Below are positions 1-64,000 of a stretch of 64,000 bases of DNA, in pieces. The notes under the pieces were generated by a model that saw only the letters and a list, made by a program, of their open reading frames with translations, was not told where the DNA came from and made no database searches. Source of the DNA: Bacteroidales bacterium (GTDB lineage Bacteria > Bacteroidota > Bacteroidia > Bacteroidales > UBA932). The position numbers and the translations under genes are program-made. Position 1 is the stretch's first letter, and each line of letters begins with the position of its first letter. Location: contig JAFZIN010000032.1 of assembly GCA_017554305.1 (NCBI GenBank), positions 44,316-108,315 of the forward strand, given 5' to 3'.

Positions 1-914
1 CTGTTGTGGCGGGAGCGGAATCCTCTCTTTGCAAAGTTGGATATCTCATACTGCTCATATCCCGCATCCTTTAGAATGCTCTGGAGCATAGAGTATTGCA
101 AAGAGCAGGCAGCCTCATCTAAAGGAGTGAAAAGCCCCTTTGATGCAAGCCGTTCAAGTGCGGTGTTTTCATCTATTGAAAGCTGGTAAGCGGAGATATG
201 TTCCGGTGAGAGTGCGGTAAGTTTTTTAAGATTGCTCTCCCACTCTGCCATACTCAAAAGCGGAAATCCAAAGATTAAATCTGCACTTATATTTTCAAAG
301 CCGGCATCTCTCAAAATTGCAAAGGCCTCCTCCGCCTGCTTTGCGCTGTGACGTCTTGCCATCCACCTTAAGTGCGTATCTTCAAAGGATTGTACGCCCA
401 TACTTACCCTGTTGACTCCCAGCCCCTTAAGAGCCTCTGCATACTCCTTTGTAACATCATCCGGATTCACCTCAACGGTAAATTCAAACCCATCCGCAAG
501 CATCACCGCATCCTCATCTTTCCAATTCTCCAAACCAATTTTTTCTTCTTTCAAAGATTCTCCTTTTTCCTTTTCTTTGCTTCCCCGCTTGTTTGAAGAT
601 TGAACGGGCAAAGTTGTAGCTGCCGGTTGTGTAGCAAATGCACTATCGGGGAAGAAAAAAGATTCCTTTAAAAGGGCAACAATTTCAGCAAGGGTAGCAA
701 CGGGCAGAACGGATGGTGTGCCGCCTCCAATGTAGAGGGTTTTTATGGCCTGCTGCTCACGGGGGAGGGTATCAAAAAAGTTCCTGCGCAAGGAGATTTC
801 TCTTCTTAACGCAGGAACGAATTTCTCTCTAATCTCTCTGCCTACAACAGAATAGAAGCCGCAATAAATGCACTTAGAGTTGCAAAACGGAATATGCAGA
901 TATATTCCGGCCAT
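1..914 (-). CDS. hemW: HemW-like radical SAM heme chaperone (C-terminus cut by window edge)
   Basis: Radical SAM protein of the HemW/coproporphyrinogen oxidase-like family, a cytoplasmic heme-binding protein thought to deliver heme to respiratory enzymes. The N-terminus has the diagnostic CxxxCxYC cluster motif (C11, C15, C18, followed by GFYS rather than the CNF of true HemN), then GGGTPS and the VNP and GVQSF barrel motifs. About 304 residues are visible of a family length near 375-380; the C-terminal part lies before position 1. The start at 914 is fixed by the motif being at residue 7-18 and follows the upstream stop by 5 bp, so it is cotranscribed with the coiled-coil gene. Odd feature: a Lys/Glu-rich insertion of about 45 residues (roughly residues 75-125) between the GGGTP and VNP strands. 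HemW rather than HemN because the N-terminal HemN extension is missing. Confidence 0.9.
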   Translation of the reverse strand, partial: MAGIYLHIPFCNSKCIYCGFYSVVGREIREKFVPALRREISLRRNFFDTLPREQQAIKTLYIGGGTPSVLPVATLAEIVALLKESFFFPDSAFATQPAATTLPVQSSNKRGSKEKEKGESLKEEKIGLENWKDEDAVMLADGFEFTVEVNPDDVTKEYAEALKGLGVNRVSMGVQSFEDTHLRWMARRHSAKQAEEAFAILRDAGFENISADLIFGFPLLSMAEWESNLKKLTALSPEHISAYQLSIDENTALERLASKGLFTPLDEAACSLQYSMLQSILKDAGYEQYEISNFAKRGFRSRHN

Positions 915-919
915 CCAAA

Positions 920-1789
920 CTATTTCAGATAGAGTTCTGCTGTTCCAATCTTGCCTCTGCTTGTGTAAACCTCAACGGTGTAGGTGCCTCTTGAGAGTTC
1001 AACTCCAGGGGTGAAGTAGATGCTTACATCCAACTCTTCTCCCTGATAATCAACCTCACGGGCTGCGGAGTAAATGAGCTGCTGACCGCCACAGGTGAAT
1101 ACCTGCTGGCTGCCGTCTGTCATAAGGATATCCTCCGGATCTTTAATTCTCACATACACCGTCATTGCACCGGTCTGGGCAATGGAATTCTCTATGAGTG
1201 AGAGATTTGTGCGGAACTGATTAACTCTTGAAGAGCGGTTGGTTTCACTGCCTCTGCCGTTAAGACCCACCAGCGTAATGCCGCGTCCCTTAACTGCAGC
1301 GCCCTCGTCCAACTTCTTTGCCTGCTCCTCAATCTGCTTCTTCTGCTTAACGTTCTCTGCTGTGGTCTGCTCCACCTTCTTTCTTACCTCTGTAACCTCC
1401 TCCTTCAGAGCAACGTTCATCTGGTTGAGAGAGTCTATCTGTTTGATGTAACTCTTCATAATTGCACGCAGGGTTCCCAACTCTTTTTCATATTTACGCA
1501 ATTGAGCCTGGTTGGAAGCTTCCGTACGTTTAACCTTCTCAATAAGGTCTGCAACCTTCTGTCTTTCAATCTGAAGCTGAGTGTTTATGGTATCGTTGGT
1601 AGATGACAGGTTAGCATAATCCTGCTGAAGCTGAGTCATCTGCTCCGTGAGAGCCTGCTTGTCTATGGTAAGCACCTGAACCTCCTCTTTAAAGGCGGTC
1701 TTCTTGCTTAGCTGAGCAATCAACAGACCGGCAAGAATAACAATGACGCCGGCCATAACTCCGATTATTATCTTTAGTTTCTTTTCCAT
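920..1789 (-). CDS. Membrane-anchored coiled-coil protein, conserved in Bacteroidota, function unknown
   Basis: I do not recognise a named family. From the chosen start (MEKKLK) the protein has one N-terminal membrane segment at about residues 5-27, a long coiled coil over about residues 30-170 with heptad-like Leu/Gln/Glu content, and a C-terminal beta-rich region of about 100 residues containing Y-V-R-I and GTYTVEVYT strands. This is a type II topology with a periplasmic rod and globular end. An upstream in-frame start adds 12 residues but would lie on the predicted -7 element (TATTTTTG, 1814-1821), so I reject it. It is first in a two-gene unit with hemW. A role as periplasmic scaffold is only a guess. 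Confidence 0.75.
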   Translation of the reverse strand: MEKKLKIIIGVMAGVIVILAGLLIAQLSKKTAFKEEVQVLTIDKQALTEQMTQLQQDYANLSSTNDTINTQLQIERQKVADLIEKVKRTEASNQAQLRKYEKELGTLRAIMKSYIKQIDSLNQMNVALKEEVTEVRKKVEQTTAENVKQKKQIEEQAKKLDEGAAVKGRGITLVGLNGRGSETNRSSRVNQFRTNLSLIENSIAQTGAMTVYVRIKDPEDILMTDGSQQVFTCGGQQLIYSAAREVDYQGEELDVSIYFTPGVELSRGTYTVEVYTSRGKIGTAELYLK

Positions 1790-1813
1790 ATCTATTTGTT
1801 TTATCGGTTTATA

Positions 1814-1821
1814 CAAAAATA
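1814..1821 (-). promoter_or_regulatory. -7 element TATTTTTG for the coiled-coil/hemW unit
   Basis: On the minus strand the sequence reads TATTTTTG, an exact match to the Bacteroidetes -7 consensus TAnnTTTG, 24 bp before the ATG. No clear -33 TTG is visible at the expected distance. Confidence 0.5.
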
Positions 1822-1835
1822 GCAATTAATTTGAT

Positions 1836-1843
1836 TAAATTTG
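1836..1843 (+). promoter_or_regulatory. -7 element TAAATTTG for the 1878 gene
   Basis: TAAATTTG matches TAnnTTTG and lies 34 bp before the ATG at 1878, within the divergent intergenic region 1790-1877. Confidence 0.45.
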
Positions 1844-1877
1844 CCATCTGAAATTTTAACGTAACATTTGTAACAAT

Positions 1878-2378
1878 ATGGGAGTTGGAAAATATATTGT
1901 ACGTGCCCTTAAGTGCATGATATTGGTGCTGATAATGTTCTGTATAGTTATCACGATAGTTTTCTATACATCTGAGCACGATGCCGCAATGAAACCGTGG
2001 AACCTCTTTGACCAAAGCAGTCTCACCAAAATACTAATCTTCTTTTTGGCGTATTCATTTGTCTATCCTTTAATTGGTTACGGCAAGAGAGAACTGGCTC
2101 TGGGCGGAGAACTGGAAACAAGAAGACAGGAGATTGCAAATCTTCTGGCGGAGATGAACTTTGTTCCGGTTTACAAGGAGCCAACGGAGAGTGAGTTCAA
2201 CGTTTTTAAGTTCCAGAACAAGAGCGCATTTATAAGGGCTTTGAGATTGGGAGAGGATAAGGTAACTTTCACTCAGAAGGACGGAATTGTTGAGGTTGAA
2301 GGGCAGAGAAAAGATGTTATGAGAGTTGTTCGCAGAATTGAGTGGTACCTGCAGCAAAAAGCTGAAAATGAGGAGTAA
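1878..2378 (+). CDS. Small two-helix membrane protein, function unknown
   Basis: A 166-residue protein with two predicted transmembrane helices (about residues 10-30 and 48-66) followed by a soluble alpha/beta tail of about 95 residues containing a possible beta-sheet (VFKFQNKSAFIRALRLG, VTFTQKDGIVEVEG). The pattern resembles conserved hypothetical proteins of Bacteroidales, but I cannot assign a role. Its stop codon shares one base with the start of the next gene (TAATG), so the two are probably translationally coupled. Confidence 0.75.
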   Translation: MGVGKYIVRALKCMILVLIMFCIVITIVFYTSEHDAAMKPWNLFDQSSLTKILIFFLAYSFVYPLIGYGKRELALGGELETRRQEIANLLAEMNFVPVYKEPTESEFNVFKFQNKSAFIRALRLGEDKVTFTQKDGIVEVEGQRKDVMRVVRRIEWYLQQKAENEE

Positions 2379-2626
2379 TGAAGACCGTTAAAAAATATCT
2401 AAACGCCTTTTCTGCAGACATTGCAAAGGGAATGCTTGAGAACGAGGGTATTCAGGCGGAGGTGCTTCACCGCAATATGCCCTACCTGGGAATCTCCTAT
2501 AAGATGGCCGTGGAACTCATTGTAAATGATGAGGATTATGACCGCGCGCTGGAACTGATTAAGAAGATGGAGAGCGAGGGCGGTCATTTCACAGAGACTC
2601 CCGATGGGGAACTCGAAGAAAGGTAG
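2378..2626 (+). CDS. DUF2007 family small protein
   Basis: An 82-residue protein with the DUF2007 pattern: an N-terminal segment that pairs an aging residue run (FSADIAKGMLENEGIQAEV) with a later (VELIVNDEDYDRALELI) half, a ferredoxin-like beta-alpha-beta fold often called a putative signal-transducing protein. Function in this organism is unknown. It overlaps the upstream membrane protein gene by one base and ends 3 bp from the convergent DUF3109 stop. Confidence 0.75.
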   Translation: MKTVKKYLNAFSADIAKGMLENEGIQAEVLHRNMPYLGISYKMAVELIVNDEDYDRALELIKKMESEGGHFTETPDGELEER

Positions 2627-2629
2627 TCT

Positions 2630-3214
2630 TTATTGCTGTTCGTTTAACAGTTTCTCTGCTTCCGTTAACTCGTTGTAAAATTCTACGCCGTAGCGTTTTA
2701 TAATGGGTTCCTTTAGGAACTCGTAAGCTTTTATTCCCTGCTCTTTTCCCTTTTCAAACGCCTCTTTGCAGAGGTGCTCTCTGCTTAGTGTAAGTGCTTC
2801 AACTCCTGTTGAGAGCATCTTTATTCTGATTGGAAAGATCCAGCAGGATAGTGGCTTTCTTAGTCCCCGATGGTTTTTGCAATAACCCCTTTCTACCGCA
2901 CAGTAAGTATAACCTCTCTCATCTGTAACCGAATAGGCGCACCGGCCGTCTGAAGGAATGAGCGGAGTAACCTCATCTCCGTCAATATCTATTACAAACC
3001 TTCCCTGTTTTTCAATGGCTTCTTTGCCGTCCCGGGCAAGGAACTCTTCATACTCTTTTGCCTGCTCTGTAAGCTGTTCCTTCTCTCCCTTTTCCAAAGG
3101 AGCGCCGCTGTCTCCCACAATGCAGCAGATACCCTTGCACCTGTCATAGTCACAGCAGAAATACTCCGTGAGTATCTCCGTGCTTACCAGACAGTTACCA
3201 ATCTCAATAACCAT
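2630..3214 (-). CDS. DUF3109 family cysteine-rich protein
   Basis: A 194-residue cytoplasmic protein matching DUF3109. The N-terminal part has a cysteine cluster (CC-x3-C-x3-CC near residues 19-31), and more Cys lie in the centre (CAYSV, YCAVERGYC) and in the CWIFPIRI segment. The spacing suggests metal or Fe-S binding, as in the related Fe-S/zinc YkgJ-type families. The biological role is unknown. It follows the M16-like gene by 3 bp on the same strand, so they are likely cotranscribed. Confidence 0.85.
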   Translation of the reverse strand: MVIEIGNCLVSTEILTEYFCCDYDRCKGICCIVGDSGAPLEKGEKEQLTEQAKEYEEFLARDGKEAIEKQGRFVIDIDGDEVTPLIPSDGRCAYSVTDERGYTYCAVERGYCKNHRGLRKPLSCWIFPIRIKMLSTGVEALTLSREHLCKEAFEKGKEQGIKAYEFLKEPIIKRYGVEFYNELTEAEKLLNEQQ

Positions 3215-3217
3215 AGA

Positions 3218-6085
3218 TTAATCTACGTTGAAGAAGTTTCTTATGAACTCGTTCTCCTGCAGCAGTTTCTGAGTTGGAATATCGGCCGTTGTACCGTCCA
3301 TAATAACTGTAATTCTGTTGGAGGAGATAAGGTCTTTAATAAACTTGGAGAGCTCTTTCTTTGTTACCGGAGTAAGCAGAGCCTTGGCATCTGTAGGAAC
3401 CGTATTGGAAGCCATATATCTGCTCTCCAGCATATCCAGCCAGTAACTGCCGTTTGCAACCCTTGCAGAGAACTGCTCTTTCAGAGATTTTTCCAGCATT
3501 GCAAACTCAGAATCTGTAATGTTCTTTGATGCCTTCTCCAAAGATTTTATAAGTTGGTCTATGCAGCCGTGAGCCTCGGAAGAGTCTGTCTCAAAGATAG
3601 TTTTGAGGGTGAAGATGTTCTCCGGATAGTAACTCAGAGCGGTGTTTACATTAAAGAGCGGAACCTTGTTGTGCAGAACATCCTTAAAGATATTCTCCAC
3701 GTAAATCTTTGTAAGCTGGGAGAGTACGTAGTTGTTCATATCTGCCTTCTTAGCACAGGAGAGGGTAAGTGAAACATACGTTCTTGGTACGTTCATCTTT
3801 GCAAGGAACCTCTTCTCTTTGTGTCCCTTGGTTGGATAGTTAGGAACAACAAGCCAGTTCTCCTTCTTGTCCTTATCTGAAGGAATGGCTCCTATGTATT
3901 TAACGGCCAAGTCTTTATAGGAGAGAGCACTCTTTCCTGCAAAGACAAACACAAAGTCTGCCGCATTGGAGAAACGCTCCTTAAGCTGGGAGTGAATCTT
4001 AGAGTAATCATACGCCTCAATCTGCTCCTCTGTTAGCGGAGCAACAAACTGCTTGTTGGAGTTGTTGTAGAATGTGACGGAATCTTTGAAGATTTCCTGA
4101 GGAGAGAGCGAGTTGAATTTAAGGTCATTCAAAACCTTCATCTTGTAAACCTGATATGAGGCGTCATCCGGCCTTAAATCTGTCATATTCAGATAGATTG
4201 CCTGCATCAGTTTCTCTGCGCTTGTTGGAATTGCAAAGCCATCCATCCTCTCCGTATTCTGGTTTATGCGAGACTCAAGATTCATGTGGTTGTAAGAGTA
4301 GAGCCTGTCCATATTTGCGTATGAGACATCTGCAATGCTGCTTAAATCCAGCACATCATTAAAGAACTCCTGGTTTCCTATGTTAACACCCTTCATAAGA
4401 GAGAAGCCACCCTTGCTGAATGCTCTGAAATAGAGCGTGTCTGAAGGAGATGCGGTCTCTTTGAAGAGAAGCGTTGCGCCGTTGGAAAGAAGCAGTGTGT
4501 GAACTCCGGTTCTTGCATCTTCAGTTTCTGAAACAACGGTTGCAACCTTGTTGATTTCTACGTTTGGCCATACCGGAAGAGTGCTCTCTCCGGCAACCAA
4601 AGATTTATCAAGCGGCTGAGAGAATGCGCTCAGCAGACGCTCTTTGGAAATCTGGTTAACTCCATCTGCCTTAGGAAGATAGCAGGAAATGACAATGTTG
4701 TCTTCCTGGCTCAGCAGAGCGGAGATATAACTGTTGAGCTGCTTTAGATTGAGAGAGAAGAGAACCTGCTTCATTATCTCAAAATGCATCTCTGTACTTG
4801 CAAGTGAGTAGCCGTCATAGTAGGCCTCCAATGCTCTTTCAAGATAGAGGTCATTGCCTGCAACGGCGCGGGTATCATAGAGGTTTTCCAGACTCTTCCA
4901 GTAAAGATCTACAGCCTTTGTAAACTCCTGCTGGTAAGCTCCCTGGTCAAAGAGTTTCTTAAGCACTCCGCCCACAAAAGTGGTTGCGGAATAGACTGTT
5001 GAAGGGAGGGTTTCAAAGCGGATGGTATAGGCATTGCTCTTTTCTATTCCCATAAATTTTCCCTCACCCACCTCAAGGTTATAGAGCGGCAGATTTTCAC
5101 GTACCACTCCCTCATTTATTCTGTCTACAAGAATTTTTATTGTTGCAAAGTCTAAAAAGTCCTGTATGTAAGGGAGATTGGTGTTCTTGTACTCATCCTT
5201 TAAAGGTTGCTTCAGATAGTTTATTGAGACGGAGGTTTTGCCGTACTCGTCATCCTGCATAATGAGGGTCTTTACACCCTTAAACTCTTTAGGCGTGTAA
5301 TAGGTTCTCTTGCTGCCGTTAAGAGGTTTTGGTATGGTGGAGAAGACAGACTTTATCTGGGTTTCTGTTTTTGCAAGGTCTACATCTCCAACTACAATAA
5401 CGCACTGCAGTTCCGGGCGGCACCAGTCATAGTAGAAGTTTCTCAAATCTCTTGAGTTGATGGCATTTACGCTCCGCCTTACTTCAGAAGGCTGTATCTC
5501 ATTTATGTATGGACTGTCTGGATAAAGATCTCTCAAAAGCGCATAATCCATTCTGTGCAGAGGGCTCCATCCGTTGAGGATTCGGCCGGCCAGAGTTGAG
5601 CGCTCCGCAGCAATGTCTTCCTCATCTACGTTAATGGAACTCATCCAGTTGTAGAGTATAAGGAGTGCAGAGTCTATGGTGTTTGAGCGGGAGATTGGAA
5701 GATCATTTATGGCGTAGGTTACTCTGTCCTGCCCCGTTTGAAAAGTTACCGCATCACTTGTAAGACCCAAAGATTTCAGATAGTCTGGTATGGCGCTGCC
5801 TGCAAAATTCCTTGTTCCCTTAGTAGCAAGCTGTTGCAGCAGCATAAAAGAGCCGCGGTTGCCGCCTGTTTCCAGTGATGTACCCACTTTTTGAGCAACG
5901 CAGAAGGTGGCTGTAGCCTTTTGGGCCTGATTTTTGACTATGATGTAGGAAAGGCCGTTGGTGAGCTTTCCGTTTTTGACCCGTGGGTCTAAAGGAAGAG
6001 TGGCGGAAGTTTTGGTTTGAGACAGAAGAGCCCCGGCGGGCAGCAGCAACAAAACCAAAGAGAGTATATATGAGAACTTTTTCAT
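3218..6085 (-). CDS. M16 (insulinase/pitrilysin) family protein lacking the zinc site
   Basis: A 955-residue secreted protein with a signal peptide (about residues 1-22) and the tandem M16 architecture of periplasmic Bacteroidetes pitrilysin-like proteins: an N-terminal M16 domain beginning DPRVKNGKLTNGLSY and several M16_C-like domains. Active members carry HxxEH and a downstream Glu. At the equivalent position (residues 81-85) this protein reads MLLQQ inside the conserved RG...ATKGT context, and the helix that should supply the third ligand reads AERSTLAGRIL with no second Glu. The catalytic zinc site is therefore gone. It may be a non-catalytic partner of an active M16 protein encoded elsewhere, as seen for heterodimeric M16 pairs. 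No partner lies in this window. Confidence 0.88.
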   Translation of the reverse strand: MKKFSYILSLVLLLLPAGALLSQTKTSATLPLDPRVKNGKLTNGLSYIIVKNQAQKATATFCVAQKVGTSLETGGNRGSFMLLQQLATKGTRNFAGSAIPDYLKSLGLTSDAVTFQTGQDRVTYAINDLPISRSNTIDSALLILYNWMSSINVDEEDIAAERSTLAGRILNGWSPLHRMDYALLRDLYPDSPYINEIQPSEVRRSVNAINSRDLRNFYYDWCRPELQCVIVVGDVDLAKTETQIKSVFSTIPKPLNGSKRTYYTPKEFKGVKTLIMQDDEYGKTSVSINYLKQPLKDEYKNTNLPYIQDFLDFATIKILVDRINEGVVRENLPLYNLEVGEGKFMGIEKSNAYTIRFETLPSTVYSATTFVGGVLKKLFDQGAYQQEFTKAVDLYWKSLENLYDTRAVAGNDLYLERALEAYYDGYSLASTEMHFEIMKQVLFSLNLKQLNSYISALLSQEDNIVISCYLPKADGVNQISKERLLSAFSQPLDKSLVAGESTLPVWPNVEINKVATVVSETEDARTGVHTLLLSNGATLLFKETASPSDTLYFRAFSKGGFSLMKGVNIGNQEFFNDVLDLSSIADVSYANMDRLYSYNHMNLESRINQNTERMDGFAIPTSAEKLMQAIYLNMTDLRPDDASYQVYKMKVLNDLKFNSLSPQEIFKDSVTFYNNSNKQFVAPLTEEQIEAYDYSKIHSQLKERFSNAADFVFVFAGKSALSYKDLAVKYIGAIPSDKDKKENWLVVPNYPTKGHKEKRFLAKMNVPRTYVSLTLSCAKKADMNNYVLSQLTKIYVENIFKDVLHNKVPLFNVNTALSYYPENIFTLKTIFETDSSEAHGCIDQLIKSLEKASKNITDSEFAMLEKSLKEQFSARVANGSYWLDMLESRYMASNTVPTDAKALLTPVTKKELSKFIKDLISSNRITVIMDGTTADIPTQKLLQENEFIRNFFNVD

Positions 6086-6105
6086 AGCATTCTTTTTTGT
6101 TTCGA

Positions 6106-6113
6106 CAAAATTA
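6106..6113 (-). promoter_or_regulatory. -7 element TAATTTTG for the M16-like gene
   Basis: Minus-strand TAATTTTG lies 20 bp before the ATG at 6085. It forms a divergent pair with the promoter at 6129-6160. Confidence 0.6.
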
Positions 6114-6128
6114 AGAATAAATATGTTG

Positions 6129-6160
6129 TTTGCGTGGTACGGGAGTTTTTTTTAATTTTG
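6129..6160 (+). promoter_or_regulatory. Promoter (TTTG-N20-TAATTTTG) for the TPR gene
   Basis: A -33-like TTTG (6129-6132) is followed after 20 bp by TAATTTTG (6153-6160), close to the Bacteroidetes primary sigma consensus. It lies 47 bp before the ATG at 6208 and supports that start over an in-frame upstream codon. Confidence 0.65.
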
Positions 6161-6207
6161 TCTCCGCTGTTTTACAGAAGAATACAAACTTTAAAAACTT
6201 TATACAG

Positions 6208-7125
6208 ATGAAAAGGATCACAAAACTTTTTTTAGTTGCAGCAATCGTTCTGTTTGCTGGAAGCGCTTTTGCTCAGGATATGACCAAGGCCGGCGAGGTT
6301 TACCAGAAGGCTACCGAGGCATACCAGGCAGGAAATGAAATGGAGGCGGTAGCGGGCTTCAAAGAGGCTCTCAGTATTGCTAAAGAGGCTGGAGATGAGG
6401 GAATTGAAATGGTTGAGGGTTGCAAGGACATGATTCCTAAGATCCTTCTCTCTGCAGCGGGCAAATTTGTTGCCGCTAAAGATTATGTAAAGGCAGAAGA
6501 GACTTATAACAGCGCACTTGCAGCAGCAAAGGAGTACGGAAAGGATGCTCTTGCAAAGAGTGCAGAGGATAACCTTGCAAAACTTCCTATGCAGCAGGGT
6601 GCAGACGCTCTGAATGCCGGTGACTTTGCAGGCGCAGCAGCCCTCTTCCAGAAGGCTACAGAGAAGAATCCTGAGAATGCAAACGCATTCCTCTATCTTG
6701 CAATGGCCAATGAGAAGGCCGGCAATTTGGATGCCGCAGAGGCTGCTTACAAGAAGGCTGGAGAACTCGGAAACGAGAAGGCTAATGCCGCTATGAGTCA
6801 GATGTTTGTATCAAATGCAAACAAGGCTCTTAAGGAGAACAAACTTAAGGATGCCATCACATTGGCAGAGAAGGCCCTGGCTATTGGAGCAAATCCTACC
6901 GCAAGTCAGATTGCAGGTATGGCTGCTTACAAATCAAACAGTTGGGCTAAGGCTGCAAACCACCTTAAGAACGCACCTTCTTCTTCACAGACCACCTACA
7001 TCATTGCTTCCTGCTATGAGAAGGCCGGTAACAAGGGTCAGGCATGTGTTTTCTACAAGAAGATTCAGAACGATGCCAAGTTTGGCCCAACCGCAAAGGC
7101 AAAGATTAAGAATCTTGGTTGCTAA
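6208..7125 (+). CDS. Secreted tetratricopeptide-repeat protein
   Basis: A 305-residue protein with a signal peptide (about residues 1-22, ending FAQ) followed by TPR-like helical repeats, visible as repeated A/G/Y spacing such as YQKATEAYQAGNEMEAV, ALNAGDFAGAAALFQKA and AYKKAGELGNEKA. The repeats cover most of the mature chain, so it is probably a periplasmic protein-protein interaction scaffold. The start was chosen at the ATG that opens the signal peptide; an upstream frame would overlap the promoter. Its stop overlaps the start of the U32 gene by one base (TAATG). No partner or substrate can be named. Confidence 0.85.
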   Translation: MKRITKLFLVAAIVLFAGSAFAQDMTKAGEVYQKATEAYQAGNEMEAVAGFKEALSIAKEAGDEGIEMVEGCKDMIPKILLSAAGKFVAAKDYVKAEETYNSALAAAKEYGKDALAKSAEDNLAKLPMQQGADALNAGDFAGAAALFQKATEKNPENANAFLYLAMANEKAGNLDAAEAAYKKAGELGNEKANAAMSQMFVSNANKALKENKLKDAITLAEKALAIGANPTASQIAGMAAYKSNSWAKAANHLKNAPSSSQTTYIIASCYEKAGNKGQACVFYKKIQNDAKFGPTAKAKIKNLGC

Positions 7126-8975
7126 TGCTTGAGGTTGAACTGCTGGCTCCTGCCAGAGATTTGGAAATCGGTACTGCGGCAATAGACTGCGGTGCCGATT
7201 CCGTTTATATTGCCGCTCCAAAATATGGGGCGCGCTCCCAGGCGGGCAACAGTTTTGACCATATCAAAAGCCTTTGTTCTTACGCCCACAAATACAGGGC
7301 TAAAATTTATCTGACACTCAATACCATACTCTATAACAACGAGTTAACGGAGGCGGAAGAATTTATGTGGAGGGCTTACGAAGCGGGAGTGGACGCACTA
7401 ATTGTTCAGGATCTTGGAATCCTTAAGATGAACCGCCCGCCCATTCCGCTCTTTGCCTCAACCCAGACAGACATCCGCACTCCGGAAAAGGCTGCCCTTT
7501 TGGAATCTCTTGGCTTTGAAAGGCTTATACTTGCCAGAGAACTCTCTTTAAAACAGATACGGGAGATTCGCCGGGCAGTAAGCTGCCAGTTGGAGACCTT
7601 TGTTCACGGAGCGCTCTGCGTCTGCTACAGCGGGCAGTGCTATCTCTCTCAGTACCTTACCGGAAGAAGCGCCAACCGCGGAGAGTGCGCCCAGCCTTGC
7701 CGTGCAGACTACACCCTGGTAAACGAGAAAGGGGAAGTGCTTATAAAAGATTTTCCGCTGCTCTCACTTAAGGATATGGACCGCTCTGAAAACCTTGAGG
7801 CACTGATAGATGCCGGCGTTACCTCCTTTAAGATTGAGGGGCGTCTTAAGGGTGCATCATACGTGAAGAACATTGTTAAAAAATATGACAATGCTCTAAA
7901 TGCCGTTATAGAGAAGAAGCGTCAAAGCGGAGAAGAAATCTGCCGCCTCTCTCTGGGTGATAGTATCTCTTCTTTTACTCCCGATAGTTCTAAAACCTTT
8001 ACCCGCGGCACAACCTCTTTCAACATTGACGGAAGGCGCGGAGACTGGGCAAGCGGAGCTGCTGCCAAGGCGGTGGGAGAATTTATAGGAGAAGTGGAGA
8101 GCGTTAAAATAAATGCCAAGGGCTTTGTAACCTTCTCCTATAAAGGAGATAAGAAGATAAATAACGGAGACGGGCTCTGCTTTATTTCAAAAGGGGGAGA
8201 GATTCTGGGCCAGAGGGCAAGCAGTTGCAGCGGCTCTGTGGTTGAACTTTTTACCCGCCGTTTGGAGATTCAAAAAGGAGACAAAATCTACCGCAACTAT
8301 GACGCTCTCTTTGAGAAGGAGTTAGAAAAACCGGTGCGCAGAGTTATTTCTCTCCCTTTGGACTTAACACTTTCTGCTAAAGGTATTTTGGTTTCCTGCG
8401 AATTTTTGAAGGAGCCGCTCTTTTTTGATATTGAGGGAGATACGCCGCAAAACAGAGAGAAGGCGGAGGAGATTATAAGAGGGCAGATTGGAAAGAGTGC
8501 GCTGCACTTTAAGTTTACGGTAAGAAACATTGAGGGAGAGATAAGGTTCTATAAAACAGCCGCTCTCAATGCAATAAGAAACTCTCTGGCTGAGGCTTTA
8601 AGCAGAGAGATTGAAGTGCTTGACAACAATGTGAGGGCTGAGGATGCAAAGATGGTTAGCGCTGAGGGGGCCGCGGAAAAGCTGGCGTTAGCGGCAGAAG
8701 AGTGGAGGAAGAGAGTGCCGGCAGACTACCGTCTCAACTGCTCTAACCGTCTATCCTGCAGCGCTTACAAAGAGTTGGGAGTTGCCGCTCCCGCATCCGC
8801 TTTTGAACTGGAGCAGCCCAGGGGTGCGGAACTTATGAGAACAAAATATTGCATTCGTCATCAGTTGGGACTCTGCCCGAATGACGGAGTAAAATTATAC
8901 CTTCTAAACGGCAAAAACCGTCTGGCGCTGGAGTTCGATTGCGCCAAATGTGAAATGGTTATTAAAGCTCTCTGA
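7125..8975 (+). CDS. U32 family protein, RlhA-like (23S rRNA cytidine hydroxylation)
   Basis: A 616-residue U32 protein. The family signature is present as ETFVHGALCVCYSGQCYLS followed by NRGECAQPCR, supplying cysteines that bind an Fe-S cluster in characterised members. The C-terminal segment with TKYCIRHQLGLCP and FDCAKCEM is typical of the long U32/DUF3656 subgroup to which E. coli RlhA (5-hydroxycytidine in 23S rRNA) belongs. Length is close to RlhA (about 650) and longer than TrhP (about 450), so RlhA-type is preferred, although the substrate cannot be read from sequence. I take the ATG at 7125 rather than an in-frame TTG two codons upstream. It is coupled to the TPR gene by TAATG. Confidence 0.85.
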   Translation: MLEVELLAPARDLEIGTAAIDCGADSVYIAAPKYGARSQAGNSFDHIKSLCSYAHKYRAKIYLTLNTILYNNELTEAEEFMWRAYEAGVDALIVQDLGILKMNRPPIPLFASTQTDIRTPEKAALLESLGFERLILARELSLKQIREIRRAVSCQLETFVHGALCVCYSGQCYLSQYLTGRSANRGECAQPCRADYTLVNEKGEVLIKDFPLLSLKDMDRSENLEALIDAGVTSFKIEGRLKGASYVKNIVKKYDNALNAVIEKKRQSGEEICRLSLGDSISSFTPDSSKTFTRGTTSFNIDGRRGDWASGAAAKAVGEFIGEVESVKINAKGFVTFSYKGDKKINNGDGLCFISKGGEILGQRASSCSGSVVELFTRRLEIQKGDKIYRNYDALFEKELEKPVRRVISLPLDLTLSAKGILVSCEFLKEPLFFDIEGDTPQNREKAEEIIRGQIGKSALHFKFTVRNIEGEIRFYKTAALNAIRNSLAEALSREIEVLDNNVRAEDAKMVSAEGAAEKLALAAEEWRKRVPADYRLNCSNRLSCSAYKELGVAAPASAFELEQPRGAELMRTKYCIRHQLGLCPNDGVKLYLLNGKNRLALEFDCAKCEMVIKAL

Positions 8976-8982
8976 TTTTTCG

Positions 8983-8990
8983 TAATTTTG
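8983..8990 (+). promoter_or_regulatory. -7 element TAATTTTG for the holB operon
   Basis: TAATTTTG ends 7 bp before the ATG at 8998, implying a nearly leaderless transcript for holB-ricT-gldH-trmB. Confidence 0.6.
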
Positions 8991-8997
8991 TACGGTT

Positions 8998-10197
8998 ATG
9001 ATTTTTTCAGAAGTTGCAGGTCATAAAGAGCTTAAGGAATCCCTCAAGAAAATGGTTCAGGGGGGAAAGATGCCGCACGCGCTTCTCTTTTCTGAGCAGA
9101 GCGGATGCGGGGCACTCCCTCTGGTTCTGGCACTTACACAGTTCATCTTCTGTAAGACCCGCCGTGCTCTTGCAAGCGGAGATGATACCTGGGTTGTTAA
9201 GGGACTCTTTGGAGACGAGCCGGACTCTCTTCCTACTGACGATTCCTGTCAGGTCTGCTCCTCCTGCATAAAGATCAGAAACCTGGCCCACCCGGATTTC
9301 CATTTCTTGTTCCCAATCAACACCACTCCGCTGGTAGACAAGGGCAAGAAGGCCCCAATGGATATGTACTATGAAATCTTCCGCAAAATTGTGGAGGAGA
9401 ACCCGTACTTCTCTGAGCAAGACCTCTATAGAGAGATGGGGCTTGAAAATAAGATGGGTCTTATTGGCGTAAACGAGGCCTCCTGGCTTATAGACAAACT
9501 GAGCTTTACCGCATACGAGGGCGGAAGCAAAGTGGTGTTGATTCTCTACCCGGAGAGGATGAATCTTGAGGCGGCTAATAAACTGTTAAAGAGCATAGAG
9601 GAGCCAACTGAAGATACCTTCTTCTTCCTTATAACAACAGATCCTGAGAAGATTATAAAGACCATCCGCTCACGCTGCAGGTTAATAGAAGTTCCGCCAA
9701 TAGAAAAGGAAGATTTACAAAAAGCTATCGCAGAGAAATATAAGATGAGTTCAGAAGAGGCGCTTAAGTGGGCCCTCTGCGCTCAGGGTAGTTTTGGCAG
9801 GGCAATGGAGATGATTGAAGAGAGCCAGCAGGAGAAGGAAGATTTTGAAGATTTTATCTCACTGTTCCGCCTGGTAGACGAGCGTGACCTTACGGGCTTA
9901 CTAGCTCTGGGCCAGGAGCTTGCAAGGAAGGGAAAGGAGGAGCAGAAACTCTTCTGCCGCAACGCTTTAAAGAGTCTGCGCACTATGTTTATGATAAAGA
10001 TGGGGCAGGAGAATATCTCTTACTCATCTCCAAATCACATTGAGCAGATGAAGACTCTGGCGGAGAGGCTTAAGGAGGATTTCTTCCAGAAAGGATATGA
10101 CATTTTTAACAATTCAATAGAGTGCATAGAGAGAAACGTGAACGCAAAATTTATCTTCTGTGACTTGTGTAATGCGCTCTACATAAACATAATATAA
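8998..10197 (+). CDS. holB: DNA polymerase III delta' subunit
   Basis: A 399-residue clamp-loader AAA+ subunit. The N-terminal region matches HolB: EVAGHKELKESL, HALLF, a zinc-binding cysteine set (C-x-V-C-SS-C, with an earlier Cys in FIFC), a Walker B-like region and the sensor segment KLLKSIEEPTEDTFFFLIT, then IRSRC. The P-loop is degenerate (SEQSGCGAL, no Lys/Ser/Thr), as is normal for delta', which does not hydrolyse ATP. It is first in a compact plus-strand operon and overlaps ricT by one base. Confidence 0.93.
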   Translation: MIFSEVAGHKELKESLKKMVQGGKMPHALLFSEQSGCGALPLVLALTQFIFCKTRRALASGDDTWVVKGLFGDEPDSLPTDDSCQVCSSCIKIRNLAHPDFHFLFPINTTPLVDKGKKAPMDMYYEIFRKIVEENPYFSEQDLYREMGLENKMGLIGVNEASWLIDKLSFTAYEGGSKVVLILYPERMNLEAANKLLKSIEEPTEDTFFFLITTDPEKIIKTIRSRCRLIEVPPIEKEDLQKAIAEKYKMSSEEALKWALCAQGSFGRAMEMIEESQQEKEDFEDFISLFRLVDERDLTGLLALGQELARKGKEEQKLFCRNALKSLRTMFMIKMGQENISYSSPNHIEQMKTLAERLKEDFFQKGYDIFNNSIECIERNVNAKFIFCDLCNALYINII

Positions 10198-11336
10198 TGG
10201 ATGCAGAAAAACTGACATACGATTGTCACCGTGGTTGTGAAGTTACCTCAAACCCAGACGGTTCCCCTTGTGCCAGATACAATATGGGGTGCTGCAAGAG
10301 AGCGGTCTTTGACTGGCTTACCGGCATTCCTGACGATGAGATGGAGAAGCTCTTTGAGGTGCGTTTTAAGAATACTCACAAAGGAATCTATATTAATGAT
10401 TCTCAGCTGGTTCTAAGGGAGGGAGATATTGTTGTTACCGAGGCTCAGAACGGATATGACGTAGGAATTATTACTCTTGCGGGTGCGGTTATTGCCCATC
10501 AGCTTAAGAGAAACAAAATTGAGCATAAGTCTTACGAGTTTAAGAAGATATACCGCAAAGCGCGTCCGGCCGATATTCAAAAGTGGCAGGAGGCAATTGC
10601 AAGAGAGCATCAGACAATGATCCGCAGCCGTGTTCTGGCGGCCAACCTGGGGCTTGAGATGAAGATTGGAGACGTTGAGTTTCAGGGAGATGGAACAAAG
10701 GCTATCTTCTATTACATTGCAGACGGCAGAGTAGATTTCCGTCAGCTGATTAAAGATTTTGCAGAGGAGTTTCACATCAGAGTGGAGATGCGTCAGATTG
10801 GTGCGCGCCAGGAGGCGGGCCTGATTGGAGGCATTGGCGTTTGCGGACAGGCTCTCTGCTGCTCAAGGTATATAAATGATTTCCAATCTATTACCACAGC
10901 GGCGGCAAGATGCCAGGATCTCTCGCTCAACCCTCAGAAACTTGCGGGCCAGTGCGGCAAACTCAAATGCTGCATAAACTACGAGGCTCCTGTTTACATA
11001 GACGCCAAAGAGAAACTGCCTCAGATTAACGAGCCGCTCCACCTGGAAGACGGTGATGTTAACGTTGTGAAAACAGATGTCTTAAAGGGAGTTATGTGGT
11101 TCTCCTATCTGGATAAGGAGGGAGATGATGCTTACCCGCTCAAGGTGGATAAGGTGAATGAGATTCTCTCTCTGAACCGTGAGGGAAAGAAGGCCGCCTC
11201 CATTGCAAGAGAGCCAAAGGAGAAGGTGATAGACTTTAAGAGCGCGGCAGGAGAAGACAGCATCACCAGATTTGATGAGGTTAAACGCAAGAAGAATAAT
11301 TCCCGCAACCGCTTTAAGCAAAGAAGATCAAAATGA
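10197..11336 (+). CDS. ricT: RicT/PSP1 family protein
   Basis: A 379-residue PSP1-domain protein. The PSP1 C-terminal domain is recognisable by KIYRKARPADIQKW, FYYIADGRVDFRQL and, most diagnostically, GGIGVCGQALCCSRY followed by NPQKLAGQCGKLKCCINYE. The cysteines at those sites bind Fe-S in the B. subtilis RicAFT complex. Bacteroidota lack sporulation, so the role is probably RNA processing or general regulation. Bacteroidota members have an extra Cys-rich N-terminus, seen here (CHRGC, CARYNMGCCKR). ricT next to gldH and holB is a common Bacteroidales arrangement. Its stop overlaps gldH by 4 bp (ATGA). Confidence 0.92.
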   Translation: MDAEKLTYDCHRGCEVTSNPDGSPCARYNMGCCKRAVFDWLTGIPDDEMEKLFEVRFKNTHKGIYINDSQLVLREGDIVVTEAQNGYDVGIITLAGAVIAHQLKRNKIEHKSYEFKKIYRKARPADIQKWQEAIAREHQTMIRSRVLAANLGLEMKIGDVEFQGDGTKAIFYYIADGRVDFRQLIKDFAEEFHIRVEMRQIGARQEAGLIGGIGVCGQALCCSRYINDFQSITTAAARCQDLSLNPQKLAGQCGKLKCCINYEAPVYIDAKEKLPQINEPLHLEDGDVNVVKTDVLKGVMWFSYLDKEGDDAYPLKVDKVNEILSLNREGKKAASIAREPKEKVIDFKSAAGEDSITRFDEVKRKKNNSRNRFKQRRSK

Positions 11337-11818
11337 TCTCCAAACGCAGAGCCCTTATATTATCTTCTCTTATTATCTTTCTTGCGGCAGGTTGCCGCGA
11401 GCCGCTTAAACACTTCACCTTCAGGAGCCTGGACGGTAACGGCTGGCTGCCGGAAGATACGCTCTCCTTTGAGCTGGATTTAAGAAAAACAGATGAGGGA
11501 AAGAACATCTACATCTCCTCCTCCTTCAGAGAGTTTGAGGGGAAGCAGGTGATGAAAGAGGGGCCGTTTTCTTTTTTCATCACGATGGTTTCACCTTCCG
11601 GAACGGTTCTGCGTGATACTCTCTCTCTGCCTTTTAACTCCCTGCAGATGAAGAGCAAAAAAGAGGGAAAGATTGTTCAGCTGCAGTGGCCGTACCTGTT
11701 GGATGTTAAACCTGCGGAGGAGGGAATTTGGAAGATAGAACTCACCCGCCCCAAGGGAGATAGTCCTGTTTACGAGAGAGTGAGGGGCGTTGGAATAAGC
11801 TGTAAGGCAACACCTTAA
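11333..11818 (+). CDS. gldH: GldH-type lipoprotein
   Basis: A 161-residue lipoprotein with a lipobox (LAAGC, Cys21). Length, the FRSLDGNGW segment, the DTLSFELDL strand and the position directly after ricT match GldH. GldH is required for gliding in Flavobacterium, but non-gliding Bacteroidales keep it, presumably for another envelope role. No other gld or por genes are in this window. Translational coupling to ricT (ATGA). Confidence 0.85.
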   Translation: MISKRRALILSSLIIFLAAGCREPLKHFTFRSLDGNGWLPEDTLSFELDLRKTDEGKNIYISSSFREFEGKQVMKEGPFSFFITMVSPSGTVLRDTLSLPFNSLQMKSKKEGKIVQLQWPYLLDVKPAEEGIWKIELTRPKGDSPVYERVRGVGISCKATP

Positions 11819-11824
11819 AAGAAG

Positions 11825-12595
11825 ATGAGCACAGTAAATAAATTAGAGAAATTCCGTCAGAACGAGACCTTTGCCTCTCTTCTCCAACCAAAAAAGGAGG
11901 AGCTTTTCCGCAAAGATTTCCGCCTTAAGGGCAGGTGGCAGAGTGAAGAGTTTAAGAACTCCAATCCTATCACCTTGGAACTTGGTTGCGGTAAAGGAGA
12001 GTATACAGTTTCTCTGGCCAAACTCTTTCCTAATAGGAATTTCATAGGAATGGATATTAAGGGTGCCCGTCTTTGGAAGGGGGCTAAAGAGGTGGAAGAG
12101 AGCGGAATAAAGAATGTGAGGTTCCTCCGCACAAACATAGATTTCATTGAGTGGATTTACGGGCAGGATGAGGTTAGTGAAATCTGGATAACCTTTGCAG
12201 ATCCGCAGCTGCGCTCTCCGCGCAAAAGACTCTCAGGTTCTATGTTTTTGGAAAGGTACCGCAAGTTTCTGAAGCCGGGCGGTGTTATTCATCTTAAGAC
12301 AGACAGCCGTTATCTGCACGAGTATACAAAAGCTGTCGCGGAGCAAAATAAACTTAATATAATTTGCTGCAGCACAGATGTTTATAAAGAGGCGGAGAAT
12401 ACATCACAGCCGTTTCCAAAGGAGCTTACAACCGTTCAGACTTTTTACGAACAGTACTTTTTGAAGATGGGTCTTCCAATTACCTATCTCTCATTTCAGT
12501 TAAACAACAGCGAGCCAATTAAAGAGCCGGTTTGGGATTCAGATTACTGGCTGGGCAAAGAGAATGAAGGCCGCATTTTAGGTAGAATCAGATAG
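11825..12595 (+). CDS. trmB: tRNA (guanine-N7-)-methyltransferase
   Basis: A 256-residue class I SAM methyltransferase that makes m7G46 in tRNA. Seen: LELGCGKGEY (SAM loop), the IGMDIKGARLWKGAKE acidic-loop motif, the FLRTNIDFIEW segment, and ITFADPQLRSPRKRLSG, which corresponds to the FPDPWPKKRHxKRR-type loop but carries Gln/Leu-Arg-Ser in place of the Trp-Pro-Lys residues. The variant loop is usual for Bacteroidales TrmB as far as I recall. Sixth bp after gldH and 1 bp before the M20 gene. Confidence 0.92.
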   Translation: MSTVNKLEKFRQNETFASLLQPKKEELFRKDFRLKGRWQSEEFKNSNPITLELGCGKGEYTVSLAKLFPNRNFIGMDIKGARLWKGAKEVEESGIKNVRFLRTNIDFIEWIYGQDEVSEIWITFADPQLRSPRKRLSGSMFLERYRKFLKPGGVIHLKTDSRYLHEYTKAVAEQNKLNIICCSTDVYKEAENTSQPFPKELTTVQTFYEQYFLKMGLPITYLSFQLNNSEPIKEPVWDSDYWLGKENEGRILGRIR

Positions 12596-12596
12596 T

Positions 12597-13721
12597 ATGA
12601 AAGAAATTACAGAGCTGCGTCATAAGATACACAGCAGGCCGTGTTTATCCGGAGAAGAAAAAGAGACGGCAGAAATTGTATGCTCTTTTTTAAGAGAGTG
12701 CAAGCCTGATGTGTTGTTGGAAAATGTTGGCGGATACGGTGTTGTTGCAACATTCAAAGGTGGAGAGAACGGTCCTAAAATTCTTCTGAGATGTGAACTG
12801 GATGCTCTTCCAATAACGGAGACAAGCGGAAAGGAATATTGCTCTCAAAAGAGCGGTGTTGCCCACTCCTGCGGTCATGATGGTCACATTGCCGTACTTT
12901 GTGCTATTGCCCGCGCTATCTCACTCAACCGCAGCCTTTTAGGCAGCGGAGAGATAACCCTTCTTTTCCAGCCGGAAGAGGAGACGGGAAGAGGTGCACT
13001 TCGTATGGCGGAGGTGTTAAAAAAGAGGGGAGTTCACTTTGATTACGCCATTGCATTTCACAACTGGCCGGGCAAAAAATATAAGAGCGTGGTTCTCTAT
13101 CCGGAGTGCTACGCCTGGGCATCCACCGGAATGAAGATTGAATTTTTAGGAAAACAATCTCACGCAAGTGATCCGCAACTGGCTCTTAATCCAACAGTTG
13201 CAATAATGCGCCTTATAGAGAAAGTTCTCTCTGTAAACCAGACGCTCTCCTATTCAACCATTGTAAATGTAAACATTGGAAGTGAAGATTACGGCATTAC
13301 TCCGGGTGAGGGATATGTTGCTCTGACTGCAAGAAGCCAAACAGACAGTGGGCTGCAAATGCTTGTATCTCAAATAGAAGATGATGCCCGCAAACTTGCC
13401 GCAGAAAACTCTCTTGCTGTAAATATCTCTTATACAGACTCTTTCCCGGCAACGGTAAACAGCCCTAAACTTACTCAGATGATAGAAGAGACGGCAGAGC
13501 AGCTTGGTTACACCACGGAAAAAGATTTTGAGGGAACTCACGGAAGTGATGATTTTGTGCACTTTACAAAGATGAGCACCCAGTCCTCTTTCTTTGATAT
13601 AGGTGCAGGAGAAGAGCACCCGCAGCTTCACAACTCTGCGTTTGACTTTGATGATTCTCTGATTCCTGTATTTGTAGAGATTATTTCTTGCGTTTGCAGA
13701 CGAATTCTGCAAACTCTTTAA
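12597..13721 (+). CDS. M20 family amidohydrolase (N-acyl amino acid hydrolase type)
   Basis: A 374-residue M20D-type metallohydrolase. Visible are LRCELDALPI, the HSCGHDGH zinc motif, the PEEETGRGA segment with the catalytic Glu pair, a dimerisation domain insert and the C-terminal EGTHGSDDF and GAGEEHPQLHN motifs. Such enzymes deacylate N-acyl amino acids or related amides (hippurate hydrolase, IAA-amino acid hydrolase). The precise substrate is not readable. It is last in the holB operon. Its final 41 bp overlap the 3' end of the convergent polyprenyl synthase gene, so both C-termini share DNA. Confidence 0.9.
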   Translation: MKEITELRHKIHSRPCLSGEEKETAEIVCSFLRECKPDVLLENVGGYGVVATFKGGENGPKILLRCELDALPITETSGKEYCSQKSGVAHSCGHDGHIAVLCAIARAISLNRSLLGSGEITLLFQPEEETGRGALRMAEVLKKRGVHFDYAIAFHNWPGKKYKSVVLYPECYAWASTGMKIEFLGKQSHASDPQLALNPTVAIMRLIEKVLSVNQTLSYSTIVNVNIGSEDYGITPGEGYVALTARSQTDSGLQMLVSQIEDDARKLAAENSLAVNISYTDSFPATVNSPKLTQMIEETAEQLGYTTEKDFEGTHGSDDFVHFTKMSTQSSFFDIGAGEEHPQLHNSAFDFDDSLIPVFVEIISCVCRRILQTL

Positions 13722-14673
13722 GCATCTGCTTATCCGGAGAATCGGGCAGTACGTCCAGACCCTTTATTCCCATTGTAAGGTATTGGTTTGCAACATTCTG
13801 TGCATACTCCAATCCTCCGCTTTCATTAACAAAGTTAAAGACCTCTTCTACTATCTGCTTCTCACGTTCAGGTGTGCAGACGGTTTCTGAGAGTTCTTTA
13901 ATCTTGGCAATGACCTCTCCTCTCTTTTCCGGTGCGTTTTTGAATGCGCCCAAAAGAGGGAGCGTTATCTTTCTCTCTTTTAAGTCTATACCAAAGTTCT
14001 TGCCTGTCTCCATAGATGGAGAGTAATCAAAAATATCGTCTCTTATCTGAAAGGCAAGACCCAGATATTTTGCAAATGAAGCCACTCCGTCTACAACAGG
14101 CTGAGGGGCGTTAACTGCGTATGCTGCAGCCTTTACCGTTGCTTCAAATAGAACAGCCGTTTTACCGTAGATGATAATAAAATAATCCTCCTCCGTGGTA
14201 TCCATCTCGTCTGCCTTGTCTATCTGGAGAAGTTCTCCCTCGCTCAGTTTTTTGGTGGCATCCGTAAAGAGGTTTATAATCTTTCTGTCACACTTGCTTG
14301 CAAGAACGGCAAGCACTACGCTCAGCCAGAAATCGCCGGTAAGAACAGCAACGTAAGGGGTAAACAACGCTCCCACGGTTGGGGCGTTTCTTCTTTTTGA
14401 GGCCTGGTCTACAACGTCATCGTGAAGCAGAGTGGCTGTGTGCAGCATCTCGGAAACAGCTGCACAGCAGTAACTTGCCTCTGTAAGAGTACCGCAGCAT
14501 CTACCCACCAGCAGGGAGAGGAGAGGTCTCATCTCCTTTCCCCTGTTGCCGAGTATATACTTATTGACGCTGTTCAGGTAAGAACGGTCTGTTTTGAGAG
14601 CTTCATAGAGTACTCCGCGATACTTGTCTACATCATCTCCCAGAAAGGCCCTTACCCCCTCAATGTCTGCCAT
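13681..14673 (-). CDS. Polyprenyl synthetase (trans-isoprenyl diphosphate synthase)
   Basis: A 330-residue long-chain prenyl diphosphate synthase, the likely source of the menaquinone side chain. The first Asp-rich motif is LLHDDVVD followed by SKRRNAPTVG, and the second is QIRDDIFDYS. The GKEMRPLLSLLVGR segment gives the IPP-binding Arg. Of IspB/octaprenyl type by length; chain length cannot be read with confidence. It is the last gene of trxA-barrel-prenyl synthase, starting 6 bp after the barrel stop, and its 3' end overlaps the convergent M20 gene by 41 bp. Confidence 0.9.
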   Translation of the reverse strand: MADIEGVRAFLGDDVDKYRGVLYEALKTDRSYLNSVNKYILGNRGKEMRPLLSLLVGRCCGTLTEASYCCAAVSEMLHTATLLHDDVVDQASKRRNAPTVGALFTPYVAVLTGDFWLSVVLAVLASKCDRKIINLFTDATKKLSEGELLQIDKADEMDTTEEDYFIIIYGKTAVLFEATVKAAAYAVNAPQPVVDGVASFAKYLGLAFQIRDDIFDYSPSMETGKNFGIDLKERKITLPLLGAFKNAPEKRGEVIAKIKELSETVCTPEREKQIVEEVFNFVNESGGLEYAQNVANQYLTMGIKGLDVLPDSPDKQMLKEFAEFVCKRKK

Positions 14674-14679
14674 TTCTCT

Positions 14680-15279
14680 TTAGAATATGAAGGCAAGTGA
14701 AACCTCCAGACCTTTCTGCTTGGAAGTCTTCCAACCATCGTAGGTGCCTTTTTCTCCCTCTCCAACCTTAGAAATATCCCAGTTGTATCTTACGTTTACC
14801 TGGAACTTCCAAAGATCTGCACCAACTCCTAAACCCACACCGCCGGTGAATCTGTTAAGATCATCCCAGGAACCGGCATTGTGGTTCTTACCAATGGCGT
14901 AGCTGATGTACGGAACAGCCTGAACGTAAGGCCTTACCACAACCAGGTTGAATCCGTACTGGATGCTGAGAGGTATCTGCAGATACTGCAGTTCAATCTT
15001 CTCATTGGTTGCGCCCGGCATGCTCTCTCTTGGAGCAATGGTTGCCGTTCTGTTAATGAAGAGCAACTCAGGCTGAACTACAAAGCCAGGAGTAACGTGG
15101 TGGCTGTAAAGGATACCGGCTTGGTAACCAATGTTATCCTTAAATTTAAAATCTTTGTTGATGTTTGATAGTTTGGTGGTATAGATACCGCCCTTAATAC
15201 CAAACTGTGCCTTAGCAACATTGGCAGTTGCTGCAAATGCAAAAGCTGCAATAAGTGCTATTGCTAAAATTCTTTTCAT
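14680..15279 (-). CDS. PorT-like outer-membrane beta-barrel protein
   Basis: A 199-residue protein with a signal peptide (about residues 1-24, ending AKAQ), then FGIKGGIYTTKLSN, a start typical of outer-membrane beta-barrel (OMP_b-brl_2/PorT-like) proteins with about eight strands, and a terminal Phe (LAFIF). Alternating strands such as GGVGLGVGADLWKFQVNVRY are visible. Role unknown. Placed between trxA and the prenyl synthase with 6-12 bp gaps. Confidence 0.8.
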   Translation of the reverse strand: MKRILAIALIAAFAFAATANVAKAQFGIKGGIYTTKLSNINKDFKFKDNIGYQAGILYSHHVTPGFVVQPELLFINRTATIAPRESMPGATNEKIELQYLQIPLSIQYGFNLVVVRPYVQAVPYISYAIGKNHNAGSWDDLNRFTGGVGLGVGADLWKFQVNVRYNWDISKVGEGEKGTYDGWKTSKQKGLEVSLAFIF

Positions 15280-15291
15280 AATATGTTTAGT

Positions 15292-15609
15292 TTATAATAA
15301 TGCTTTCAATTTTTCCTCAATTGCCTCTTTTGTGTTGGAACCCACCATCTTATCCTTTAACTCTCCGTCTTTGAAGAAGAGAAGGGTTGGGATATTTCTG
15401 ATGCCGTAATTTACAGGAGCCTCTTCCGCCTCCTCTACGTTACACTTAGCAATTACTGCACGTCCTTCATACTCTGCAGCAAGCTGTTCTACAATTGGGG
15501 CAATCATGCGGCAGGGACCGCACCAGGTAGCCCAAAAATCTACCATAACAGGAAGTTTGCTCTCAAGAACAACCTCTTTGAAATTGGAATCAACAACGGT
15601 AATCTCCAT
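15292..15609 (-). CDS. trxA: Thioredoxin
   Basis: A 105-residue cytoplasmic thioredoxin. The active site is WCGPC at residues 29-33 in the usual context DFWATWCGPC-RMIAP, and the cis-Pro segment is IRNIPTLLFF. Length and motifs are canonical. It heads a minus-strand unit with the barrel protein and the prenyl synthase. Confidence 0.95.
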   Translation of the reverse strand: MEITVVDSNFKEVVLESKLPVMVDFWATWCGPCRMIAPIVEQLAAEYEGRAVIAKCNVEEAEEAPVNYGIRNIPTLLFFKDGELKDKMVGSNTKEAIEEKLKALL

Positions 15610-15679
15610 ATCAGTAACTTTAATTGAAAAAAACTTTAATTATCAGGTTGCTAAATTAGCATTTATTTTTCAGAAATCG

Positions 15680-15687
15680 TATTTTTG
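15680..15687 (+). promoter_or_regulatory. -7 element TATTTTTG for kbl-lgt
   Basis: TATTTTTG lies 34 bp before the kbl ATG, in the divergent region between trxA and kbl. No obvious -33 element. Confidence 0.55.
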
Positions 15688-15721
15688 TTAAAGCCAAACG
15701 GAAACTCAAAAACAAATCAAT

Positions 15722-16912
15722 ATGTATAAAGATTTTCAATCATACCTAAAAACAGAGCTCGGCTCAATTAAAAAGGCCGGCCTGTACAAAGAGGAGAGAG
15801 TTATTGTTTCCCCTCAGAGAGCAGATATAAAAGTTGCAGGCGGAAAAGAGGTTCTGAACTTCTGTGCCAACAACTACCTGGGTCTTTCAGACAATCCACG
15901 TCTTATTAAGGCCGCTAAAAAGGCCTTGGATACAAGAGGTTACGGAATGAGTTCCGTAAGATTCATCTGCGGAACCGGAGATCTTCAGAAAGAGTTGGAG
16001 AAGAAAATCTCCGAATTCTTTGGTACGGAAGATACCATCCTTTACACCTCCTGCTTTGATGCAAACGGCGGAGTGTTTGAACCTCTCTTTAACGAGGAGG
16101 ATGCCATTATCTCCGATGCCCTCAACCACGCTTCCATCATAGACGGCGTAAGACTCTGCAAGGCTGTTCGTTACAGATATGCCAATGCAGATATGAAGGA
16201 GCTTGAGGAGTGCCTTAAGAAGGCTCAGAAACAGCGCTACAGAATTATAGTTACAGACGGTGTCTTCTCAATGGACGGCAACGTTGCTCCTGTAGATAAA
16301 ATCTACGCTCTTGCAAAGAAGTACAATGCAATGGTAATGGTAGACGAGTCTCACTCTGCAGGCGTTGTTGGAAAGACCGGAAGAGGTACAACGGAACTCT
16401 ATAAACTCAGAGGCAAGATTGAGATTCTCACCGGTACGCTCGGTAAATCCTTTGGCGGTGCAGTTGGCGGATTTACAACGGGTAAGAAGGAGATTATTGC
16501 AATGTTAAGACAGCGCTCACGTCCTTACCTCTTCTCCAACTCTATTCCTCCAATGGTTGCAGCCGCAGGTATTGAGATGTTCAATATGATGAGCCAGACC
16601 AACAAGCTGCAGGATAAGCTTCACGCAAATACTGCATACTTTGTAGATAAGATGAAGAAGGCCGGCTTTGACATTAAACCTACCCAGAGTGCAATATGTG
16701 CCGTAATGCTCTATGATGCAAAACTCTCACAGCAGATGGCCGCAAAACTTCTGGATGAGGGAATCTATGTAGTTGGTTTCTACTATCCTGTTGTGCCTAA
16801 GGATCTTGCAAGAATCCGTGTTCAGGTTTCCGCAGGCCACTCCAAGAAACAGTTAGACAAGGCCGTTGCCGCCTTCACCAAGATAGCCAAGGAACTCAAG
16901 GTTCTTAAATAA
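15722..16912 (+). CDS. kbl: Glycine C-acetyltransferase (2-amino-3-ketobutyrate CoA ligase)
   Basis: A 396-residue alpha-oxoamine synthase (PLP fold type I). It converts 2-amino-3-ketobutyrate and CoA to glycine and acetyl-CoA in threonine breakdown. Near-canonical Kbl motifs: NFCANNYLGLS, the GYGMSSVRFICGT run, DALNHASIIDG, VMVDESHSAG and the PLP lysine at K242 in LTGTLGKSFGG. Length matches Kbl. No threonine dehydrogenase gene is adjacent. It is 8 bp upstream of lgt. Confidence 0.94.
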   Translation: MYKDFQSYLKTELGSIKKAGLYKEERVIVSPQRADIKVAGGKEVLNFCANNYLGLSDNPRLIKAAKKALDTRGYGMSSVRFICGTGDLQKELEKKISEFFGTEDTILYTSCFDANGGVFEPLFNEEDAIISDALNHASIIDGVRLCKAVRYRYANADMKELEECLKKAQKQRYRIIVTDGVFSMDGNVAPVDKIYALAKKYNAMVMVDESHSAGVVGKTGRGTTELYKLRGKIEILTGTLGKSFGGAVGGFTTGKKEIIAMLRQRSRPYLFSNSIPPMVAAAGIEMFNMMSQTNKLQDKLHANTAYFVDKMKKAGFDIKPTQSAICAVMLYDAKLSQQMAAKLLDEGIYVVGFYYPVVPKDLARIRVQVSAGHSKKQLDKAVAAFTKIAKELKVLK

Positions 16913-16920
16913 AACGCACT

Positions 16921-17790
16921 ATGACAGCATTACTTCAAAGCATATTATTCGTAAGATGGGACGTAAGCCCCTACATCTTTTCCGTTGGACACTTCCAGGT
17001 AAGATGGTACGGCCTTCTCTTTGTGAGCGGCTTCATCTTTGGCTACTGGCTCTTTTCAAAGTTCTACAAGAGAGAGGGTATGCCGGCAAAACTCCTGGAT
17101 CCAATGCTTTATATGCTTTTGATCTGTGCTTTGGTTGGTGCCCGCTTAGGACACGTTCTATTTTATGACTTGGATTTCTACCTTGCCAATCCTTCTGAGA
17201 TTCTGAAGGTTTGGCATGGTGGACTTGCCAGCCACGGAGGTGCAATTGCAATCCTTTTTGGAGTATGGTGGTATGTTCACAAGTATGGCAAGAAGTACAA
17301 TATAGACTACATCTGGATTGTAGACCGCCTGGCAATAGCAATACCGTTTGCGGGAATGGCTATCCGCTTAGGAAATCTCATGAATTCAGAGATTTACGGC
17401 TTTGAGACAACTGTTCCATGGGGCTTTATCTTTGTTCGTGACGGCCAAACGGCAGCACATCATCCAACTCAGCTTTATGAGGCTCTCTCATATCTTTTGA
17501 TAGGAATCATAATGGTTGTGCTCTACTATAAAAAGAAGGAGAGCGAGCCCAAAAAACCGCTCTACCGCGGCTTTCTGTTCGGCCTCTTTTTAGTCCTTCT
17601 TTTTGGAGCAAGATTCTTTATTGAGTACTTCAAACTTCCTCAGGAAGGGAGTGATGCAGTTGCAATGAGTGCCGGCAGACTGCTAAACAACGGCCAGCTT
17701 TTAAGCATCCCGTTTGTTGTTGCAGGCATCATAATCATCATCTGGAGTTACGTAGCCAGGAAACCTCTTTTACGCCAAGAAAAGAAGTAA
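16921..17790 (+). CDS. lgt: Prolipoprotein diacylglyceryl transferase
   Basis: A 289-residue inner-membrane enzyme with about seven transmembrane helices that puts diacylglycerol on the lipobox Cys of prolipoproteins. Motifs: VRWYGLLF, GARLGHVLFYD, GGLASHGGAI and the Lgt signature IRLGNLMNSEIYG, with HHPTQLYEALSY. It serves the many lipoproteins seen in this window. No gap to the next gene. Confidence 0.95.
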   Translation: MTALLQSILFVRWDVSPYIFSVGHFQVRWYGLLFVSGFIFGYWLFSKFYKREGMPAKLLDPMLYMLLICALVGARLGHVLFYDLDFYLANPSEILKVWHGGLASHGGAIAILFGVWWYVHKYGKKYNIDYIWIVDRLAIAIPFAGMAIRLGNLMNSEIYGFETTVPWGFIFVRDGQTAAHHPTQLYEALSYLLIGIIMVVLYYKKKESEPKKPLYRGFLFGLFLVLLFGARFFIEYFKLPQEGSDAVAMSAGRLLNNGQLLSIPFVVAGIIIIIWSYVARKPLLRQEKK

Positions 17791-18828
17791 ATGGAGAAAC
17801 AGAATCACAACATATCAATAGAAACCCCTTCCGGGTGGAAAGATTATGAAATCATAGACTCCGGAGACGGCTACAAGCTGGAGAGATTCGGCTCCTTCAT
17901 ACTTTCCCGTCCTGAGCCCAAAGCTCTATGGTCTAAAAGTTTGTCTGAGGCCAAGTGGAGAGAGAGGGCTCACACGGTTTTTCATCCAGGTGCAGGATTC
18001 GGCAAGGCGGGCAAAGAGGATGTTGGTACCTGGGAGATGCTCAAAAAGATGCCGGAGGGGTGGACTGTTGAGTACAAAGGCAAAGAGAGAAAGGCTGCCG
18101 AGTGGAGCCGGATGCGCCACGGAAGATTCTCAAACAACGGACTTTACATAAAACTCCGCCTGGGACTTACCTCCTTCAAACACGTTGGCGTATTCCCGGA
18201 GCAGGCCTCCAACTGGGATTGGATTTATGATACCGTCCGCACGCTAAAGGTGCAGCAGGATGGCGGGTCTTCAGAGAATGGGAAACCGTTTAAGGTTCTC
18301 AACCTGTTTGCATACACCGGAGCGGCTTCACTTGCAGCACGTTGCGCGGGTGCAGAGGTTACTCACGTAGATTCCGTAAAGCAGGTTGTAAACTGGGCAA
18401 AAGAGAATATGACCCTCAGCAACCTGGAGAATATCAGATGGATAATAGATGACGCTCTCAAATTTGTGAAGCGTGAGATAAGACGCGGCAACACCTACAA
18501 CGGTCTTATTCTGGATCCTCCCGCTTACGGACACGGCCCGGACGGCGAGCGCTGGAAGCTGGATGAGCTTCTCTTTGAGATGCTTACGGAGTGTTCAAAG
18601 ATTGTGGCTAAGGAACATTCCTTTGTTGTTCTGAACCTCTACTCCAACGGTTATTCCGCACTTCTTGCAGAGACAATTCTGAAGAAGGCTTTTAACGCAC
18701 TTCCTTCAAATACCTCTAATACAGACATTTCCAATCAACCCGCTTTTGAATGCGGAGAGCTGGCACTGAAAGACAGCTTTGGTAAAGTAATACCACTCAG
18801 CGTCTTTGCCAGAATGACAAATCAATAA
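17791..18828 (+). CDS. RlmI/RlmK-like SAM-dependent rRNA methyltransferase
   Basis: A 345-residue class I methyltransferase of the COG1092-like group. The C-terminal domain has the SAM-binding [31 protein letters not shown] and the catalytic [10 protein letters not shown] segment (NPPY-type for base methylation). N-terminal beta-rich region (about residues 1-115) lacks a clear PUA domain. Substrate, probably rRNA, is inferred from family. Directly abuts lgt. Confidence 0.85.
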
Positions 18829-18834
18829 AATTAT

Positions 18835-18842
18835 TATTTTTG
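18835..18842 (+). promoter_or_regulatory. -7 element TATTTTTG for pgk
   Basis: TATTTTTG 23 bp before the pgk ATG, beginning just after the upstream methyltransferase stop (18828). Confidence 0.65.
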
Positions 18843-18865
18843 CGCATCCAATTTGTGATTTAATT

Positions 18866-20122
18866 ATGCAGAAGTTTATTGACACTTACAACTTTGAGGG
18901 CAAGAAAGTTATTGCCAGAGTAGATTTCAACGTTCCGTTGGACAAGGATTTTAAAGTTACGGATGCTACAAGAATTAAAGCAGCCGTTCCTACAATAAAG
19001 AAAGTGTTGGATGGCGGCGGAGCCATTATCCTTATGTCTCACCTGGGAAGACCAAAGGGAGTAGATGAGAAGTTCTCCCTTAAACATATCATTTACAAGG
19101 TAGAAGAGCTGCTGGGCGTAAAGGTTCTCTTCTGCTCTGATTGCATGAAGGCAGATCAGATGGCCAAAGATCTTAAGATGGGAGAGGTTCTTCTTCTTGA
19201 GAACTTAAGATTCTATGCAGAGGAGGAGGGAAAACCAAGAGGATTGGCAGAGGATGCTTCAGATGAGGAGAAGAAGGCTGCCAAGGCAAAGGTTAAGGAG
19301 AGCCAGAAGGAGTTTACAAAGCACCTGGCATCATACGCAGACTGCTACATCAATGACGCCTTTGGTACTGCACACCGTGCACACGCTTCTACTGCTCTTA
19401 TAGCAAGCTACTTCCCGGAGGATAAGATGTTCGGTTACATTATGGAGGGAGAGATTAAGGCTATAGATAAAGTTGTTAAGAATCCGCAGCATCCTGTTAC
19501 CGCAATCATTGGCGGTTCCAAGGTTTCTTCCAAGATTGGAATTCTTCAGAACCTTGTAGAAAAGGTAGACAATATGGTAATTGGCGGAGGTATGGCATTC
19601 ACCTTTGTAAAGGCAAAGGGCGGAAAAATTGGTAACTCAATCTGTGAAGATGATCAGCTGCAGGTTGCTTTGGACATTCTTAAGGCTGCTGAGGATAAGG
19701 GAGTTAAGATATTCATCCCTAAGAGCGTTGTTTGTGCAGATAAGTTTGAGAACGATGCCAACACTCAGGTTTGCCCAATTGACCAGATTCCGGAAGGTTG
19801 GGAAGGAATGGATGGCAGCGCAGAGTTCCTTGCAGAGATTGAGGGCGTAATAATGGGTTCAAAGACAGTTCTTTGGAACGGTCCTATAGGCGTATTTGAG
19901 ATGCCAAAATTTGCAGTTGGAACTCTTGAGATTGCAAAGACTCTTGCAAAGGCTACCCAGGAGAAGGGCTGCTTCACCCTGGTTGGCGGAGGCGACTCCG
20001 TTGCTGCAGTTAACCAGATGGGTTATGCAGACAAAGTAAGCTACGTCTCCACCGGTGGCGGGGCAATGCTGGAATACCTTGAGGGTAAGGTGCTTCCTGG
20101 AATTAAGGCAATACTGGACTAA
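18866..20122 (+). CDS. pgk: Phosphoglycerate kinase
   Basis: A 418-residue glycolytic kinase that transfers phosphate from 1,3-bisphosphoglycerate to ADP. Motifs are canonical: [60 protein letters not shown], the ATP-site [19 protein letters not shown] and the C-terminal [11 protein letters not shown] with [13 protein letters not shown]. Own promoter at 18835. Its stop overlaps the convergent mgtC-like stop by 4 bp. Confidence 0.97.
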
Positions 20123-20748
20123 GAGATTTCTATCTTAAGTCCTTTAGATTTAGCAAGAAGATTTTCTGCAATATGCAGATAATCTTTTTGTTTTATATGG
20201 AGTTCAAACAGAGAAGCAGAGTCTGATACTGAGAAGTTCTTAATGTTGTCTCCAATACCAAGTTCTCTGAAAATTTCAAAGAGTCTTGTAAGGTCTTCCT
20301 GTTTCTCTGAAAGCAGAGAGATGGTGAGGATTTTTTCACCAACTCTTCTGGTAATGAAATGCATTGCCTCCAGGCAGATTACGGTAATTAGAGTTGCTGC
20401 AACCGCAAGCGTGTACATCTCTGAACCACAGGTGAGTCCAATGGCTGCAGCTACCCAGAGACCGGCCGCGGTAGTAATACCGCGGACCGCATTCTTCTGG
20501 AAGATAATAACACCGGCACCTATGAAACCAATGCCGGAAACTACCTGCGCTGCAACACGCGCTCTGTCATAAGTGGTATCTCCAAAAGCGAATTGAGAAA
20601 CTACCATAAAAAGTGCAGATCCGAGAGCCACTACAAAGTGAGTTCTGAGTCCCGCCTCTTTTGCTCTCATCTCTCTTTCAAATCCAATAAGTCCGCCTAG
20701 AAGTCCAGCTATGAAGATTCTAAGTATAAAATTCCATTCAATTGTCAT
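20119..20748 (-). CDS. MgtC/SapB family membrane protein
   Basis: A 209-residue protein with an N-terminal MgtC domain of about five helices (about residues 1-130): [40 protein letters not shown] and [16 protein letters not shown]-type motifs are all recognisable. A C-terminal soluble ACT-like region follows (about residues 135-209). MgtC proteins are linked to Mg2+ limitation and, in Salmonella, to ATP and phosphate homeostasis. It is the last gene of the 27977-20119 minus-strand block, 21 bp after the DASS transporter, so a phosphate or Mg link to the block is plausible but unproven. Confidence 0.88.
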
Positions 20749-20769
20749 AATGCCGTTGTTTTTAAAATT

Positions 20770-22344
20770 TTAGAAAAATCCAGGGGTGTAACCGAACCAG
20801 TGCAGAACGGTCTGTCCCCAAAGTAAAATTACCAGCCAGCTGATAAACATCATTGTAATACCAAACTTAAAGGTATCACTCCAGCTGTATTGGTTTGTAG
20901 TATAGAGCAGTGCCGCAGGCTTGCTGTTAAATGGCAGCACATATACGTGACCTACAAGCATTGCAATAGGGAAGGCCAGACTCATAATAGGGTAGTTGAA
21001 ACTCTGCGCAACACCTATGGCAATAGGTACAAAGATAAGTGTCTGCATAGTCTTGCTTTGGAATATGAGGGCGCTCAAAAGCATAGTGCTTGTAAGTATC
21101 ATATACAGAGCCCAGTACGGTGTATTTGCCGTAATCCCGATAGATGCAAAGGCTGCATTTACCGCAGTGCCCGGAAGTCCCGTTGCATCCAGTCCCGCAC
21201 CCAGCGTATATGCGCCGGCAGAGAAGAGCAGCAGGTGCCATGGGATATCTACATCATTCCACTTGACCACTCCAATCTTTGGCATGAGAGCCACAACCGC
21301 TCCCAGGAATGCCACTGCTGTCTGGTTGATTCCGTGCTGTTTGTCTGTTGCCCAAAGAATGAGCACACAGAGGAAAATGGCAATTGCTCTGAACTCCTCT
21401 CCCTTCATCTTGCCCATGGCCTCCAACTCTGTCTTCAACCTCTCCATACCTCCCGGAATCTGAGGCTTTTGCTCATCTTTCTTCATTGGGAAAATAACTT
21501 TTGTACCAATAAACCAACCAATGAAGATAAGGAGTACGCTCATAGGGAAGGCGCACTTGAACCAATCCTGATAACTGAATGAACCAAGGCCAATTGCGCC
21601 GGCAATGAGTGAGCCTGCAAGCAGGGTTGCACCGGAACCGGTAAGGAAGGCGTTGGCTCCCAGGTTAATCTGGAAGAGGTTCTGTAACATGAGGTTACGT
21701 CCAAAGTTGTTTCTCTTTTCTCCTCCGGTGGCGCCATATATTGCACAGATTACCATCATAATAGGGAGCAGAATTGCAGCCTTTGCAGTTGTTGCGGAAA
21801 TAAAGGCTGAAAGCACCAGATTGATGATGATGAAACTGAATATGACTCCGCCGGCATTCTTTCCGAACTTGAGTACAAACCACAGGGCAAAACGCTTGGC
21901 TACCTGAGTCTTAACCAGCATTGAGGCCAGAACGAACGAGAGTATGTTCAGCCACATTACAGGGTGACCCAGCTGAGCGTAAGCGGTCTTTTCCGTGGTG
22001 ATTCCGGTAAGCACAATGCCCAGGATAACAATCAGTGAGGTGAGGTAGTTTGGAACAGCCTCTGTAATCCAGAGGATTATGGCTGCCACAAAGATGGCCA
22101 GCATTGCATAGTTGGCCCTAATAAACTGTGCCAGACCCAGATCGTTAAAACGCTTGAGCGCACTTCCGGAAAGAGCCTCCGTGTTCAGATGCTCCAGGAA
22201 AGGAATTTTTACAACATAATAAAGGAGGATGAACACCAAGATGGCGAGAGGCCCGCCGAAGCGCTGCATAGTCCGCTCAAAGCCGGATTTTTGCATCTTC
22301 GGCAGCTTCTCGATCTTGTAGTTGTTCATATCAAGAACATCCAT
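20770..22344 (-). CDS. DASS/SLC13 family anion transporter
   Basis: A 524-residue inner-membrane transporter with about 12 helices. Family features: an early cytoplasmic segment, LWITEAVPNYLTSLIVI, the hairpin tip AFISATTAKAAILLPI (the SNT-type Na/substrate motif) and a second such segment with AFLTGSGATLLAGSL. SLC13/DASS members import dicarboxylates or sulfate, and yeast Pho87/Pho90/Pho91 in the same superfamily import phosphate, so substrate cannot be read from sequence. The gene start overlaps the stop of the CYTH gene by one base (TAATG), tying it to the phosphate-themed block. Confidence 0.86.
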   Translation of the reverse strand: MDVLDMNNYKIEKLPKMQKSGFERTMQRFGGPLAILVFILLYYVVKIPFLEHLNTEALSGSALKRFNDLGLAQFIRANYAMLAIFVAAIILWITEAVPNYLTSLIVILGIVLTGITTEKTAYAQLGHPVMWLNILSFVLASMLVKTQVAKRFALWFVLKFGKNAGGVIFSFIIINLVLSAFISATTAKAAILLPIMMVICAIYGATGGEKRNNFGRNLMLQNLFQINLGANAFLTGSGATLLAGSLIAGAIGLGSFSYQDWFKCAFPMSVLLIFIGWFIGTKVIFPMKKDEQKPQIPGGMERLKTELEAMGKMKGEEFRAIAIFLCVLILWATDKQHGINQTAVAFLGAVVALMPKIGVVKWNDVDIPWHLLLFSAGAYTLGAGLDATGLPGTAVNAAFASIGITANTPYWALYMILTSTMLLSALIFQSKTMQTLIFVPIAIGVAQSFNYPIMSLAFPIAMLVGHVYVLPFNSKPAALLYTTNQYSWSDTFKFGITMMFISWLVILLWGQTVLHWFGYTPGFF

Positions 22345-22814
22345 TACTTCCAGTTCTTGTACGGGTTCTTCATTAACATGGAGTTGTAATATTTTACATC
22401 TCCGGTTACCTCCTCACCCAACCACTCAGGTTTGTCAAAGGCCTCATTCTCGCTTGAAAGTTCAACCTCGGCAACAGTAAGTCCGTCGTTGTCTCCGTAG
22501 AACTCATCTACCTCAAATGTGTGCTCTCCGGCTTTAACCAGATAGCGGGTCTTGTCAATAACACCAGGCTCGCAGATCTTCAGAAGATCCTGAACCTCAG
22601 CAACAGGAATCTCTTTCTCCCACTCAAAACGGCTTGCTCCGCTGTCTGAACCAATACCCTTTATTGTGATGAAACCCTTCTCTCCCTTTACGCGTACGCG
22701 TACGGTTCTTTCAGGAACAGAGCAAAGGTATCCCTGAGTGATACGGGTTGCTTTGAAAGCGGCATCCTTAAAGTTGCCCTTTACCAAAAACTTGCGTTCA
22801 ATTTCCTGTGCCAT
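22344..22814 (-). CDS. CYTH domain protein (triphosphate tunnel metalloenzyme)
   Basis: A 156-residue protein with the CYTH signature ExExK at residues 4-8 (EIERKF), then RVRVKGEKGFITIKG, RFEWEKEIP and EVDEFYGDNDGLTVAEVELSSE, giving the charged tunnel pattern of triphosphate-binding enzymes (inorganic tripolyphosphatase, thiamine triphosphatase or class IV adenylate cyclase). Single-domain bacterial forms are usually triphosphatases. It sits 2 bp after another protein with CYTH-like features and overlaps the DASS gene by one base. Confidence 0.9.
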   Translation of the reverse strand: MAQEIERKFLVKGNFKDAAFKATRITQGYLCSVPERTVRVRVKGEKGFITIKGIGSDSGASRFEWEKEIPVAEVQDLLKICEPGVIDKTRYLVKAGEHTFEVDEFYGDNDGLTVAEVELSSENEAFDKPEWLGEEVTGDVKYYNSMLMKNPYKNWK

Positions 22815-22816
22815 AA

Positions 22817-23455
22817 CTATTCGTTTGCTAGAGGTTTGTCACTCATTCCAATAACACGCTTAATAGCCTGCAGATAGTTGATATTTTCAACACCCTCAAG
22901 ACCAACGTCTTTGATAGTCTTCTTAATATCCTCAATCTCTGTAGACTCTGAATTGATGGTAACAACCTTTGCACCGTTGATAAGCACGTTGCCAACTTCG
23001 CAAATTGTGCCGTTAACCATATATCCAAAGCGCTGCTTGTGAACGCGCACTGCTGCAAGATCAGGATTAGCCTTTACCATTGCAATGAATTCATCAAAAG
23101 TATAGGTATCCTTTGTAAGAGCAGGCATCTCTACCATAAATGCAGGAAATACCTCTTTCTCCAGAACTTCCTTGCTGATAGGGAATTCACCCTTCATAAG
23201 AGGATTCCACTGCTCCAATCCGTCAACATTCTGAACAAAAGTTTTAATGTCCATCTTGCCGTCACGAATCTTGGTATTGTTTATATCGTTCTTTGCAGAG
23301 ATGATATAAATCTCATCACTCTCTCTCTCCCAAACCTTCTCAGGTACGGGGGCTGAGAGGCGTGCCATTCTCTTGTGAGCCTCACAGAAACACTGACCGA
23401 AACTGCGGAACTCAAAACGAGGCTTACTTATCTCACCAATTTTTAATTCTCCCAT
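22817..23455 (-). CDS. Conserved protein of unknown function, possible divergent CYTH relative
   Basis: A 212-residue cytoplasmic protein that I do not match to a named family. Two stretches look like halves of a CYTH tunnel fold: RFEFRSFG, EIYIISAKNDINNTKIRDG, DIKTF and GLEQWNP in the first half, and VRVHKQRFGYMVN, CEVGNVLINGAKVVTINSES in the second. Basic residues alternate in strands as in CYTH proteins. The gene lies 2 bp before the genuine CYTH gene and 26 bp after the lamin-tail lipoprotein, so a related triphosphate or polyphosphate role is an inference from context. Confidence is high that the gene is real, low for the fold. Confidence 0.7.
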   Translation of the reverse strand: MGELKIGEISKPRFEFRSFGQCFCEAHKRMARLSAPVPEKVWERESDEIYIISAKNDINNTKIRDGKMDIKTFVQNVDGLEQWNPLMKGEFPISKEVLEKEVFPAFMVEMPALTKDTYTFDEFIAMVKANPDLAAVRVHKQRFGYMVNGTICEVGNVLINGAKVVTINSESTEIEDIKKTIKDVGLEGVENINYLQAIKRVIGMSDKPLANE

Positions 23456-23481
23456 ATTTCTGTGTTTTAGTAAGTTAATAA

Positions 23482-24297
23482 TTATTGAAGACCTGTTACA
23501 GGGTCTGAAGTATCATTGGTGTTCTTTGCACCAGGGGTAGCTGTGGTGAAGTACCACTTACCTGTTCCGTCCGGAACGCGGCTGTAAGAAGCAGGAGCTG
23601 TCTTAGCTACGGTTACAAGGTTGAAGTCATCCAAACCTTTCTTAACAGGATCTGTAAGCTGTACTCTTACGGCTTTCTTTGCAGAGAGGCCGGAAGTGAA
23701 TACGAGCTCAGGATCATAACCCTCATGCTTTCCGCCTGCACCTACAACATCCTCACTGTAAAGGAGAAGGTATGCGCCTGCTGCAAGATCACGGTTAGGA
23801 CCTGTCCAAACGTCCTTGGTATCCTTAAAGATCTTTATGCCCTTAATGTTGATAGCCTTACTTCCTGTGTTGATAATCTCTATGAACTTGTCGTTACCGT
23901 TAATCTCATTGAGTTTCAATGGAGTAAAGTCAATAGGAATTACACCTACAGTGTAAGATACTTCATTAGAAGTGGTTGAACCACCCTTAGTCTTTGCTAC
24001 TACGTTGTAGGTAACAACAGCTCCCATTGCCTGAGCAGGGATAACGCCTGTATAAACGTTAGAAGAACCGGTCATCTTAACGGTCTGAGCAGCACCGCCG
24101 CCAACCTTGTAAACAAGATTAACCTCTTCTATTGCAACGAATGCAGTAACTGTTGCAGTAACTGTTACATCATCAAGCTCGTTATAAGCTATGGTGTTGG
24201 AAATATTTGAAATTGCAGGGAATGGATATACATCGTCCTTAACACAAGATGTGAAGGCAAATACCATTGCCAAAGCAGCTATTATAAACTTTTTCAT
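23482..24297 (-). CDS. Lamin-tail domain lipoprotein
   Basis: A 271-residue lipoprotein (lipobox FTSC, Cys18). The middle holds an Ig-like region (NELDDVTVTATVTAFVAIEEVNLVY) and the C-terminal half a lamin-tail domain: LKLNEINGNDKFIEIINTG, INIKGIKIF, the LAAGAYLLLYSED strand and a closing YSRVPDGTGKWYFTTATPGAKN. Such domains occur in secreted nucleases and phosphatases, where they help anchor or bind DNA or surfaces, but no catalytic domain is present here. It follows the porin by 14 bp. I use the ATG opening MKKFII, not an earlier in-frame codon, since that gives a clean signal peptide. Confidence 0.85.
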   Translation of the reverse strand: MKKFIIAALAMVFAFTSCVKDDVYPFPAISNISNTIAYNELDDVTVTATVTAFVAIEEVNLVYKVGGGAAQTVKMTGSSNVYTGVIPAQAMGAVVTYNVVAKTKGGSTTSNEVSYTVGVIPIDFTPLKLNEINGNDKFIEIINTGSKAINIKGIKIFKDTKDVWTGPNRDLAAGAYLLLYSEDVVGAGGKHEGYDPELVFTSGLSAKKAVRVQLTDPVKKGLDDFNLVTVAKTAPASYSRVPDGTGKWYFTTATPGAKNTNDTSDPVTGLQ

Positions 24298-24311
24298 AAT
24301 CCGTAACATTT

Positions 24312-25682
24312 TTAGAAGTTAATCTCAAGACGAACGCTGATCATATTGTAGTCTACACCAGCCTTGCCCTTCTTCTCAACAACCTGAGTGTAGTCCTTTG
24401 TAGGTTTGCCTTCTGCATCGTGACCAACAAAGAGTTTGCCCTTACCGTTAGCATATCTGTCATTGTTGTTATGCTGGTAGTTGATCATAAACTTAACGTT
24501 GTTGTAGATCCACCAGTTGAGACCAATTGTGTAAGCCTCTGAAGAACCGCCGTATACAGTCTTGCTGTTGAGGTCACAGTACTCATAACGTCCTGCAATC
24601 TCAAGGTCTCCCCATTTGCGGCCGTATCTTACCTTGGTGTACTTGCCGCCGTTTGCGTCATAACGCTGTGAACCGCCGCAGAGAAGGTAACTTGCCTGAA
24701 TGTATCCGCCGCCAAAGTTCTTTACAGCATTGTCTGCTGCACTCTTCTTAAAGTGAACGTTGTCACCAATCCAAGCCATCTCATAACGGAGTCCCTGCCA
24801 GTGACCTGCCAACTCAACAGTCCAGAGCCAGTTGTGGTCAAAACCAGGAAGGTTGTCTGTATCAAGATATTTCTTACGGTTAATGCTTGTGGAGTTGCGG
24901 GCACTTGCTCTGTACATTCCCCATGCACTTGGCTCTACGCTTGTAAGAGCTCTGCGGTAAGATGCTGCAAAACCAATATGCAAGCTTGCGTCCTGCAGTT
25001 TGTAGAGAGGGCGGAATACAACCTTGGTTGTGATGGAGTAACCAGCATCACGGCCGTAATCCTTGTTGTTGTCTGCAACGTTTGTCCACTCCTCACTTCC
25101 TGCAACCTCCTGAGAGAAAGCGCCAATAGATCCCCAGAACCATTTGTCTGCATATTTTGCATTGATACCGAGGTGGCGAGAAGGAGCCAGTGCAGAAGTA
25201 ACCATAGGTCTCTCCATGAACATCAGGTAACGAGAAGAGGTGTTACGCTGCATAGAGAAGTTCTCCTTAAAGTTACCGGCCTGGAGTTCCAGATTCTTAA
25301 CGCCGGTGTAACGAACAATAGCGTCTTTAAGTTCAACAAGACCGTTTGCAAGGTCCATATCAAACTCTCCGTACCACTTGTTGGTTACCTGTGCCTTAAC
25401 GGCAAAACGAGCACGACGGATGCTTACGCCGTTGCCAATCTGATCGTAATCTTTGCTGTTCTTTCCAAAGAATACAGCTCCGTCAACTTGTGCACGTCCG
25501 TCAAACCAGAATTTGTAGCCACTCTTCTGTGACTCAAACACTGTAATACCGTCCTGAGCCTCAACATCCAGAACATCTGAATTAACTGCGACTCCGTACT
25601 GGTTGCGTTTTACGTTTTCCTGGGCAAATACTGCTCCTACTGAAAGCAGTAATGTAATTGCCAGCAATAATGTTTTTCGCAT
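24312..25682 (-). CDS. OprO/OprP-type outer-membrane porin
   Basis: A 456-residue protein with a signal peptide (residues 1-21, ending FAQ) and a 16-strand barrel of the phosphate-selective porin O/P family (PF07396). Recognisable are RRARFAVKAQVTNKWYGEFDMD, LELQAGNFKENFSM, the MVTSALAPSRHLG segment, and the C-terminal YTIGLNWWIYNNVKFMINYQHN followed by a terminal Phe (RLEINF). Homologues pass phosphate or polyphosphate, though Bacteroidota members are used for several anions and solutes. It starts 28 bp after the PiT-HTH gene on the same strand. Confidence 0.88.
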   Translation of the reverse strand: MRKTLLLAITLLLSVGAVFAQENVKRNQYGVAVNSDVLDVEAQDGITVFESQKSGYKFWFDGRAQVDGAVFFGKNSKDYDQIGNGVSIRRARFAVKAQVTNKWYGEFDMDLANGLVELKDAIVRYTGVKNLELQAGNFKENFSMQRNTSSRYLMFMERPMVTSALAPSRHLGINAKYADKWFWGSIGAFSQEVAGSEEWTNVADNNKDYGRDAGYSITTKVVFRPLYKLQDASLHIGFAASYRRALTSVEPSAWGMYRASARNSTSINRKKYLDTDNLPGFDHNWLWTVELAGHWQGLRYEMAWIGDNVHFKKSAADNAVKNFGGGYIQASYLLCGGSQRYDANGGKYTKVRYGRKWGDLEIAGRYEYCDLNSKTVYGGSSEAYTIGLNWWIYNNVKFMINYQHNNNDRYANGKGKLFVGHDAEGKPTKDYTQVVEKKGKAGVDYNMISVRLEINF

Positions 25683-25710
25683 AGTAATTAATTGTTTGGT
25701 TAAAGTTGTA

Positions 25711-27318
25711 TTAAATTGATTTTATAAATGTTATAAGGTTATCGCTACGCTGTAATCCCAATTTGGATCTTAATCTGTAGCGATTAATTTCAACGCTTTT
25801 TGGTGTAATATTCATTAGTGAAGCTATGTATTTGCTTGAAAATCCCTGTCTTAGGAGGGTTGCAAGTTTTCTCTCATTCTCGGTAAGATGAGGGAACGCC
25901 TCCATTAGCCTCATATTAAAGTCTTTGTGGAGTTCCTCGCTGCGGGAATAGAAGTCGTTCATTTCTCTGGTGAAGTACATTCTATCGTGAAGAGACTTAA
26001 GCAACTCTTCTGTGCGGGCGTCCTTCTCTGCTCCGTCCTTGGTTGAGCGCACCATCTTCAACCGGTCAAAGACGCTCTCCATATAGTTCTTCTGCTCGCT
26101 TATTCCCATTGCAAAGTCTACCAGCTCTTTACGCTTGTTTTCCAGCTTGTTGAGAAGATCCTTCTCTGTCATCTCCGCCCTTACCTCCAATGCGGAGAGA
26201 GATTTCTGGGTGGAGTAGGAGCGCTGCTGCTGAGAACGCAATATCTGTTTGTTGAGGTTGTTCTTGTTCTGACGGCGAACAAAGAACATCACTCCGCCAA
26301 CGGTGAGGAATATTCCCAAAACTATTACGGTTCCAAGTATCTCTCTGTCTAAAATCTTTCCTAAGCAGAAGGAGAGCAGAAGCGCCAAAATAGGTGAGAG
26401 GTAGGTAGTTACAATGCCCTTTATAATTTCCGGCCCCTCTGTAAGTGTTCTTTTGCTGAATATGGAGATGCCTGCAAGTGAGGCAATGAAGAGCGTACCT
26501 GCAGGAAGCGGAGTTGCTCTCAAACCCACATACTGCGGAAGCGGAGAGGTGAAGAGTGCAAAGCAAACCAAAAGTCCCATCATAAGTGAAAGTATAGACT
26601 GAGGGTTTGTATCCAGCTCATAATCTGCAATATCCCACTTGTCTCTGTTAATGCTTCGTGCCACAAAAGGTATCAGAACTATTACCGCTCCGCCTGCAAT
26701 GTATGGAGCAAGTGTTCCGTATTCAGATGGCAAGTAGGTGAATATCATGGAGTTGTTGAGGGCTGCCGCAGGAATCAGCAGCAGCGCAACTATGGTTGCC
26801 AGTGAGAGCATTCTGGCCTCCGTCTTTGCAAAATGATTCTTTCCGCCTCTCTGCATTAGGGCAAAGAGAAGGTAGAATAAGGCAGAGATTAAGGCACAGA
26901 ATAAAGGTGCCGCAATCCAGGAGAGGATATACGGCATAGACTCTTTAAATGTTATGGTATCTCCGTTTGCCAGTCCCAATCCCGCAATGGCGGCAATAAA
27001 GGCAAACGGAACCGCAACAAAGCGGCTCAGTTTCCACATAATTGCTGCGGTAAGGGCGGTGGCCATTCCCACAGGGAGTATGTTGGCTACAGATTTAGGA
27101 GAGAGAAGCCCCTCTGTCATCTGAGCAAAGTATTCCGGATAAAAGCAAGGAAGAACAATTCCTGCAATTAATAAGAATGGAGCAACTACTCTTATAAATA
27201 TTCTCTCTCCGGCTCCTGAAGCCAGTACGCTGCCGCCTATATAGGGGTAGTCCATCAGCATTAAGGCTGAGGCGGCAAGCAGCAGGGAGATGATAATATA
27301 TAAGAGGGTGATATCCAT
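25711..27318 (-). CDS. PiT-like membrane protein fused to coiled coil and LuxR-type HTH
   Basis: A 535-residue fusion. Residues 1-348 hold about ten transmembrane helices with two PiT (inorganic phosphate transporter) repeats: repeat 1 about 73-152 (NILPVGMATALTAAIMW, GLGLANGD, ILSWIAAPLFCALISA), and repeat 2 about 240-320 (LPAGTLFIASLAGISIFS, IIKGIVTTYLSPILALL). The GANDxxN signature and the PSSSH-type residues of working PiT carriers are absent (PFAFIAA and LPAGTLF at those places). A coiled coil follows (about 352-460), then a LuxR/GerE-type HTH (about 470-535: LTENERKLATLLRQG, YIASLMNITPKSVEINRYRLRSKLGL). This is a candidate one-component, membrane-bound transcription factor using a PiT fold as sensor. 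It overlaps the DUF47 gene by one base and precedes the porin by 28 bp. Confidence 0.85.
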   Translation of the reverse strand: MDITLLYIIISLLLAASALMLMDYPYIGGSVLASGAGERIFIRVVAPFLLIAGIVLPCFYPEYFAQMTEGLLSPKSVANILPVGMATALTAAIMWKLSRFVAVPFAFIAAIAGLGLANGDTITFKESMPYILSWIAAPLFCALISALFYLLFALMQRGGKNHFAKTEARMLSLATIVALLLIPAAALNNSMIFTYLPSEYGTLAPYIAGGAVIVLIPFVARSINRDKWDIADYELDTNPQSILSLMMGLLVCFALFTSPLPQYVGLRATPLPAGTLFIASLAGISIFSKRTLTEGPEIIKGIVTTYLSPILALLLSFCLGKILDREILGTVIVLGIFLTVGGVMFFVRRQNKNNLNKQILRSQQQRSYSTQKSLSALEVRAEMTEKDLLNKLENKRKELVDFAMGISEQKNYMESVFDRLKMVRSTKDGAEKDARTEELLKSLHDRMYFTREMNDFYSRSEELHKDFNMRLMEAFPHLTENERKLATLLRQGFSSKYIASLMNITPKSVEINRYRLRSKLGLQRSDNLITFIKSI

Positions 27319-27977
27319 TAAAGAGCTCTTTTTATGGTCATTACAGAGAGTTGCTCAGCCACCTTAACTGCCGCTTTTGCCAGATCTTCTATGTGGAGGG
27401 CAAAGTAACGGAGGTGGAACTTCTCACTGAGTTTTAGGTTATCCATGTTGTGGAATACCGTACGCTTAATGGACTGGCTCACTCTAACGGCCTCTTTCTC
27501 ATAGAAATAGACCTGTGCGGTGGTTTCAGATACGCTCTTTGGGGAGGTAAAGTAGGCCTTGGTTGCAGGAATTGTATTCTCTGCCGCCATTGCAGCCAAC
27601 TCACTGAGTTTCACAAACTCACGTTTAAGTTCGTTAGGAATTTTTGGAGACTCAATCTCAAACTGGATAAGGTCTGTGCTTATAATCACAAAGATATGAT
27701 CCAAACGCTCCAACAGACGCATAATGTCTCCTCTGGAGCGGATAAGGTAGCCTCTGGAATAGAGCATGTTCTCAATCTCTCTGGTCTTGGAGGAGGATTC
27801 GCTCTCTAAGGTAACCATCCTGCCCAAATTCTCCGTAAAACTATCCTCATCACCATACAGATAGTTCTTTACACCCTCCTTAAAGACTATTAAAGCAGCG
27901 TCTACGGTCTCCAGCAGGCACCCTACAGACTTTTCAAGCCTGTCTGATTTCCTGGAAAATATTTCATTTAACCCCAT
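27318..27977 (-). CDS. DUF47/PhoU-like protein (Pit accessory)
   Basis: A 219-residue all-helical cytoplasmic protein of the DUF47 family, usually encoded next to PiT transporters and structurally like PhoU. Typical segments: RLEKSVGCLLETVDAALIVFKEGVKNYL, LGRMVTLESESSSKTREIENMLYSRG (the conserved Ex-E-x-D/E helix face) and RGDIMRLLERLDHIFVI. It probably controls the adjoining PiT-HTH protein, whose gene starts on the shared base. First gene of the minus-strand block; promoter at 28006-28013. Confidence 0.9.
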   Translation of the reverse strand: MGLNEIFSRKSDRLEKSVGCLLETVDAALIVFKEGVKNYLYGDEDSFTENLGRMVTLESESSSKTREIENMLYSRGYLIRSRGDIMRLLERLDHIFVIISTDLIQFEIESPKIPNELKREFVKLSELAAMAAENTIPATKAYFTSPKSVSETTAQVYFYEKEAVRVSQSIKRTVFHNMDNLKLSEKFHLRYFALHIEDLAKAAVKVAEQLSVMTIKRAL

Positions 27978-28005
27978 GGCGTAACTCTACATTATTATTT
28001 GAGTA

Positions 28006-28013
28006 CAAATATA
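28006..28013 (-). promoter_or_regulatory. -7 element TATATTTG for the DUF47/PiT-HTH operon
   Basis: Minus-strand TATATTTG, 28 bp before the DUF47 ATG. No TTG is seen 19-21 bp upstream; that region is instead occupied by the inverted repeat, as expected for a regulated or activator-dependent promoter. Confidence 0.65.
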
Positions 28014-28025
28014 TATTAATAGAGT

Positions 28026-28057
28026 CATATTTAAACCCTATGTAGAGTTTAAATATG
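28026..28057. repeat. Perfect 11-bp inverted repeat (candidate operator)
   Basis: CATATTTAAAC (28026-28036) and GTTTAAATATG (28047-28057) are exact reverse complements with a 10-bp spacer, a centre-to-centre separation of 21 bp, about two helical turns. It lies 12 bp upstream of the -7 element at 28006-28013 and covers the -33 position. Probably a dimeric HTH binding site; the PiT-HTH protein encoded in the operon is the obvious candidate. Confidence 0.7.
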
Positions 28058-28134
28058 TGAATCTATGCCGCCTGATGCGTATTTATAGAGGTTTTGTGGG
28101 GTGCTTGTAGAGTTTTTTGAGAGGTCTTTGAGGG

Positions 28135-29304
28135 CTATTTCAGGTGTTTTAAAAGTCTCTTTGAGAAGTTTGTGGTACCCAGATCTGTCATGTGGTTGCC
28201 GTCTACGGTATCTTCATTGCCAATACCTCTCTTCTTTGATACGTCTATAAAGTGCAGATTCTTAAGAGGTCCGGTCTTTACACGCTCTCCTGTAACAGGA
28301 TCTGTATATTCTGCCCCCTTGGTTTTCAGACGTTTATAGATATCTCTTATAAGTTTGTTCTCTTTTACCATATCATCATTGTTACCCGGAAGGATAAACT
28401 GCTGAGGATATTCAAAGTTATTTACAAGGTATACCGGAACGTTTGGATTGGCCGCCGCAATGGTACCAATAAAGTAGTCAGATGAGTCTCTGGTGGTGTT
28501 GTAGGTGCAGTTTGGAAGGCAGTCCAGCACGTATGCAGAGGCCGGAATTGTCTTAATCCAGTCTGCCATATTGCCGTCCATTCTGCCGTTGCCGGAGAAG
28601 CCCAGGTTGATGGTCTCTCTGCCCAGTTTTCTCTCAATTATTGCAGGGTATGCCATACCCGGACGGGAGACGCAACCTCCTTGTGTTATGGAAGTTCCGT
28701 AGAATAGGATTGGGAGTCCGTTGTTACCCGGGAGCAGTTCTCCCTGCGGCGGGAAGATGGTTGCAGAGGAATCTATACCAATCTCCATCTTGTCAACTCC
28801 GTCATACAGAGGCAGATATATCATATATTCCTTCTTGCCCCCGTACATCTTCTTTACAAATATGTTTGCAGAGTTCTTGCCGTTAGGGAAGGCGGTTCCG
28901 GCAAATTTCCACTCCTTTTTCTTAGGATTGTTGAGTACGTAAAGATCCATTCCCTTTATGCCGGTATAGGCCATGTGGCTCATTCCAAAGTTGTATGTGA
29001 GGGTCCAGCGGGCACCAATGCAAACAGCATCTGTGGAGAATCTGATGGCTATTCCTGCTCCGTCACAGCCCAGTTGCCAGAGCTCTTTTCTTACAACCTC
29101 TTTGAGCCTGTTTGGAATTCTGTAGTAGTAGCAGCTGTCTGCCGTAGGTTTCTCTCCCTGGCCAATCATTACCGCATCTCCGTTCTCTATAAGCTCCTGA
29201 ACGTTGTAAAACTTAAGCTCGGAAACCTTTTGTCCCCAGATGGTTACACTGAATAAAACTGCTGCAGTGAGCAGCACACTCTTAAAGAATGAATCTCTTT
29301 TCAT
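28135..29304 (-). CDS. Secreted SGNH/GDSL hydrolase
   Basis: A 389-residue secreted protein with a signal peptide (about residues 1-24). It has the two-part Bacteroidota layout SGNH_hydro_N (about 30-190, with the GMDLYV segment of the GxDLY motif) plus a GDSL-like C-terminal domain. Catalytic blocks are visible: FYGTSITQGG (block I Ser), NLGFSGNGRMD (Gly/Asn region) and DGNHMTDLG (Asp-x-x-His). Probable esterase or deacetylase acting on glycans; substrate unknown. It follows miaA by 16 bp on the same strand. Confidence 0.88.
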   Translation of the reverse strand: MKRDSFFKSVLLTAAVLFSVTIWGQKVSELKFYNVQELIENGDAVMIGQGEKPTADSCYYYRIPNRLKEVVRKELWQLGCDGAGIAIRFSTDAVCIGARWTLTYNFGMSHMAYTGIKGMDLYVLNNPKKKEWKFAGTAFPNGKNSANIFVKKMYGGKKEYMIYLPLYDGVDKMEIGIDSSATIFPPQGELLPGNNGLPILFYGTSITQGGCVSRPGMAYPAIIERKLGRETINLGFSGNGRMDGNMADWIKTIPASAYVLDCLPNCTYNTTRDSSDYFIGTIAAANPNVPVYLVNNFEYPQQFILPGNNDDMVKENKLIRDIYKRLKTKGAEYTDPVTGERVKTGPLKNLHFIDVSKKRGIGNEDTVDGNHMTDLGTTNFSKRLLKHLK

Positions 29305-29320
29305 ATTTTACTTGACTTTG

Positions 29321-30286
29321 TTATTCTTCCCTTTCAACGGCGGGCAGCCACTCAATTTCAATACCTCGCCGCTCCATCCCGCGCAGCCAGGTCATCTGCC
29401 TCTTGGCAAACTGATGTATGGCAATGGCCAGATGCTCCTTCATATAGTCATAACTTATCTCCCCCGTCAGATACCGGGTGATGAACTTGTACTCCAGCCC
29501 GTAGTAGATAAGATCCTCCGCCTTAATACCTCTCTCCAGCAGGGCCTTTACCTCCTCCACCATACCCTCACGGAGCCTGGCATTGAGCCTTGCATCTATC
29601 CTTTTGTTGCGGATTTCCCTGTTCGGAGCCAGGGCCAGGTACTTTATCTTCTTTGGAGCAATCTTCTCATACTCTGCATCTTCCATTGTCCGCCCCCCAT
29701 TGTCCGCCCCCTGTGAGAGCTCAATCTCTATGGCGCGGATAACTCTCTTCCTGGTATCAAAGTCTGTATTGTTATGCGGCTGGCTCCCGTGCTGCCTTTT
29801 TAGCGCAGTGAGCATCTCCACTAACTCCTCCATACTCTTTTCTTCCAACTCTTTCCTCAGCGATGGATTTGGTGCAACCTCCTTTAGAGCGTAATCTTTG
29901 CAAACCGCCTCAATGTAGAGCCCGCTGCCTCCGCAGAGGATAGGGAATACGTTGCGCTCCTTTATATCCTTATACACCTTTTGGAAATCTTTTTTGTAAC
30001 GGAAGAGGTCATACTTTTCTCCCGCCTCCGCTATATCTATCAGATGGTAAGGCACTTCTGCATACTCCGCAAGGTCTTTGCCGGTACCTATATTCATATT
30101 GCGGTAAACCTGACGGGAATCTGCGGAGATAATCTCACATTTGCTGTATGGAAGCAAACCCTCTCTGCAGCAGTTAGTTACCTCTCTTGCCGTACTTACG
30201 GCAAAGGCGGTCTTTCCGCTTGCGGTGGGCCCCATTACGGCAAGCATATCACCCCTGCACCAATCTATGTTAAAGAGAGTTTTCAT
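29321..30286 (-). CDS. miaA: tRNA dimethylallyltransferase
   Basis: A 321-residue enzyme that adds a dimethylallyl group to A37 of tRNAs reading U-starting codons. Visible: P-loop GPTASGKT (residues 19-26), ISADSRQVYRNMNIGTGK, PYHLIDIAE, FPILCGGSGLYIEA and the C-terminal YYGLEYKFITRYLTG and FAKRQMTWLRG. Length is canonical. First gene of the miaA-SGNH unit; -7 element on the minus strand at 30306-30313, divergent from smpB. Confidence 0.96.
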   Translation of the reverse strand: MKTLFNIDWCRGDMLAVMGPTASGKTAFAVSTAREVTNCCREGLLPYSKCEIISADSRQVYRNMNIGTGKDLAEYAEVPYHLIDIAEAGEKYDLFRYKKDFQKVYKDIKERNVFPILCGGSGLYIEAVCKDYALKEVAPNPSLRKELEEKSMEELVEMLTALKRQHGSQPHNNTDFDTRKRVIRAIEIELSQGADNGGRTMEDAEYEKIAPKKIKYLALAPNREIRNKRIDARLNARLREGMVEEVKALLERGIKAEDLIYYGLEYKFITRYLTGEISYDYMKEHLAIAIHQFAKRQMTWLRGMERRGIEIEWLPAVEREE

Positions 30287-30305
30287 CCGTAAACGAATCT
30301 AAGAA

Positions 30306-30313
30306 CAAACTTA
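30306..30313 (-). promoter_or_regulatory. -7 element TAAGTTTG for miaA
   Basis: Minus-strand TAAGTTTG, 19 bp before the miaA ATG and divergent from the smpB promoter 14 bp away. Confidence 0.5.
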
Positions 30314-30326
30314 ATGAAATAATCCA

Positions 30327-30334
30327 TATTTTTG
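30327..30334 (+). promoter_or_regulatory. -7 element TATTTTTG for smpB
   Basis: TATTTTTG ends 7 bp before the smpB ATG, so the transcript is nearly leaderless. Confidence 0.6.
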
Positions 30335-30341
30335 CAGGCGT

Positions 30342-30800
30342 ATGAAAAAGAGTAGCGCCAAAATAGATATCCGTAACCGCCGTGCAGGGTTTGACTATGA
30401 GTTCCTGGAGAACTACACGGCAGGGGTGGTGCTTGCCGGAACGGAGATAAAGTCCATTCGTGCGGGCAAGGCCTCCCTGGCAGATACCTACTGCTACTTC
30501 AACCGCGGGGAACTCTACGTAAGGAATATGCACGTGGCGGAGTACTTCTGGGCCTCCTTTAACCGCAAAGACCCCAAGAGAGACCGCAAGCTCCTTCTCA
30601 ACCGCAAGGAACTCAATAAGTTGGAACGTGCGGTAAAGGAGAAGGGACTCACAATAGTTCCAACCCGCCTCTTTATATCAGATAACGGTTACGCCAAACT
30701 CAACATAGCCCTTGCCAAAGGAAAGAAGGAGTATGACAAGCGTGAATCTATAAAGGATAAAGACCGCCGCCGCGCTGAACAGCGCGGAGAGGATTACTAA
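30342..30800 (+). CDS. smpB: SsrA-binding protein SmpB
   Basis: A 152-residue tmRNA-binding protein needed for trans-translation rescue of stalled ribosomes. Canonical motifs: [47 protein letters not shown]-type region and a C-terminal basic tail with [16 protein letters not shown]. The stop is directly followed by the convergent HTH gene (0 bp gap). Confidence 0.96.
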
Positions 30801-31043
30801 CTAAAGCAAATCCTTAATATCTGCCAGCTTATTGATAATTACATAGACCGTCAACCCCGCAATGGAGTTGATTCCCGTCTTGTGTGATATATTCTTGCGG
30901 TGCGTGATAACGGTGTGGATGGAGATATTCAAGCGGTCTGCTATCTCCTTGTTGGTAAGCCCTTTGGCCACCTCCACAAGAACCTCCTTCTCCCTCTCTG
31001 AGAGAGCCTCGGTTTCCGTTGTCCGCTCAAACTGACTCATCAC
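30801..31043 (-). CDS. Stand-alone LuxR-type HTH DNA-binding protein
   Basis: An 80-residue protein that is nearly all a GerE/LuxR HTH domain: LSEREKEVLVEVAKGLTNKE, IADRLNISIHTVITHRKNI and the final HKTGINSIAGLTVYV helix. No receiver or ligand domain is attached. Its start codon overlaps the stop of the hemerythrin gene upstream (ATGA), so the two products are probably made together and act as a split sensor-regulator. A second in-frame Met at residue 2 could also be used. Confidence 0.88.
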   Translation of the reverse strand: MMSQFERTTETEALSEREKEVLVEVAKGLTNKEIADRLNISIHTVITHRKNISHKTGINSIAGLTVYVIINKLADIKDLL

Positions 31044-31732
31044 ACTCTGTTGTTCTGTTTCTCCAATCTTATCATAATTGGAACAAGAATCCTGCTCTCA
31101 ATTATGGTGTGTTTTTTAAGATCGCTCTCAATTGAGATGATATCTTTAAGTATGTCAAACCTCAAAGACTGTGAATACTCCTCAGGCAGATACTTTAAGA
31201 TGATATTTCTGAGGTCTGCAAGTTTGTCCTCTATACCGGAATGATTTTCAGTGAATTGCATAACCTTGAATGCGGTATTGCCGTCACTCTTTCCTTTAAT
31301 GAGAGAGAGGAGATACGGAAAAACCGTCTCCTCCTCAAAATTAAAGTGGTGCATAAGTTCCGCCTGATAATCATCATAGAACTTATTCAGAATCTTCTGA
31401 TTGTTAGGGTCTTTCCCCTCAAGCAGTTTATGAATCTTAAGGTGCAGACTCTTAAAGATTTTCTTAGAATAATACTTGTGAGAAACCTTCAGGTAGTTTA
31501 CCAGATGTTCCAGATCTTTGGCGGTAAGCAAATCTACCTGAGGCTCAAACTCGCTGGAAGAGAAGATGTTGCAAATGTTGGTAAAGAGGTGCGCAGAGAG
31601 TTTGTATCTGTGGCAAATCTGCTCAACCGTGGCCTCATGAAAGCCAAGCTTTACGTTCATTCTCTCCAAAACGGAGACAAGCAGCGGGTTGGACGCAATA
31701 ACGTCCGCAAGTTTATCTTTCTCTGTAATCAT
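31040..31732 (-). CDS. Hemerythrin-domain protein, putative redox/NO/O2 sensor
   Basis: A 230-residue protein. The N-terminal part resembles the ScdA/RIC-like DUF542-type region (VIASNPLLVSVLERM), and the hemerythrin domain supplies a plausible diiron set: SHKYY, HHFNFEEE (H-x3-E), TENHSGIE and KKHTIIESR. It is translationally coupled (ATGA) to the HTH gene and starts 1 bp after the gcvP stop. I chose the ATG at 31732; an earlier in-frame ATG at 31777 would overlap the gcvP end by 44 bp and extend into a poorly conserved tail. Likely cytoplasmic. Confidence 0.85.
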   Translation of the reverse strand: MITEKDKLADVIASNPLLVSVLERMNVKLGFHEATVEQICHRYKLSAHLFTNICNIFSSSEFEPQVDLLTAKDLEHLVNYLKVSHKYYSKKIFKSLHLKIHKLLEGKDPNNQKILNKFYDDYQAELMHHFNFEEETVFPYLLSLIKGKSDGNTAFKVMQFTENHSGIEDKLADLRNIILKYLPEEYSQSLRFDILKDIISIESDLKKHTIIESRILVPIMIRLEKQNNRV

Positions 31733-31733
31733 C

Positions 31734-34601
31734 TTATTCACAGTTGCAAACAAGGTTGCGGTCTCCGTAACCGTCATCTACACGGGAGACAGCCGGCCAG
31801 AACTTGTTCTCTCTTATCCACTTAAGAGGATAAGCAGCAAGTTCTCTTGAGTATGGATGGCTCCAACTGTCTGAGCAGCACTCCTCTGCAGGGTGCGGTG
31901 CGCAGCTTACAGGATTGTCCTTTGCATCAAACTCTCCGCTTGCAATCTTCTGGCACTCTGCCTTAATTGTCTTCATTGCCTCAATGAAGCGGTCCATCTC
32001 CTCCTTTGGTTCACTCTCCGTTGGCTCAACCATAAGTGTCTCATGCACAGGGAATGAGAGGGTTGGAGCGTGGAATCCAAAGTCCATAAGTCTCTTTGCA
32101 ATATCTGTAGAACCAACGCCGAATTTCTCTTTGAAATCTCTGCAATCCAACAGACATTCGTGAGCAACTCTTCCTGTTACACCTGAGTAAACAGTTGGGT
32201 ATTCGTTCTTTAGAGACTCTGCAATATAGTTTGCATTAAGTATTGCAACCTGGCTTGATTCCTTAAGACCCTGTGCACCCAGCAGTTTTATGTAAGCGTG
32301 AGTGATTGGGAGAAGCAGCGGATTTCCAAAGGCCGCAGCAGATACAGCATCTGTTGTTCCCATACCGTCCTCTTCAGGATGTCCAGGCAGGTAAGGAGCC
32401 AACTCTGCAGTTGAGCAGATAGGACCAACACCAGGACCGCCGCCGCCGTGAGGCATAGCGAACGATTTGTGGAGGTTGAGGTGGCAGATATCGGCACCAA
32501 TTGTTCCCGGATTTGTAAGACCAATCTGTGCGTTCATATTTGCACCGTCCATATAAACCTTTCCGCCGTATTTATGAATTGCATCAATAATCTCCTTAAT
32601 CTTAACCTCAAATACTCCGTGAGTAGAAGGGTATGTAATCATCAGACCAGCAAGGCGTTCTCCTGCCTGCTCTGCCTTCTGAACCAACTCCTCAACGTTA
32701 ATGTTTCCCTTCTCATCACAGCCAACCAGAACAATCTCAAAGCCTGCCATTGCAGCAGAAGCAGGATTTGTTCCGTGAGCAGAAGTAGGAATAATCATCA
32801 CCTTTCTATCTGTCTGACCCTTAGCCTCAAAGAAGCGGCGTATGGTTGTAAGTCCGGCATACTCTCCGGCAGCACCGGAATTTGGCTGAAGCGAGCAGGC
32901 TGCAAATCCGGTAATGGTCTCCAAATCCTGCATCAGTTCATGAATGAGTTGCATATAGCCATCTACCTGATTTTTAGGAGCCAGAGGGTGAACGTTGGTA
33001 AGTTCGCTCCAACTTAGCGGCATCATCTCAACAGCAGCGTTGAGTTTCATTGTGCAGCTTCCCAGCGGAATCATTGAGTGAGCCAGAGAGATGTCTTTTC
33101 TCTCCAACATCTTAATAAAGCGCATCATAGCGCTCTCACTGTGGTAAGAGTTGAATACCTTCTGAGTAAGAATAGGAGTCTCTCTCTTCATAAATGTTCT
33201 CTCCACCGGGCAGTGGTGACCGCCATTACCGCATCCGCAACCGCACTGGCAGTTAACCTCTACTCCAAAGATTCCCAGAATCTTATGAGCCTCGCTCTTG
33301 CAGCTTAGTTCGTCAAAACTCATTCTGATTTTGCCGCACTTTGTATAGTAGAAGTTGAATCCAGCCTCAAGCGCCTTTGCTCTAATAGTATCAACATCAA
33401 GCTTTTGCATCATGCCGGTGAGATCTCTTCTGCCCTTAATCTCTATAGTGTCAAAGAACTCCTCATTAGAAAGAACATATCCAACCTCTTTGAGTTTTCC
33501 GGCAACTTTGTGAGCAAATTTTTCTCCATTCTCCGCGATAGATTTCAGTCCCTCCGGTCCGTGATAAACTGCATACATTCCGCTCATTGTGGCCATAAGT
33601 GCAGTAGCCGTGCAGACATTGGAAGTAGCCTTCTCTCTCTTAATGTGCTGCTCTCTTGTCTGAAGCGCCAGTCTTACCGCCTTGTTTCCCAAACGGTCTA
33701 CCGTAACTCCTATAATACGGCCCGGCACGCTTCTCTTATACTCCTCTCTGGTTGCCAGATAGCCGGCAGTTGGTCCGCCGTAACCCATTGGGAGTCCGAG
33801 TCTCTGAGTGCTTCCAACAGCAATGTCTGCACCCCAGGCAGCAGGTTCCTTCAGAACCGCAAGAGCAAGAATATCACAGTAAGCGGTTACCATGCAACCC
33901 GCCTCGTGCATCTTTGCACAGAATGCGGAGTAGTCTCTAACCTCTCCGTTTGCTGCAGGGTACTGAACCATAGCGCCAAAGCACATTGGGTCTCCCTCAA
34001 ACTTATCCCACTCTCCCATAACTATCTTAATGCCAAGACCTTCTGCGCGAGTCTTAAGAACGCTCTTAACCTGAGAGAAGAGTTGGTCATCTACAAAGAG
34101 TACATTTTTTCCCGCCTTAACGGCATCTCTGCTGCGGAGGTTGAACATAACTCTCATTGCCTCTGCTGCAGCCTGTGCATCGTCCAGCATTGAGCAGTTG
34201 GAGAGGGCAAATCCGGTGAGTGAACTTATAACGGTCTGGAAAATAAGCAGCGCCTCCAATCTTCCCTGAGAAATCTCTGCCTGGTACGGAGTGTAAGAGG
34301 TATACCAGCAAGGGTTCTCAAAGATATTGCGGATAATAACCGGAAGAACGCCGGTTCCATAGTATCCGCATCCAATCATTGAACGGAAATTTTTGTTTTT
34401 GGAGACCATCTCCTTAAGGTGAGCCAGGTACTCGTTCTCTCCCATAGGGGCATCCATCTTAAGATCTTCCTTTAAAAGGATGTTTTCCGGAACGGTCTGT
34501 TTTACAAGCTCTTCCATTGAGTTAACACCAAGCACCTCAAGCATTGCCTTAATGTCCTGCTCTCTTGGTCCTATGTGTCTTTGCGCAAAAGTATATGACA
34601 T
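31734..34601 (-). CDS. gcvP: Glycine dehydrogenase (decarboxylating), P-protein
   Basis: A 955-residue full-length GcvP of the single-chain type, the PLP-dependent P-protein of the glycine cleavage system. Motifs: FAQRHIGPREQD start, GYYGTGVLPVI, LLDDAQAAAEAM-type region, the C-terminal GSCTMKLNAAVEM, NSGAAGEYAGL, TYPSTHGVFE and the PLP lysine in CHLNLHKSFAMPHGGGGPG. A Cys/Gly-rich insertion (CQCGCGCGNGG) lies before the second half. I start at the ATG at 34601 rather than an in-frame TTG 9 bp upstream. It precedes the hemerythrin and HTH genes with a 1-bp gap. Other gcv genes are not in the window. Confidence 0.95.
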   Translation of the reverse strand: MSYTFAQRHIGPREQDIKAMLEVLGVNSMEELVKQTVPENILLKEDLKMDAPMGENEYLAHLKEMVSKNKNFRSMIGCGYYGTGVLPVIIRNIFENPCWYTSYTPYQAEISQGRLEALLIFQTVISSLTGFALSNCSMLDDAQAAAEAMRVMFNLRSRDAVKAGKNVLFVDDQLFSQVKSVLKTRAEGLGIKIVMGEWDKFEGDPMCFGAMVQYPAANGEVRDYSAFCAKMHEAGCMVTAYCDILALAVLKEPAAWGADIAVGSTQRLGLPMGYGGPTAGYLATREEYKRSVPGRIIGVTVDRLGNKAVRLALQTREQHIKREKATSNVCTATALMATMSGMYAVYHGPEGLKSIAENGEKFAHKVAGKLKEVGYVLSNEEFFDTIEIKGRRDLTGMMQKLDVDTIRAKALEAGFNFYYTKCGKIRMSFDELSCKSEAHKILGIFGVEVNCQCGCGCGNGGHHCPVERTFMKRETPILTQKVFNSYHSESAMMRFIKMLERKDISLAHSMIPLGSCTMKLNAAVEMMPLSWSELTNVHPLAPKNQVDGYMQLIHELMQDLETITGFAACSLQPNSGAAGEYAGLTTIRRFFEAKGQTDRKVMIIPTSAHGTNPASAAMAGFEIVLVGCDEKGNINVEELVQKAEQAGERLAGLMITYPSTHGVFEVKIKEIIDAIHKYGGKVYMDGANMNAQIGLTNPGTIGADICHLNLHKSFAMPHGGGGPGVGPICSTAELAPYLPGHPEEDGMGTTDAVSAAAFGNPLLLPITHAYIKLLGAQGLKESSQVAILNANYIAESLKNEYPTVYSGVTGRVAHECLLDCRDFKEKFGVGSTDIAKRLMDFGFHAPTLSFPVHETLMVEPTESEPKEEMDRFIEAMKTIKAECQKIASGEFDAKDNPVSCAPHPAEECCSDSWSHPYSRELAAYPLKWIRENKFWPAVSRVDDGYGDRNLVCNCE

Positions 34602-34642
34602 AAAATTCAATTATTAATTATTATTCTTTCAATCACAATCCA

Positions 34643-34650
34643 CAAATATA
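34643..34650 (-). promoter_or_regulatory. -7 element TATATTTG for gcvP
   Basis: Minus-strand TATATTTG lies 41 bp before the gcvP ATG, in the divergent region shared with the carboxyltransferase gene. Confidence 0.5.
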
Positions 34651-34696
34651 GGATTTAATGGGGAATTCTCTAAATGGGCATAAATATGTTTTTTTG

Positions 34697-34704
34697 TATC
34701 TTTG
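34697..34704 (+). promoter_or_regulatory. -7 element TATCTTTG for the carboxyltransferase operon
   Basis: TATCTTTG lies 25 bp before the ATG at 34730 and inside an upstream in-frame extension, which argues for the later start. Confidence 0.6.
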
Positions 34705-34729
34705 CCCGCAAGACCAAAACCTATTTTCT

Positions 34730-36277
34730 ATGAGTTTACTCACAAAAAAGATTACCGAACTCCAAGAGAGAACGGAACACGCTCAGCAGGGCGGCGGAGA
34801 CAAGGCCATAGCAAAGCAGATTGCAATGGGAAAACTGCCGGCAAGAGAGCGTATCCGTAAACTTCTGGATGAGGGGACATTCTACGAGTATGACCTCTTT
34901 ATCCAGCATGATGCCCGTGAGTTTGGAATGGAGAAAAAAGATCTTGCCGGAGACGGTGTAGTTATTGGAACCGGTAAGATTAACGGCAATCCTGTGGCCG
35001 TATATGCACAGGACTTTACAGTTGCGGGAGGTTCGCTGGGAAGCATGCATGCCCGCAAGATTACCAAGATTATGGATTATGCGCTCCGTATGCGCATTCC
35101 TTTGATTGGTATAAACGATTCCGGAGGAGCCAGAATTCAGGAGGGTGTGAACTCTCTTGCAGGTTACGGTGAAATCTTCTTCCGCAACACCCTTAACAGC
35201 GGTGTAATTCCACAGATTTCAGTCATTTTGGGCCCTTGTGCCGGCGGCGCAGTTTACTCTCCGGCTCTCACAGACTATGTATTTGTGGTAGATAAAATTT
35301 CCAAAATGTTCATCACCGGCCCTGAGGTTATCAAATCTGTTCTGGGTGAGGAGATAGATATGGAGTCACTTGGAGGAGCAAGAGTTCACTGTGAGACCAC
35401 AGGTAACGCCCACTTCTTTGCAGAAAGTGAGGACGAGTGCTTCAAACAGATAAAGACCCTTCTCTCCTATCTGCCTGCAAACAACAAGGTTAAGCCTACT
35501 CTGAAGAAGAGCGAGGAGCCTCTTAAGAAGTACAATATTGTAAAGATAGTTCCTGCAGATCCTACAGAACCTTACGATGTAAGAAACGTCATAAGGGCAA
35601 TTGTAGATAAGTCTGAATTCTTTGAAGTTCAGGAACTTTGGGCAAAGAATATTGTAATTGGCTACGGCAGAATCGGCGGACGCACCGTTGGATTCATTGC
35701 CAACCAGCCGCTCTATCTTGCAGGAGTTCTGGACTGCGACTCTTCAGACAAGGCCGCACGTTTCATCCGTTTCTGTGATGCCTTTGATATTCCGATAGTT
35801 ACACTTGAGGATATGCCGGGTTACCTGCCGGGCGTAGACCAGGAGCACGCCGGAGTTATCCGTCACGGAGCAAAACTTCTCTACGCTTATTCAGAGGCAA
35901 CCGTTCCAAAGGTTACCGTTATTTTGAGAAAGGCTTACGGTGGAGGATACATTGCAATGAACTCCCGCCACTTAAGAGCAGACTTTGTATTCGCATGGCC
36001 TACAGCAGAGATTGCAGTTATGGGCCCTCAGGGTGCGGCTAACATCATCTTCCGCAAGGAGATTATGGAGGCAGAGAATCCGGAGGCAATGCGCAAGAAG
36101 AAAGTTGAGGAGTACAAGGAGAAGTTTGCAAATCCTTACGTAGCAGCATCTAAGGGCTATATAGATTCTGTAATCAACCCTGCAGATACCCGTCAGTTCA
36201 TACTCCAGTCTTTGGATATTTCACAACAGAAGAACGCCGGCGTTCCTAAGAAGAAACACGGCATTCCACCATTTTAA
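34730..36277 (+). CDS. Acyl-CoA carboxyltransferase subunit (propionyl/methylmalonyl-CoA type)
   Basis: A 515-residue carboxyltransferase of the biotin-dependent PccB/MmdA family. Visible: GKLPARERIRKLLDEGTF, the AGGSLGSMHARKI, GINDSGGARIQEGV and GPCAGGAVYSPAL segments with the oxyanion Gly pairs, then LEDMPGYLPGVDQEHAGVIRHGAKLLYAY and the GGGYIAMNSRHL segment. PccB-like proteins either work with a biotin carboxylase (propionyl-CoA carboxylase) or, with a membrane subunit, decarboxylate methylmalonyl-CoA. The next gene supplies a biotin carrier, but neither a biotin carboxylase nor a membrane beta subunit is nearby. Start taken at the ATG 25 bp after the -7 element. Confidence 0.9.
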   Translation: MSLLTKKITELQERTEHAQQGGGDKAIAKQIAMGKLPARERIRKLLDEGTFYEYDLFIQHDAREFGMEKKDLAGDGVVIGTGKINGNPVAVYAQDFTVAGGSLGSMHARKITKIMDYALRMRIPLIGINDSGGARIQEGVNSLAGYGEIFFRNTLNSGVIPQISVILGPCAGGAVYSPALTDYVFVVDKISKMFITGPEVIKSVLGEEIDMESLGGARVHCETTGNAHFFAESEDECFKQIKTLLSYLPANNKVKPTLKKSEEPLKKYNIVKIVPADPTEPYDVRNVIRAIVDKSEFFEVQELWAKNIVIGYGRIGGRTVGFIANQPLYLAGVLDCDSSDKAARFIRFCDAFDIPIVTLEDMPGYLPGVDQEHAGVIRHGAKLLYAYSEATVPKVTVILRKAYGGGYIAMNSRHLRADFVFAWPTAEIAVMGPQGAANIIFRKEIMEAENPEAMRKKKVEEYKEKFANPYVAASKGYIDSVINPADTRQFILQSLDISQQKNAGVPKKKHGIPPF

Positions 36278-36292
36278 TGGAGGGAAACAGAT

Positions 36293-36718
36293 ATGTCTGA
36301 AAAAGAGAATACTGTTACTCCAAACGAGGAGGAGGTTTTAAAAGAACTTCACACCATTGGTGAGGCTCAGGATGCTGTTGTGCTTCCAAACCAGCCATCG
36401 CAGAGGAAGATGCGTTTTTCCGAGGGAGGTTTGGAATACAAGACCTTCCTTACAAAGAAGTTTGTAGAGCGCAAAAGCTGGCAGGCCCCGGATCCTTACA
36501 AGGTTCTCTCACACATACCCGGTTCCGTTATTGAGATTTTCGTTAAGGCGGGAAGCAAGGTAAAGAAGGGAGAGAAGCTTATGGTTTATGAGGCTATGAA
36601 GATGATGAACGTTGTTCACGCTCCAATGGACGGCGTCATCAAAGAGGTAAATGCAAAGGTTGGAGATCACCTGCCAAAAGGTGCTCTGTTATTTACATTT
36701 AAGAAGGGCAAAAAGTAG
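36293..36718 (+). CDS. Biotin carboxyl carrier protein
   Basis: A 141-residue protein with an N-terminal tail of about 65 residues and a C-terminal biotinyl domain with the EAMKMMN biotinylation site (Lys in AMKM), preceded by PGSVIEIFVKAGSKVKKGEKL and followed by HAPMDGVIKEVNAKVGDHL. It carries the carboxyl group for the upstream carboxyltransferase; gap is 15 bp. Confidence 0.9.
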   Translation: MSEKENTVTPNEEEVLKELHTIGEAQDAVVLPNQPSQRKMRFSEGGLEYKTFLTKKFVERKSWQAPDPYKVLSHIPGSVIEIFVKAGSKVKKGEKLMVYEAMKMMNVVHAPMDGVIKEVNAKVGDHLPKGALLFTFKKGKK

Positions 36719-37144
36719 GTGAATTCTGTCCTTAAGGGAGCGGAGGCTGAGGCTATTGCCTGCAGTTGGTTGAGGGAGAGAGGTTTTGAGATTGTTGAAC
36801 GGAACTTCCGCCACAATCATCTGGAGGTTGATATTATAGCAATAGGTCCACTTTATGATCCGGGGGTGAAATCTCTTTCAACCCCGGTTCTTCATATTAT
36901 TGAAGTTAGAGGCAGAGAGGCTAAGTTTGAGTCTGATGTTCCGGGGGAGATGGAGAGGACTATCATAGACCCGGCGCTTACCGTTGATGAAAAGAAACAG
37001 AAGCATCTCATTGATGCCGCCTCTTTCTATGCACTCAGTCATAAATTGGATCTGGAACTTGTGTTTGACATTATCTCAGTGGAGTTTTTAGAAAGCGGTT
37101 CCCGCCTCAGTTTTATTCCAAATGCCTTTAGAGCGGAGTGGTAA
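36719..37144 (+). CDS. YraN/UPF0102 family endonuclease-like protein
   Basis: A 141-residue Holliday-junction-resolvase-like nuclease family member of unknown function. N-terminal GAEAEAIACSWLRERGFEIVERNFRHNHLEVDIIAI gives the conserved E and D-x-I of the restriction-endonuclease-like fold, and VRGREAKF stands where family members usually have VKxR. The second half is less conserved than in most YraN, with an extended loop (GPLYDPGVKSLSTPV). It starts with GTG directly after the biotin carrier stop; no ATG gives the N-terminal motif. Confidence 0.8.
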   Translation: MNSVLKGAEAEAIACSWLRERGFEIVERNFRHNHLEVDIIAIGPLYDPGVKSLSTPVLHIIEVRGREAKFESDVPGEMERTIIDPALTVDEKKQKHLIDAASFYALSHKLDLELVFDIISVEFLESGSRLSFIPNAFRAEW

Positions 37145-37199
37145 AAGTTATTGCGGATTACTCTTTATTTAGTATCTTGTGTAACTTTTCAGAACAGAT

Positions 37200-38303
37200 A
37201 TGGGAACAAATAAATATTGCATAATAATGGCAGGAGGGGTTGGAAGCCGTTTTTGGCCGGTATCCCGCAATGCGCGTCCTAAGCAGTTTTTGGATATTCT
37301 GGGAACCGGACGCTCTTTCCTCCAGGCAACCGTAGACAGATTTAAGAAGATTGTTCCTCCGGAAAACATTCTGATTGTTTCTGCAAAACAATATAAAGAG
37401 CTTATCACTGAGCAGGTTCCGGAGATTCCAAAGGAGAATGTTCTTTTGGAGGACAGAAAGAGAAATACCGCCCCTTGTATTGCATACGCAACCTACAAAC
37501 TCTATCAGAAAGACCCCAACGCGGCGGTTGTGGTAACTCCTGCAGACCATCTCATTTTGAATGAGGAACTCTTTTTGGAAACTATAGATACAGTTCTTAC
37601 AAACGCCTGCAAATCAGACAGTCTCTTTACGCTGGGCATTAAGCCTACCCGTCCGGAGACTCAGTACGGTTACATTCAGGCCAATAAGGCCAGAGCAACG
37701 GTTGTAAACGGCCACGCTTCTTACCAGGTAAAGACATTTACAGAGAAGCCGGATGCCGAAATGGCAAAGGTTCTCTATGAGAGCGGTGAATTCCTCTGGA
37801 ACTCAGGTATTTTTATCTGGAGTCTCAAGAGCATAAAAAGAGAACTGGAAACTCACCTTCCGGATCTGGCTGCCGCTTTTGCAGAGATTAAAGAGTTCTA
37901 CTACACTCCAAAAGAGCAGGAGAAAGTAGATGAAGTATACAGTACATGTGACGCCATTTCAATAGATTACGGCCTTATGGAGAAGACCTCCGTATGCTGG
38001 GTCTTTGAGGCATCATTCGGCTGGAGTGATCTGGGAACGTGGGAGAGTCTCTACAGTCTCTACATTCAGAACAGAATAGTTGAGCAGGGCAATATGGTTG
38101 TTGCTCCGTCATCTATGCTTGCCGATGTAAAAAACAGTATTGTAGTAACGGATGAGAAAGATAAACTGGTGGTTGTTAAGGGAATGGAGAACTATATGAT
38201 TATAAGCACAAAAGACGTTCTTCTGGTATGCCCGAGAGATGAGAAAGAGTTTAAGGCGCTTACCGCAGAACTTGCCATTAACAACCTCTCTAAATATATG
38301 TAA
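37200..38303 (+). CDS. manC: Mannose-1-phosphate guanylyltransferase
   Basis: A 367-residue nucleotidyltransferase that makes GDP-mannose. Motifs: IMAGGVGSRFWPVSRNARPKQFLD (signature GG-x-GTR-LWPLSR, here GS for GT), NTAPCIAYA, VVVTPADHLI, FTEKPD and WNSGIFIW. The family GGxGSRLWPxSR is typical. The single-domain form lacks the isomerase half. It overlaps the arginine deiminase start by one base (TAATG). Confidence 0.93.
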   Translation: MGTNKYCIIMAGGVGSRFWPVSRNARPKQFLDILGTGRSFLQATVDRFKKIVPPENILIVSAKQYKELITEQVPEIPKENVLLEDRKRNTAPCIAYATYKLYQKDPNAAVVVTPADHLILNEELFLETIDTVLTNACKSDSLFTLGIKPTRPETQYGYIQANKARATVVNGHASYQVKTFTEKPDAEMAKVLYESGEFLWNSGIFIWSLKSIKRELETHLPDLAAAFAEIKEFYYTPKEQEKVDEVYSTCDAISIDYGLMEKTSVCWVFEASFGWSDLGTWESLYSLYIQNRIVEQGNMVVAPSSMLADVKNSIVVTDEKDKLVVVKGMENYMIISTKDVLLVCPRDEKEFKALTAELAINNLSKYM

Positions 38304-39601
38304 TGATGGAACCAATTAAAGTTAATGTTCAAAGTGAAATAGGCAGATTGCGCGGCGTGATTCTTCACACCCCTGGAGATGAGGTTGAAAATATGACGCC
38401 CCGCATTGCTCAGAGGGCGCTTTACAGTGATATCCTCAATCTCTCCATTGCACAGAGAGAGTACGCTCAGCTATCGGGAGTATTAAATAAATGGACAACT
38501 ACATATCAGATTGCAGATTTGCTCTCTGTTGTACTGGATGATCCGGGAGACAGAGGACTTCTTTTGAGCCGTATCTGCTCCATTGAAAACGTGCCGGAGT
38601 ATTTTGATATGCTTATGTCTACTCCAACCAAAAAGCTGGTAAAGCTTCTTATTGAGGGACTTCCGGCAAAGATTGAGACTCTTACCGCCTTCCTTGCAGA
38701 TGAATATTATGCTCTGAGTCCGCTATACAATTTCTACTTTACAAGAGACGCTTCCGCCTCAGTTGGTACAGACGTACTCATTTGCAAAATGGCTAACAAG
38801 GTGAGAGTGAGAGAGTCTCTGATTATGGAGGCAATCTTTTCCAACCCTCGTCTTTTTGAGTGCAGCATAATTGATGCAAACGAGTTCTCCAAAGAGAGAG
38901 CGGGAGAGGGCGGCATTGCAGGCAGTACAGTTAAGAACGGAGTTAGCGTAGAGGGCGGAGACATTATTGTTATAGATGACAATATCCTCCTGGTTGGCAA
39001 TGGATTACGCACCACCTCCAAGGGAATAGATATGCTCATTCAGCGTTTCTGCAAAGACAAATCAGACGGTCAGAAGAACATAATTGTTCAGCAGCTGCCG
39101 GATGATGTTGAATCTTTCATCCACATGGATATGGTATTCACAATGTTGGACAGAGATGCCTGCTTAATTTACGAACCTCTCATACTGGGTGAAAATCAGT
39201 ACCGTACAGTGCTCATTACAATAGAGAACGGAAAGGTTAAAAAGATTAGAGACGAGCAGAACGTGCTCTCTACTCTCCGCAAACTGGGTAAGGATCTGCG
39301 TCCTGTTTACTGCGGCGGAAGCGAGGATGAGTGGAATGCAGACCGCGAACAGTGGCACAGCGGTGCAAACAGTTTTGCAATTGCGCCGGGCAAGATTCTC
39401 TCATACGCCCGCAACGTTCATACCCTCAACGCTTTGGATGCTGCCGGATTCAACGTTGTAACTGCAGATGATGTTATTGCAGACAAGGTAGATCTTGAGA
39501 AGGAAAAGCGCTGCGTTATTACCATTGAAGGAAGCGAACTTCCAAGAGGCGGCGGCGGAGCACGCTGTATGACAATGCCGGTTGTAAGAGACAAGGTTTA
39601 A
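38303..39601 (+). CDS. arcA: Arginine deiminase
   Basis: A 432-residue guanidino-group-modifying enzyme that hydrolyses arginine to citrulline and ammonia. Catalytic motifs: NFYFTRDASASVG, VSVEGGDIIVI, HMDMVFTMLD and the C-terminal SELPRGGGGARCMTMP with the nucleophile Cys422. Length and motif order match ArcA. No arcB, arcC or arginine/ornithine antiporter adjacent, so it may work in energy conservation or pH homeostasis with genes elsewhere. Start overlaps manC by one base; a second ATG follows at once and could be used. Confidence 0.9.
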   Translation: MMEPIKVNVQSEIGRLRGVILHTPGDEVENMTPRIAQRALYSDILNLSIAQREYAQLSGVLNKWTTTYQIADLLSVVLDDPGDRGLLLSRICSIENVPEYFDMLMSTPTKKLVKLLIEGLPAKIETLTAFLADEYYALSPLYNFYFTRDASASVGTDVLICKMANKVRVRESLIMEAIFSNPRLFECSIIDANEFSKERAGEGGIAGSTVKNGVSVEGGDIIVIDDNILLVGNGLRTTSKGIDMLIQRFCKDKSDGQKNIIVQQLPDDVESFIHMDMVFTMLDRDACLIYEPLILGENQYRTVLITIENGKVKKIRDEQNVLSTLRKLGKDLRPVYCGGSEDEWNADREQWHSGANSFAIAPGKILSYARNVHTLNALDAAGFNVVTADDVIADKVDLEKEKRCVITIEGSELPRGGGGARCMTMPVVRDKV

Positions 39602-39612
39602 TTTAGATTGAG

Positions 39613-39620
39613 TATATTTG
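39613..39620 (+). promoter_or_regulatory. -7 element TATATTTG for pheS
   Basis: TATATTTG, 19 bp before the pheS ATG and directly after the arginine deiminase stop (39601). Confidence 0.6.
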
Positions 39621-39639
39621 CCCGTTAAATTTCAGTAAG

Positions 39640-40668
39640 ATGGAGAAAAAGGATATAGAACAGCTATTTGACAGAATAGACAAGTTCACTGCAGAAAAGC
39701 TTCAGGATGTTGAGGAGCTGAGAGTAAAACTTTTGGGAAAGAAGGGAGAGATTACCCGTCTTTTTGATGAGTTCCGTACCATTCAGCCGGAGCTTAAGAG
39801 AGAGTTTGGAAAGCACCTGAACGAACTTAAGACCAAGGCTGCGGAGAAGATAGAGTCTTTAAGAGAATCCTTTGCGGATATTGTTGAAAAAGATACTCTT
39901 ACAGACTTCACCAAGCCTGGCGATATGTTTGAACTTGGAACCCGTCACCCTATATCCATAGTTAGAGCAGAGATTCTTGATATCTTCTCTCGTTTTGGTT
40001 TTGCTGTAGCAGAAGGGCCGGAGATTGAAGATGACTGGCACGTTTTCTCCGCACTGAACTTCCCGCCTGAGCACCCTGCAAGAGATATGCAGGATACCTT
40101 CTTCATTAACCCTGAGGGTGATGATCCTATTCTTCTGAGAACTCACACTTCCAGCGTTCAGGTCAGAACAATGGAACGTCAGAAACCGCCTATCCGCGTG
40201 GTTTGTCCGGGAAGAGTTTTCCGTAACGAGGCAATAAGTGCAAGAGCACACTGCATATTCCATCAGGTTGAGGGTCTTTACATAGACAAGAACGTCTCTT
40301 TTGCAGACCTCAAACAGGCTATTCTGCTCTTTGTTCAGGAAATGTTCGGTCCTCAGACTCAGATTCGTATGAGGCCTTCATACTTCCCGTTCACAGAGCC
40401 AAGTACAGAGGTAGATATAAGCTGCAACATCTGCGGCGGAAAGGGTTGCAACATCTGTAAGGGAACGGGTTGGCTGGAGATTATGGGTGCCGGCATGGTA
40501 GATCCTAACGTTCTGGAGGCAAGCGGAATAGACAGCAAGGAGTACACCGGTTTTGCATTCGGTATGGGCATTGAGCGTATAGCAATGCTTAAGTGGATGG
40601 TGAACGATCTGCGTCACTACTTTGAGAATGACGTTCGCTTCCTGCGTGAGTTCCAGAGTGTTAAGTAA
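39640..40668 (+). CDS. pheS: Phenylalanyl-tRNA synthetase alpha subunit
   Basis: A 342-residue class II synthetase subunit. N-terminal coiled coil (about residues 1-90), then motif 1 (HPISIVRAEILDIFSRFGF), motif 2 with FRNEAISARAHCIFHQVEG and motif 3 (GFAFGMGIERIAML). The active-site FTEPSTEVDI and a metal-binding-like CNICGGKGCNICKGTGW insertion are present. pheT is not adjacent. Its stop is 2 bp from the convergent glycosidase stop. Confidence 0.96.
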   Translation: MEKKDIEQLFDRIDKFTAEKLQDVEELRVKLLGKKGEITRLFDEFRTIQPELKREFGKHLNELKTKAAEKIESLRESFADIVEKDTLTDFTKPGDMFELGTRHPISIVRAEILDIFSRFGFAVAEGPEIEDDWHVFSALNFPPEHPARDMQDTFFINPEGDDPILLRTHTSSVQVRTMERQKPPIRVVCPGRVFRNEAISARAHCIFHQVEGLYIDKNVSFADLKQAILLFVQEMFGPQTQIRMRPSYFPFTEPSTEVDISCNICGGKGCNICKGTGWLEIMGAGMVDPNVLEASGIDSKEYTGFAFGMGIERIAMLKWMVNDLRHYFENDVRFLREFQSVK

Positions 40669-40670
40669 GC

Positions 40671-42419
40671 CTACTTAACAAACACAACGTTACTTGCATT
40701 AGATCTCATCTTACCTCGTACGGCAACTACGAGGTAATTTTTTCCCTTGTTGGTCTTCTTAAACTTGCACTGTTTTGTAAGAGCAACCATGTTGGCTTTC
40801 CACACATCTCCCAGCATCCTTTGCGCATCCTTCTTAAGTTCAAGCTCATAGACGGCATACTGCTGTGCTCCCTGTACATCATCCCAGCGCAGAGTTCCGG
40901 AGTGTTCGCTAACTACTGGTGCGTTAGGTGCAGGATAAGTGCTGGTTCCAAGGGTAGGGGTGAGGCTTCTGTAGGGATAAATCTCCGTCATCAGATAGGT
41001 CATAAACTCAGGCTTAAAGAGGGAGTGGGTTGTAAACCAGATGTTTCCATAAACAAAGCCGGCCTCTCTGCACTCCTTTACCTGAAGCCCAAACTCCTCC
41101 ATACTCTCAAATCCCTTCTCCTTAAATCTGTATGCGGCAAGTCCCGGAAGCGTTGGCACCTCTTTCATAATTGGTTCCCAACTGTCCAGAACCAGCTTAA
41201 AATCAGCTATCTGGTGGCCGTGCTGCCAGTAGATTTGAGGGGCAAGGTAATCTATTGAACCCTCTTCAATCCAGTGCTGAGGATCTGCATAAAGTCTCTG
41301 CGTGTTAATTAGTCTTCCTCCCGGAGAGACACCGAACACTGCATTAGGTTTTGCATCGTGAACAGCGCGGTGCATTGCTGCAACCAGGGCATTCACGTTG
41401 CTCTCTCTCCACTCTCCTAAAGTGCGTCCGTTTCCGTACTTTGCAAAGTATGCGTCATCATTCCACACTTTGTTGTCTGAGAGTTTTTTAATCTCCTTTT
41501 TTATTGCATCTATCCTCTGTTTGTCTCTTGGTTTTCCGTCCTGGCGGTTCATCTCCATATCCAACTGCTCTTTCAATTCCGGAATCTTCTCTGTCTTTAC
41601 CCTCAGACCATCCGGATAAAAGAAGTCATCTATATGCGCTCCGTCCAGATCATAGTTTGTCATCACCTCATTTATAAGGTCATAGATGTACTGTACAACC
41701 TCCGGATTGCCCGGGTTCCAGTACATTACCTTGCCGTAAGTAATTACTCTCTCCGGCTTGCGGTAGCATAGATGATCCTTAACTCTGTTATAATCTACCC
41801 CTCCAATTCTCATTGGATTGAACCAGCCGTGTATCTCCATTCCCAGGGAGTGAGCGGTCTTAATTGCCAACTCCAGAGGGTCATAGCCGGGGTCTTCTCC
41901 CTGCACTCCGGTAAGGTTGTGATCCCACGGCAGTATGCTTGAACGGTAGTAAGTTTCTGAGTTGCAGCAGAGTTGCATTATAACCACATTGCAGCCGGTA
42001 TTGTGTATCTGCGTAATAACATCTACAAGTGCCTGTTTTTGAGAGTCTCTCTGCATCTCAATCCTCCGCTTCATATCCCTGGCACTCTCCCCCGGCTTCC
42101 GCTTCATCTCAATCTTTATCTTCCTTGGCCAGTCACTCCCCCTCACCGTAGTAAGCCACGCCCCACGGAACTCATGGTTCAGTTCTATCTTGTCCGTCAC
42201 CGGGTTATACACCCTCCCCTGCGCATACGCCCTTCCGCCAAATCCATCAACGCCCTTAAACAATACTGCGCCTACCAGCAACACAGCACCAATCCTCACC
42301 CACCGTTTCCAGAAGCCCGGCAAACTACGCATCCTGTCAGATGACAGACGCGTATAAGAAGGCAAGCTTAAAGAAGTTGATAGAAATACTGCAGCAGAAG
42401 TGAATGTTGAATGTTTCAT
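40671..42419 (-). CDS. GHL10-type glycoside hydrolase-like protein (YngK family)
   Basis: A 582-residue secreted protein. The N-terminus is unusually long: two Met candidates (residue 1 and residue 30) and a signal-like hydrophobic stretch at about residues 40-60 ending in AYAQ. The core (about 75-430) matches GHL10/DUF187: HEFRGAWLTTV, IHNTGCNVVIMQL, YDPLELAIKTAHSLGMEIHGWFNP, GAHIDDFFYP and YLAPQIYW. The C-terminal part (about 500-582) is fibronectin III-like. Acts probably on peptidoglycan or other polysaccharide. Promoter TATTTTTG 20 bp before the first ATG supports either start. Confidence 0.85.
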   Translation of the reverse strand: MKHSTFTSAAVFLSTSLSLPSYTRLSSDRMRSLPGFWKRWVRIGAVLLVGAVLFKGVDGFGGRAYAQGRVYNPVTDKIELNHEFRGAWLTTVRGSDWPRKIKIEMKRKPGESARDMKRRIEMQRDSQKQALVDVITQIHNTGCNVVIMQLCCNSETYYRSSILPWDHNLTGVQGEDPGYDPLELAIKTAHSLGMEIHGWFNPMRIGGVDYNRVKDHLCYRKPERVITYGKVMYWNPGNPEVVQYIYDLINEVMTNYDLDGAHIDDFFYPDGLRVKTEKIPELKEQLDMEMNRQDGKPRDKQRIDAIKKEIKKLSDNKVWNDDAYFAKYGNGRTLGEWRESNVNALVAAMHRAVHDAKPNAVFGVSPGGRLINTQRLYADPQHWIEEGSIDYLAPQIYWQHGHQIADFKLVLDSWEPIMKEVPTLPGLAAYRFKEKGFESMEEFGLQVKECREAGFVYGNIWFTTHSLFKPEFMTYLMTEIYPYRSLTPTLGTSTYPAPNAPVVSEHSGTLRWDDVQGAQQYAVYELELKKDAQRMLGDVWKANMVALTKQCKFKKTNKGKNYLVVAVRGKMRSNASNVVFVK

Positions 42420-42438
42420 AATGGAAGATTTGTTTGCT

Positions 42439-42446
42439 CAAAAATA
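42439..42446 (-). promoter_or_regulatory. -7 element TATTTTTG for the GHL10 gene
   Basis: Minus-strand TATTTTTG, 19 bp before the ATG at 42419. Several TTG repeats lie upstream and could serve as -33. Confidence 0.55.
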
Positions 42447-42504
42447 GCAAAACAACAGCAACAACAATAATGAAAGCCCCATAAACCGCCCCTCAAAAAA
42501 TTAT

Positions 42505-42535
42505 TTTGCTCAATACAAAAGGATTATTATCTTTG
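42505..42535 (+). promoter_or_regulatory. tRNA-Gly promoter (TTTG-N19-TATCTTTG)
   Basis: -33 TTTG (42505-42508) and -7 TATCTTTG (42528-42535), with a 19-bp spacer; the predicted start lies about 5 bp before the mature tRNA 5' end. Confidence 0.75.
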
Positions 42536-42546
42536 CAGTCCCAATT

Positions 42547-42619
42547 GCGGAAATAGCTCAGTTGGTAGAGCACAACCTTGCCAAGGTTGGGGTCGCGGGT
42601 CCGAGTCCCGTTTTCCGCT
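42547..42619 (+). tRNA. tRNA-Gly (anticodon GCC)
   Basis: A 73-nt cloverleaf without encoded CCA. Acceptor GCGGAAA pairs with TTTCCGC, D arm GCTC...GAGC, anticodon stem CAACC/GGTTG with loop TTGCCAA (GCC), a 5-nt variable loop and T stem GCGGG/CCCGT with loop TCCGAGT. Terminator follows at once. Confidence 0.95.
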
Positions 42620-42660
42620 CAAAAAAATAGCCGTCCACCTGGACGGCTTATTTTTTTGTC
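42620..42660 (+). terminator. Rho-independent terminator after tRNA-Gly
   Basis: GCCGTCC-acct-GGACGGC stem with A-rich run before and a T run after (TTATTTTTTT); extends to a near-symmetric A/T-flanked hairpin that could work in both directions. Confidence 0.8.
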
Positions 42661-42805
42661 CCGATAGATTATTCATCTTTCAGGAGGCGGAGGGTAGTGA
42701 GACTATATTCAAATGGATGTCATCACAAATTGTGATGAGTTCTCTTTCCGCCTTAAAACATCATCTTTGTTTTTGCTCTCTCAATGAGAATGCGTATTTT
42801 AGCAC

Positions 42806-42813
42806 TACTTTTG
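42806..42813 (+). promoter_or_regulatory. -7 element TACTTTTG for the barrel/WG-repeat unit
   Basis: TACTTTTG 39 bp before the ATG at 42852. The preceding 42661-42805 stretch holds no recognisable gene. Confidence 0.5.
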
Positions 42814-42851
42814 TAGGGATCTATTTATTGAACTTTAAAACGATTTGCTAT

Positions 42852-43568
42852 ATGAAAAGGATTTTTTGCTTGCTCACTATTGCGCTGACTGCTTTTATCT
42901 TACTTGGTTCAGAGCAGGTTGCCTTCTCACAGGGGCACGTTTACATGTATGACCAGGGACGCAACAAGCCTCAAAGACCCGCTCCCGGAAGATTTGACTA
43001 CAACAATCTGCAGTATGGAACCTACCTGGGTTTCCGTATGGGATTTAATGCTGCCTGGGTAAATTCAGAGTCCTCTTATATGGATGCCAATGAATCCAAG
43101 TTGGGACTCAATGCAGGTATTGTAATGGGAACTCAGATTGCTGCCAATGCACCGGTATTTTTGGAAAGCGGACTCTTCTACACGGAGAAGGGCGGAAAGA
43201 GTAACTATGACGGAAAGCACTTTACATACGATCTTAATTTTCTGGAGGTTCCGTTCACCTTTAAGTATGCAATCGGCATCCCTTCAAATGTTGGACTCTC
43301 CATTCAGCCATTTATGGGTCCTTACTTTGCTTTTGGTGTTGGTGGTCACGTTAAAGACTTTGGTGACAGGGTTGCCTACAGTTCATTTGGAGATAGTGAA
43401 TATAAGTTTAAGAGATTTGATGCAGGCCTCAAAATTGGTTGCGGTTTAGGTATCTCAATGTTCTACACAGAGTTAAGTTACAACGTAGGATTGAGAAACA
43501 TAGGTCATGATCTCTTTGATGAGACACACAGCCGCGCCTTCACCGTTACCGTTGGTATGAATTTTTAA
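42852..43568 (+). CDS. PorT-like outer-membrane beta-barrel protein
   Basis: A 238-residue protein with a signal peptide (about residues 1-28, ending AFSQ), a short Pro/Arg-rich linker (GRNKPQRPAPGRFDYNN) and an eight-strand barrel with TYLGFRMGFNAAWVN, LESGLFYTEKGGK, FLEVPFTFKYAIG and a terminal FTVTVGMNF. The family has no fixed function. It is 15 bp upstream of the WG-repeat protein, so the two are probably cotranscribed. Earlier in-frame ATG codons were rejected because they precede the signal peptide and lie within the promoter. Confidence 0.83.
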   Translation: MKRIFCLLTIALTAFILLGSEQVAFSQGHVYMYDQGRNKPQRPAPGRFDYNNLQYGTYLGFRMGFNAAWVNSESSYMDANESKLGLNAGIVMGTQIAANAPVFLESGLFYTEKGGKSNYDGKHFTYDLNFLEVPFTFKYAIGIPSNVGLSIQPFMGPYFAFGVGGHVKDFGDRVAYSSFGDSEYKFKRFDAGLKIGCGLGISMFYTELSYNVGLRNIGHDLFDETHSRAFTVTVGMNF

Positions 43569-43583
43569 CAAAACAAACATAAT

Positions 43584-45272
43584 ATGAAACGATTTCTTTT
43601 GCTGTTTGCCTTAGCGGCATTCTTATCTTCTTCCGTTATTGCACAACCGGGTGCAAATCAGGCAAAACAGAAACCTACCCTGCCGGTAAAACAGACATCC
43701 GGCAGAGATGATTATCTATACAAAAACCTCTTTGAGGGAGGTATGGTCAAATTCACATTCCAGTGGAATCCTAGTGACAATCACACTCTTGTGGTTTTGA
43801 AAGATCCTCACACCAAGAAGGTTGGAGTATGGCACAACTCCTACATTTTTTACTCAGACAGACCTAGTTCTCCGTCACATCAGAAGGTGTGGGGTTTCTG
43901 GGTTTTGAAACCTGAATATGATGATATTATCCTGGGCCTTATAAAGACGGGCAGCGGAAAATCATCCCACGCTTACGCTCTGGTTTGCAAGGAGATGGAG
44001 AAGAGAGACAAAAAGTGGAAAGAGTGGGAAGTTTACTCCGTTGGCCTGGGTACATTCTGTGACAGAGGCCGCGCAGATTTAATCTCTCCGTTCAAAGCAA
44101 CCCGCGTAGAATATGATTTGGACTGGGGCTTTGTTGTTCTTACAAAGGAAGATAGAGACGGTAATGAAAAAAGCGGACTTTGGGAGATTGATCTGAACAA
44201 GGATAAAAACGGAATCAGAGGAGTCAAACTTGTAGAAAAGATAGCACCTAATTATACTATACTCAGCATTCCGTATTCTGCTAAGAATCTGTGGTGTTGC
44301 GCCACAAAGGAGAAGGGCGGAAACTTTGGCCTTATCTCTGCCAAGACTGGTGAGGAGGTGTTCCCATTTGATTATGAGAGAGTTCAGATGGGCCACTATG
44401 GAATAGCCGTTAGAAAAGACGGCGGTAACGGAAAGTATGCCGTAATCTCATACGAAGACAAAAGCATCACAGACTATATCTATGATGAAGTTCCAAACAA
44501 AGTAAAGGAGGGATTCATCTTCCGCATGGGAGACAAGTACGGATTCAGAACTTATACAGAGTTTGGTAAAACCGTGTTAGAGCCTCAATATGACACTATT
44601 ATAAGAGAGGTGATGGACCCGGAAGTAATCAACAAAGCATACGACGGACCCGTTCTCTTTGCAAAGAGAAACAACAAGTGGGGAGTATATTCTCCAGATG
44701 GTAACTGCATTATGCCGGAGATGCTTGTAGATTACAACAAGAGGTTCTACTATATGGGTACTCTTCCTTCTCAGAGTTACACCTTTGCAACCGCAAAACA
44801 GGTTGAGCAGCTGAAGAATACAAAGGGTGAGTTTGAGACTACAGAGCAGTTTGAACTCAGAAGAAATGATCCTCAGAGAGAGGCAGAGTATCTGGAGAAT
44901 GCTCTCTCTTCATACGCAAAAGAGTTTATAGTTCAGAAGGTTAAGGCTGCAGCCGCAGCTCCCGGCGGAATCAACATAAAGTTAGGAACCTACAATATGG
45001 ACAATCAAACATTCCCGTTTGTATGCTCCGTTTCCGCACTTCCAATCTATGAACTAAGCGTTCCTTACGAGGAGGGCCCTGCTTTTAAAGAGGCTTTCAC
45101 AACTCTGAAAACCAAAGAGATATTGGAGACCGCATCTTTCTTCATCTGCGATAGTTTTGTGCAAGTGGCAGAGATAACCTTTGCTCTACCAAATGGCAAG
45201 AGCTACCACTACACCAACCCAGGCCTCGCCTCCAACCGCGGCCCCGTTGTAAAATACACAGACCTCTTCTAA
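43584..45272 (+). CDS. Secreted WG-repeat-like protein with novel C-terminal domain
   Basis: A 562-residue secreted protein (signal peptide about residues 1-20, ending VIAQ). The N-terminal half (about 40-240) is unlike any family I know. Between about 245 and 390 there are four WG-like beta repeats (NFGLISAKTGEEVFPFDYERV, KYAVISYEDKS, KYGFRTYTEFG, KWGVYSPDGNCIMPE). The C-terminal region (about 410-562) contains GEFETTEQFELRRNDPQREAEY and NMDNQTFPFVCSV and is unassigned. WG repeats occur in secreted Bacteroidota proteins with interaction roles. It follows the barrel gene by 15 bp and is bounded by a terminator, so it forms a two-gene unit. Confidence 0.75.
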   Translation: MKRFLLLFALAAFLSSSVIAQPGANQAKQKPTLPVKQTSGRDDYLYKNLFEGGMVKFTFQWNPSDNHTLVVLKDPHTKKVGVWHNSYIFYSDRPSSPSHQKVWGFWVLKPEYDDIILGLIKTGSGKSSHAYALVCKEMEKRDKKWKEWEVYSVGLGTFCDRGRADLISPFKATRVEYDLDWGFVVLTKEDRDGNEKSGLWEIDLNKDKNGIRGVKLVEKIAPNYTILSIPYSAKNLWCCATKEKGGNFGLISAKTGEEVFPFDYERVQMGHYGIAVRKDGGNGKYAVISYEDKSITDYIYDEVPNKVKEGFIFRMGDKYGFRTYTEFGKTVLEPQYDTIIREVMDPEVINKAYDGPVLFAKRNNKWGVYSPDGNCIMPEMLVDYNKRFYYMGTLPSQSYTFATAKQVEQLKNTKGEFETTEQFELRRNDPQREAEYLENALSSYAKEFIVQKVKAAAAAPGGINIKLGTYNMDNQTFPFVCSVSALPIYELSVPYEEGPAFKEAFTTLKTKEILETASFFICDSFVQVAEITFALPNGKSYHYTNPGLASNRGPVVKYTDLF

Positions 45273-45287
45273 GGGATATTGAAAAGG

Positions 45288-45326
45288 TAAATAAGCCGTT
45301 CCTTATTGGGACGGCTTTATTTTTGG
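45288..45326 (+). terminator. Rho-independent terminator after the WG-repeat gene
   Basis: ATAAGCCGTTCC-ttatt-GGGACGGCTTTAT stem followed by TTTTT; separates the 42852 unit from the lipid operon. Confidence 0.75.
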
Positions 45327-45338
45327 CCAAGACTTTTG

Positions 45339-45346
45339 TAAATTTG
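45339..45346 (+). promoter_or_regulatory. -7 element TAAATTTG for the acyl-product operon
   Basis: TAAATTTG, 19 bp before the chosen ATG at 45366. Confidence 0.55.
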
Positions 45347-45365
45347 TGCGTTTTTAAATTTGAGT

Positions 45366-46502
45366 ATGAGGAGAGTTTCTTATGTAACGGTGGCGGCTCT
45401 GGTTCTTGCGTTTGGACTGGCAGGATGTAAGGGCAGCGGAAAGGTTTCTGCAGAGAGGCAGAAGGCCTTTGAAGATTCACTTATTAGCATAATTACGGAG
45501 GCCAACATTCCTATGATTCAGGCTATGTATACGGCGCCGGCAGATACTGTTTACTGCCAGGTGGGTATAACTCCGTGGGCAGAGGATTCTGTAAGGAAGG
45601 CAGATTATGAGCATCAGGCCATATTCCAGGCGGCCTCTCTGAGCAAGGTGGTCTTTGCTTATATTGTGCTTAAAATGTATGATTTAGGAGAGATAGACAT
45701 AGACCGGCAGCTGTATGAATATACAGATATTGAGCGCTTTACAGATAAGGAGCAGGCAAAGAAACTTACCGCACGTCTTATTCTTATGCACCGCAGCGGT
45801 ATAGACGATTGGGCGGCTTCTCCTTCATCTGATGAGTGGCCTACCGCTCCTATCAACTTTACCTTCCCGGTAGATTCCATCTTTGGTTACTCTGGAGAGG
45901 GATATGCCTTTTTGCAGAGAGCGGTTGAGGCAATCAAAGGAGCAGATATTCAGACGGTTGCAAAGGAGTATGTGTTTGATCCGTTTGGAATGAACCTTAC
46001 TGCATACGAGTGGATTCCTGAATTTGAGGGAATTACAACGGCCTCCACAAGACGCAATGGAGAGAGCCAGGGAGTAAGGCAGTTCCCAAGACAGAATGTG
46101 GCTTACACTCTCAGAACCTGTGCAAAGGATTACTCAAAGTTCCTTAGCGTAATACTCAACGGAACGGGCTTAAAGCCTTCTACTCACGCACTTATGATAA
46201 CCCCTTGCAGCGGGCCGGCAACACAGTTTCCTCCAAAGGTGAGAAAGATAGATGAGAAGAAGAGCATTTACTGGGGGCTCGGATTGGGAATTGAGGAGAA
46301 CCCTCACTACGGCAGAGTTCTCTGGCACTGGGGAGATAACGGCAACACAAAGGCGCTCTTTGTGATTCTGCCAAAAGATAAGAAGACGCTCATTTACTTT
46401 GCAAACAGCGGAGCAGGTCATGATATTGTGGAGAAGGTGACATCTCTCTTCCTGGGTGATAATGAGCCGTTTGACATTGGAGAATGGATTAGGGAGGAGT
46501 AA
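45366..46502 (+). CDS. Serine hydrolase lipoprotein (class C beta-lactamase/DD-peptidase fold)
   Basis: A 378-residue lipoprotein (lipobox LAGC, Cys21) of the PF00144 fold. The active Ser is in SLSK at residues 91-94. The second motif expected as YxN reads FGYSGEGY, so the Asn is replaced by Gly. The third, HxG, is HWGDN. The enzyme could be an esterase, transesterase or D-aminopeptidase; a true beta-lactamase role is unsupported. It is the first gene of the operon, 1 bp before the acyltransferase, so a lipid or acyl substrate is a reasonable inference. The ATG used here is preferred to a TTG six bases earlier. Confidence 0.85.
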   Translation: MRRVSYVTVAALVLAFGLAGCKGSGKVSAERQKAFEDSLISIITEANIPMIQAMYTAPADTVYCQVGITPWAEDSVRKADYEHQAIFQAASLSKVVFAYIVLKMYDLGEIDIDRQLYEYTDIERFTDKEQAKKLTARLILMHRSGIDDWAASPSSDEWPTAPINFTFPVDSIFGYSGEGYAFLQRAVEAIKGADIQTVAKEYVFDPFGMNLTAYEWIPEFEGITTASTRRNGESQGVRQFPRQNVAYTLRTCAKDYSKFLSVILNGTGLKPSTHALMITPCSGPATQFPPKVRKIDEKKSIYWGLGLGIEENPHYGRVLWHWGDNGNTKALFVILPKDKKTLIYFANSGAGHDIVEKVTSLFLGDNEPFDIGEWIREE

Positions 46503-46503
46503 T

Positions 46504-47892
46504 ATGCGCAAACCCACAAACAAAATAGGACCAACAGGAAAGAATCGCCACGGCGGCCTCTACTACAGAGGATTCAAGAAGTTTATTGCCCTCTTTTTCA
46601 ACCACTACCTTTACAGGAAGGTTTACTATCCTAATGTGGAGAACATTCTGCCTGAGGGAAAGCCTCAGATTATAATCTCCAACCATCAGAACTGCCTGGT
46701 GGATGCCATTGCGGTTATGCTGGCATTCAGGGGGCCGGGACGCAAACCATACTTCTGGGCAAGGGCAGACATCTTTGCAGTTAGCAAGCTGATAGACAAG
46801 TATATAAGGTTTTTGGGTCTGATGCCGGCATTCAGAATGAGCCATGAGGGGGTGGATGCCGTTGGAGACAATGACTCTTCATTCCTGGAGAGCCGTGAAC
46901 TTCTGGCAGACGGCCAGTCTGTTATGTTATTCCCGGAGGCGGGTCACCAGGATAAAAGATTCCTTGGTCCGTTCCACGGAGGCTTTACAACTATGGCTTT
47001 CCAGGCAGCCGAGGATACCAACTTTGAAAAGGATATTTACATTCTTCCGGTAGCCAACCACTACTCCAACTACTTTGGTATGAGGCGTGAGATGATGGTT
47101 AAGTTTGGAGAACCAATCTCACTTAGGGAATATTATGATCTCTACAAGGAGAAACCACGCACTGCAATGAGGCAGGTAAGCGAGCGGTTCTTTGAAGTTA
47201 TCCACTCTATGATGCTGGATATAAGAGATTTGGGCAACTATGACGCCATAGATTTTCTGCGTACAAATTACGGAGTAAAGTACGCTGCAATAAAGAATCT
47301 TCCTTACAAGATATTACCTGAGAAACTTGAGGCAGAGAAGAAGATGGTTGCAGATTTAGCCGCTTTGGATGATGATAAGAGAATGTTTTTCTACAACTCT
47401 GCGGCACAGCTTAAGAAGGGGCTTGAAGATACCGGATTAAAGTTCAAAGACTTAAAGCGCAAGGTCTCAACCGCTCAGGTTTTGTTCAAAGGATTGGCGT
47501 GCCTTGTTCTGCTTCCTCTTTGGATATTCTCACTCTGGCCGCACGCTCTCATTTACAACATACCAAAGCCGTTTACAAAACGTATGAACGATAAGATGTT
47601 TGAGGCATCTTTCCTTTTGGGCTTGAGCGTAGTTGTAACAATTCCGCTTTTCTATCTTATCTCATTCTTTGTGGTGTGGGGCGTGCTCACCATTTATATG
47701 GCGCTGATTTATTTGGCCTTACTGCCGCTGCTGGGCCTCTTCTGTTGGGAATACACAGAGCTTTGGGACAGCTTTAAGCAGGATTTGAGACTGTGGAAAT
47801 TTCAAAAACGGACAAAAAGTGCTATCTTGCGGGGCTTTAAGCAGACAAGTGAAACTATAGAAGACAAACTTTGGTCACTGTTCAGAATATGA
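46504..47892 (+). CDS. GPAT-like lysophospholipid acyltransferase (PlsC superfamily)
   Basis: A 462-residue membrane acyltransferase. The catalytic segment is NHQNCLVD (N60, H61, D67), which is an HX5D spacing as in the GPAT-like DDB group, with the FPEAGH motif at about 143-148. A soluble helical middle follows and the C-terminus (about 335-430) has several hydrophobic segments. It probably transfers acyl chains from ACP or CoA to a glycerol or lipid acceptor. It begins 1 bp after the serine hydrolase and overlaps the ketosynthase by 4 bp (ATGA). Confidence 0.87.
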   Translation: MRKPTNKIGPTGKNRHGGLYYRGFKKFIALFFNHYLYRKVYYPNVENILPEGKPQIIISNHQNCLVDAIAVMLAFRGPGRKPYFWARADIFAVSKLIDKYIRFLGLMPAFRMSHEGVDAVGDNDSSFLESRELLADGQSVMLFPEAGHQDKRFLGPFHGGFTTMAFQAAEDTNFEKDIYILPVANHYSNYFGMRREMMVKFGEPISLREYYDLYKEKPRTAMRQVSERFFEVIHSMMLDIRDLGNYDAIDFLRTNYGVKYAAIKNLPYKILPEKLEAEKKMVADLAALDDDKRMFFYNSAAQLKKGLEDTGLKFKDLKRKVSTAQVLFKGLACLVLLPLWIFSLWPHALIYNIPKPFTKRMNDKMFEASFLLGLSVVVTIPLFYLISFFVVWGVLTIYMALIYLALLPLLGLFCWEYTELWDSFKQDLRLWKFQKRTKSAILRGFKQTSETIEDKLWSLFRI

Positions 47893-49109
47893 AAAGAAGA
47901 GTTGTAATAACCGGAATGGGAATCTACTCCTGCCTGGGAAAGACCCTGGAGGAGGTAAAAACCTCTCTTTATGAAGGGAAAAGCGGAATTATCTTTGACC
48001 CGGCAAGAAAGGAGATGGGATTCCTCTCCGCACTTACAGGACACGTAGATATACCAAATCTTAAGGGGGTGCTGAGCCGCAATCAGAGAGTATATATGCC
48101 GGAGCAGGCAATGTATGCCTACTGCGCTACAGCAGACGCCCTTAAGAGTGCCAATATAGATCAGGATTATTTGGACAGCCATGAGGTTGGCCTGCTTTAC
48201 GGCAATGACTCCAGTGCTGAGCCTGTTGTAACCTCTGTAGATACAATGAGAGAGAGGAAAGACACCTCCCTTATTGGCAGCGGCGGAATATTCAAGAGCA
48301 TGAACTCCACCGTTACAATGAACCTTTCCTGCATCTTTAAACTTAAGGGAATAAACCTCACAGTATCTGGTGCTTGCGCCAGCGGTTCCCACTCAATTGG
48401 CTGGGGAGCAATGCTCATTCAGAACGGCCTGCAGGATATGGTAATATGCGGAGGAGCACAGGAGGTTAACCCCTTCTCCGTTTGCTCTTTTGACGGAATA
48501 GGCGCCTTCTCAAAGAGAGAGGCAGAGCCTGAAAAGGCCTCACGCCCGTTTGATAAAAACAGAGACGGACTTGTACCATCGGGAGGAGCAGCAACAGTTA
48601 TACTGGAAGATTACGAGAGTGCAGTTAAGAGAGGAGCTCCAATTATTGCTGAGGTGCTGGGTTACGGTTTCTCTTCTAACGGAGACCACATTTCAGTTCC
48701 TAACGTAGACGGTCCGGCCCGCTCACTCAAGATGGCGCTTCTGCATTCCGGCCTCAAATGCAATGAGATAGGTTACATTAACGCACACGCAACCAGCACA
48801 ATGGTGGGAGACCAGAATGAGGCAAAGGCAATCTACCAGGTATTTGGAGACAATATGCCTCCGGTAACATCTACCAAGTCTCAAACCGGACACGAGATGT
48901 GGATGGCGGGAGCAAGTGAAGTTATTTACTCAATACTTATGATGAAGAATGACTTTGTTGCAGCCAACCTCAACTTTGAAACTCCCGATGAGGACTCCGC
49001 TAAACTGAACATTCCGGCAAAGAGAATTGAGAGAAAGTTCAACACCTTCCTCTCCAACTCCTTTGGTTTTGGAGGCACCAACTCTACGCTGGTTATCAAA
49101 GATTTATAA
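47889..49109 (+). CDS. Beta-ketoacyl-ACP synthase (FabF-like)
   Basis: A 406-residue condensing enzyme that elongates ACP-bound acyl chains. Active site triad: Cys163 in SGACASGSHS, His300 in INAHATST and His335 in QTGHEMWMAG, with Lys330. C-terminal SNSFGFGGTNSTL is canonical. Start ATGA overlaps the acyltransferase stop. It is likely dedicated to the operon product, because the ACP of its own follows 13 bp later and the housekeeping fab genes are not here. No paired chain-length-factor subunit is present. Confidence 0.9.
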   Translation: MKRRVVITGMGIYSCLGKTLEEVKTSLYEGKSGIIFDPARKEMGFLSALTGHVDIPNLKGVLSRNQRVYMPEQAMYAYCATADALKSANIDQDYLDSHEVGLLYGNDSSAEPVVTSVDTMRERKDTSLIGSGGIFKSMNSTVTMNLSCIFKLKGINLTVSGACASGSHSIGWGAMLIQNGLQDMVICGGAQEVNPFSVCSFDGIGAFSKREAEPEKASRPFDKNRDGLVPSGGAATVILEDYESAVKRGAPIIAEVLGYGFSSNGDHISVPNVDGPARSLKMALLHSGLKCNEIGYINAHATSTMVGDQNEAKAIYQVFGDNMPPVTSTKSQTGHEMWMAGASEVIYSILMMKNDFVAANLNFETPDEDSAKLNIPAKRIERKFNTFLSNSFGFGGTNSTLVIKDL

Positions 49110-49122
49110 TAAACAGAAAGAT

Positions 49123-49371
49123 ATGACAAAAGAAGAATTGATTGCAAAGGCAGTAGACGTACTTGCAGAAGAATTTGAAGTAGAAAAAGAAGAGATTACT
49201 CCGGATGCAGACATTAAGAAGACTCTGGATCTTGACTCTCTTTCACTTGTAGATCTCGTTGCTCTGATTGAGGAGACATTCGATATCAAGATTAAGGGTA
49301 CTGACCTTGTGAAAACCACTACGTTCCAGGAACTTTACGATTTCCTGTTTGAACGTGTTCAGGCAAAATAA
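49123..49371 (+). CDS. Acyl carrier protein
   Basis: An 82-residue ACP, four-helix fold, with the phosphopantetheine Ser at S39 in DLDSLSLVDLV. Predicted acidic character fits ACP. It is a second, cluster-specific ACP that carries the growing acyl chain for the ketosynthase upstream. The gene abuts the exporter gene (0 bp). An earlier in-frame start inside the ketosynthase gene was rejected. Confidence 0.93.
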   Translation: MTKEELIAKAVDVLAEEFEVEKEEITPDADIKKTLDLDSLSLVDLVALIEETFDIKIKGTDLVKTTTFQELYDFLFERVQAK

Positions 49372-51864
49372 ATGACTAAAATTGCACTGGCCGCATACCG
49401 TTTCTTTCAAAAGAGACGCGCGGTCTTTTATCTGCTCCTTATAGGAAGTTTCGTTCTGCTGGCCCTGCTTGCCAGCAGAATGTATTATGAGGAGGACATC
49501 TCAAAACTTCTGCCCCAGACGGAAGCTAACCGCGGGGCCCGTTTTGCTTTTGACCGCCTCAAGGTAAAAGACAAGATTTTTCTGGAGTTTAGACTCTCTT
49601 CCAATGAACAAATGGATGATTATGAGAGGGTTGGAACCATCCTTGCGGCCTGTAGCTCTTTTTGTGATTCCCTTCTTTCTCACGATGGTGAAAAGGACAT
49701 TGAGGGTATCTTTAAAAATGTAGACCCGGAGCTTTTACCTGCTGCCGCATCTCTCATTTTAGACAATGCACCTCTCTTTTTAGACAGCACTTTTTATTCT
49801 AAGGTGGGTTATTTGCTGAGCGCGCTGTCTGTAGATTCCCTTATGTCATCCAACGTCTCCCTTTTGGAGAATGATGCAACGGGACTCTACTATGACATTG
49901 TATGCAAAGATCCGCTTGCCTTCAGAAACGTAATGATTGGAGAGGCACTCTCTTTAAAGGATAGCTCAGATAACGGCCTCTCTATGAGCGCCTCCAACAG
50001 TTTCTATCTCTTTACAAAAGATGGAGAGATGGCGGTGGCTTTTCTTACGCCTTCATTCAAAGCAATGGACAGCAAGGCGGGAACCCGTCTTGTAAACAGG
50101 ATAAACTCAGAGATACACGCCTTTGAAACTCTGCATCCGGGTGTTGAGATTTTGTACTACGGTGCTCCTGTGCAGAGCGTTTACAACGCCAAACGCATAA
50201 AGAAAGATTTGATTTACACCGTCTCCTGTGCGCTGATTATCATACTCTTAATTATAGGCTTCTGCTTTAGGACAAAAGATACGGTTCTCTATCTTCTGCT
50301 TCCGCTTCTTTACGGAGTTGTCTTTGCAGTTGCAATAGTTTATCTGATTCAGGGGCAGATGTCTTTCATTGCTCTGGGCATTGGATGTATAGTTGTGGGA
50401 GTGGCTCTCAGTTACTGTATTCACATTATAACACACCACAAATATATTGCTGATGTAGAGCGCGTTATAAGGGAGCAGGCAAAGCCCGTAACGCTGGGTT
50501 GCATAACAACGGTGGGCTCGCTTTTGGGCCTTATCTTTACCCGTTCTTCTCTGCTGAGGGATTTTGGAATAACCGCCTCTCTGGTAATGATTGGAACCAC
50601 GCTTTTTGCACTCTTCTTCCTGCCGCAGTTCTTTAGCGGAAAGCCATCCAAGAAAAACGAGAAGGCCTTTGCAACTATTGAGAAGATAACAACTTACCCA
50701 TACTGGAAAAAGAGCTGGCTGGTTTGTGTTGCTCTGATTCTGTTTGTTGCAAGCGCAATCTACACCAGAGGACGCGCTCACTTTGATGAGGATCTTCACC
50801 ATATTGGTTACTATGAACCGCGCGTGATGAAAGCAGATTCTCTATACCGTGCAAAGATAGACGGCGGCTGCAGAACCCGCTATTTTGCAGCCTTTTCCAA
50901 GAATTTGGATTCTGCTTTATTGCTTAACTCTCTTCTAAATGAAGAGTGCAAAAAGTTAAAGAGCGAGGGGAAGATTTCCTCCTTTACAAATCTCTCATCT
51001 CTGCTTGTTGCAAAGGGTGAGCAGACTGCAAGAATTGAGCGTTGGAAAAATTACTTTACTCCGGAAAGGAGAAACTTTCTTATTAAAACAACAAAGGCTG
51101 CGGCAGAGAAGAACGGCCTTGAACCCGAAATGTTTGAGCCGTTCTATGAGGCTCTTAATAAGGAGTATACGCCTGTAGACATCTGCCACTCGGAAGTAAT
51201 ACCGGAGGAGATAATGTGCAACTTTATTGAGCAGAGAGAAGACGGAACCTACCTTGTCTTTACCAACGTTAAGACAACGGATATGGAAACGCTGGAAGAA
51301 GTCTCATCTCTTCTGGCATCAAAAGCTGAACTCAAAGAGGGGCTTCTGGTTGTAGATCCGTTCTTCTACACAACTGATATGCTGGCCATTATGAACCACG
51401 ATTTTAACACCGTGCTAATAATCTCCTCTCTCTTTGTGCTGCTCATTCTTCTTATTGCATTCAGAAATATAATCCACGCAATAATTGCCTTCCTCCCAAT
51501 GTTTATGAGCTGGTATATTGTGCTTGGAGTTATGGCGGTTTTGAACATTGAGTTCAACCTTATAAACATTGTAATATCCACCTTCATCTTTGGTATGGGC
51601 GTGGATTACAGCATCTTTGTAATGGACGGCCTCATTAGAGGAGAGGGCGGCGGAGAGCTTATCCGCTACCACCGCACCGCAATTTTCTTCTCTGCCGTAA
51701 TGCTCATTCTTGCAATTGGTTCACTGATGTTTGCAGTGCATCCTGCAATCCACTCCATAGGATTCTCCACCCTTATTGGAATGGCTTCTACAATTTTGAT
51801 TACCTTTACCCTCCAGCCGTATCTTTACTACAAACTGCAAAGATTCAAGGCTAAGAAACAGTAG
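49372..51864 (+). CDS. RND/MMPL family exporter
   Basis: An 830-residue RND-superfamily transporter with twelve predicted helices: TM1 about residues 17-36, a large periplasmic loop (about 40-275), a block of five helices (about 278-420), a second loop and a final block after about residue 680. MMPL members move lipids or polyenes across the inner membrane. It directly follows the ACP gene with no gap. Exporters of this type sit in Bacteroidota aryl-polyene and flexirubin clusters. Confidence 0.88.
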   Translation: MTKIALAAYRFFQKRRAVFYLLLIGSFVLLALLASRMYYEEDISKLLPQTEANRGARFAFDRLKVKDKIFLEFRLSSNEQMDDYERVGTILAACSSFCDSLLSHDGEKDIEGIFKNVDPELLPAAASLILDNAPLFLDSTFYSKVGYLLSALSVDSLMSSNVSLLENDATGLYYDIVCKDPLAFRNVMIGEALSLKDSSDNGLSMSASNSFYLFTKDGEMAVAFLTPSFKAMDSKAGTRLVNRINSEIHAFETLHPGVEILYYGAPVQSVYNAKRIKKDLIYTVSCALIIILLIIGFCFRTKDTVLYLLLPLLYGVVFAVAIVYLIQGQMSFIALGIGCIVVGVALSYCIHIITHHKYIADVERVIREQAKPVTLGCITTVGSLLGLIFTRSSLLRDFGITASLVMIGTTLFALFFLPQFFSGKPSKKNEKAFATIEKITTYPYWKKSWLVCVALILFVASAIYTRGRAHFDEDLHHIGYYEPRVMKADSLYRAKIDGGCRTRYFAAFSKNLDSALLLNSLLNEECKKLKSEGKISSFTNLSSLLVAKGEQTARIERWKNYFTPERRNFLIKTTKAAAEKNGLEPEMFEPFYEALNKEYTPVDICHSEVIPEEIMCNFIEQREDGTYLVFTNVKTTDMETLEEVSSLLASKAELKEGLLVVDPFFYTTDMLAIMNHDFNTVLIISSLFVLLILLIAFRNIIHAIIAFLPMFMSWYIVLGVMAVLNIEFNLINIVISTFIFGMGVDYSIFVMDGLIRGEGGGELIRYHRTAIFFSAVMLILAIGSLMFAVHPAIHSIGFSTLIGMASTILITFTLQPYLYYKLQRFKAKKQ

Positions 51865-51865
51865 T

Positions 51866-53365
51866 ATGCAAAAGTTTGATGCTCTTATAATTGGAAGCGG
51901 TATAGGAGGCTTGGAGTGTGCTTACATTCTGGCTAAGAGGGGTATGAAGGTGTGCGTTGTGGAGAAGAACCCAGTGGTGGGCGGATGCCTTCAGAGTTTC
52001 AGGCGCGGTGAGGACGAATTTGATACCGGCTTCCACTATGTTGGAGCGCTTGGAAAGGGAGAGATTTTAGAGCGCCTCTTCTCTTACTTTGGCCTTATGG
52101 AACTCCCTTGGCATCAGTTAGATAGGGAGGGCTTTGATGAGGTGTTCTTTAAAGAGAGGAACTACCTTCTTTCTAACGGCCACACTGCTTTTGCAGAGAA
52201 ACTTTCCTCTTATTTTCCCGATAGTTCAACGGCTATTAAGAATTACTCCTCATTCCTTAAAGAGGTGGGGAGCAAAATAACAGACCCTGTTTTAAAGGAG
52301 GGGAACGGCCTCTCTTCCGTTAATGACCTGTTCAGCCGCAATGCTTATAACTTTCTGAAAGAGAGCGTTGGAGAGGGTGCGCTTTTGGATGTGATAAGCG
52401 GAACTTCACTTAAGTTGGAACTTAACCGTCCAACCCTTCCGCTCTACACTTTTGCTCAGATTAACAACTCTTTTATTCAGAGCGCCTGGAGGCTTAGGGG
52501 CAGAGGCTCTATGATTACAGATACCCTTGCAAAATCTATAGAGAGTATGGGGGGCGTTATAATGAAGGGCTGGCAAGCGGTTGAAATTAAAGAGGATGGA
52601 GGAGTCTGCTCCTCTGTTGAGGTTTGCCGTGCAAATACAACTGAGAGGCTTTTTGCAGATTACATTATATCTGATCTTTCTCCGCAGGCAACTCTTAAAC
52701 TGCTTAAAGAGAGCGGCTCCGTAAGAAAGATTTTCCGCAGAAGGATAAATAAACTGGAGCAGACTTACGGTTTCTTTACACTCAATTTGCGTCTTAAAAA
52801 AGATGCGGTGGAGTATGTAAACCGTAACCGCTATTACTATTCTCCGGAACTCAGTTCCGTGTGGGATGTAAAGGATGAGTGTGCAAAGGGGAGAGTTTGC
52901 GGACTGCTTATAACTCAGCAGGTTCCAAAGGATGGGGAGAGGTTTGCAACCTATATGGACATTCTCACTCCTATGAGTTACAGTGAGGTTGCAAAGTGGG
53001 CGGATAGTAAGGTGGGCTATCGCGGAGAAGAATACAAAGAATTTAAAGAGAGAAAGGCAGAGGAGTGTTTGAAGTTGGCAGAAAGGGTTGTTCCGCATCT
53101 TAGGGAGAGCGTAGAGCGGTGTTACACAAGCACTCCGCTTACCTATCGTGACTATATTGGGGCACCGGAGGGCACGGCGTACGGCATAAGAAAGGATTGC
53201 AACAGCATAGAAAGAACACTTTTGGCGCCAAAGAGTCCTCTGAAAAACCTCTTTTTTACGGGACAAAATCTTAACTTGCACGGGATTTTGGGAACGAGCC
53301 TCACGGCGCTGCTTACCTGCTCGCAGATACTGGGCCGGGAGAGTGTGGTAAGGTTCTTGAAGTAA
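51866..53365 (+). CDS. NAD(P)/FAD-dependent oxidoreductase (phytoene-desaturase-like)
   Basis: A 499-residue flavoprotein with the N-terminal dinucleotide-binding motif GSGIGG at residues 10-15 and VVEKNPVVGGCLQSF, and a C-terminal LFFTGQNLNLHGILGTSLTALLT motif. Fold of CrtI/CrtISO-like amine oxidases that desaturate or isomerise polyene chains. In this cluster it may set the double-bond state of the acyl product. The gap to the exporter is 1 bp. Confidence 0.85.
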   Translation: MQKFDALIIGSGIGGLECAYILAKRGMKVCVVEKNPVVGGCLQSFRRGEDEFDTGFHYVGALGKGEILERLFSYFGLMELPWHQLDREGFDEVFFKERNYLLSNGHTAFAEKLSSYFPDSSTAIKNYSSFLKEVGSKITDPVLKEGNGLSSVNDLFSRNAYNFLKESVGEGALLDVISGTSLKLELNRPTLPLYTFAQINNSFIQSAWRLRGRGSMITDTLAKSIESMGGVIMKGWQAVEIKEDGGVCSSVEVCRANTTERLFADYIISDLSPQATLKLLKESGSVRKIFRRRINKLEQTYGFFTLNLRLKKDAVEYVNRNRYYYSPELSSVWDVKDECAKGRVCGLLITQQVPKDGERFATYMDILTPMSYSEVAKWADSKVGYRGEEYKEFKERKAEECLKLAERVVPHLRESVERCYTSTPLTYRDYIGAPEGTAYGIRKDCNSIERTLLAPKSPLKNLFFTGQNLNLHGILGTSLTALLTCSQILGRESVVRFLK

Positions 53366-53383
53366 CTTTTGACGTTGATTAAA

Positions 53384-54004
53384 ATGAAGATGAAAAAGAT
53401 ATTGATGACGGTTGCGGGAATTCTTTTTTCCGTTCTCTGCTTTGCTCAGACAAAGGAGCAGGCTCTTGCTGCTGTGCTTAAGGCAAACGCCTCATACTCA
53501 ACGGTTATTTCTCCGTTCAAACAGACCAAGACGCTTAAGGGACTTAAGAAGGATGACGTTAGGGAGGGCACTCTGTACTTCTCTCCAAAGACGCAGCAGC
53601 TTAATATGCAGTACAGTAAACCGGCAGGAAATCAGCTGCTTATTAACGGAGACAAGCTGGTTGTAATTAACGGCAGCACCCGCACGGTTTACAACGCCAA
53701 AACCAATCAGATGATGAAGACTCTGAAGGGGACGCTGCTCTGCTGTGTGGCGGGAAAGGTTGAGGAGGCGGCTACGCTGAACAAGGCTACCATAGAGTAC
53801 AAAGACTCAGACAAATACTACGTTTTTGTGCTTACTGTGGAGAAGCCGGTGCTGGGAGGGCTTAATAATGTGGAACTCTCATACAGTAAGAAGGATGGCT
53901 CTTTGTGCATTATGAAACTTACGGACAAGAACTCCGTTACCGTATATGACACTCCGGTTAAAGAGTTTAACAAACCTCTGGATGAGGGCATATTTAATAA
54001 CTGA
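53384..54004 (+). CDS. LolA-like outer-membrane lipoprotein carrier
   Basis: A 206-residue periplasmic protein with a signal peptide and a LolA-like beta sandwich: INGDKLVVINGSTRTVYN, YSKPAGNQLL and VLTVEKPVLGGLNNVELSY. In polyene and resorcinol clusters a LolA homologue is usually present and is thought to shuttle the hydrophobic product across the periplasm. The starts at 53384 and 53390 are both possible; an in-frame TTG upstream would give a poorer signal peptide. Confidence 0.82.
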   Translation: MKMKKILMTVAGILFSVLCFAQTKEQALAAVLKANASYSTVISPFKQTKTLKGLKKDDVREGTLYFSPKTQQLNMQYSKPAGNQLLINGDKLVVINGSTRTVYNAKTNQMMKTLKGTLLCCVAGKVEEAATLNKATIEYKDSDKYYVFVLTVEKPVLGGLNNVELSYSKKDGSLCIMKLTDKNSVTVYDTPVKEFNKPLDEGIFNN

Positions 54005-54006
54005 TT

Positions 54007-56595
54007 TTGAGAAAGTTACTCTACATACTTGTTTTAACGGCCATCTCTTCTTCTCTTTTGGCTCAGAGCACAAAGATTAAGGGAAGGGTTACAGATGCGG
54101 AGACAGATGAGGGACTCCCGTTTGCCAGCGTTTACTTTCCTGGCACCACCATTGGAGTCTCTACAGATATGGACGGCTACTACACCCTGGAAACCAGAGA
54201 TTTGACTGTGGAAGTTCTGAGGGTGGAGATGATGGGTTATGATTTTGCAGAAAAGAAAATCAAGCCGGGAGTTTTCAATCAGGTAGATTTTGTTCTTAGG
54301 GCTCAGACCAACGTTCTGGATAAGATTGTTGTTAAGCCGGATTACAGGTACATTCGCTGGATTCTCTCCAACATAGAGAACGCCAAAAAGATGAACAATC
54401 CGGAGGAGAGAGATCGCTACCAGTGCCGCCTCTATACCAAGATGGAACTGGATTTGGTGAATGCAGATAAGCAGATTCGTAACAAGCTGCTGCGCAGGAA
54501 CTTTGGCTTTGTCTTTGACTATATGGATACCTCAGTTATTTCCGGCCAGCCGTACCTTCCAATTATGATATCTGAGAACAACTCAATGTTCTACCGTCAG
54601 AAAGATCCGGCATCTACAAAGGAGGTTATTGAGGCTACAAGAATATCGGGAGTAAAAGATGAGGCAACCGTTGCTCAGTTTACCGGCAATATGCACATTC
54701 GTACCAACTTTTATGATGATTTCATAAACCTCTTTAACGTGCAGATTCCTTCTCCGGTGCGAGGTCCTAACGTTTACTATGATTATTTCCTGATAGACAG
54801 TTTGCACATAAACGGAAGAAAGACTTACCACATACGTTTCCATCCTGCAAAGATGGTTTCCTCTCCAACGTTTGACGGTGAAATGAGGATAGATTCCGCA
54901 GACTGGGCTGTTAGGGAGATACACGTAAAACTTAAGAAAGGGTCCAATGTAAACTGGATCAGAGACCTTGTTCTGGACTCTGAGTATCAGCTTGTTGGCG
55001 GAAGAGGCTCTTATAAGGGCAAAGACTCTCTGTGGTTCTTTAAGCAGGATAAGATGTATGCAGATTTCTCAGTTACTATGAGAGATTCATCAAAGCTTAT
55101 GTCTTTCCTTGGAAGAAGGCAGTGTGACTATTTGGATCCTTATTTTAACAAGCAGATGCCGGAGAGTGTTTCTCATCTTCTTACAAGCGTTACAACCGCA
55201 ACAAGCAATCCGCTTATTGATGATGAGAACTACTGGCAGAAGAACCGTCCGTTCCCGCTCAGCAAGAAGGAGAGCAACATTTACAAGATGGTAGATTCCA
55301 TTAAGAACGTTCCGCTGTATCGCAACTTATACACAATTGTAAATACCTTTGTTAACGGCTATTACAACTTCAAATACTTTGGAGTTGGACCGTACTTCAA
55401 ACTCTTCAGTTTCAATAATCTTGAGGGTGCGCGTTTCCAGTTTGGCGGGCGTACTACGGAAGATTTCAGCAAGAAAGTTAGATTCTCCGGTCATATTGCA
55501 TACGGCACAAAGGATCACGATTTTAAGGGCAAACTTATGATGGAGTATATGTTCAGCAATACTCCTACAAGAAAGCTGATTGTGAGCGGAAGCCGAGATG
55601 TGCTTCAGATGGGTAGAGGTGCCGGCGCGCTTACTGAGGCAAACATTATGTCTTCTTTGCTCAACAAGGGTAACAGTGAGAGAATCAGCCCGGTAAACGA
55701 ATACACCCTGGGTTATATTCACGAATGGAACCAGGGATTCAACAACAGCATCTCCATAGAGGGACGCCGCGTTTACTCCAACCGTTACGTTCCAATGTAT
55801 ACTCCGGACAGCGTTCACGTAACCAGCGTTGCTTCCAATCAGTTACACTATACCGCCCGCTTCTCCTGGGATGAGACGGTTACCCGCGGAACCTTTGACA
55901 AACTCTATGTGCTTACCCATTATCCGGTTATTACGCTGGATTTGATTTACGGCGTTAAGGGATTGGCAGATAATGACTTTGGTTACTTCAGAGTGGAGTC
56001 CACTCTGGATTATAAACTGCAACTTCCGCCTGTGGGAACTTCCAAGTTCCAGTTTACTGCCGGTAAGATTATTGGCAAGGTTCCTTATCCGCTCCTCAAA
56101 CTTCACGAGGGTAACGGAACATACTTTCTGGATAAGACCTCCTTTGCCTGCATGGACTTTTACGAGTTTGCTTCAGATACCTGGACTACACTCTTTTACG
56201 AGCACAACTTTAAGGGATTCTTCCTGGGTAAGATTCCTCTTATGAAGAAGCTTCAGTGGAGAGAGGTCTTTACTCTCAAGGCCGGATACGGCACGCTCTC
56301 AAGACGTAACAACGGTATAACAGACGGTAAGATTGGAAATCCGGGCAGCACTATTCCTGGTACCGGACCGGGCGCTCTCTATGAGGGAATGAATGCAGTT
56401 ATGCTCTTCCCGGAGGGGATGAGTTCATTGCGCAAGCCGTACATTGAGATGGGTGTTGGAGTTACCAACATATTGAGAGTATTCAGAGTAGACTGCTTCT
56501 GGAGAATGACTCACCGCACCAAAGTGGTTAACGGCAAGACGGTTAAGGCAAAGCACCGTGCTGCAATAAACTTTGGTTTTGAGTGGAGTTTCTAA
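54007..56595 (+). CDS. DUF5686/carboxypeptidase-like regulatory domain outer-membrane protein
   Basis: An 862-residue secreted protein starting with TTG (MRKLLYIL signal, about residues 1-19, ending LAQ) because no ATG fits. The CarboxypepD_reg-like domain (about 20-110) has KIKGRVTDAETDEGLPFASVYFPGTT-type signature, and the rest fits DUF5686 with a final barrel-like region ending GFEWSF. It belongs to the outer-membrane group, so it may act as an export or anchoring partner. Last gene of the operon, 2 bp after the LolA-like gene. Confidence 0.82.
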   Translation: MRKLLYILVLTAISSSLLAQSTKIKGRVTDAETDEGLPFASVYFPGTTIGVSTDMDGYYTLETRDLTVEVLRVEMMGYDFAEKKIKPGVFNQVDFVLRAQTNVLDKIVVKPDYRYIRWILSNIENAKKMNNPEERDRYQCRLYTKMELDLVNADKQIRNKLLRRNFGFVFDYMDTSVISGQPYLPIMISENNSMFYRQKDPASTKEVIEATRISGVKDEATVAQFTGNMHIRTNFYDDFINLFNVQIPSPVRGPNVYYDYFLIDSLHINGRKTYHIRFHPAKMVSSPTFDGEMRIDSADWAVREIHVKLKKGSNVNWIRDLVLDSEYQLVGGRGSYKGKDSLWFFKQDKMYADFSVTMRDSSKLMSFLGRRQCDYLDPYFNKQMPESVSHLLTSVTTATSNPLIDDENYWQKNRPFPLSKKESNIYKMVDSIKNVPLYRNLYTIVNTFVNGYYNFKYFGVGPYFKLFSFNNLEGARFQFGGRTTEDFSKKVRFSGHIAYGTKDHDFKGKLMMEYMFSNTPTRKLIVSGSRDVLQMGRGAGALTEANIMSSLLNKGNSERISPVNEYTLGYIHEWNQGFNNSISIEGRRVYSNRYVPMYTPDSVHVTSVASNQLHYTARFSWDETVTRGTFDKLYVLTHYPVITLDLIYGVKGLADNDFGYFRVESTLDYKLQLPPVGTSKFQFTAGKIIGKVPYPLLKLHEGNGTYFLDKTSFACMDFYEFASDTWTTLFYEHNFKGFFLGKIPLMKKLQWREVFTLKAGYGTLSRRNNGITDGKIGNPGSTIPGTGPGALYEGMNAVMLFPEGMSSLRKPYIEMGVGVTNILRVFRVDCFWRMTHRTKVVNGKTVKAKHRAAINFGFEWSF

Positions 56596-56652
56596 AGAGG
56601 GCTCGCATGATTTGCAGACTGAAAAATTGATTAGATATTTAATACTGATAGT

Positions 56653-57999
56653 ATGAAACAGTACATTGAGAAAAATAAAGAGAGGTTCTTTGAGGAACTC
56701 TTCTCCCTTATGAGAATTCCGTCCATAAGTGCAAAAAAAGAGCACAAGGATGATATGTTAAAGTGTGCCAACCGCTTAAAAGAGTTGCTTTTAGAGGCAG
56801 GTGCAGATGAGGCCGGCGTTTATCCTACAGATGGCAATCCGGTAGTATTCGGCAAGAAGACCGTCTCTCCAAAAGCCAAGACAGTAATGGTTTACGGCCA
56901 CTATGACGTTCAGCCTGCAGAACCTCTGGAGAAGTGGAAGTCTGATCCTTTCAAGCCTGAAGTTCACGATGGTGCAATTTGGGGAAGAGGTGCCAATGAT
57001 GATAAGGGCCAGCTCTTTATGCATATTAAGGCATTTGAGTATCTTGTTAAGACAAAGAAACTTAAGCACAATGTAAAGTTCATATTTGAGGGTGAAGAGG
57101 AGATTGGAAGTCCTTCTCTTCCGGCCTGGGTTAAGAAGAACAAGAAGCTTCTTGCAAGTGATGTGATTCTGGTTTCAGATACCACAATGATTAGTGAGAA
57201 GGTTCCTTCAATTAACTGCGGAATGAGAGGTCTTGCATACCTTGAGGTTACCGTTACCGGCCCTAACAAAGACCTGCACTCAGGCCACTACGGCGGTGCG
57301 GTTGCCAACCCAATTAACGTTCTCTGTGATATGATCTCTTCTCTCATAGACAAGAACGGCAAGGTAAAGGTTAATGGGTTCTATGATGACGTTGTAAAAC
57401 TCTCTAAATCAGACCGTGCGCAGCTTGCAAGAGCTCCGTTCAACATTGAGGAGTACAAGAAGTTCCTGGGTATTGATGAGGTTAAGGGTGAGAAGGGTTA
57501 CACCACTTTGGAGAGAACCGGAATACGTCCTTGTTTGGATGTTTGCGGAATTTGGGGCGGTTACACCGGAGAGGGAGCAAAGACAGTTCTTCCTTCTACC
57601 GCTCACGCAAAAATCTCTATGCGTCTGGTTCCAAACCAGGAGAGTTCAAAGATTACCAAACTCTTTACGGAGCACTTTAAGGCCATTGCTCCAAAATACG
57701 TTAAGGTTAAGGTTGAACCAAAGGAGGGCGGCAACGGCTTCCTTATTCCAATTACCTCTCCTGCATTCAAGGCAGCCTCTAAGGCAATGGAGAAAGTCTT
57801 TGGTATTGAGCCTGTTCCAAGCCGCGGCGGTGGTTCCATTGCCGTGCTTGCAGATATGCAGAAGATATTGGGTACAGACCCTCTGCTTATGGGATTCGGC
57901 CTTGAGAGAGATACCATCCACTCCCCTAACGAGAGCTACCTCCTCAAGCAGTTCTTTGGCGGCATGGAGTCCATAGCCCTCTTCTACGAGTACTACTAG
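56653..57999 (+). CDS. M20 family dipeptidase (CNDP-like)
   Basis: A 448-residue metallopeptidase. Visible: YGHYDVQPAEPLEKW, WGRGANDDKGQLFMHIKA, EGEEEIGSPSL with the catalytic Glu, DTTM and the C-terminal GFGLERDTIHSPNESYLL. Of the carnosine-dipeptidase-like group of zinc peptidases that cut dipeptides. Its own 57-bp upstream region is AT-rich; no clear -7 element. A terminator follows at 58019. Confidence 0.92.
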   Translation: MKQYIEKNKERFFEELFSLMRIPSISAKKEHKDDMLKCANRLKELLLEAGADEAGVYPTDGNPVVFGKKTVSPKAKTVMVYGHYDVQPAEPLEKWKSDPFKPEVHDGAIWGRGANDDKGQLFMHIKAFEYLVKTKKLKHNVKFIFEGEEEIGSPSLPAWVKKNKKLLASDVILVSDTTMISEKVPSINCGMRGLAYLEVTVTGPNKDLHSGHYGGAVANPINVLCDMISSLIDKNGKVKVNGFYDDVVKLSKSDRAQLARAPFNIEEYKKFLGIDEVKGEKGYTTLERTGIRPCLDVCGIWGGYTGEGAKTVLPSTAHAKISMRLVPNQESSKITKLFTEHFKAIAPKYVKVKVEPKEGGNGFLIPITSPAFKAASKAMEKVFGIEPVPSRGGGSIAVLADMQKILGTDPLLMGFGLERDTIHSPNESYLLKQFFGGMESIALFYEYY

Positions 58000-58018
58000 A
58001 CGCCCGCAGCCCGCTAAA

Positions 58019-58067
58019 TTAAAACCCGATAGCTTGAATTACTTCTTCTATCGGGTTTAGTTTTTTA
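58019..58067. terminator. Bidirectional terminator between dipeptidase and lipoprotein
   Basis: Perfect 11-bp stem AAACCCGATAG (58022-58032) with CTATCGGGTTT (58048-58058), then a T run; A run on the other side lets it also serve the minus-strand lipoprotein gene. Confidence 0.75.
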
Positions 58068-58079
58068 GGCTAGGCGGCG

Positions 58080-58514
58080 TTACTTCTGGAGGAAATAAAC
58101 GGTTCCGCCCTCGCTTGTAAGAGTCTTTTTCTCAGGGTCGTAGTCATAATAGCCGGCCTCTGAGTTGTCATCCATTGCTGTAAAAAAGATACGCTTGCCT
58201 TTAATTTTGTACTTGAACTCCGTAAAGTGCAGGCTGCCTATCATATTCCAGGTGGCCGTGCCGTCATCATTAAGAGATATACGTTCCTCATTGCCGCCCT
58301 CCTGGTTAAAGCTGTCATAATAACCTACTACATCTGCAACTGCAACATTCGGCTCCTCCTGAATCTGAGCCTCTTGTTGAGGTTGCTGCGCTTGAGGTTG
58401 CTGGATTTCTGTTTGCTGAGCAGCAGGAGTCTGCTCTTCTGTCTGCTGTTTCTTTGAATTGTTGCAAGAGGCAACCAGCAGCACTGCTGCTAAAGCCAAT
58501 AGTATCTTTTTCAT
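58080..58514 (-). CDS. Lipoprotein with Gln/Pro/Glu-rich linker
   Basis: A 144-residue lipoprotein (lipobox VASC, Cys17). After a low-complexity Q/P/E-rich linker (about residues 20-60) there is a compact C-terminal domain (about 62-144) with YYDSFNQEGGNEERISLNDDGTATWN and a GYYDYDPEKKTLT strand, resembling small lipocalin-like or DUF-type domains. Function unknown. Promoter at 58542-58549 is divergent from that of the next gene. Confidence 0.75.
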   Translation of the reverse strand: MKKILLALAAVLLVASCNNSKKQQTEEQTPAAQQTEIQQPQAQQPQQEAQIQEEPNVAVADVVGYYDSFNQEGGNEERISLNDDGTATWNMIGSLHFTEFKYKIKGKRIFFTAMDDNSEAGYYDYDPEKKTLTSEGGTVYFLQK

Positions 58515-58541
58515 AGCGTTACATTTACTCTGTTCTTAATG

Positions 58542-58549
58542 CAAAGATA
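58542..58549 (-). promoter_or_regulatory. -7 element TATCTTTG for the 58080 lipoprotein
   Basis: Minus-strand TATCTTTG 27 bp before the ATG at 58514. Confidence 0.6.
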
Positions 58550-58574
58550 GTATAATATGCAACAATTTGTTTTG

Positions 58575-58582
58575 TATATTTG
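58575..58582 (+). promoter_or_regulatory. -7 element TATATTTG for the 58605 lipoprotein
   Basis: TATATTTG 22 bp before the ATG at 58605; back to back with the minus-strand promoter. Confidence 0.6.
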
Positions 58583-58604
58583 GCATCTGAAAAAATTGAC
58601 AGAT

Positions 58605-59384
58605 ATGAAATACAACAGAATTCTCTTTTCAACTTTGATGACGGCGCTTATGGTTGCCGTTCTGTGCAGTTGCGGAAAACACAAGAAGGTAATTCCGGTT
58701 ACCGAGATAGGCATTAAGCCAAGTCCTATAGATTTGTGTGTAGGTCAGAGTGAGAAAGTTACGGTAACAACCTCTCCTGTAGATGCAACCAACGTAGGAG
58801 AACTTACCATCACCACAACCAAACCCGAGGTTGCAACATATTCAGAGGGTAAGGTAACGGCTGTTAGCGTAGGAAGTACAACACTTACAGCCCTTTGCGG
58901 AACTGCAAGAAAGGATGTGAGGGTAACCGTATATCAGTCAATGAAAAAGAACAACGTTGCATATCCTATAAAGAAGGCCAGCGGTTACAGAATGTATATG
59001 GGAACTTCTACCGTAGACTACTATGATATTGACTTTACAGACGGAACAGAGCACATCAGAATCATGCTCTCTGCCGCAATGCTTGGCAAGACCATAGATG
59101 TTTCCAAACCGGTTACTGATCTTCCCGATGGCGGAACCTGCAACATCACTGTTTGCAGAAATCAGAATGAGAACTTCTACTCTCTCTGGATGGGCAAGTA
59201 CGGAGACCCTTATATTGTAGATAACCTCTGGAACTTCATAACTGCAACCCCTTCCGGCACACTCTACTTAAACACTAGTACTAAGGGCTTTAAGGCAGTT
59301 ATAAATGTCTCTTTGAGCAATGGTCAGAAGTGGGAACTGGAGTATGAAGGGTCTGTCTCTCTTAAAGACGAGGGCAAGGCTTAA
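58605..59384 (+). CDS. Ig-like (BIG2) domain lipoprotein
   Basis: A 259-residue lipoprotein (lipobox VLCSC, Cys23). Residues about 32-112 form a BIG2 Ig-like domain with VTEIGIKPSPIDLCVGQSEKVTV, PEVATYSEGKVTAVSVGSTTL and the final VTVY strand. The C-terminal 140 residues are unassigned, with YYDIDF and LWNFITATPSG stretches. Probably displayed at the surface. Followed 23 bp later by the CAT-fold gene. Confidence 0.8.
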   Translation: MKYNRILFSTLMTALMVAVLCSCGKHKKVIPVTEIGIKPSPIDLCVGQSEKVTVTTSPVDATNVGELTITTTKPEVATYSEGKVTAVSVGSTTLTALCGTARKDVRVTVYQSMKKNNVAYPIKKASGYRMYMGTSTVDYYDIDFTDGTEHIRIMLSAAMLGKTIDVSKPVTDLPDGGTCNITVCRNQNENFYSLWMGKYGDPYIVDNLWNFITATPSGTLYLNTSTKGFKAVINVSLSNGQKWELEYEGSVSLKDEGKA

Positions 59385-59407
59385 TCAGTATCACGATAGT
59401 CTCTTAC

Positions 59408-60025
59408 ATGAAAACTGAAATCAATCCTCAAGAAAGCAGCCGTGCGCAGGCATTCGGTCTATGGCTCAAATCACCTATGCCAATGGTAACACTGGTCAAA
59501 ACGCTGGATGTCACCCATTTGCTGAGGGTGAGCAGGCGTACCGGCATAAAGTTTACCATACTGCTCTGCTGGTGCATTGGCAAGGCTGCCGGCAAGGTTG
59601 ATGAGTTTTCTCTGCTGCTTGAAAATGATAAACTGTACCGCTTTGACAGATTTGCAATTAACGTTATTGTAGATAACTGCAAAGGCGGCATCAACTCCTG
59701 TGATGTTCCGTACTCTGATGATTTGCAGCAGTTTAACAAAGACTATCTGAGAATTACTTCACAGGCCGCAAAGAATTGTGAGAACCTCTATGTTGAGGGC
59801 TCTATGATTTTGGGTACTTCTGCAATGATTCAGACAGAACTTGATTGCATTGTAAATCAGTACAGCGGCATCTTCAACAACCCTTTCATTGCGTGGGGCA
59901 AATACCGTAAGAGCTTCTTTAAGACCACTTTACCGGTCTCCCTTCACTTCCATCACGTCCTTATGGACGGCGGCCAGGCCACCCGCTTTTTGGAAGAACT
60001 TCAGCAAGAAATAAAAACCCTGTAG
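59408..60025 (+). CDS. CatA-like O-acetyltransferase (CAT fold)
   Basis: A 205-residue CoA-dependent acyltransferase of the chloramphenicol-acetyltransferase fold. The catalytic HHxxxDG motif reads HHVLMDG near the C-terminus, preceded by the FTILLCWCIGKAA helix and NPFIAWGKY segment. Family members acetylate various substrates; drug resistance cannot be concluded. Cotranscribed with the BIG2 lipoprotein is possible (23 bp gap). Confidence 0.85.
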   Translation: MKTEINPQESSRAQAFGLWLKSPMPMVTLVKTLDVTHLLRVSRRTGIKFTILLCWCIGKAAGKVDEFSLLLENDKLYRFDRFAINVIVDNCKGGINSCDVPYSDDLQQFNKDYLRITSQAAKNCENLYVEGSMILGTSAMIQTELDCIVNQYSGIFNNPFIAWGKYRKSFFKTTLPVSLHFHHVLMDGGQATRFLEELQQEIKTL

Positions 60026-60065
60026 AAAGGAGTAGGGCAGCCCTACTTGGCAGGTGAAATAGTAA

Positions 60066-60104
60066 GAAAGAGGATGGCCAAAAAATTGGTCATCCTCTTT
60101 TCAT
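60066..60104. terminator. Bidirectional terminator between CatA-like and DUF4465 genes
   Basis: AAAGAGGATGGCC and GGTCATCCTCTTT form a 13-bp stem (one G-U) around an A-rich loop with flanking A and T runs; lies between the convergent stops at 60025 and 60125. Confidence 0.75.
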
Positions 60105-60124
60105 AGCAGAGAATATTAGTTAGT

Positions 60125-60982
60125 TTATTTTGCTGTGTTTACAGGAATTGGAGACATGATGTTGGCCTTGTTGGTGGTAACGGTTGTGCCCTTGTCTACT
60201 CTTACAACAATGCCGTCCAGTGCTACGTAAGCCGGAGTGTTCATTCCCCAGGAACCGTTATCACTGCTCTCCATATCTATCTTCAGGCCGTGAACTCTTC
60301 CCAGAGTGTAGAGAGGAACTGCGTTCCAACCCTGAAGCATTCCAAAAGTCTTATAGTTTGCAAGGTAAGCCTCAACTTTTCCGGTCTCTTTACCGTCTTT
60401 GTCAAGACCAATAAACTTAACTTTAAACCAGCCGCCGTTCTCCTTAGTCATAGGAACACCGCTGCCAAGGTCTGTAGTCATCTGAGCTACAGCGTATGAG
60501 GTGTTGCAGATGTAAAGACCCTCAATTACTCTTGTGGTAGTATCTGAGTCTGTGAAGTTGATGATTGGTGCATAGTTCCAACCGCTGGCGTCTGAGTATC
60601 CGAAAGATACAAGGCAGAACTCTGAGTTATCTACTCCAGGATATTTCATCTGGTTGGTGTGTTCTACTGCCATCTGATACTTGTACCAGTTTGCTGCATC
60701 CTCCTTCTTAAGTTCAACTGCAGGGAAGTGAGAAACTGCTACTCCGCCAGAATAGTACTGGTCTCCAACAGGTTTTGATCCAAGACCTGTAACAGGATCC
60801 AACCAATAGTATCCCTTACCGTAAAGATTCTCTCCGTAAACATCGGAAGCAATCATAGACTTGTCCAAACCACTGAATGTTGTTGCAACAAGATAATAAT
60901 TAGGTTTGTCTGAGTGCTTGTTACAAGAAGCAAAACTCAAAGCTGCGCAAAGCACTACAGCTGCAAATGCAAACTTTTTCAT
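60125..60982 (-). CDS. DUF4465 lipoprotein (BtuH-like, cobalamin-regulated)
   Basis: A 285-residue lipoprotein (lipobox FASC, Cys20). The DUF4465 domain fills the rest: YYSGGVAVSHFP, NSEFCLVSFGYSD, LYICNTSYAVAQM, GWFKVKFIGLDKDGKETG, a PLYTLGRVHGLKIDMESSDNG strand and PAYVALDGI. DUF4465 lipoproteins of Bacteroides named BtuH bind corrinoids at the cell surface, as I recall. A cobalamin riboswitch directly upstream supports a B12 role. No btuB or btuG homologue is adjacent. The start at 60982 opens a clean signal peptide; the longer upstream frame would run through the riboswitch. Confidence 0.85.
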   Translation of the reverse strand: MKKFAFAAVVLCAALSFASCNKHSDKPNYYLVATTFSGLDKSMIASDVYGENLYGKGYYWLDPVTGLGSKPVGDQYYSGGVAVSHFPAVELKKEDAANWYKYQMAVEHTNQMKYPGVDNSEFCLVSFGYSDASGWNYAPIINFTDSDTTTRVIEGLYICNTSYAVAQMTTDLGSGVPMTKENGGWFKVKFIGLDKDGKETGKVEAYLANYKTFGMLQGWNAVPLYTLGRVHGLKIDMESSDNGSWGMNTPAYVALDGIVVRVDKGTTVTTNKANIMSPIPVNTAK

Positions 60983-61044
60983 ATTCAATATTTTAACGTT
61001 AATAATTTCCACACTCCCAAACCCATATCCCGCAGGTTTTGGTC

Positions 61045-61222
61045 TTAAATGCAGCGGGCTCGTCTTCTGACTCGTTCCTTCCGGCGCCTTCCCGGCCCTC
61101 AAAAAGGCCAGTGGCAAAGAGTGCCTGGAAACATACGGAACTTACAGCAGCGGGAACTGTTTGGGATTTGCACCCAATTCCAATTTAATTCCTTCCCCAC
61201 AGGAGGGGAACCGGAAACCCAA
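61045..61222 (-). promoter_or_regulatory. Cobalamin (AdoCbl-class) riboswitch
   Basis: On the minus strand the leader carries the conserved core in order: GGTGCAAATCCC-type segment (here GGGTGCAAATCCCAA), ACAGTTCCCGCTGCTGTAAG, CCACTGG, GGGAAGGCGCC and the B12-box-like GAGTCAGAAGACGAGCCCGC. It lies between a -7 element and the DUF4465 start. A possible pairing in the last 50 bases before the ATG (CCAAAACC with GGGTTTGG) could be the expression platform. Family assignment is firm; class boundaries not resolved. Confidence 0.9.
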
Positions 61223-61230
61223 TGCGGGTG

Positions 61231-61238
61231 CAAATATA
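61231..61238 (-). promoter_or_regulatory. -7 element TATATTTG for the riboswitch transcript
   Basis: Minus-strand TATATTTG directly upstream of the riboswitch; transcription would start about 61224. Confidence 0.65.
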
Positions 61239-61279
61239 GTAAAATTATCTATCGTGATGAATATACCAACAAATCGGGA

Positions 61280-61310
61280 TTGCAACAATAACTCTCATGT
61301 TCTACCTTTG
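61280..61310 (+). promoter_or_regulatory. feoAB promoter (TTG-N20-TACCTTTG)
   Basis: TTG at 61280-61282 and TACCTTTG at 61303-61310, a full Bacteroidetes-type promoter ending 8 bp before the feoAB ATG. Confidence 0.7.
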
Positions 61311-61318
61311 CCCCCGCA

Positions 61319-63715
61319 ATGAAAAAGTTATCAGATCTCAAAACGGGTGAAAAAGGGGTAATTGTGAAGGTCTTTGGTCACGGAGGCTTCCGCAAGAGAA
61401 TAGTGGAGATGGGCTTCATTAGGGGAAAGGTTGTGGAGGTTCTAAACAGCGCTCCTTTGAAGGATCCTATTGAGTACGAGATAATGAACTACCACATTTC
61501 ACTCAGAAGAAGTGAGGCCTCTCAAATAGAGATTATCTCTGTGGAGGAGGCGGAACACCTTGCAAGTGAGCACAATCCGCGCACGGGCAACTTCCTCCCG
61601 TCCTGCATTGGATGTACGGAGGCAGACTGCAAGTTCAAGAATCTGAGTGAACATTCAGACCCGTTTGAGGATGCGCTTTACAGAGGTGCGGCAGAGAAGA
61701 GCAAGGAGATAACCGTGGCGCTGGTGGGCAATCCAAACTGCGGAAAGACCTCTCTCTTTAACCGGGCCAGCGGCTCTCATGAGAGGGTGGGCAACTACAG
61801 CGGCGTAACGGTTGGTGCGGTTAAGGGCAAGATGTACTACAAGGGCTATCGCTTCACTCTTATAGACCTCCCCGGAACTTACTCACTTTCAGCCTATAGC
61901 CCGGAGGAAAAGTATGTGCGCCGCTCCATTGTAAAAGACAACCCAGATGTAGTTCTCAATGTAATTGACTCATCCAACCTTGAAAGAAACCTCTTCCTCA
62001 CCACCCAGCTCATTGATATGAACGTGAGGATGGTGATAGCGCTCAATATGTATGACGAGCTTACGCATCGTGGAGATGTGCTTGACTATGAGGCGCTGGA
62101 AAAACTTATAGGTGTTCCTATGGTTCCGGTGGTCTCCACAAAGGGAACAGGTATTGCCAAGCTATTTGACACTATAATAGACCTTTACGAGGAGGGAGAT
62201 AAAACCAGAAACATTGTAAAACACATTCACGTTGCTCACGGGCCGGTGGTTGAAAGAAGCGTAGACCGCTTAAGGGAAGCCATTTACAAGAACCCTAACG
62301 CAATGGATGAGTTTACTCCAAGATACATTGCGCTGCGTCTGCTCCAGCATGACAAGGAGATGGAAGGGGTTCTCAACGCCTTCAGCAACAAAGATGAGAT
62401 TCTGAAAATCAGAGACGTAGAGGTGGAGCGCATTGAACGTGAAACCGGAGACACTCCGGAGACGGTGATTATGGACTCCAAGTACGGCTTCATAGACGGC
62501 GCAATAAGAGAGACTTACAAGGCCGGAGAGAGAAAACCGGGAACCACTCCAACGGAAAAGATAGACAACATTGTAACCCACAAAATTTGGGGCTTCCCAA
62601 TCTTCCTCATAGCCTTGTTTTTAATCTTCCAGGCAACCTTCTCACTGGGGCAGTATCCTATGGACTGGATAAGTGCGGGAGTAGACAAACTTGGAGAAGT
62701 TGTAGGCAGTGCAATGAGTGAAGGATGGTTCAAAGCCCTCATAGTAGACGGCATAATTACCGGCGTTGGCGGAGTGCTGGTATTCCTTCCTAACATCCTC
62801 ATTCTCTTCTTCTTTATCTCACTTATGGAGGCCAGCGGCTATATGGCCCGTGCCGCCTTCATTATGGATAAGATTATGCACAAGGTTGGACTCCACGGCC
62901 GCTCCTTCATTCCGCTTATGATGGGATTCGGCTGCAACGTTCCGGCCGTTATGGCAACCCGCACAATTGAGAACCGCAACGCCAGAATGATAACCATCCT
63001 CATTAACCCGCTAATGAGCTGCAATGCCCGCCTGCCTATCTATCTGCTGCTTGCCGGCATCTTCTTCCCAAAGAGCGCCGGATTGGTAATCTTCTGTATT
63101 TACCTGGGAGGCGTTATTTTAGCGGCCTTAATGGCAAAACTTTTTGGCAAGTTTATCTTTAATGAAGACGAGACCCCGTTTGTAATGGAACTCCCGCCTT
63201 ACAGAATCCCAACCTGGAAGTCACTGCTAAGAGACACCTGGGACAAGGGCAAACAGTACATTCACAAGATTGCCACCGTAATTCTTATAGGAACTCTAAT
63301 TGTTTGGGCCTTAAGCTATTTCCCAAGCGGAGACCCGGACCCTGTAGCCCGATTGGAACACTCTTACCTTGCAATGATAGGTAATTTTATCTCTCCTATT
63401 TTGTCCCCGATAGGATTCCATTGGCAGGAGACCGTCTCCCTTTTGAGCGGCATGGCTGCAAAGGAGATTGTGGTGAGCACAATGAACATGCTCTATACCT
63501 TTAACGGTGAGCTCATTATAGGCAGCGTGCTCACACCTGCCATTGCCATAGCCTTTATGGCCTTCACCCTCATCTACTTCCCTTGCATTGCAACCATAGG
63601 TGCCATTAAGCACGAAACCGGCAGCTGGAAGTGGGCCCTCTTCACCGTCTGCTACACCCTCCTTCTTGCCTGGATAGTAGCCTTCCTGCTCTCCAAACTC
63701 TTTGCCCTGCTGTAA
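61319..63715 (+). CDS. feoB: FeoA-FeoB fusion, ferrous iron transporter
   Basis: A 798-residue fusion. Residues about 1-75 form a FeoA SH3-like domain (KGVIVKVFG, MGFIRGKVVEVL). A linker holds three cysteines in CIGCTEADC (C96, C99, C104). The FeoB G domain starts near 130 with the P-loop GNPNCGKTS (G137), then the NYSGVTVGAVKG switch, DLPGTYSL and LNMYDE (the NxxD motif). The membrane domain (about 415-798) has Gate motifs with GFGCNVPAVMATRT and a PLMSCNARLPIY segment. It imports Fe2+. The start is 8 bp after the promoter. Confidence 0.95.
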   Translation: MKKLSDLKTGEKGVIVKVFGHGGFRKRIVEMGFIRGKVVEVLNSAPLKDPIEYEIMNYHISLRRSEASQIEIISVEEAEHLASEHNPRTGNFLPSCIGCTEADCKFKNLSEHSDPFEDALYRGAAEKSKEITVALVGNPNCGKTSLFNRASGSHERVGNYSGVTVGAVKGKMYYKGYRFTLIDLPGTYSLSAYSPEEKYVRRSIVKDNPDVVLNVIDSSNLERNLFLTTQLIDMNVRMVIALNMYDELTHRGDVLDYEALEKLIGVPMVPVVSTKGTGIAKLFDTIIDLYEEGDKTRNIVKHIHVAHGPVVERSVDRLREAIYKNPNAMDEFTPRYIALRLLQHDKEMEGVLNAFSNKDEILKIRDVEVERIERETGDTPETVIMDSKYGFIDGAIRETYKAGERKPGTTPTEKIDNIVTHKIWGFPIFLIALFLIFQATFSLGQYPMDWISAGVDKLGEVVGSAMSEGWFKALIVDGIITGVGGVLVFLPNILILFFFISLMEASGYMARAAFIMDKIMHKVGLHGRSFIPLMMGFGCNVPAVMATRTIENRNARMITILINPLMSCNARLPIYLLLAGIFFPKSAGLVIFCIYLGGVILAALMAKLFGKFIFNEDETPFVMELPPYRIPTWKSLLRDTWDKGKQYIHKIATVILIGTLIVWALSYFPSGDPDPVARLEHSYLAMIGNFISPILSPIGFHWQETVSLLSGMAAKEIVVSTMNMLYTFNGELIIGSVLTPAIAIAFMAFTLIYFPCIATIGAIKHETGSWKWALFTVCYTLLLAWIVAFLLSKLFALL

Positions 63716-63823
63716 CTCCTAACAATCTCCTCTTTCCTCCGCGATAGTTTCCGTTACCCCACCATAGTCTTTAAAACCGACATCCTCTCCTTGTTAAAGC
63801 TGCCAAAGCTGCCATTTTTTGCC

Positions 63824-63904
63824 TCAGAGTAAAATGTATCCATCTTTTGGGTCAATTATACTCAAATGCTTGGAGGTAAGCACTTTTCCCCTTTTATTTG
63901 CCAT
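63824..63904 (-). pseudogene. Possible small gene or gene remnant
   Basis: A minus-strand ATG frame of 26 codons (MANKRGKVLTSKHL..., ending DPKDGYILL) stops with TGA. A second frame of 29 codons (63754-63843) overlaps its end and continues in the same direction. Both have protein-like composition, and a single frame change would join them, which suggests a decayed gene. It could also be a real small protein or chance. No family recognised. Confidence 0.25.
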
Positions 63905-63929
63905 AAAAAACCTTAAAATCAAAAAACAT

Positions 63930-63953
63930 CTTATAAACTTATATGTTTATAAG
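63930..63953. repeat. Perfect 9-bp inverted repeat (candidate operator)
   Basis: CTTATAAAC (63930-63938) and GTTTATAAG (63945-63953) with a 6-bp spacer. It ends 11 bp before the -7 element and covers the -33 position of the final gene. Confidence 0.55.
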
Positions 63954-63964
63954 TGAAAAATTAT

Positions 63965-63972
63965 TATCTTTG
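63965..63972 (+). promoter_or_regulatory. -7 element TATCTTTG for the gene starting at 63975
   Basis: TATCTTTG ends 2 bp before the ATG at 63975, implying a leaderless or nearly leaderless message. Confidence 0.55.
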
Positions 63973-63974
63973 TT

Positions 63975-64000
63975 ATGGAATTTGTAAGATCAATTGAAGG
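63975..64000 (+). CDS. Start of an unidentified gene, cut by window edge
   Basis: ATG followed by an open frame reading MEFVRSIE before the window ends. Too short for identification. Promoter and palindrome upstream make a real start likely. Confidence 0.45.

Follow-up and report, generated by a model that had tools for sequence, protein, structure and literature searches.

A single reading frame in a Bacteroidales genome encodes a membrane domain that, by profile comparison, derives from a PiT phosphate transporter, followed by a helix-turn-helix (HTH) of the GerE/LuxR type. We propose that the product is probably a membrane-tethered, one-component phosphate sensor that regulates itself, with the former transporter as its sensor and its own operon under its control. 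The gene lies in a 64,000-nucleotide stretch of contig, here called the window, from a genome (G000) that is 89.5% complete. Fusions that, like the window protein, have lost the PiT transport motifs are referred to below as decayed and their membrane domain as PiT*; those that keep the motifs are called intact.

The frame occupies positions 25,711–27,318 of the window on the minus strand and encodes 535 amino acids from an ATG start, with no internal stops. The PiT-derived membrane domain, which lacks the signature motifs, spans residues 1–350 (26,269–27,318, minus strand) and was identified with Pfam, hhalign, a motif table and a PDB profile search; the GerE/LuxR HTH comprises residues 478–529 (25,732–25,887, minus strand). 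The initial annotation had described an HTH at the C-terminal end of a PiT-like protein, and searches with the two Pfam models agree. GerE (PF00196) matched at 30.5 bits, passing its curated cut-off of 23.5, with KSVEINRYRLRSKLGL inside the match, and PHO4 (PF01384) matched the N-terminal part with an E-value of 9e-8, although its 31.9 bits fall slightly below the curated cut-off of 33.7. Among seven further decayed relatives (L036–L042), L039 (36.4) and L042 (42.7) passed the PHO4 cut-off. Scanning genome contigs of other Bacteroidales and Bacteroidia records, we confirmed 31 fusion loci from 46 pattern matches, mostly from ruminant guts according to the record titles. Both parts of the fusion are covered in 29 of these loci, and the remaining two begin within the gene at a contig end. 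The window fusion is confirmed as a genuine single protein and not an isolated case. A plasmid search returned linker/HTH-type matches in six records, none reaching 80% coverage, and a PDB search with the window protein by itself matched the linker/HTH end only.

Profile comparison with hhalign connects the membrane part to PiT transporters. A membrane profile of the 27-member family aligned with ten motif-intact PiT-HTH fusions over 312 columns (Prob 98.3, E 1.3e-14), and the same profile with six more divergent members, drawn from seven loci with L040 left out, aligned over 316 columns (Prob 99.4, E 1.8e-21). Reversed targets gave Prob 0.04–0.29, and the profile's own reverse 1.1. The two-repeat PiT layout and the PiT similarity put forward earlier are borne out by these alignments. 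All ten members of the intact-fusion alignment matched both PHO4 and GerE, and the intact fusions matched a set of 25 stand-alone PiTs at Prob 99.5. Compared directly with those PiTs, the decayed membrane profiles gave weak matches (Prob 4.7 and 31.5), and the PiT link of the decayed domain therefore goes via the intact fusions. The top PDB match of a 23-member profile was the PiT structure 6l85 (E 4.8e-6); the next two were weak (0.02).

Fusions of the same kind whose PiT part is intact occur in the window's own family (G012, G111) and in other genomes of the order, where the motifs read GANDAAN, PVSTSQ, GANNIAN and PVSSTQ or close variants. Across the order, a match spanning PiT and HTH was found in 23 of 393 genomes, with the HTH in frame in three more, giving fusions with a recognisable PiT part in at least 26 of 393 genomes and 17 families; the figure is a lower bound because three candidates were scored per genome, as are all counts from the order and class surveys by profile and protein, in which three to five were scored. 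The fusion, of which the initial annotation knew no described example, is thus not unique. Twenty-one of the 26 genomes keep all motifs, three are partly decayed (G730, G826, G847) and two have an internal stop (G222, G900), the G900 fusion being cut as well. In the class survey of 395 genomes, mostly of other orders, there was at least one full-length match (G512). A profile of the decayed domain matched 42 of the 393 order genomes; scores at the high level of the decayed type were confined to two members of the window's family, G000 and G010. Partial motif loss is seen in the PiT-HTH fusions L155, L157 and L161, which belong to other families. In two of 388 family genomes, DUF47 is joined directly to a GerE-type HTH, the PiT part is absent from the locus and a Porin_O_P gene lies behind (L276:1680–2648 and L045:841–1821). 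An apparent DUF47-PiT*-HTH triple fusion of 711 aa (G1065, locus L274) was rejected, as its frame crosses a run of N marking an assembly gap. Among the literature matches listed, which were mostly open-access and represented by titles and the starts of abstracts, none described a PiT-HTH fusion.

Motif content was tabulated for 73 sequences, after removal of duplicates, contained copies and HTH-bearing pieces shorter than 500 aa. All four motifs are kept in 24 fusions and in nine forms without an HTH, lost in 37 fusions including the window protein, and partly lost in three fusions; near-identical loci are included, so the decayed-locus counts are not independent. Among the nine HTH-less controls, L164, L165, L167 and L168 carry C-terminal extensions and two (L165, L168) end in a tether-like hydrophobic stretch, and for these reasons some of them may be cut or split fusions. 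The claim that the window protein lacks the residues with which PiT proteins bind phosphate and ions held in part. GAND..N and the first PVST-type motif are absent from all 37 decayed members, and the fourth motif still reads PVSPVH in two of them (L040, L042). Single motif positions have nevertheless been retained: at position 23, where GAND has its Asp, 27 decayed members carry D and the other 10 carry E, and the N188 belonging to GANNIAN is unchanged in all 37. Further along, D236 is D in 37 of 37 decayed fusions versus 2 of 24 intact ones. Mean pairwise identity among intact fusions (253 pairs) was 60.7% for the PiT part, 32.0% for the linker and 55.2% for the HTH, versus 36.3%, 62.4% and 79.1% among decayed fusions (666 pairs). 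The PiT part was less conserved than the linker in none of the 253 intact pairs and in 657 of the 666 decayed pairs. Because dN/dS of the decayed PiT part lies between 0.05 and 0.33 (12 of 13 pairs computable), we regard the domain as constrained and not as a relic.

Residues 327–346 (26,281–26,340, minus strand; hydropathy 2.45), followed by the basic sequence VRRQNK, probably form a helix that tethers the C-terminal part to the membrane. A strongly hydrophobic segment separates the PiT part from the linker in 23 of 24 intact fusions, in all three partly decayed ones and in the seven decayed ones listed (of 37). In the 18 residues that follow it, K and R equal or outnumber D and E in all 33 proteins, as expected with the HTH in the cytoplasm. 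Judged by hydropathy alone, a membrane helix separates sensor and HTH in the window protein and is flanked by basic residues towards the HTH; together with the Pfam and profile matches, this supports the earlier description of the protein as transporter-derived, membrane-tethered and, by domain content, DNA-binding. The linker (residues 356–467; 25,918–26,253, minus strand) is strongly conserved among decayed fusions by pairwise identity. A coiled coil had been proposed here, for which heptad scores give no clear support: the linker scored 0.47 and its shuffles 0.41 on average, with 349 of 2000 shuffles equalling or exceeding the linker, and its best 35-residue stretch reached 0.80 against 0.65, with 96 of 1000 shuffles as high.

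The fusion gene is the second of four minus-strand genes which, from their spacing and conserved order, appear to form one operon. The first encodes a DUF47/PhoU_div protein (27,318–27,977; Pfam 34.0 bits, cut-off 24.4) and shares a single overlapping base with the fusion gene. The third encodes a Porin_O_P protein of the phosphate-selective porin family (24,312–25,682; 130.9 bits, cut-off 20.9), and the fourth a lamin-tail-domain protein (23,482–24,309; 39.8 bits, cut-off 34.3) whose start looks lipoprotein-like by eye. Porin_O_P adjoins the fusion in 31 of 31 loci. DUF47 is a neighbour in 29 of 31 loci, and the two lacking it are those truncated by a contig end within the fusion gene. Intact fusions have the same neighbour genes. 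According to excerpts of a study on Flavobacterium johnsoniae, a Porin_O_P gene in the phoBR operon of that species shows no clear change under phosphate depletion, and nucleases with a lamin-tail domain show positive changes (PMC8115612).

Behind the operon, the window carries a gene with a CYTH domain and another, of 212 aa, that has no clear Pfam match (22,344–23,455, minus strand), the latter mostly 92–99% identical among decayed relatives. Each of the two recurs in three of four stand-alone DUF47-PiT loci of other families, which hints at an old phosphate/polyphosphate gene cluster. Porin_O_P was found in none of the four stand-alone DUF47-PiT pairs (L105–L108) within the 7 kb fetched, and the porin may therefore go with the HTH fusion. 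Elsewhere in the window, a hemerythrin-domain gene overlaps a gene for an 80-aa GerE-type HTH protein (30,801–31,777, minus strand), perhaps another sensor-regulator pair.

Upstream of the DUF47 gene lies the element TATATTTG (28,006–28,013, minus strand), which we take to be the −7 box on the basis of the Bacteroidota consensus TAnnTTTG. A site search located two candidate operators with the sequence CTCTACA on the same strand, a proximal one 34 bases upstream of the −7 box (28,041–28,047) and a distal one 99 bases upstream (28,106–28,112), together with the variants CTCTATT 11 bases (28,018–28,024) and CTCTATA 77 bases (28,084–28,090) upstream. A further CTCTACA lies in the opposite orientation between the −7 box and the DUF47 start (27,985–27,991, plus strand). 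With one decayed and one intact locus left out for having fewer than 100 bases upstream, C[TA][CA]TACA copies precede DUF47 in 35 of the 36 decayed loci, where dinucleotide shuffles gave a mean of 3.9 loci, and in 23 of the 26 that are intact or partial (shuffle mean 3.6). DUF47 loci without an HTH have the pattern in 3 of 32 cases, none among the nine HTH-less forms and three among 23 ordinary PiT loci, the latter containing a DUF47 ORF taken whatever its position relative to the PiT gene. The difference between intact/partial loci and these 32 gives a Fisher p of 6e-10, with related loci counted as independent. Most sites share one orientation, copies on the opposite strand occurring in 12 of the 36 decayed loci and 4 of the 23 intact ones. 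The exact CTCTACA accounts for 75 of the 84 sites counted in the decayed group and for 22 of 49 in the intact/partial group. Distances to the −7 box, read by eye with a slightly looser pattern, were 34–35 bases in 24, 99–100 in 19 and 55–56 in five of 36 decayed loci, and 65–69 bases in 11 of 23 intact loci. An unguided 6-mer count over 27 intact/partial loci ranked CTCTAC first, in 15 loci against 1.0 expected from mononucleotide shuffles. The co-occurrence of the sites with the HTH and their position at the promoter favour self-regulation by the fused HTH. We infer that this HTH binds the CTCTACA-type sequences; the partners that sequence search offers for the window's GerE-type domain are candidate sites.

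A wider regulon defined by the paired site was rejected, as matches in G000, G097, G108 and G129 were not enriched (26, versus 55 for the reversed control). Six of the 26 fall at the DUF47 promoter, two in G000 and four overlapping ones in G129; 18 of the other 20 lie inside mechanical ORFs, and the two outside (L231, L235) are at short fetched ends with no gene behind. For four of the in-ORF matches (L220, L221, L225, L230), an ORF also begins no more than 250 bases away. In G000 and G129, the DUF47 promoter is the one place where a paired site lies outside ORFs and is followed by a gene; the DUF47 promoters of G097 and G108 carry single sites, and the paired pattern was not found there. The NptA gene was likewise rejected as a regulon member, none of 11 NptA loci having a site outside ORFs. 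Among seven Pst loci, six are without a site outside ORFs and the seventh has one weak match between genes. All ten searched genomes with the decayed form, G000 included, encode an NptA-type cotransporter, and one of the ten has a PstC match over the cut-off; in G000, at 89.5% completeness, PstC gave no match at the threshold used. Full-length PhoB-like proteins at E 1e-30 occur in five of the ten genomes, and none was matched in G000, G097, G108, G129 or G114. At that threshold the PhoB model TIGR02154 matched the receiver part only (3–124) in G000, likewise the receiver part alone in G097 and G108, and was unmatched in G129 and G114; all five carry CTCTACA-type sites.

In a DUF47 tree of 69 rows (of 74, five near-identical decayed loci having been removed), the decayed type forms one clade among the fused loci with support 100/98, and one DUF47-HTH locus sits inside it. 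The partly decayed L161 groups with the intact L103 and L104, and L155 groups with L157 among other intact loci, which indicates that motif loss occurred more than once. The nine HTH-less forms occupy another region of this tree, intermixed with seven intact fusions. In the HTH tree, in which row L032, counted as 'other', is a truncated decayed-type copy, the decayed type is nested among intact fusions. Fusions occupy two places there, with six intact ones beside other regulators and three changes needed. It is therefore likely that a second fusion took place or that the HTH was exchanged, and the HTH tree does not support a single origin of the fusion. We consider it an even call that Bacteroidales possess phosphate transporters that double as DNA-binding transcription factors, transceptors acting on their own promoter. 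The window protein would then stand at the pure-sensor end of a series that runs from intact PiT-HTH forms through partial motif loss in two separate lineages and PiT*-HTH, its transport motifs lost and an Asp newly invariant, to DUF47-HTH without PiT.

The fusion, its PiT ancestry, the loss of motifs, the constraint on the domain, the gene order and the co-occurrence of sites with the HTH are computed results, and around them the following mechanism can be drawn. PiT*, its transport motifs gone but still under selection, would report phosphate, or else the state of whatever ion/phosphate site is left. The signal would reach the linker and GerE-type HTH in the cytoplasm either directly or by way of the DUF47 protein encoded alongside, and the HTH would bind the CTCTACA-type sites upstream of DUF47 and so control the operon DUF47 – PiT*HTH – Porin_O_P – lamin-tail. 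Such control would match outer-membrane phosphate entry to supply, with inner-membrane uptake probably left to the NptA-type Na/phosphate cotransporter. Since the sites lie upstream of or beside the promoter, activation would be favoured over repression. Phosphate is suggested as the signal by the PiT ancestry and the neighbouring genes, and a part for DUF47 in signalling is presumed; in its decayed state the domain may by now respond to Na+, to a different anion or to nothing at all. Counting against the proposed mechanism are the lack of genome-wide enrichment of the paired site and its absence from the G097 and G108 promoters, the NptA loci devoid of sites outside ORFs, the incompleteness of the genome and the two positions of fusions in the HTH tree. 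The DUF47 overlap, Porin_O_P, the relatives with an intact PiT part, purifying selection and the operator-like sites all strengthen the earlier reading of the protein as a sensor.

Other readings were weighed against this one. PiT* may be a mere membrane anchor or platform for DUF47, with DUF47 as the real phosphate sensor, which we consider less likely; in its favour are the two DUF47-HTH loci, which dispense with the PiT part while keeping Porin_O_P behind; the invariant D236, N188 and D/E23 (37 of 37), with dN/dS below 0.35, suggest that the domain does more than anchor. Those same retained positions D/E23 and N188, the purifying selection on the PiT part and the existence of intact fusions would also fit a transceptor that still transports phosphate or another ion through altered motifs, with the HTH as a local autoregulator. 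We regard this as distinctly unlikely, since GAND..N and the first PVST-type motif are absent from every decayed member and retained in all nine forms without an HTH, conservation of the PiT part falls below that of the linker in nearly all decayed pairs, and the NptA gene is present in each of the ten genomes searched.

The sites might instead serve a PhoB-type regulator, the fused HTH having other targets. PhoB boxes have an 11-base direct-repeat spacing, which candidate sites arranged as 11-base direct repeats resemble, and half of the ten decayed-form genomes encode PhoB-like proteins. The excerpts on F. johnsoniae, which place a Porin_O_P gene within a phoBR operon, point the same way (PMC8115612). 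We nevertheless consider this improbable: at E 1e-30 the PhoB model finds only its receiver part in G000, G097 and G108 and has no match in G129 and G114, although all five carry the sites; the Pst loci are almost devoid of sites outside ORFs; and DUF47 loci without an HTH rarely have them. An assembly or gene-calling error that merged two genes, finally, is next to inconceivable. The apparent triple fusion L274 was such an error and none was found for the window gene; the recurrence of the fusion, with 29 loci in other records spanning both parts, refutes it, and through-matches of the intact form in 23 sampled genomes of the order add to this.

If the self-regulating sensor is the correct reading, it would constitute a way of sensing phosphate that involves neither kinase nor response regulator, in genomes where PstC and full-length PhoB-like proteins were not found at the thresholds used, and would point to a function for DUF47 as a link between a PiT domain and transcription. 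It would also suggest that a nutrient pump was turned stepwise into a sensor controlling its own genes. The conversion of transporters to receptors is usually argued from end points; here the steps are open to testing, because intact, partly decayed, decayed and PiT-free forms share gene context and candidate operator.

Compared with known systems, the window protein shares with PiT/PHO4 transporters (PF01384; 6l85) the two-repeat membrane domain, an end-to-end profile match via the intact fusions and a DUF47 partner gene, but has lost the transport motifs, scores slightly under the Pfam cut-off and has gained a hydrophobic helix and a DNA-binding domain. The membrane-tethered SusR-like regulators of Bacteroidota have periplasmic propeller or TPR-type sensors and a C-terminal HTH. 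The order of sensor, membrane helix, linker and GerE-type HTH with direct DNA output is common to both, and similar C-termini were found; the window protein, however, would sense through a transporter-derived membrane domain and not a periplasmic one. In the Pst-PhoU-PhoR-PhoB system, a transporter and a PhoU-like protein are coupled to transcription of phosphate genes. The window locus would likewise tie a transporter-derived domain and a PhoU-like protein to phosphate-gene transcription, but with a single protein from membrane to DNA and neither kinase nor response regulator. The nearest described case found is Ks-Amt5, for which the excerpts available describe an ammonium transporter that has ceased to transport and now drives a fused histidine kinase (PMC5764959). 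Both proteins would use a nutrient transporter domain as a sensor fused to a signalling domain; in Ks-Amt5 the output is a histidine kinase and the ligand ammonium, whereas the window protein has a DNA-binding HTH as its output and phosphate as its proposed ligand.
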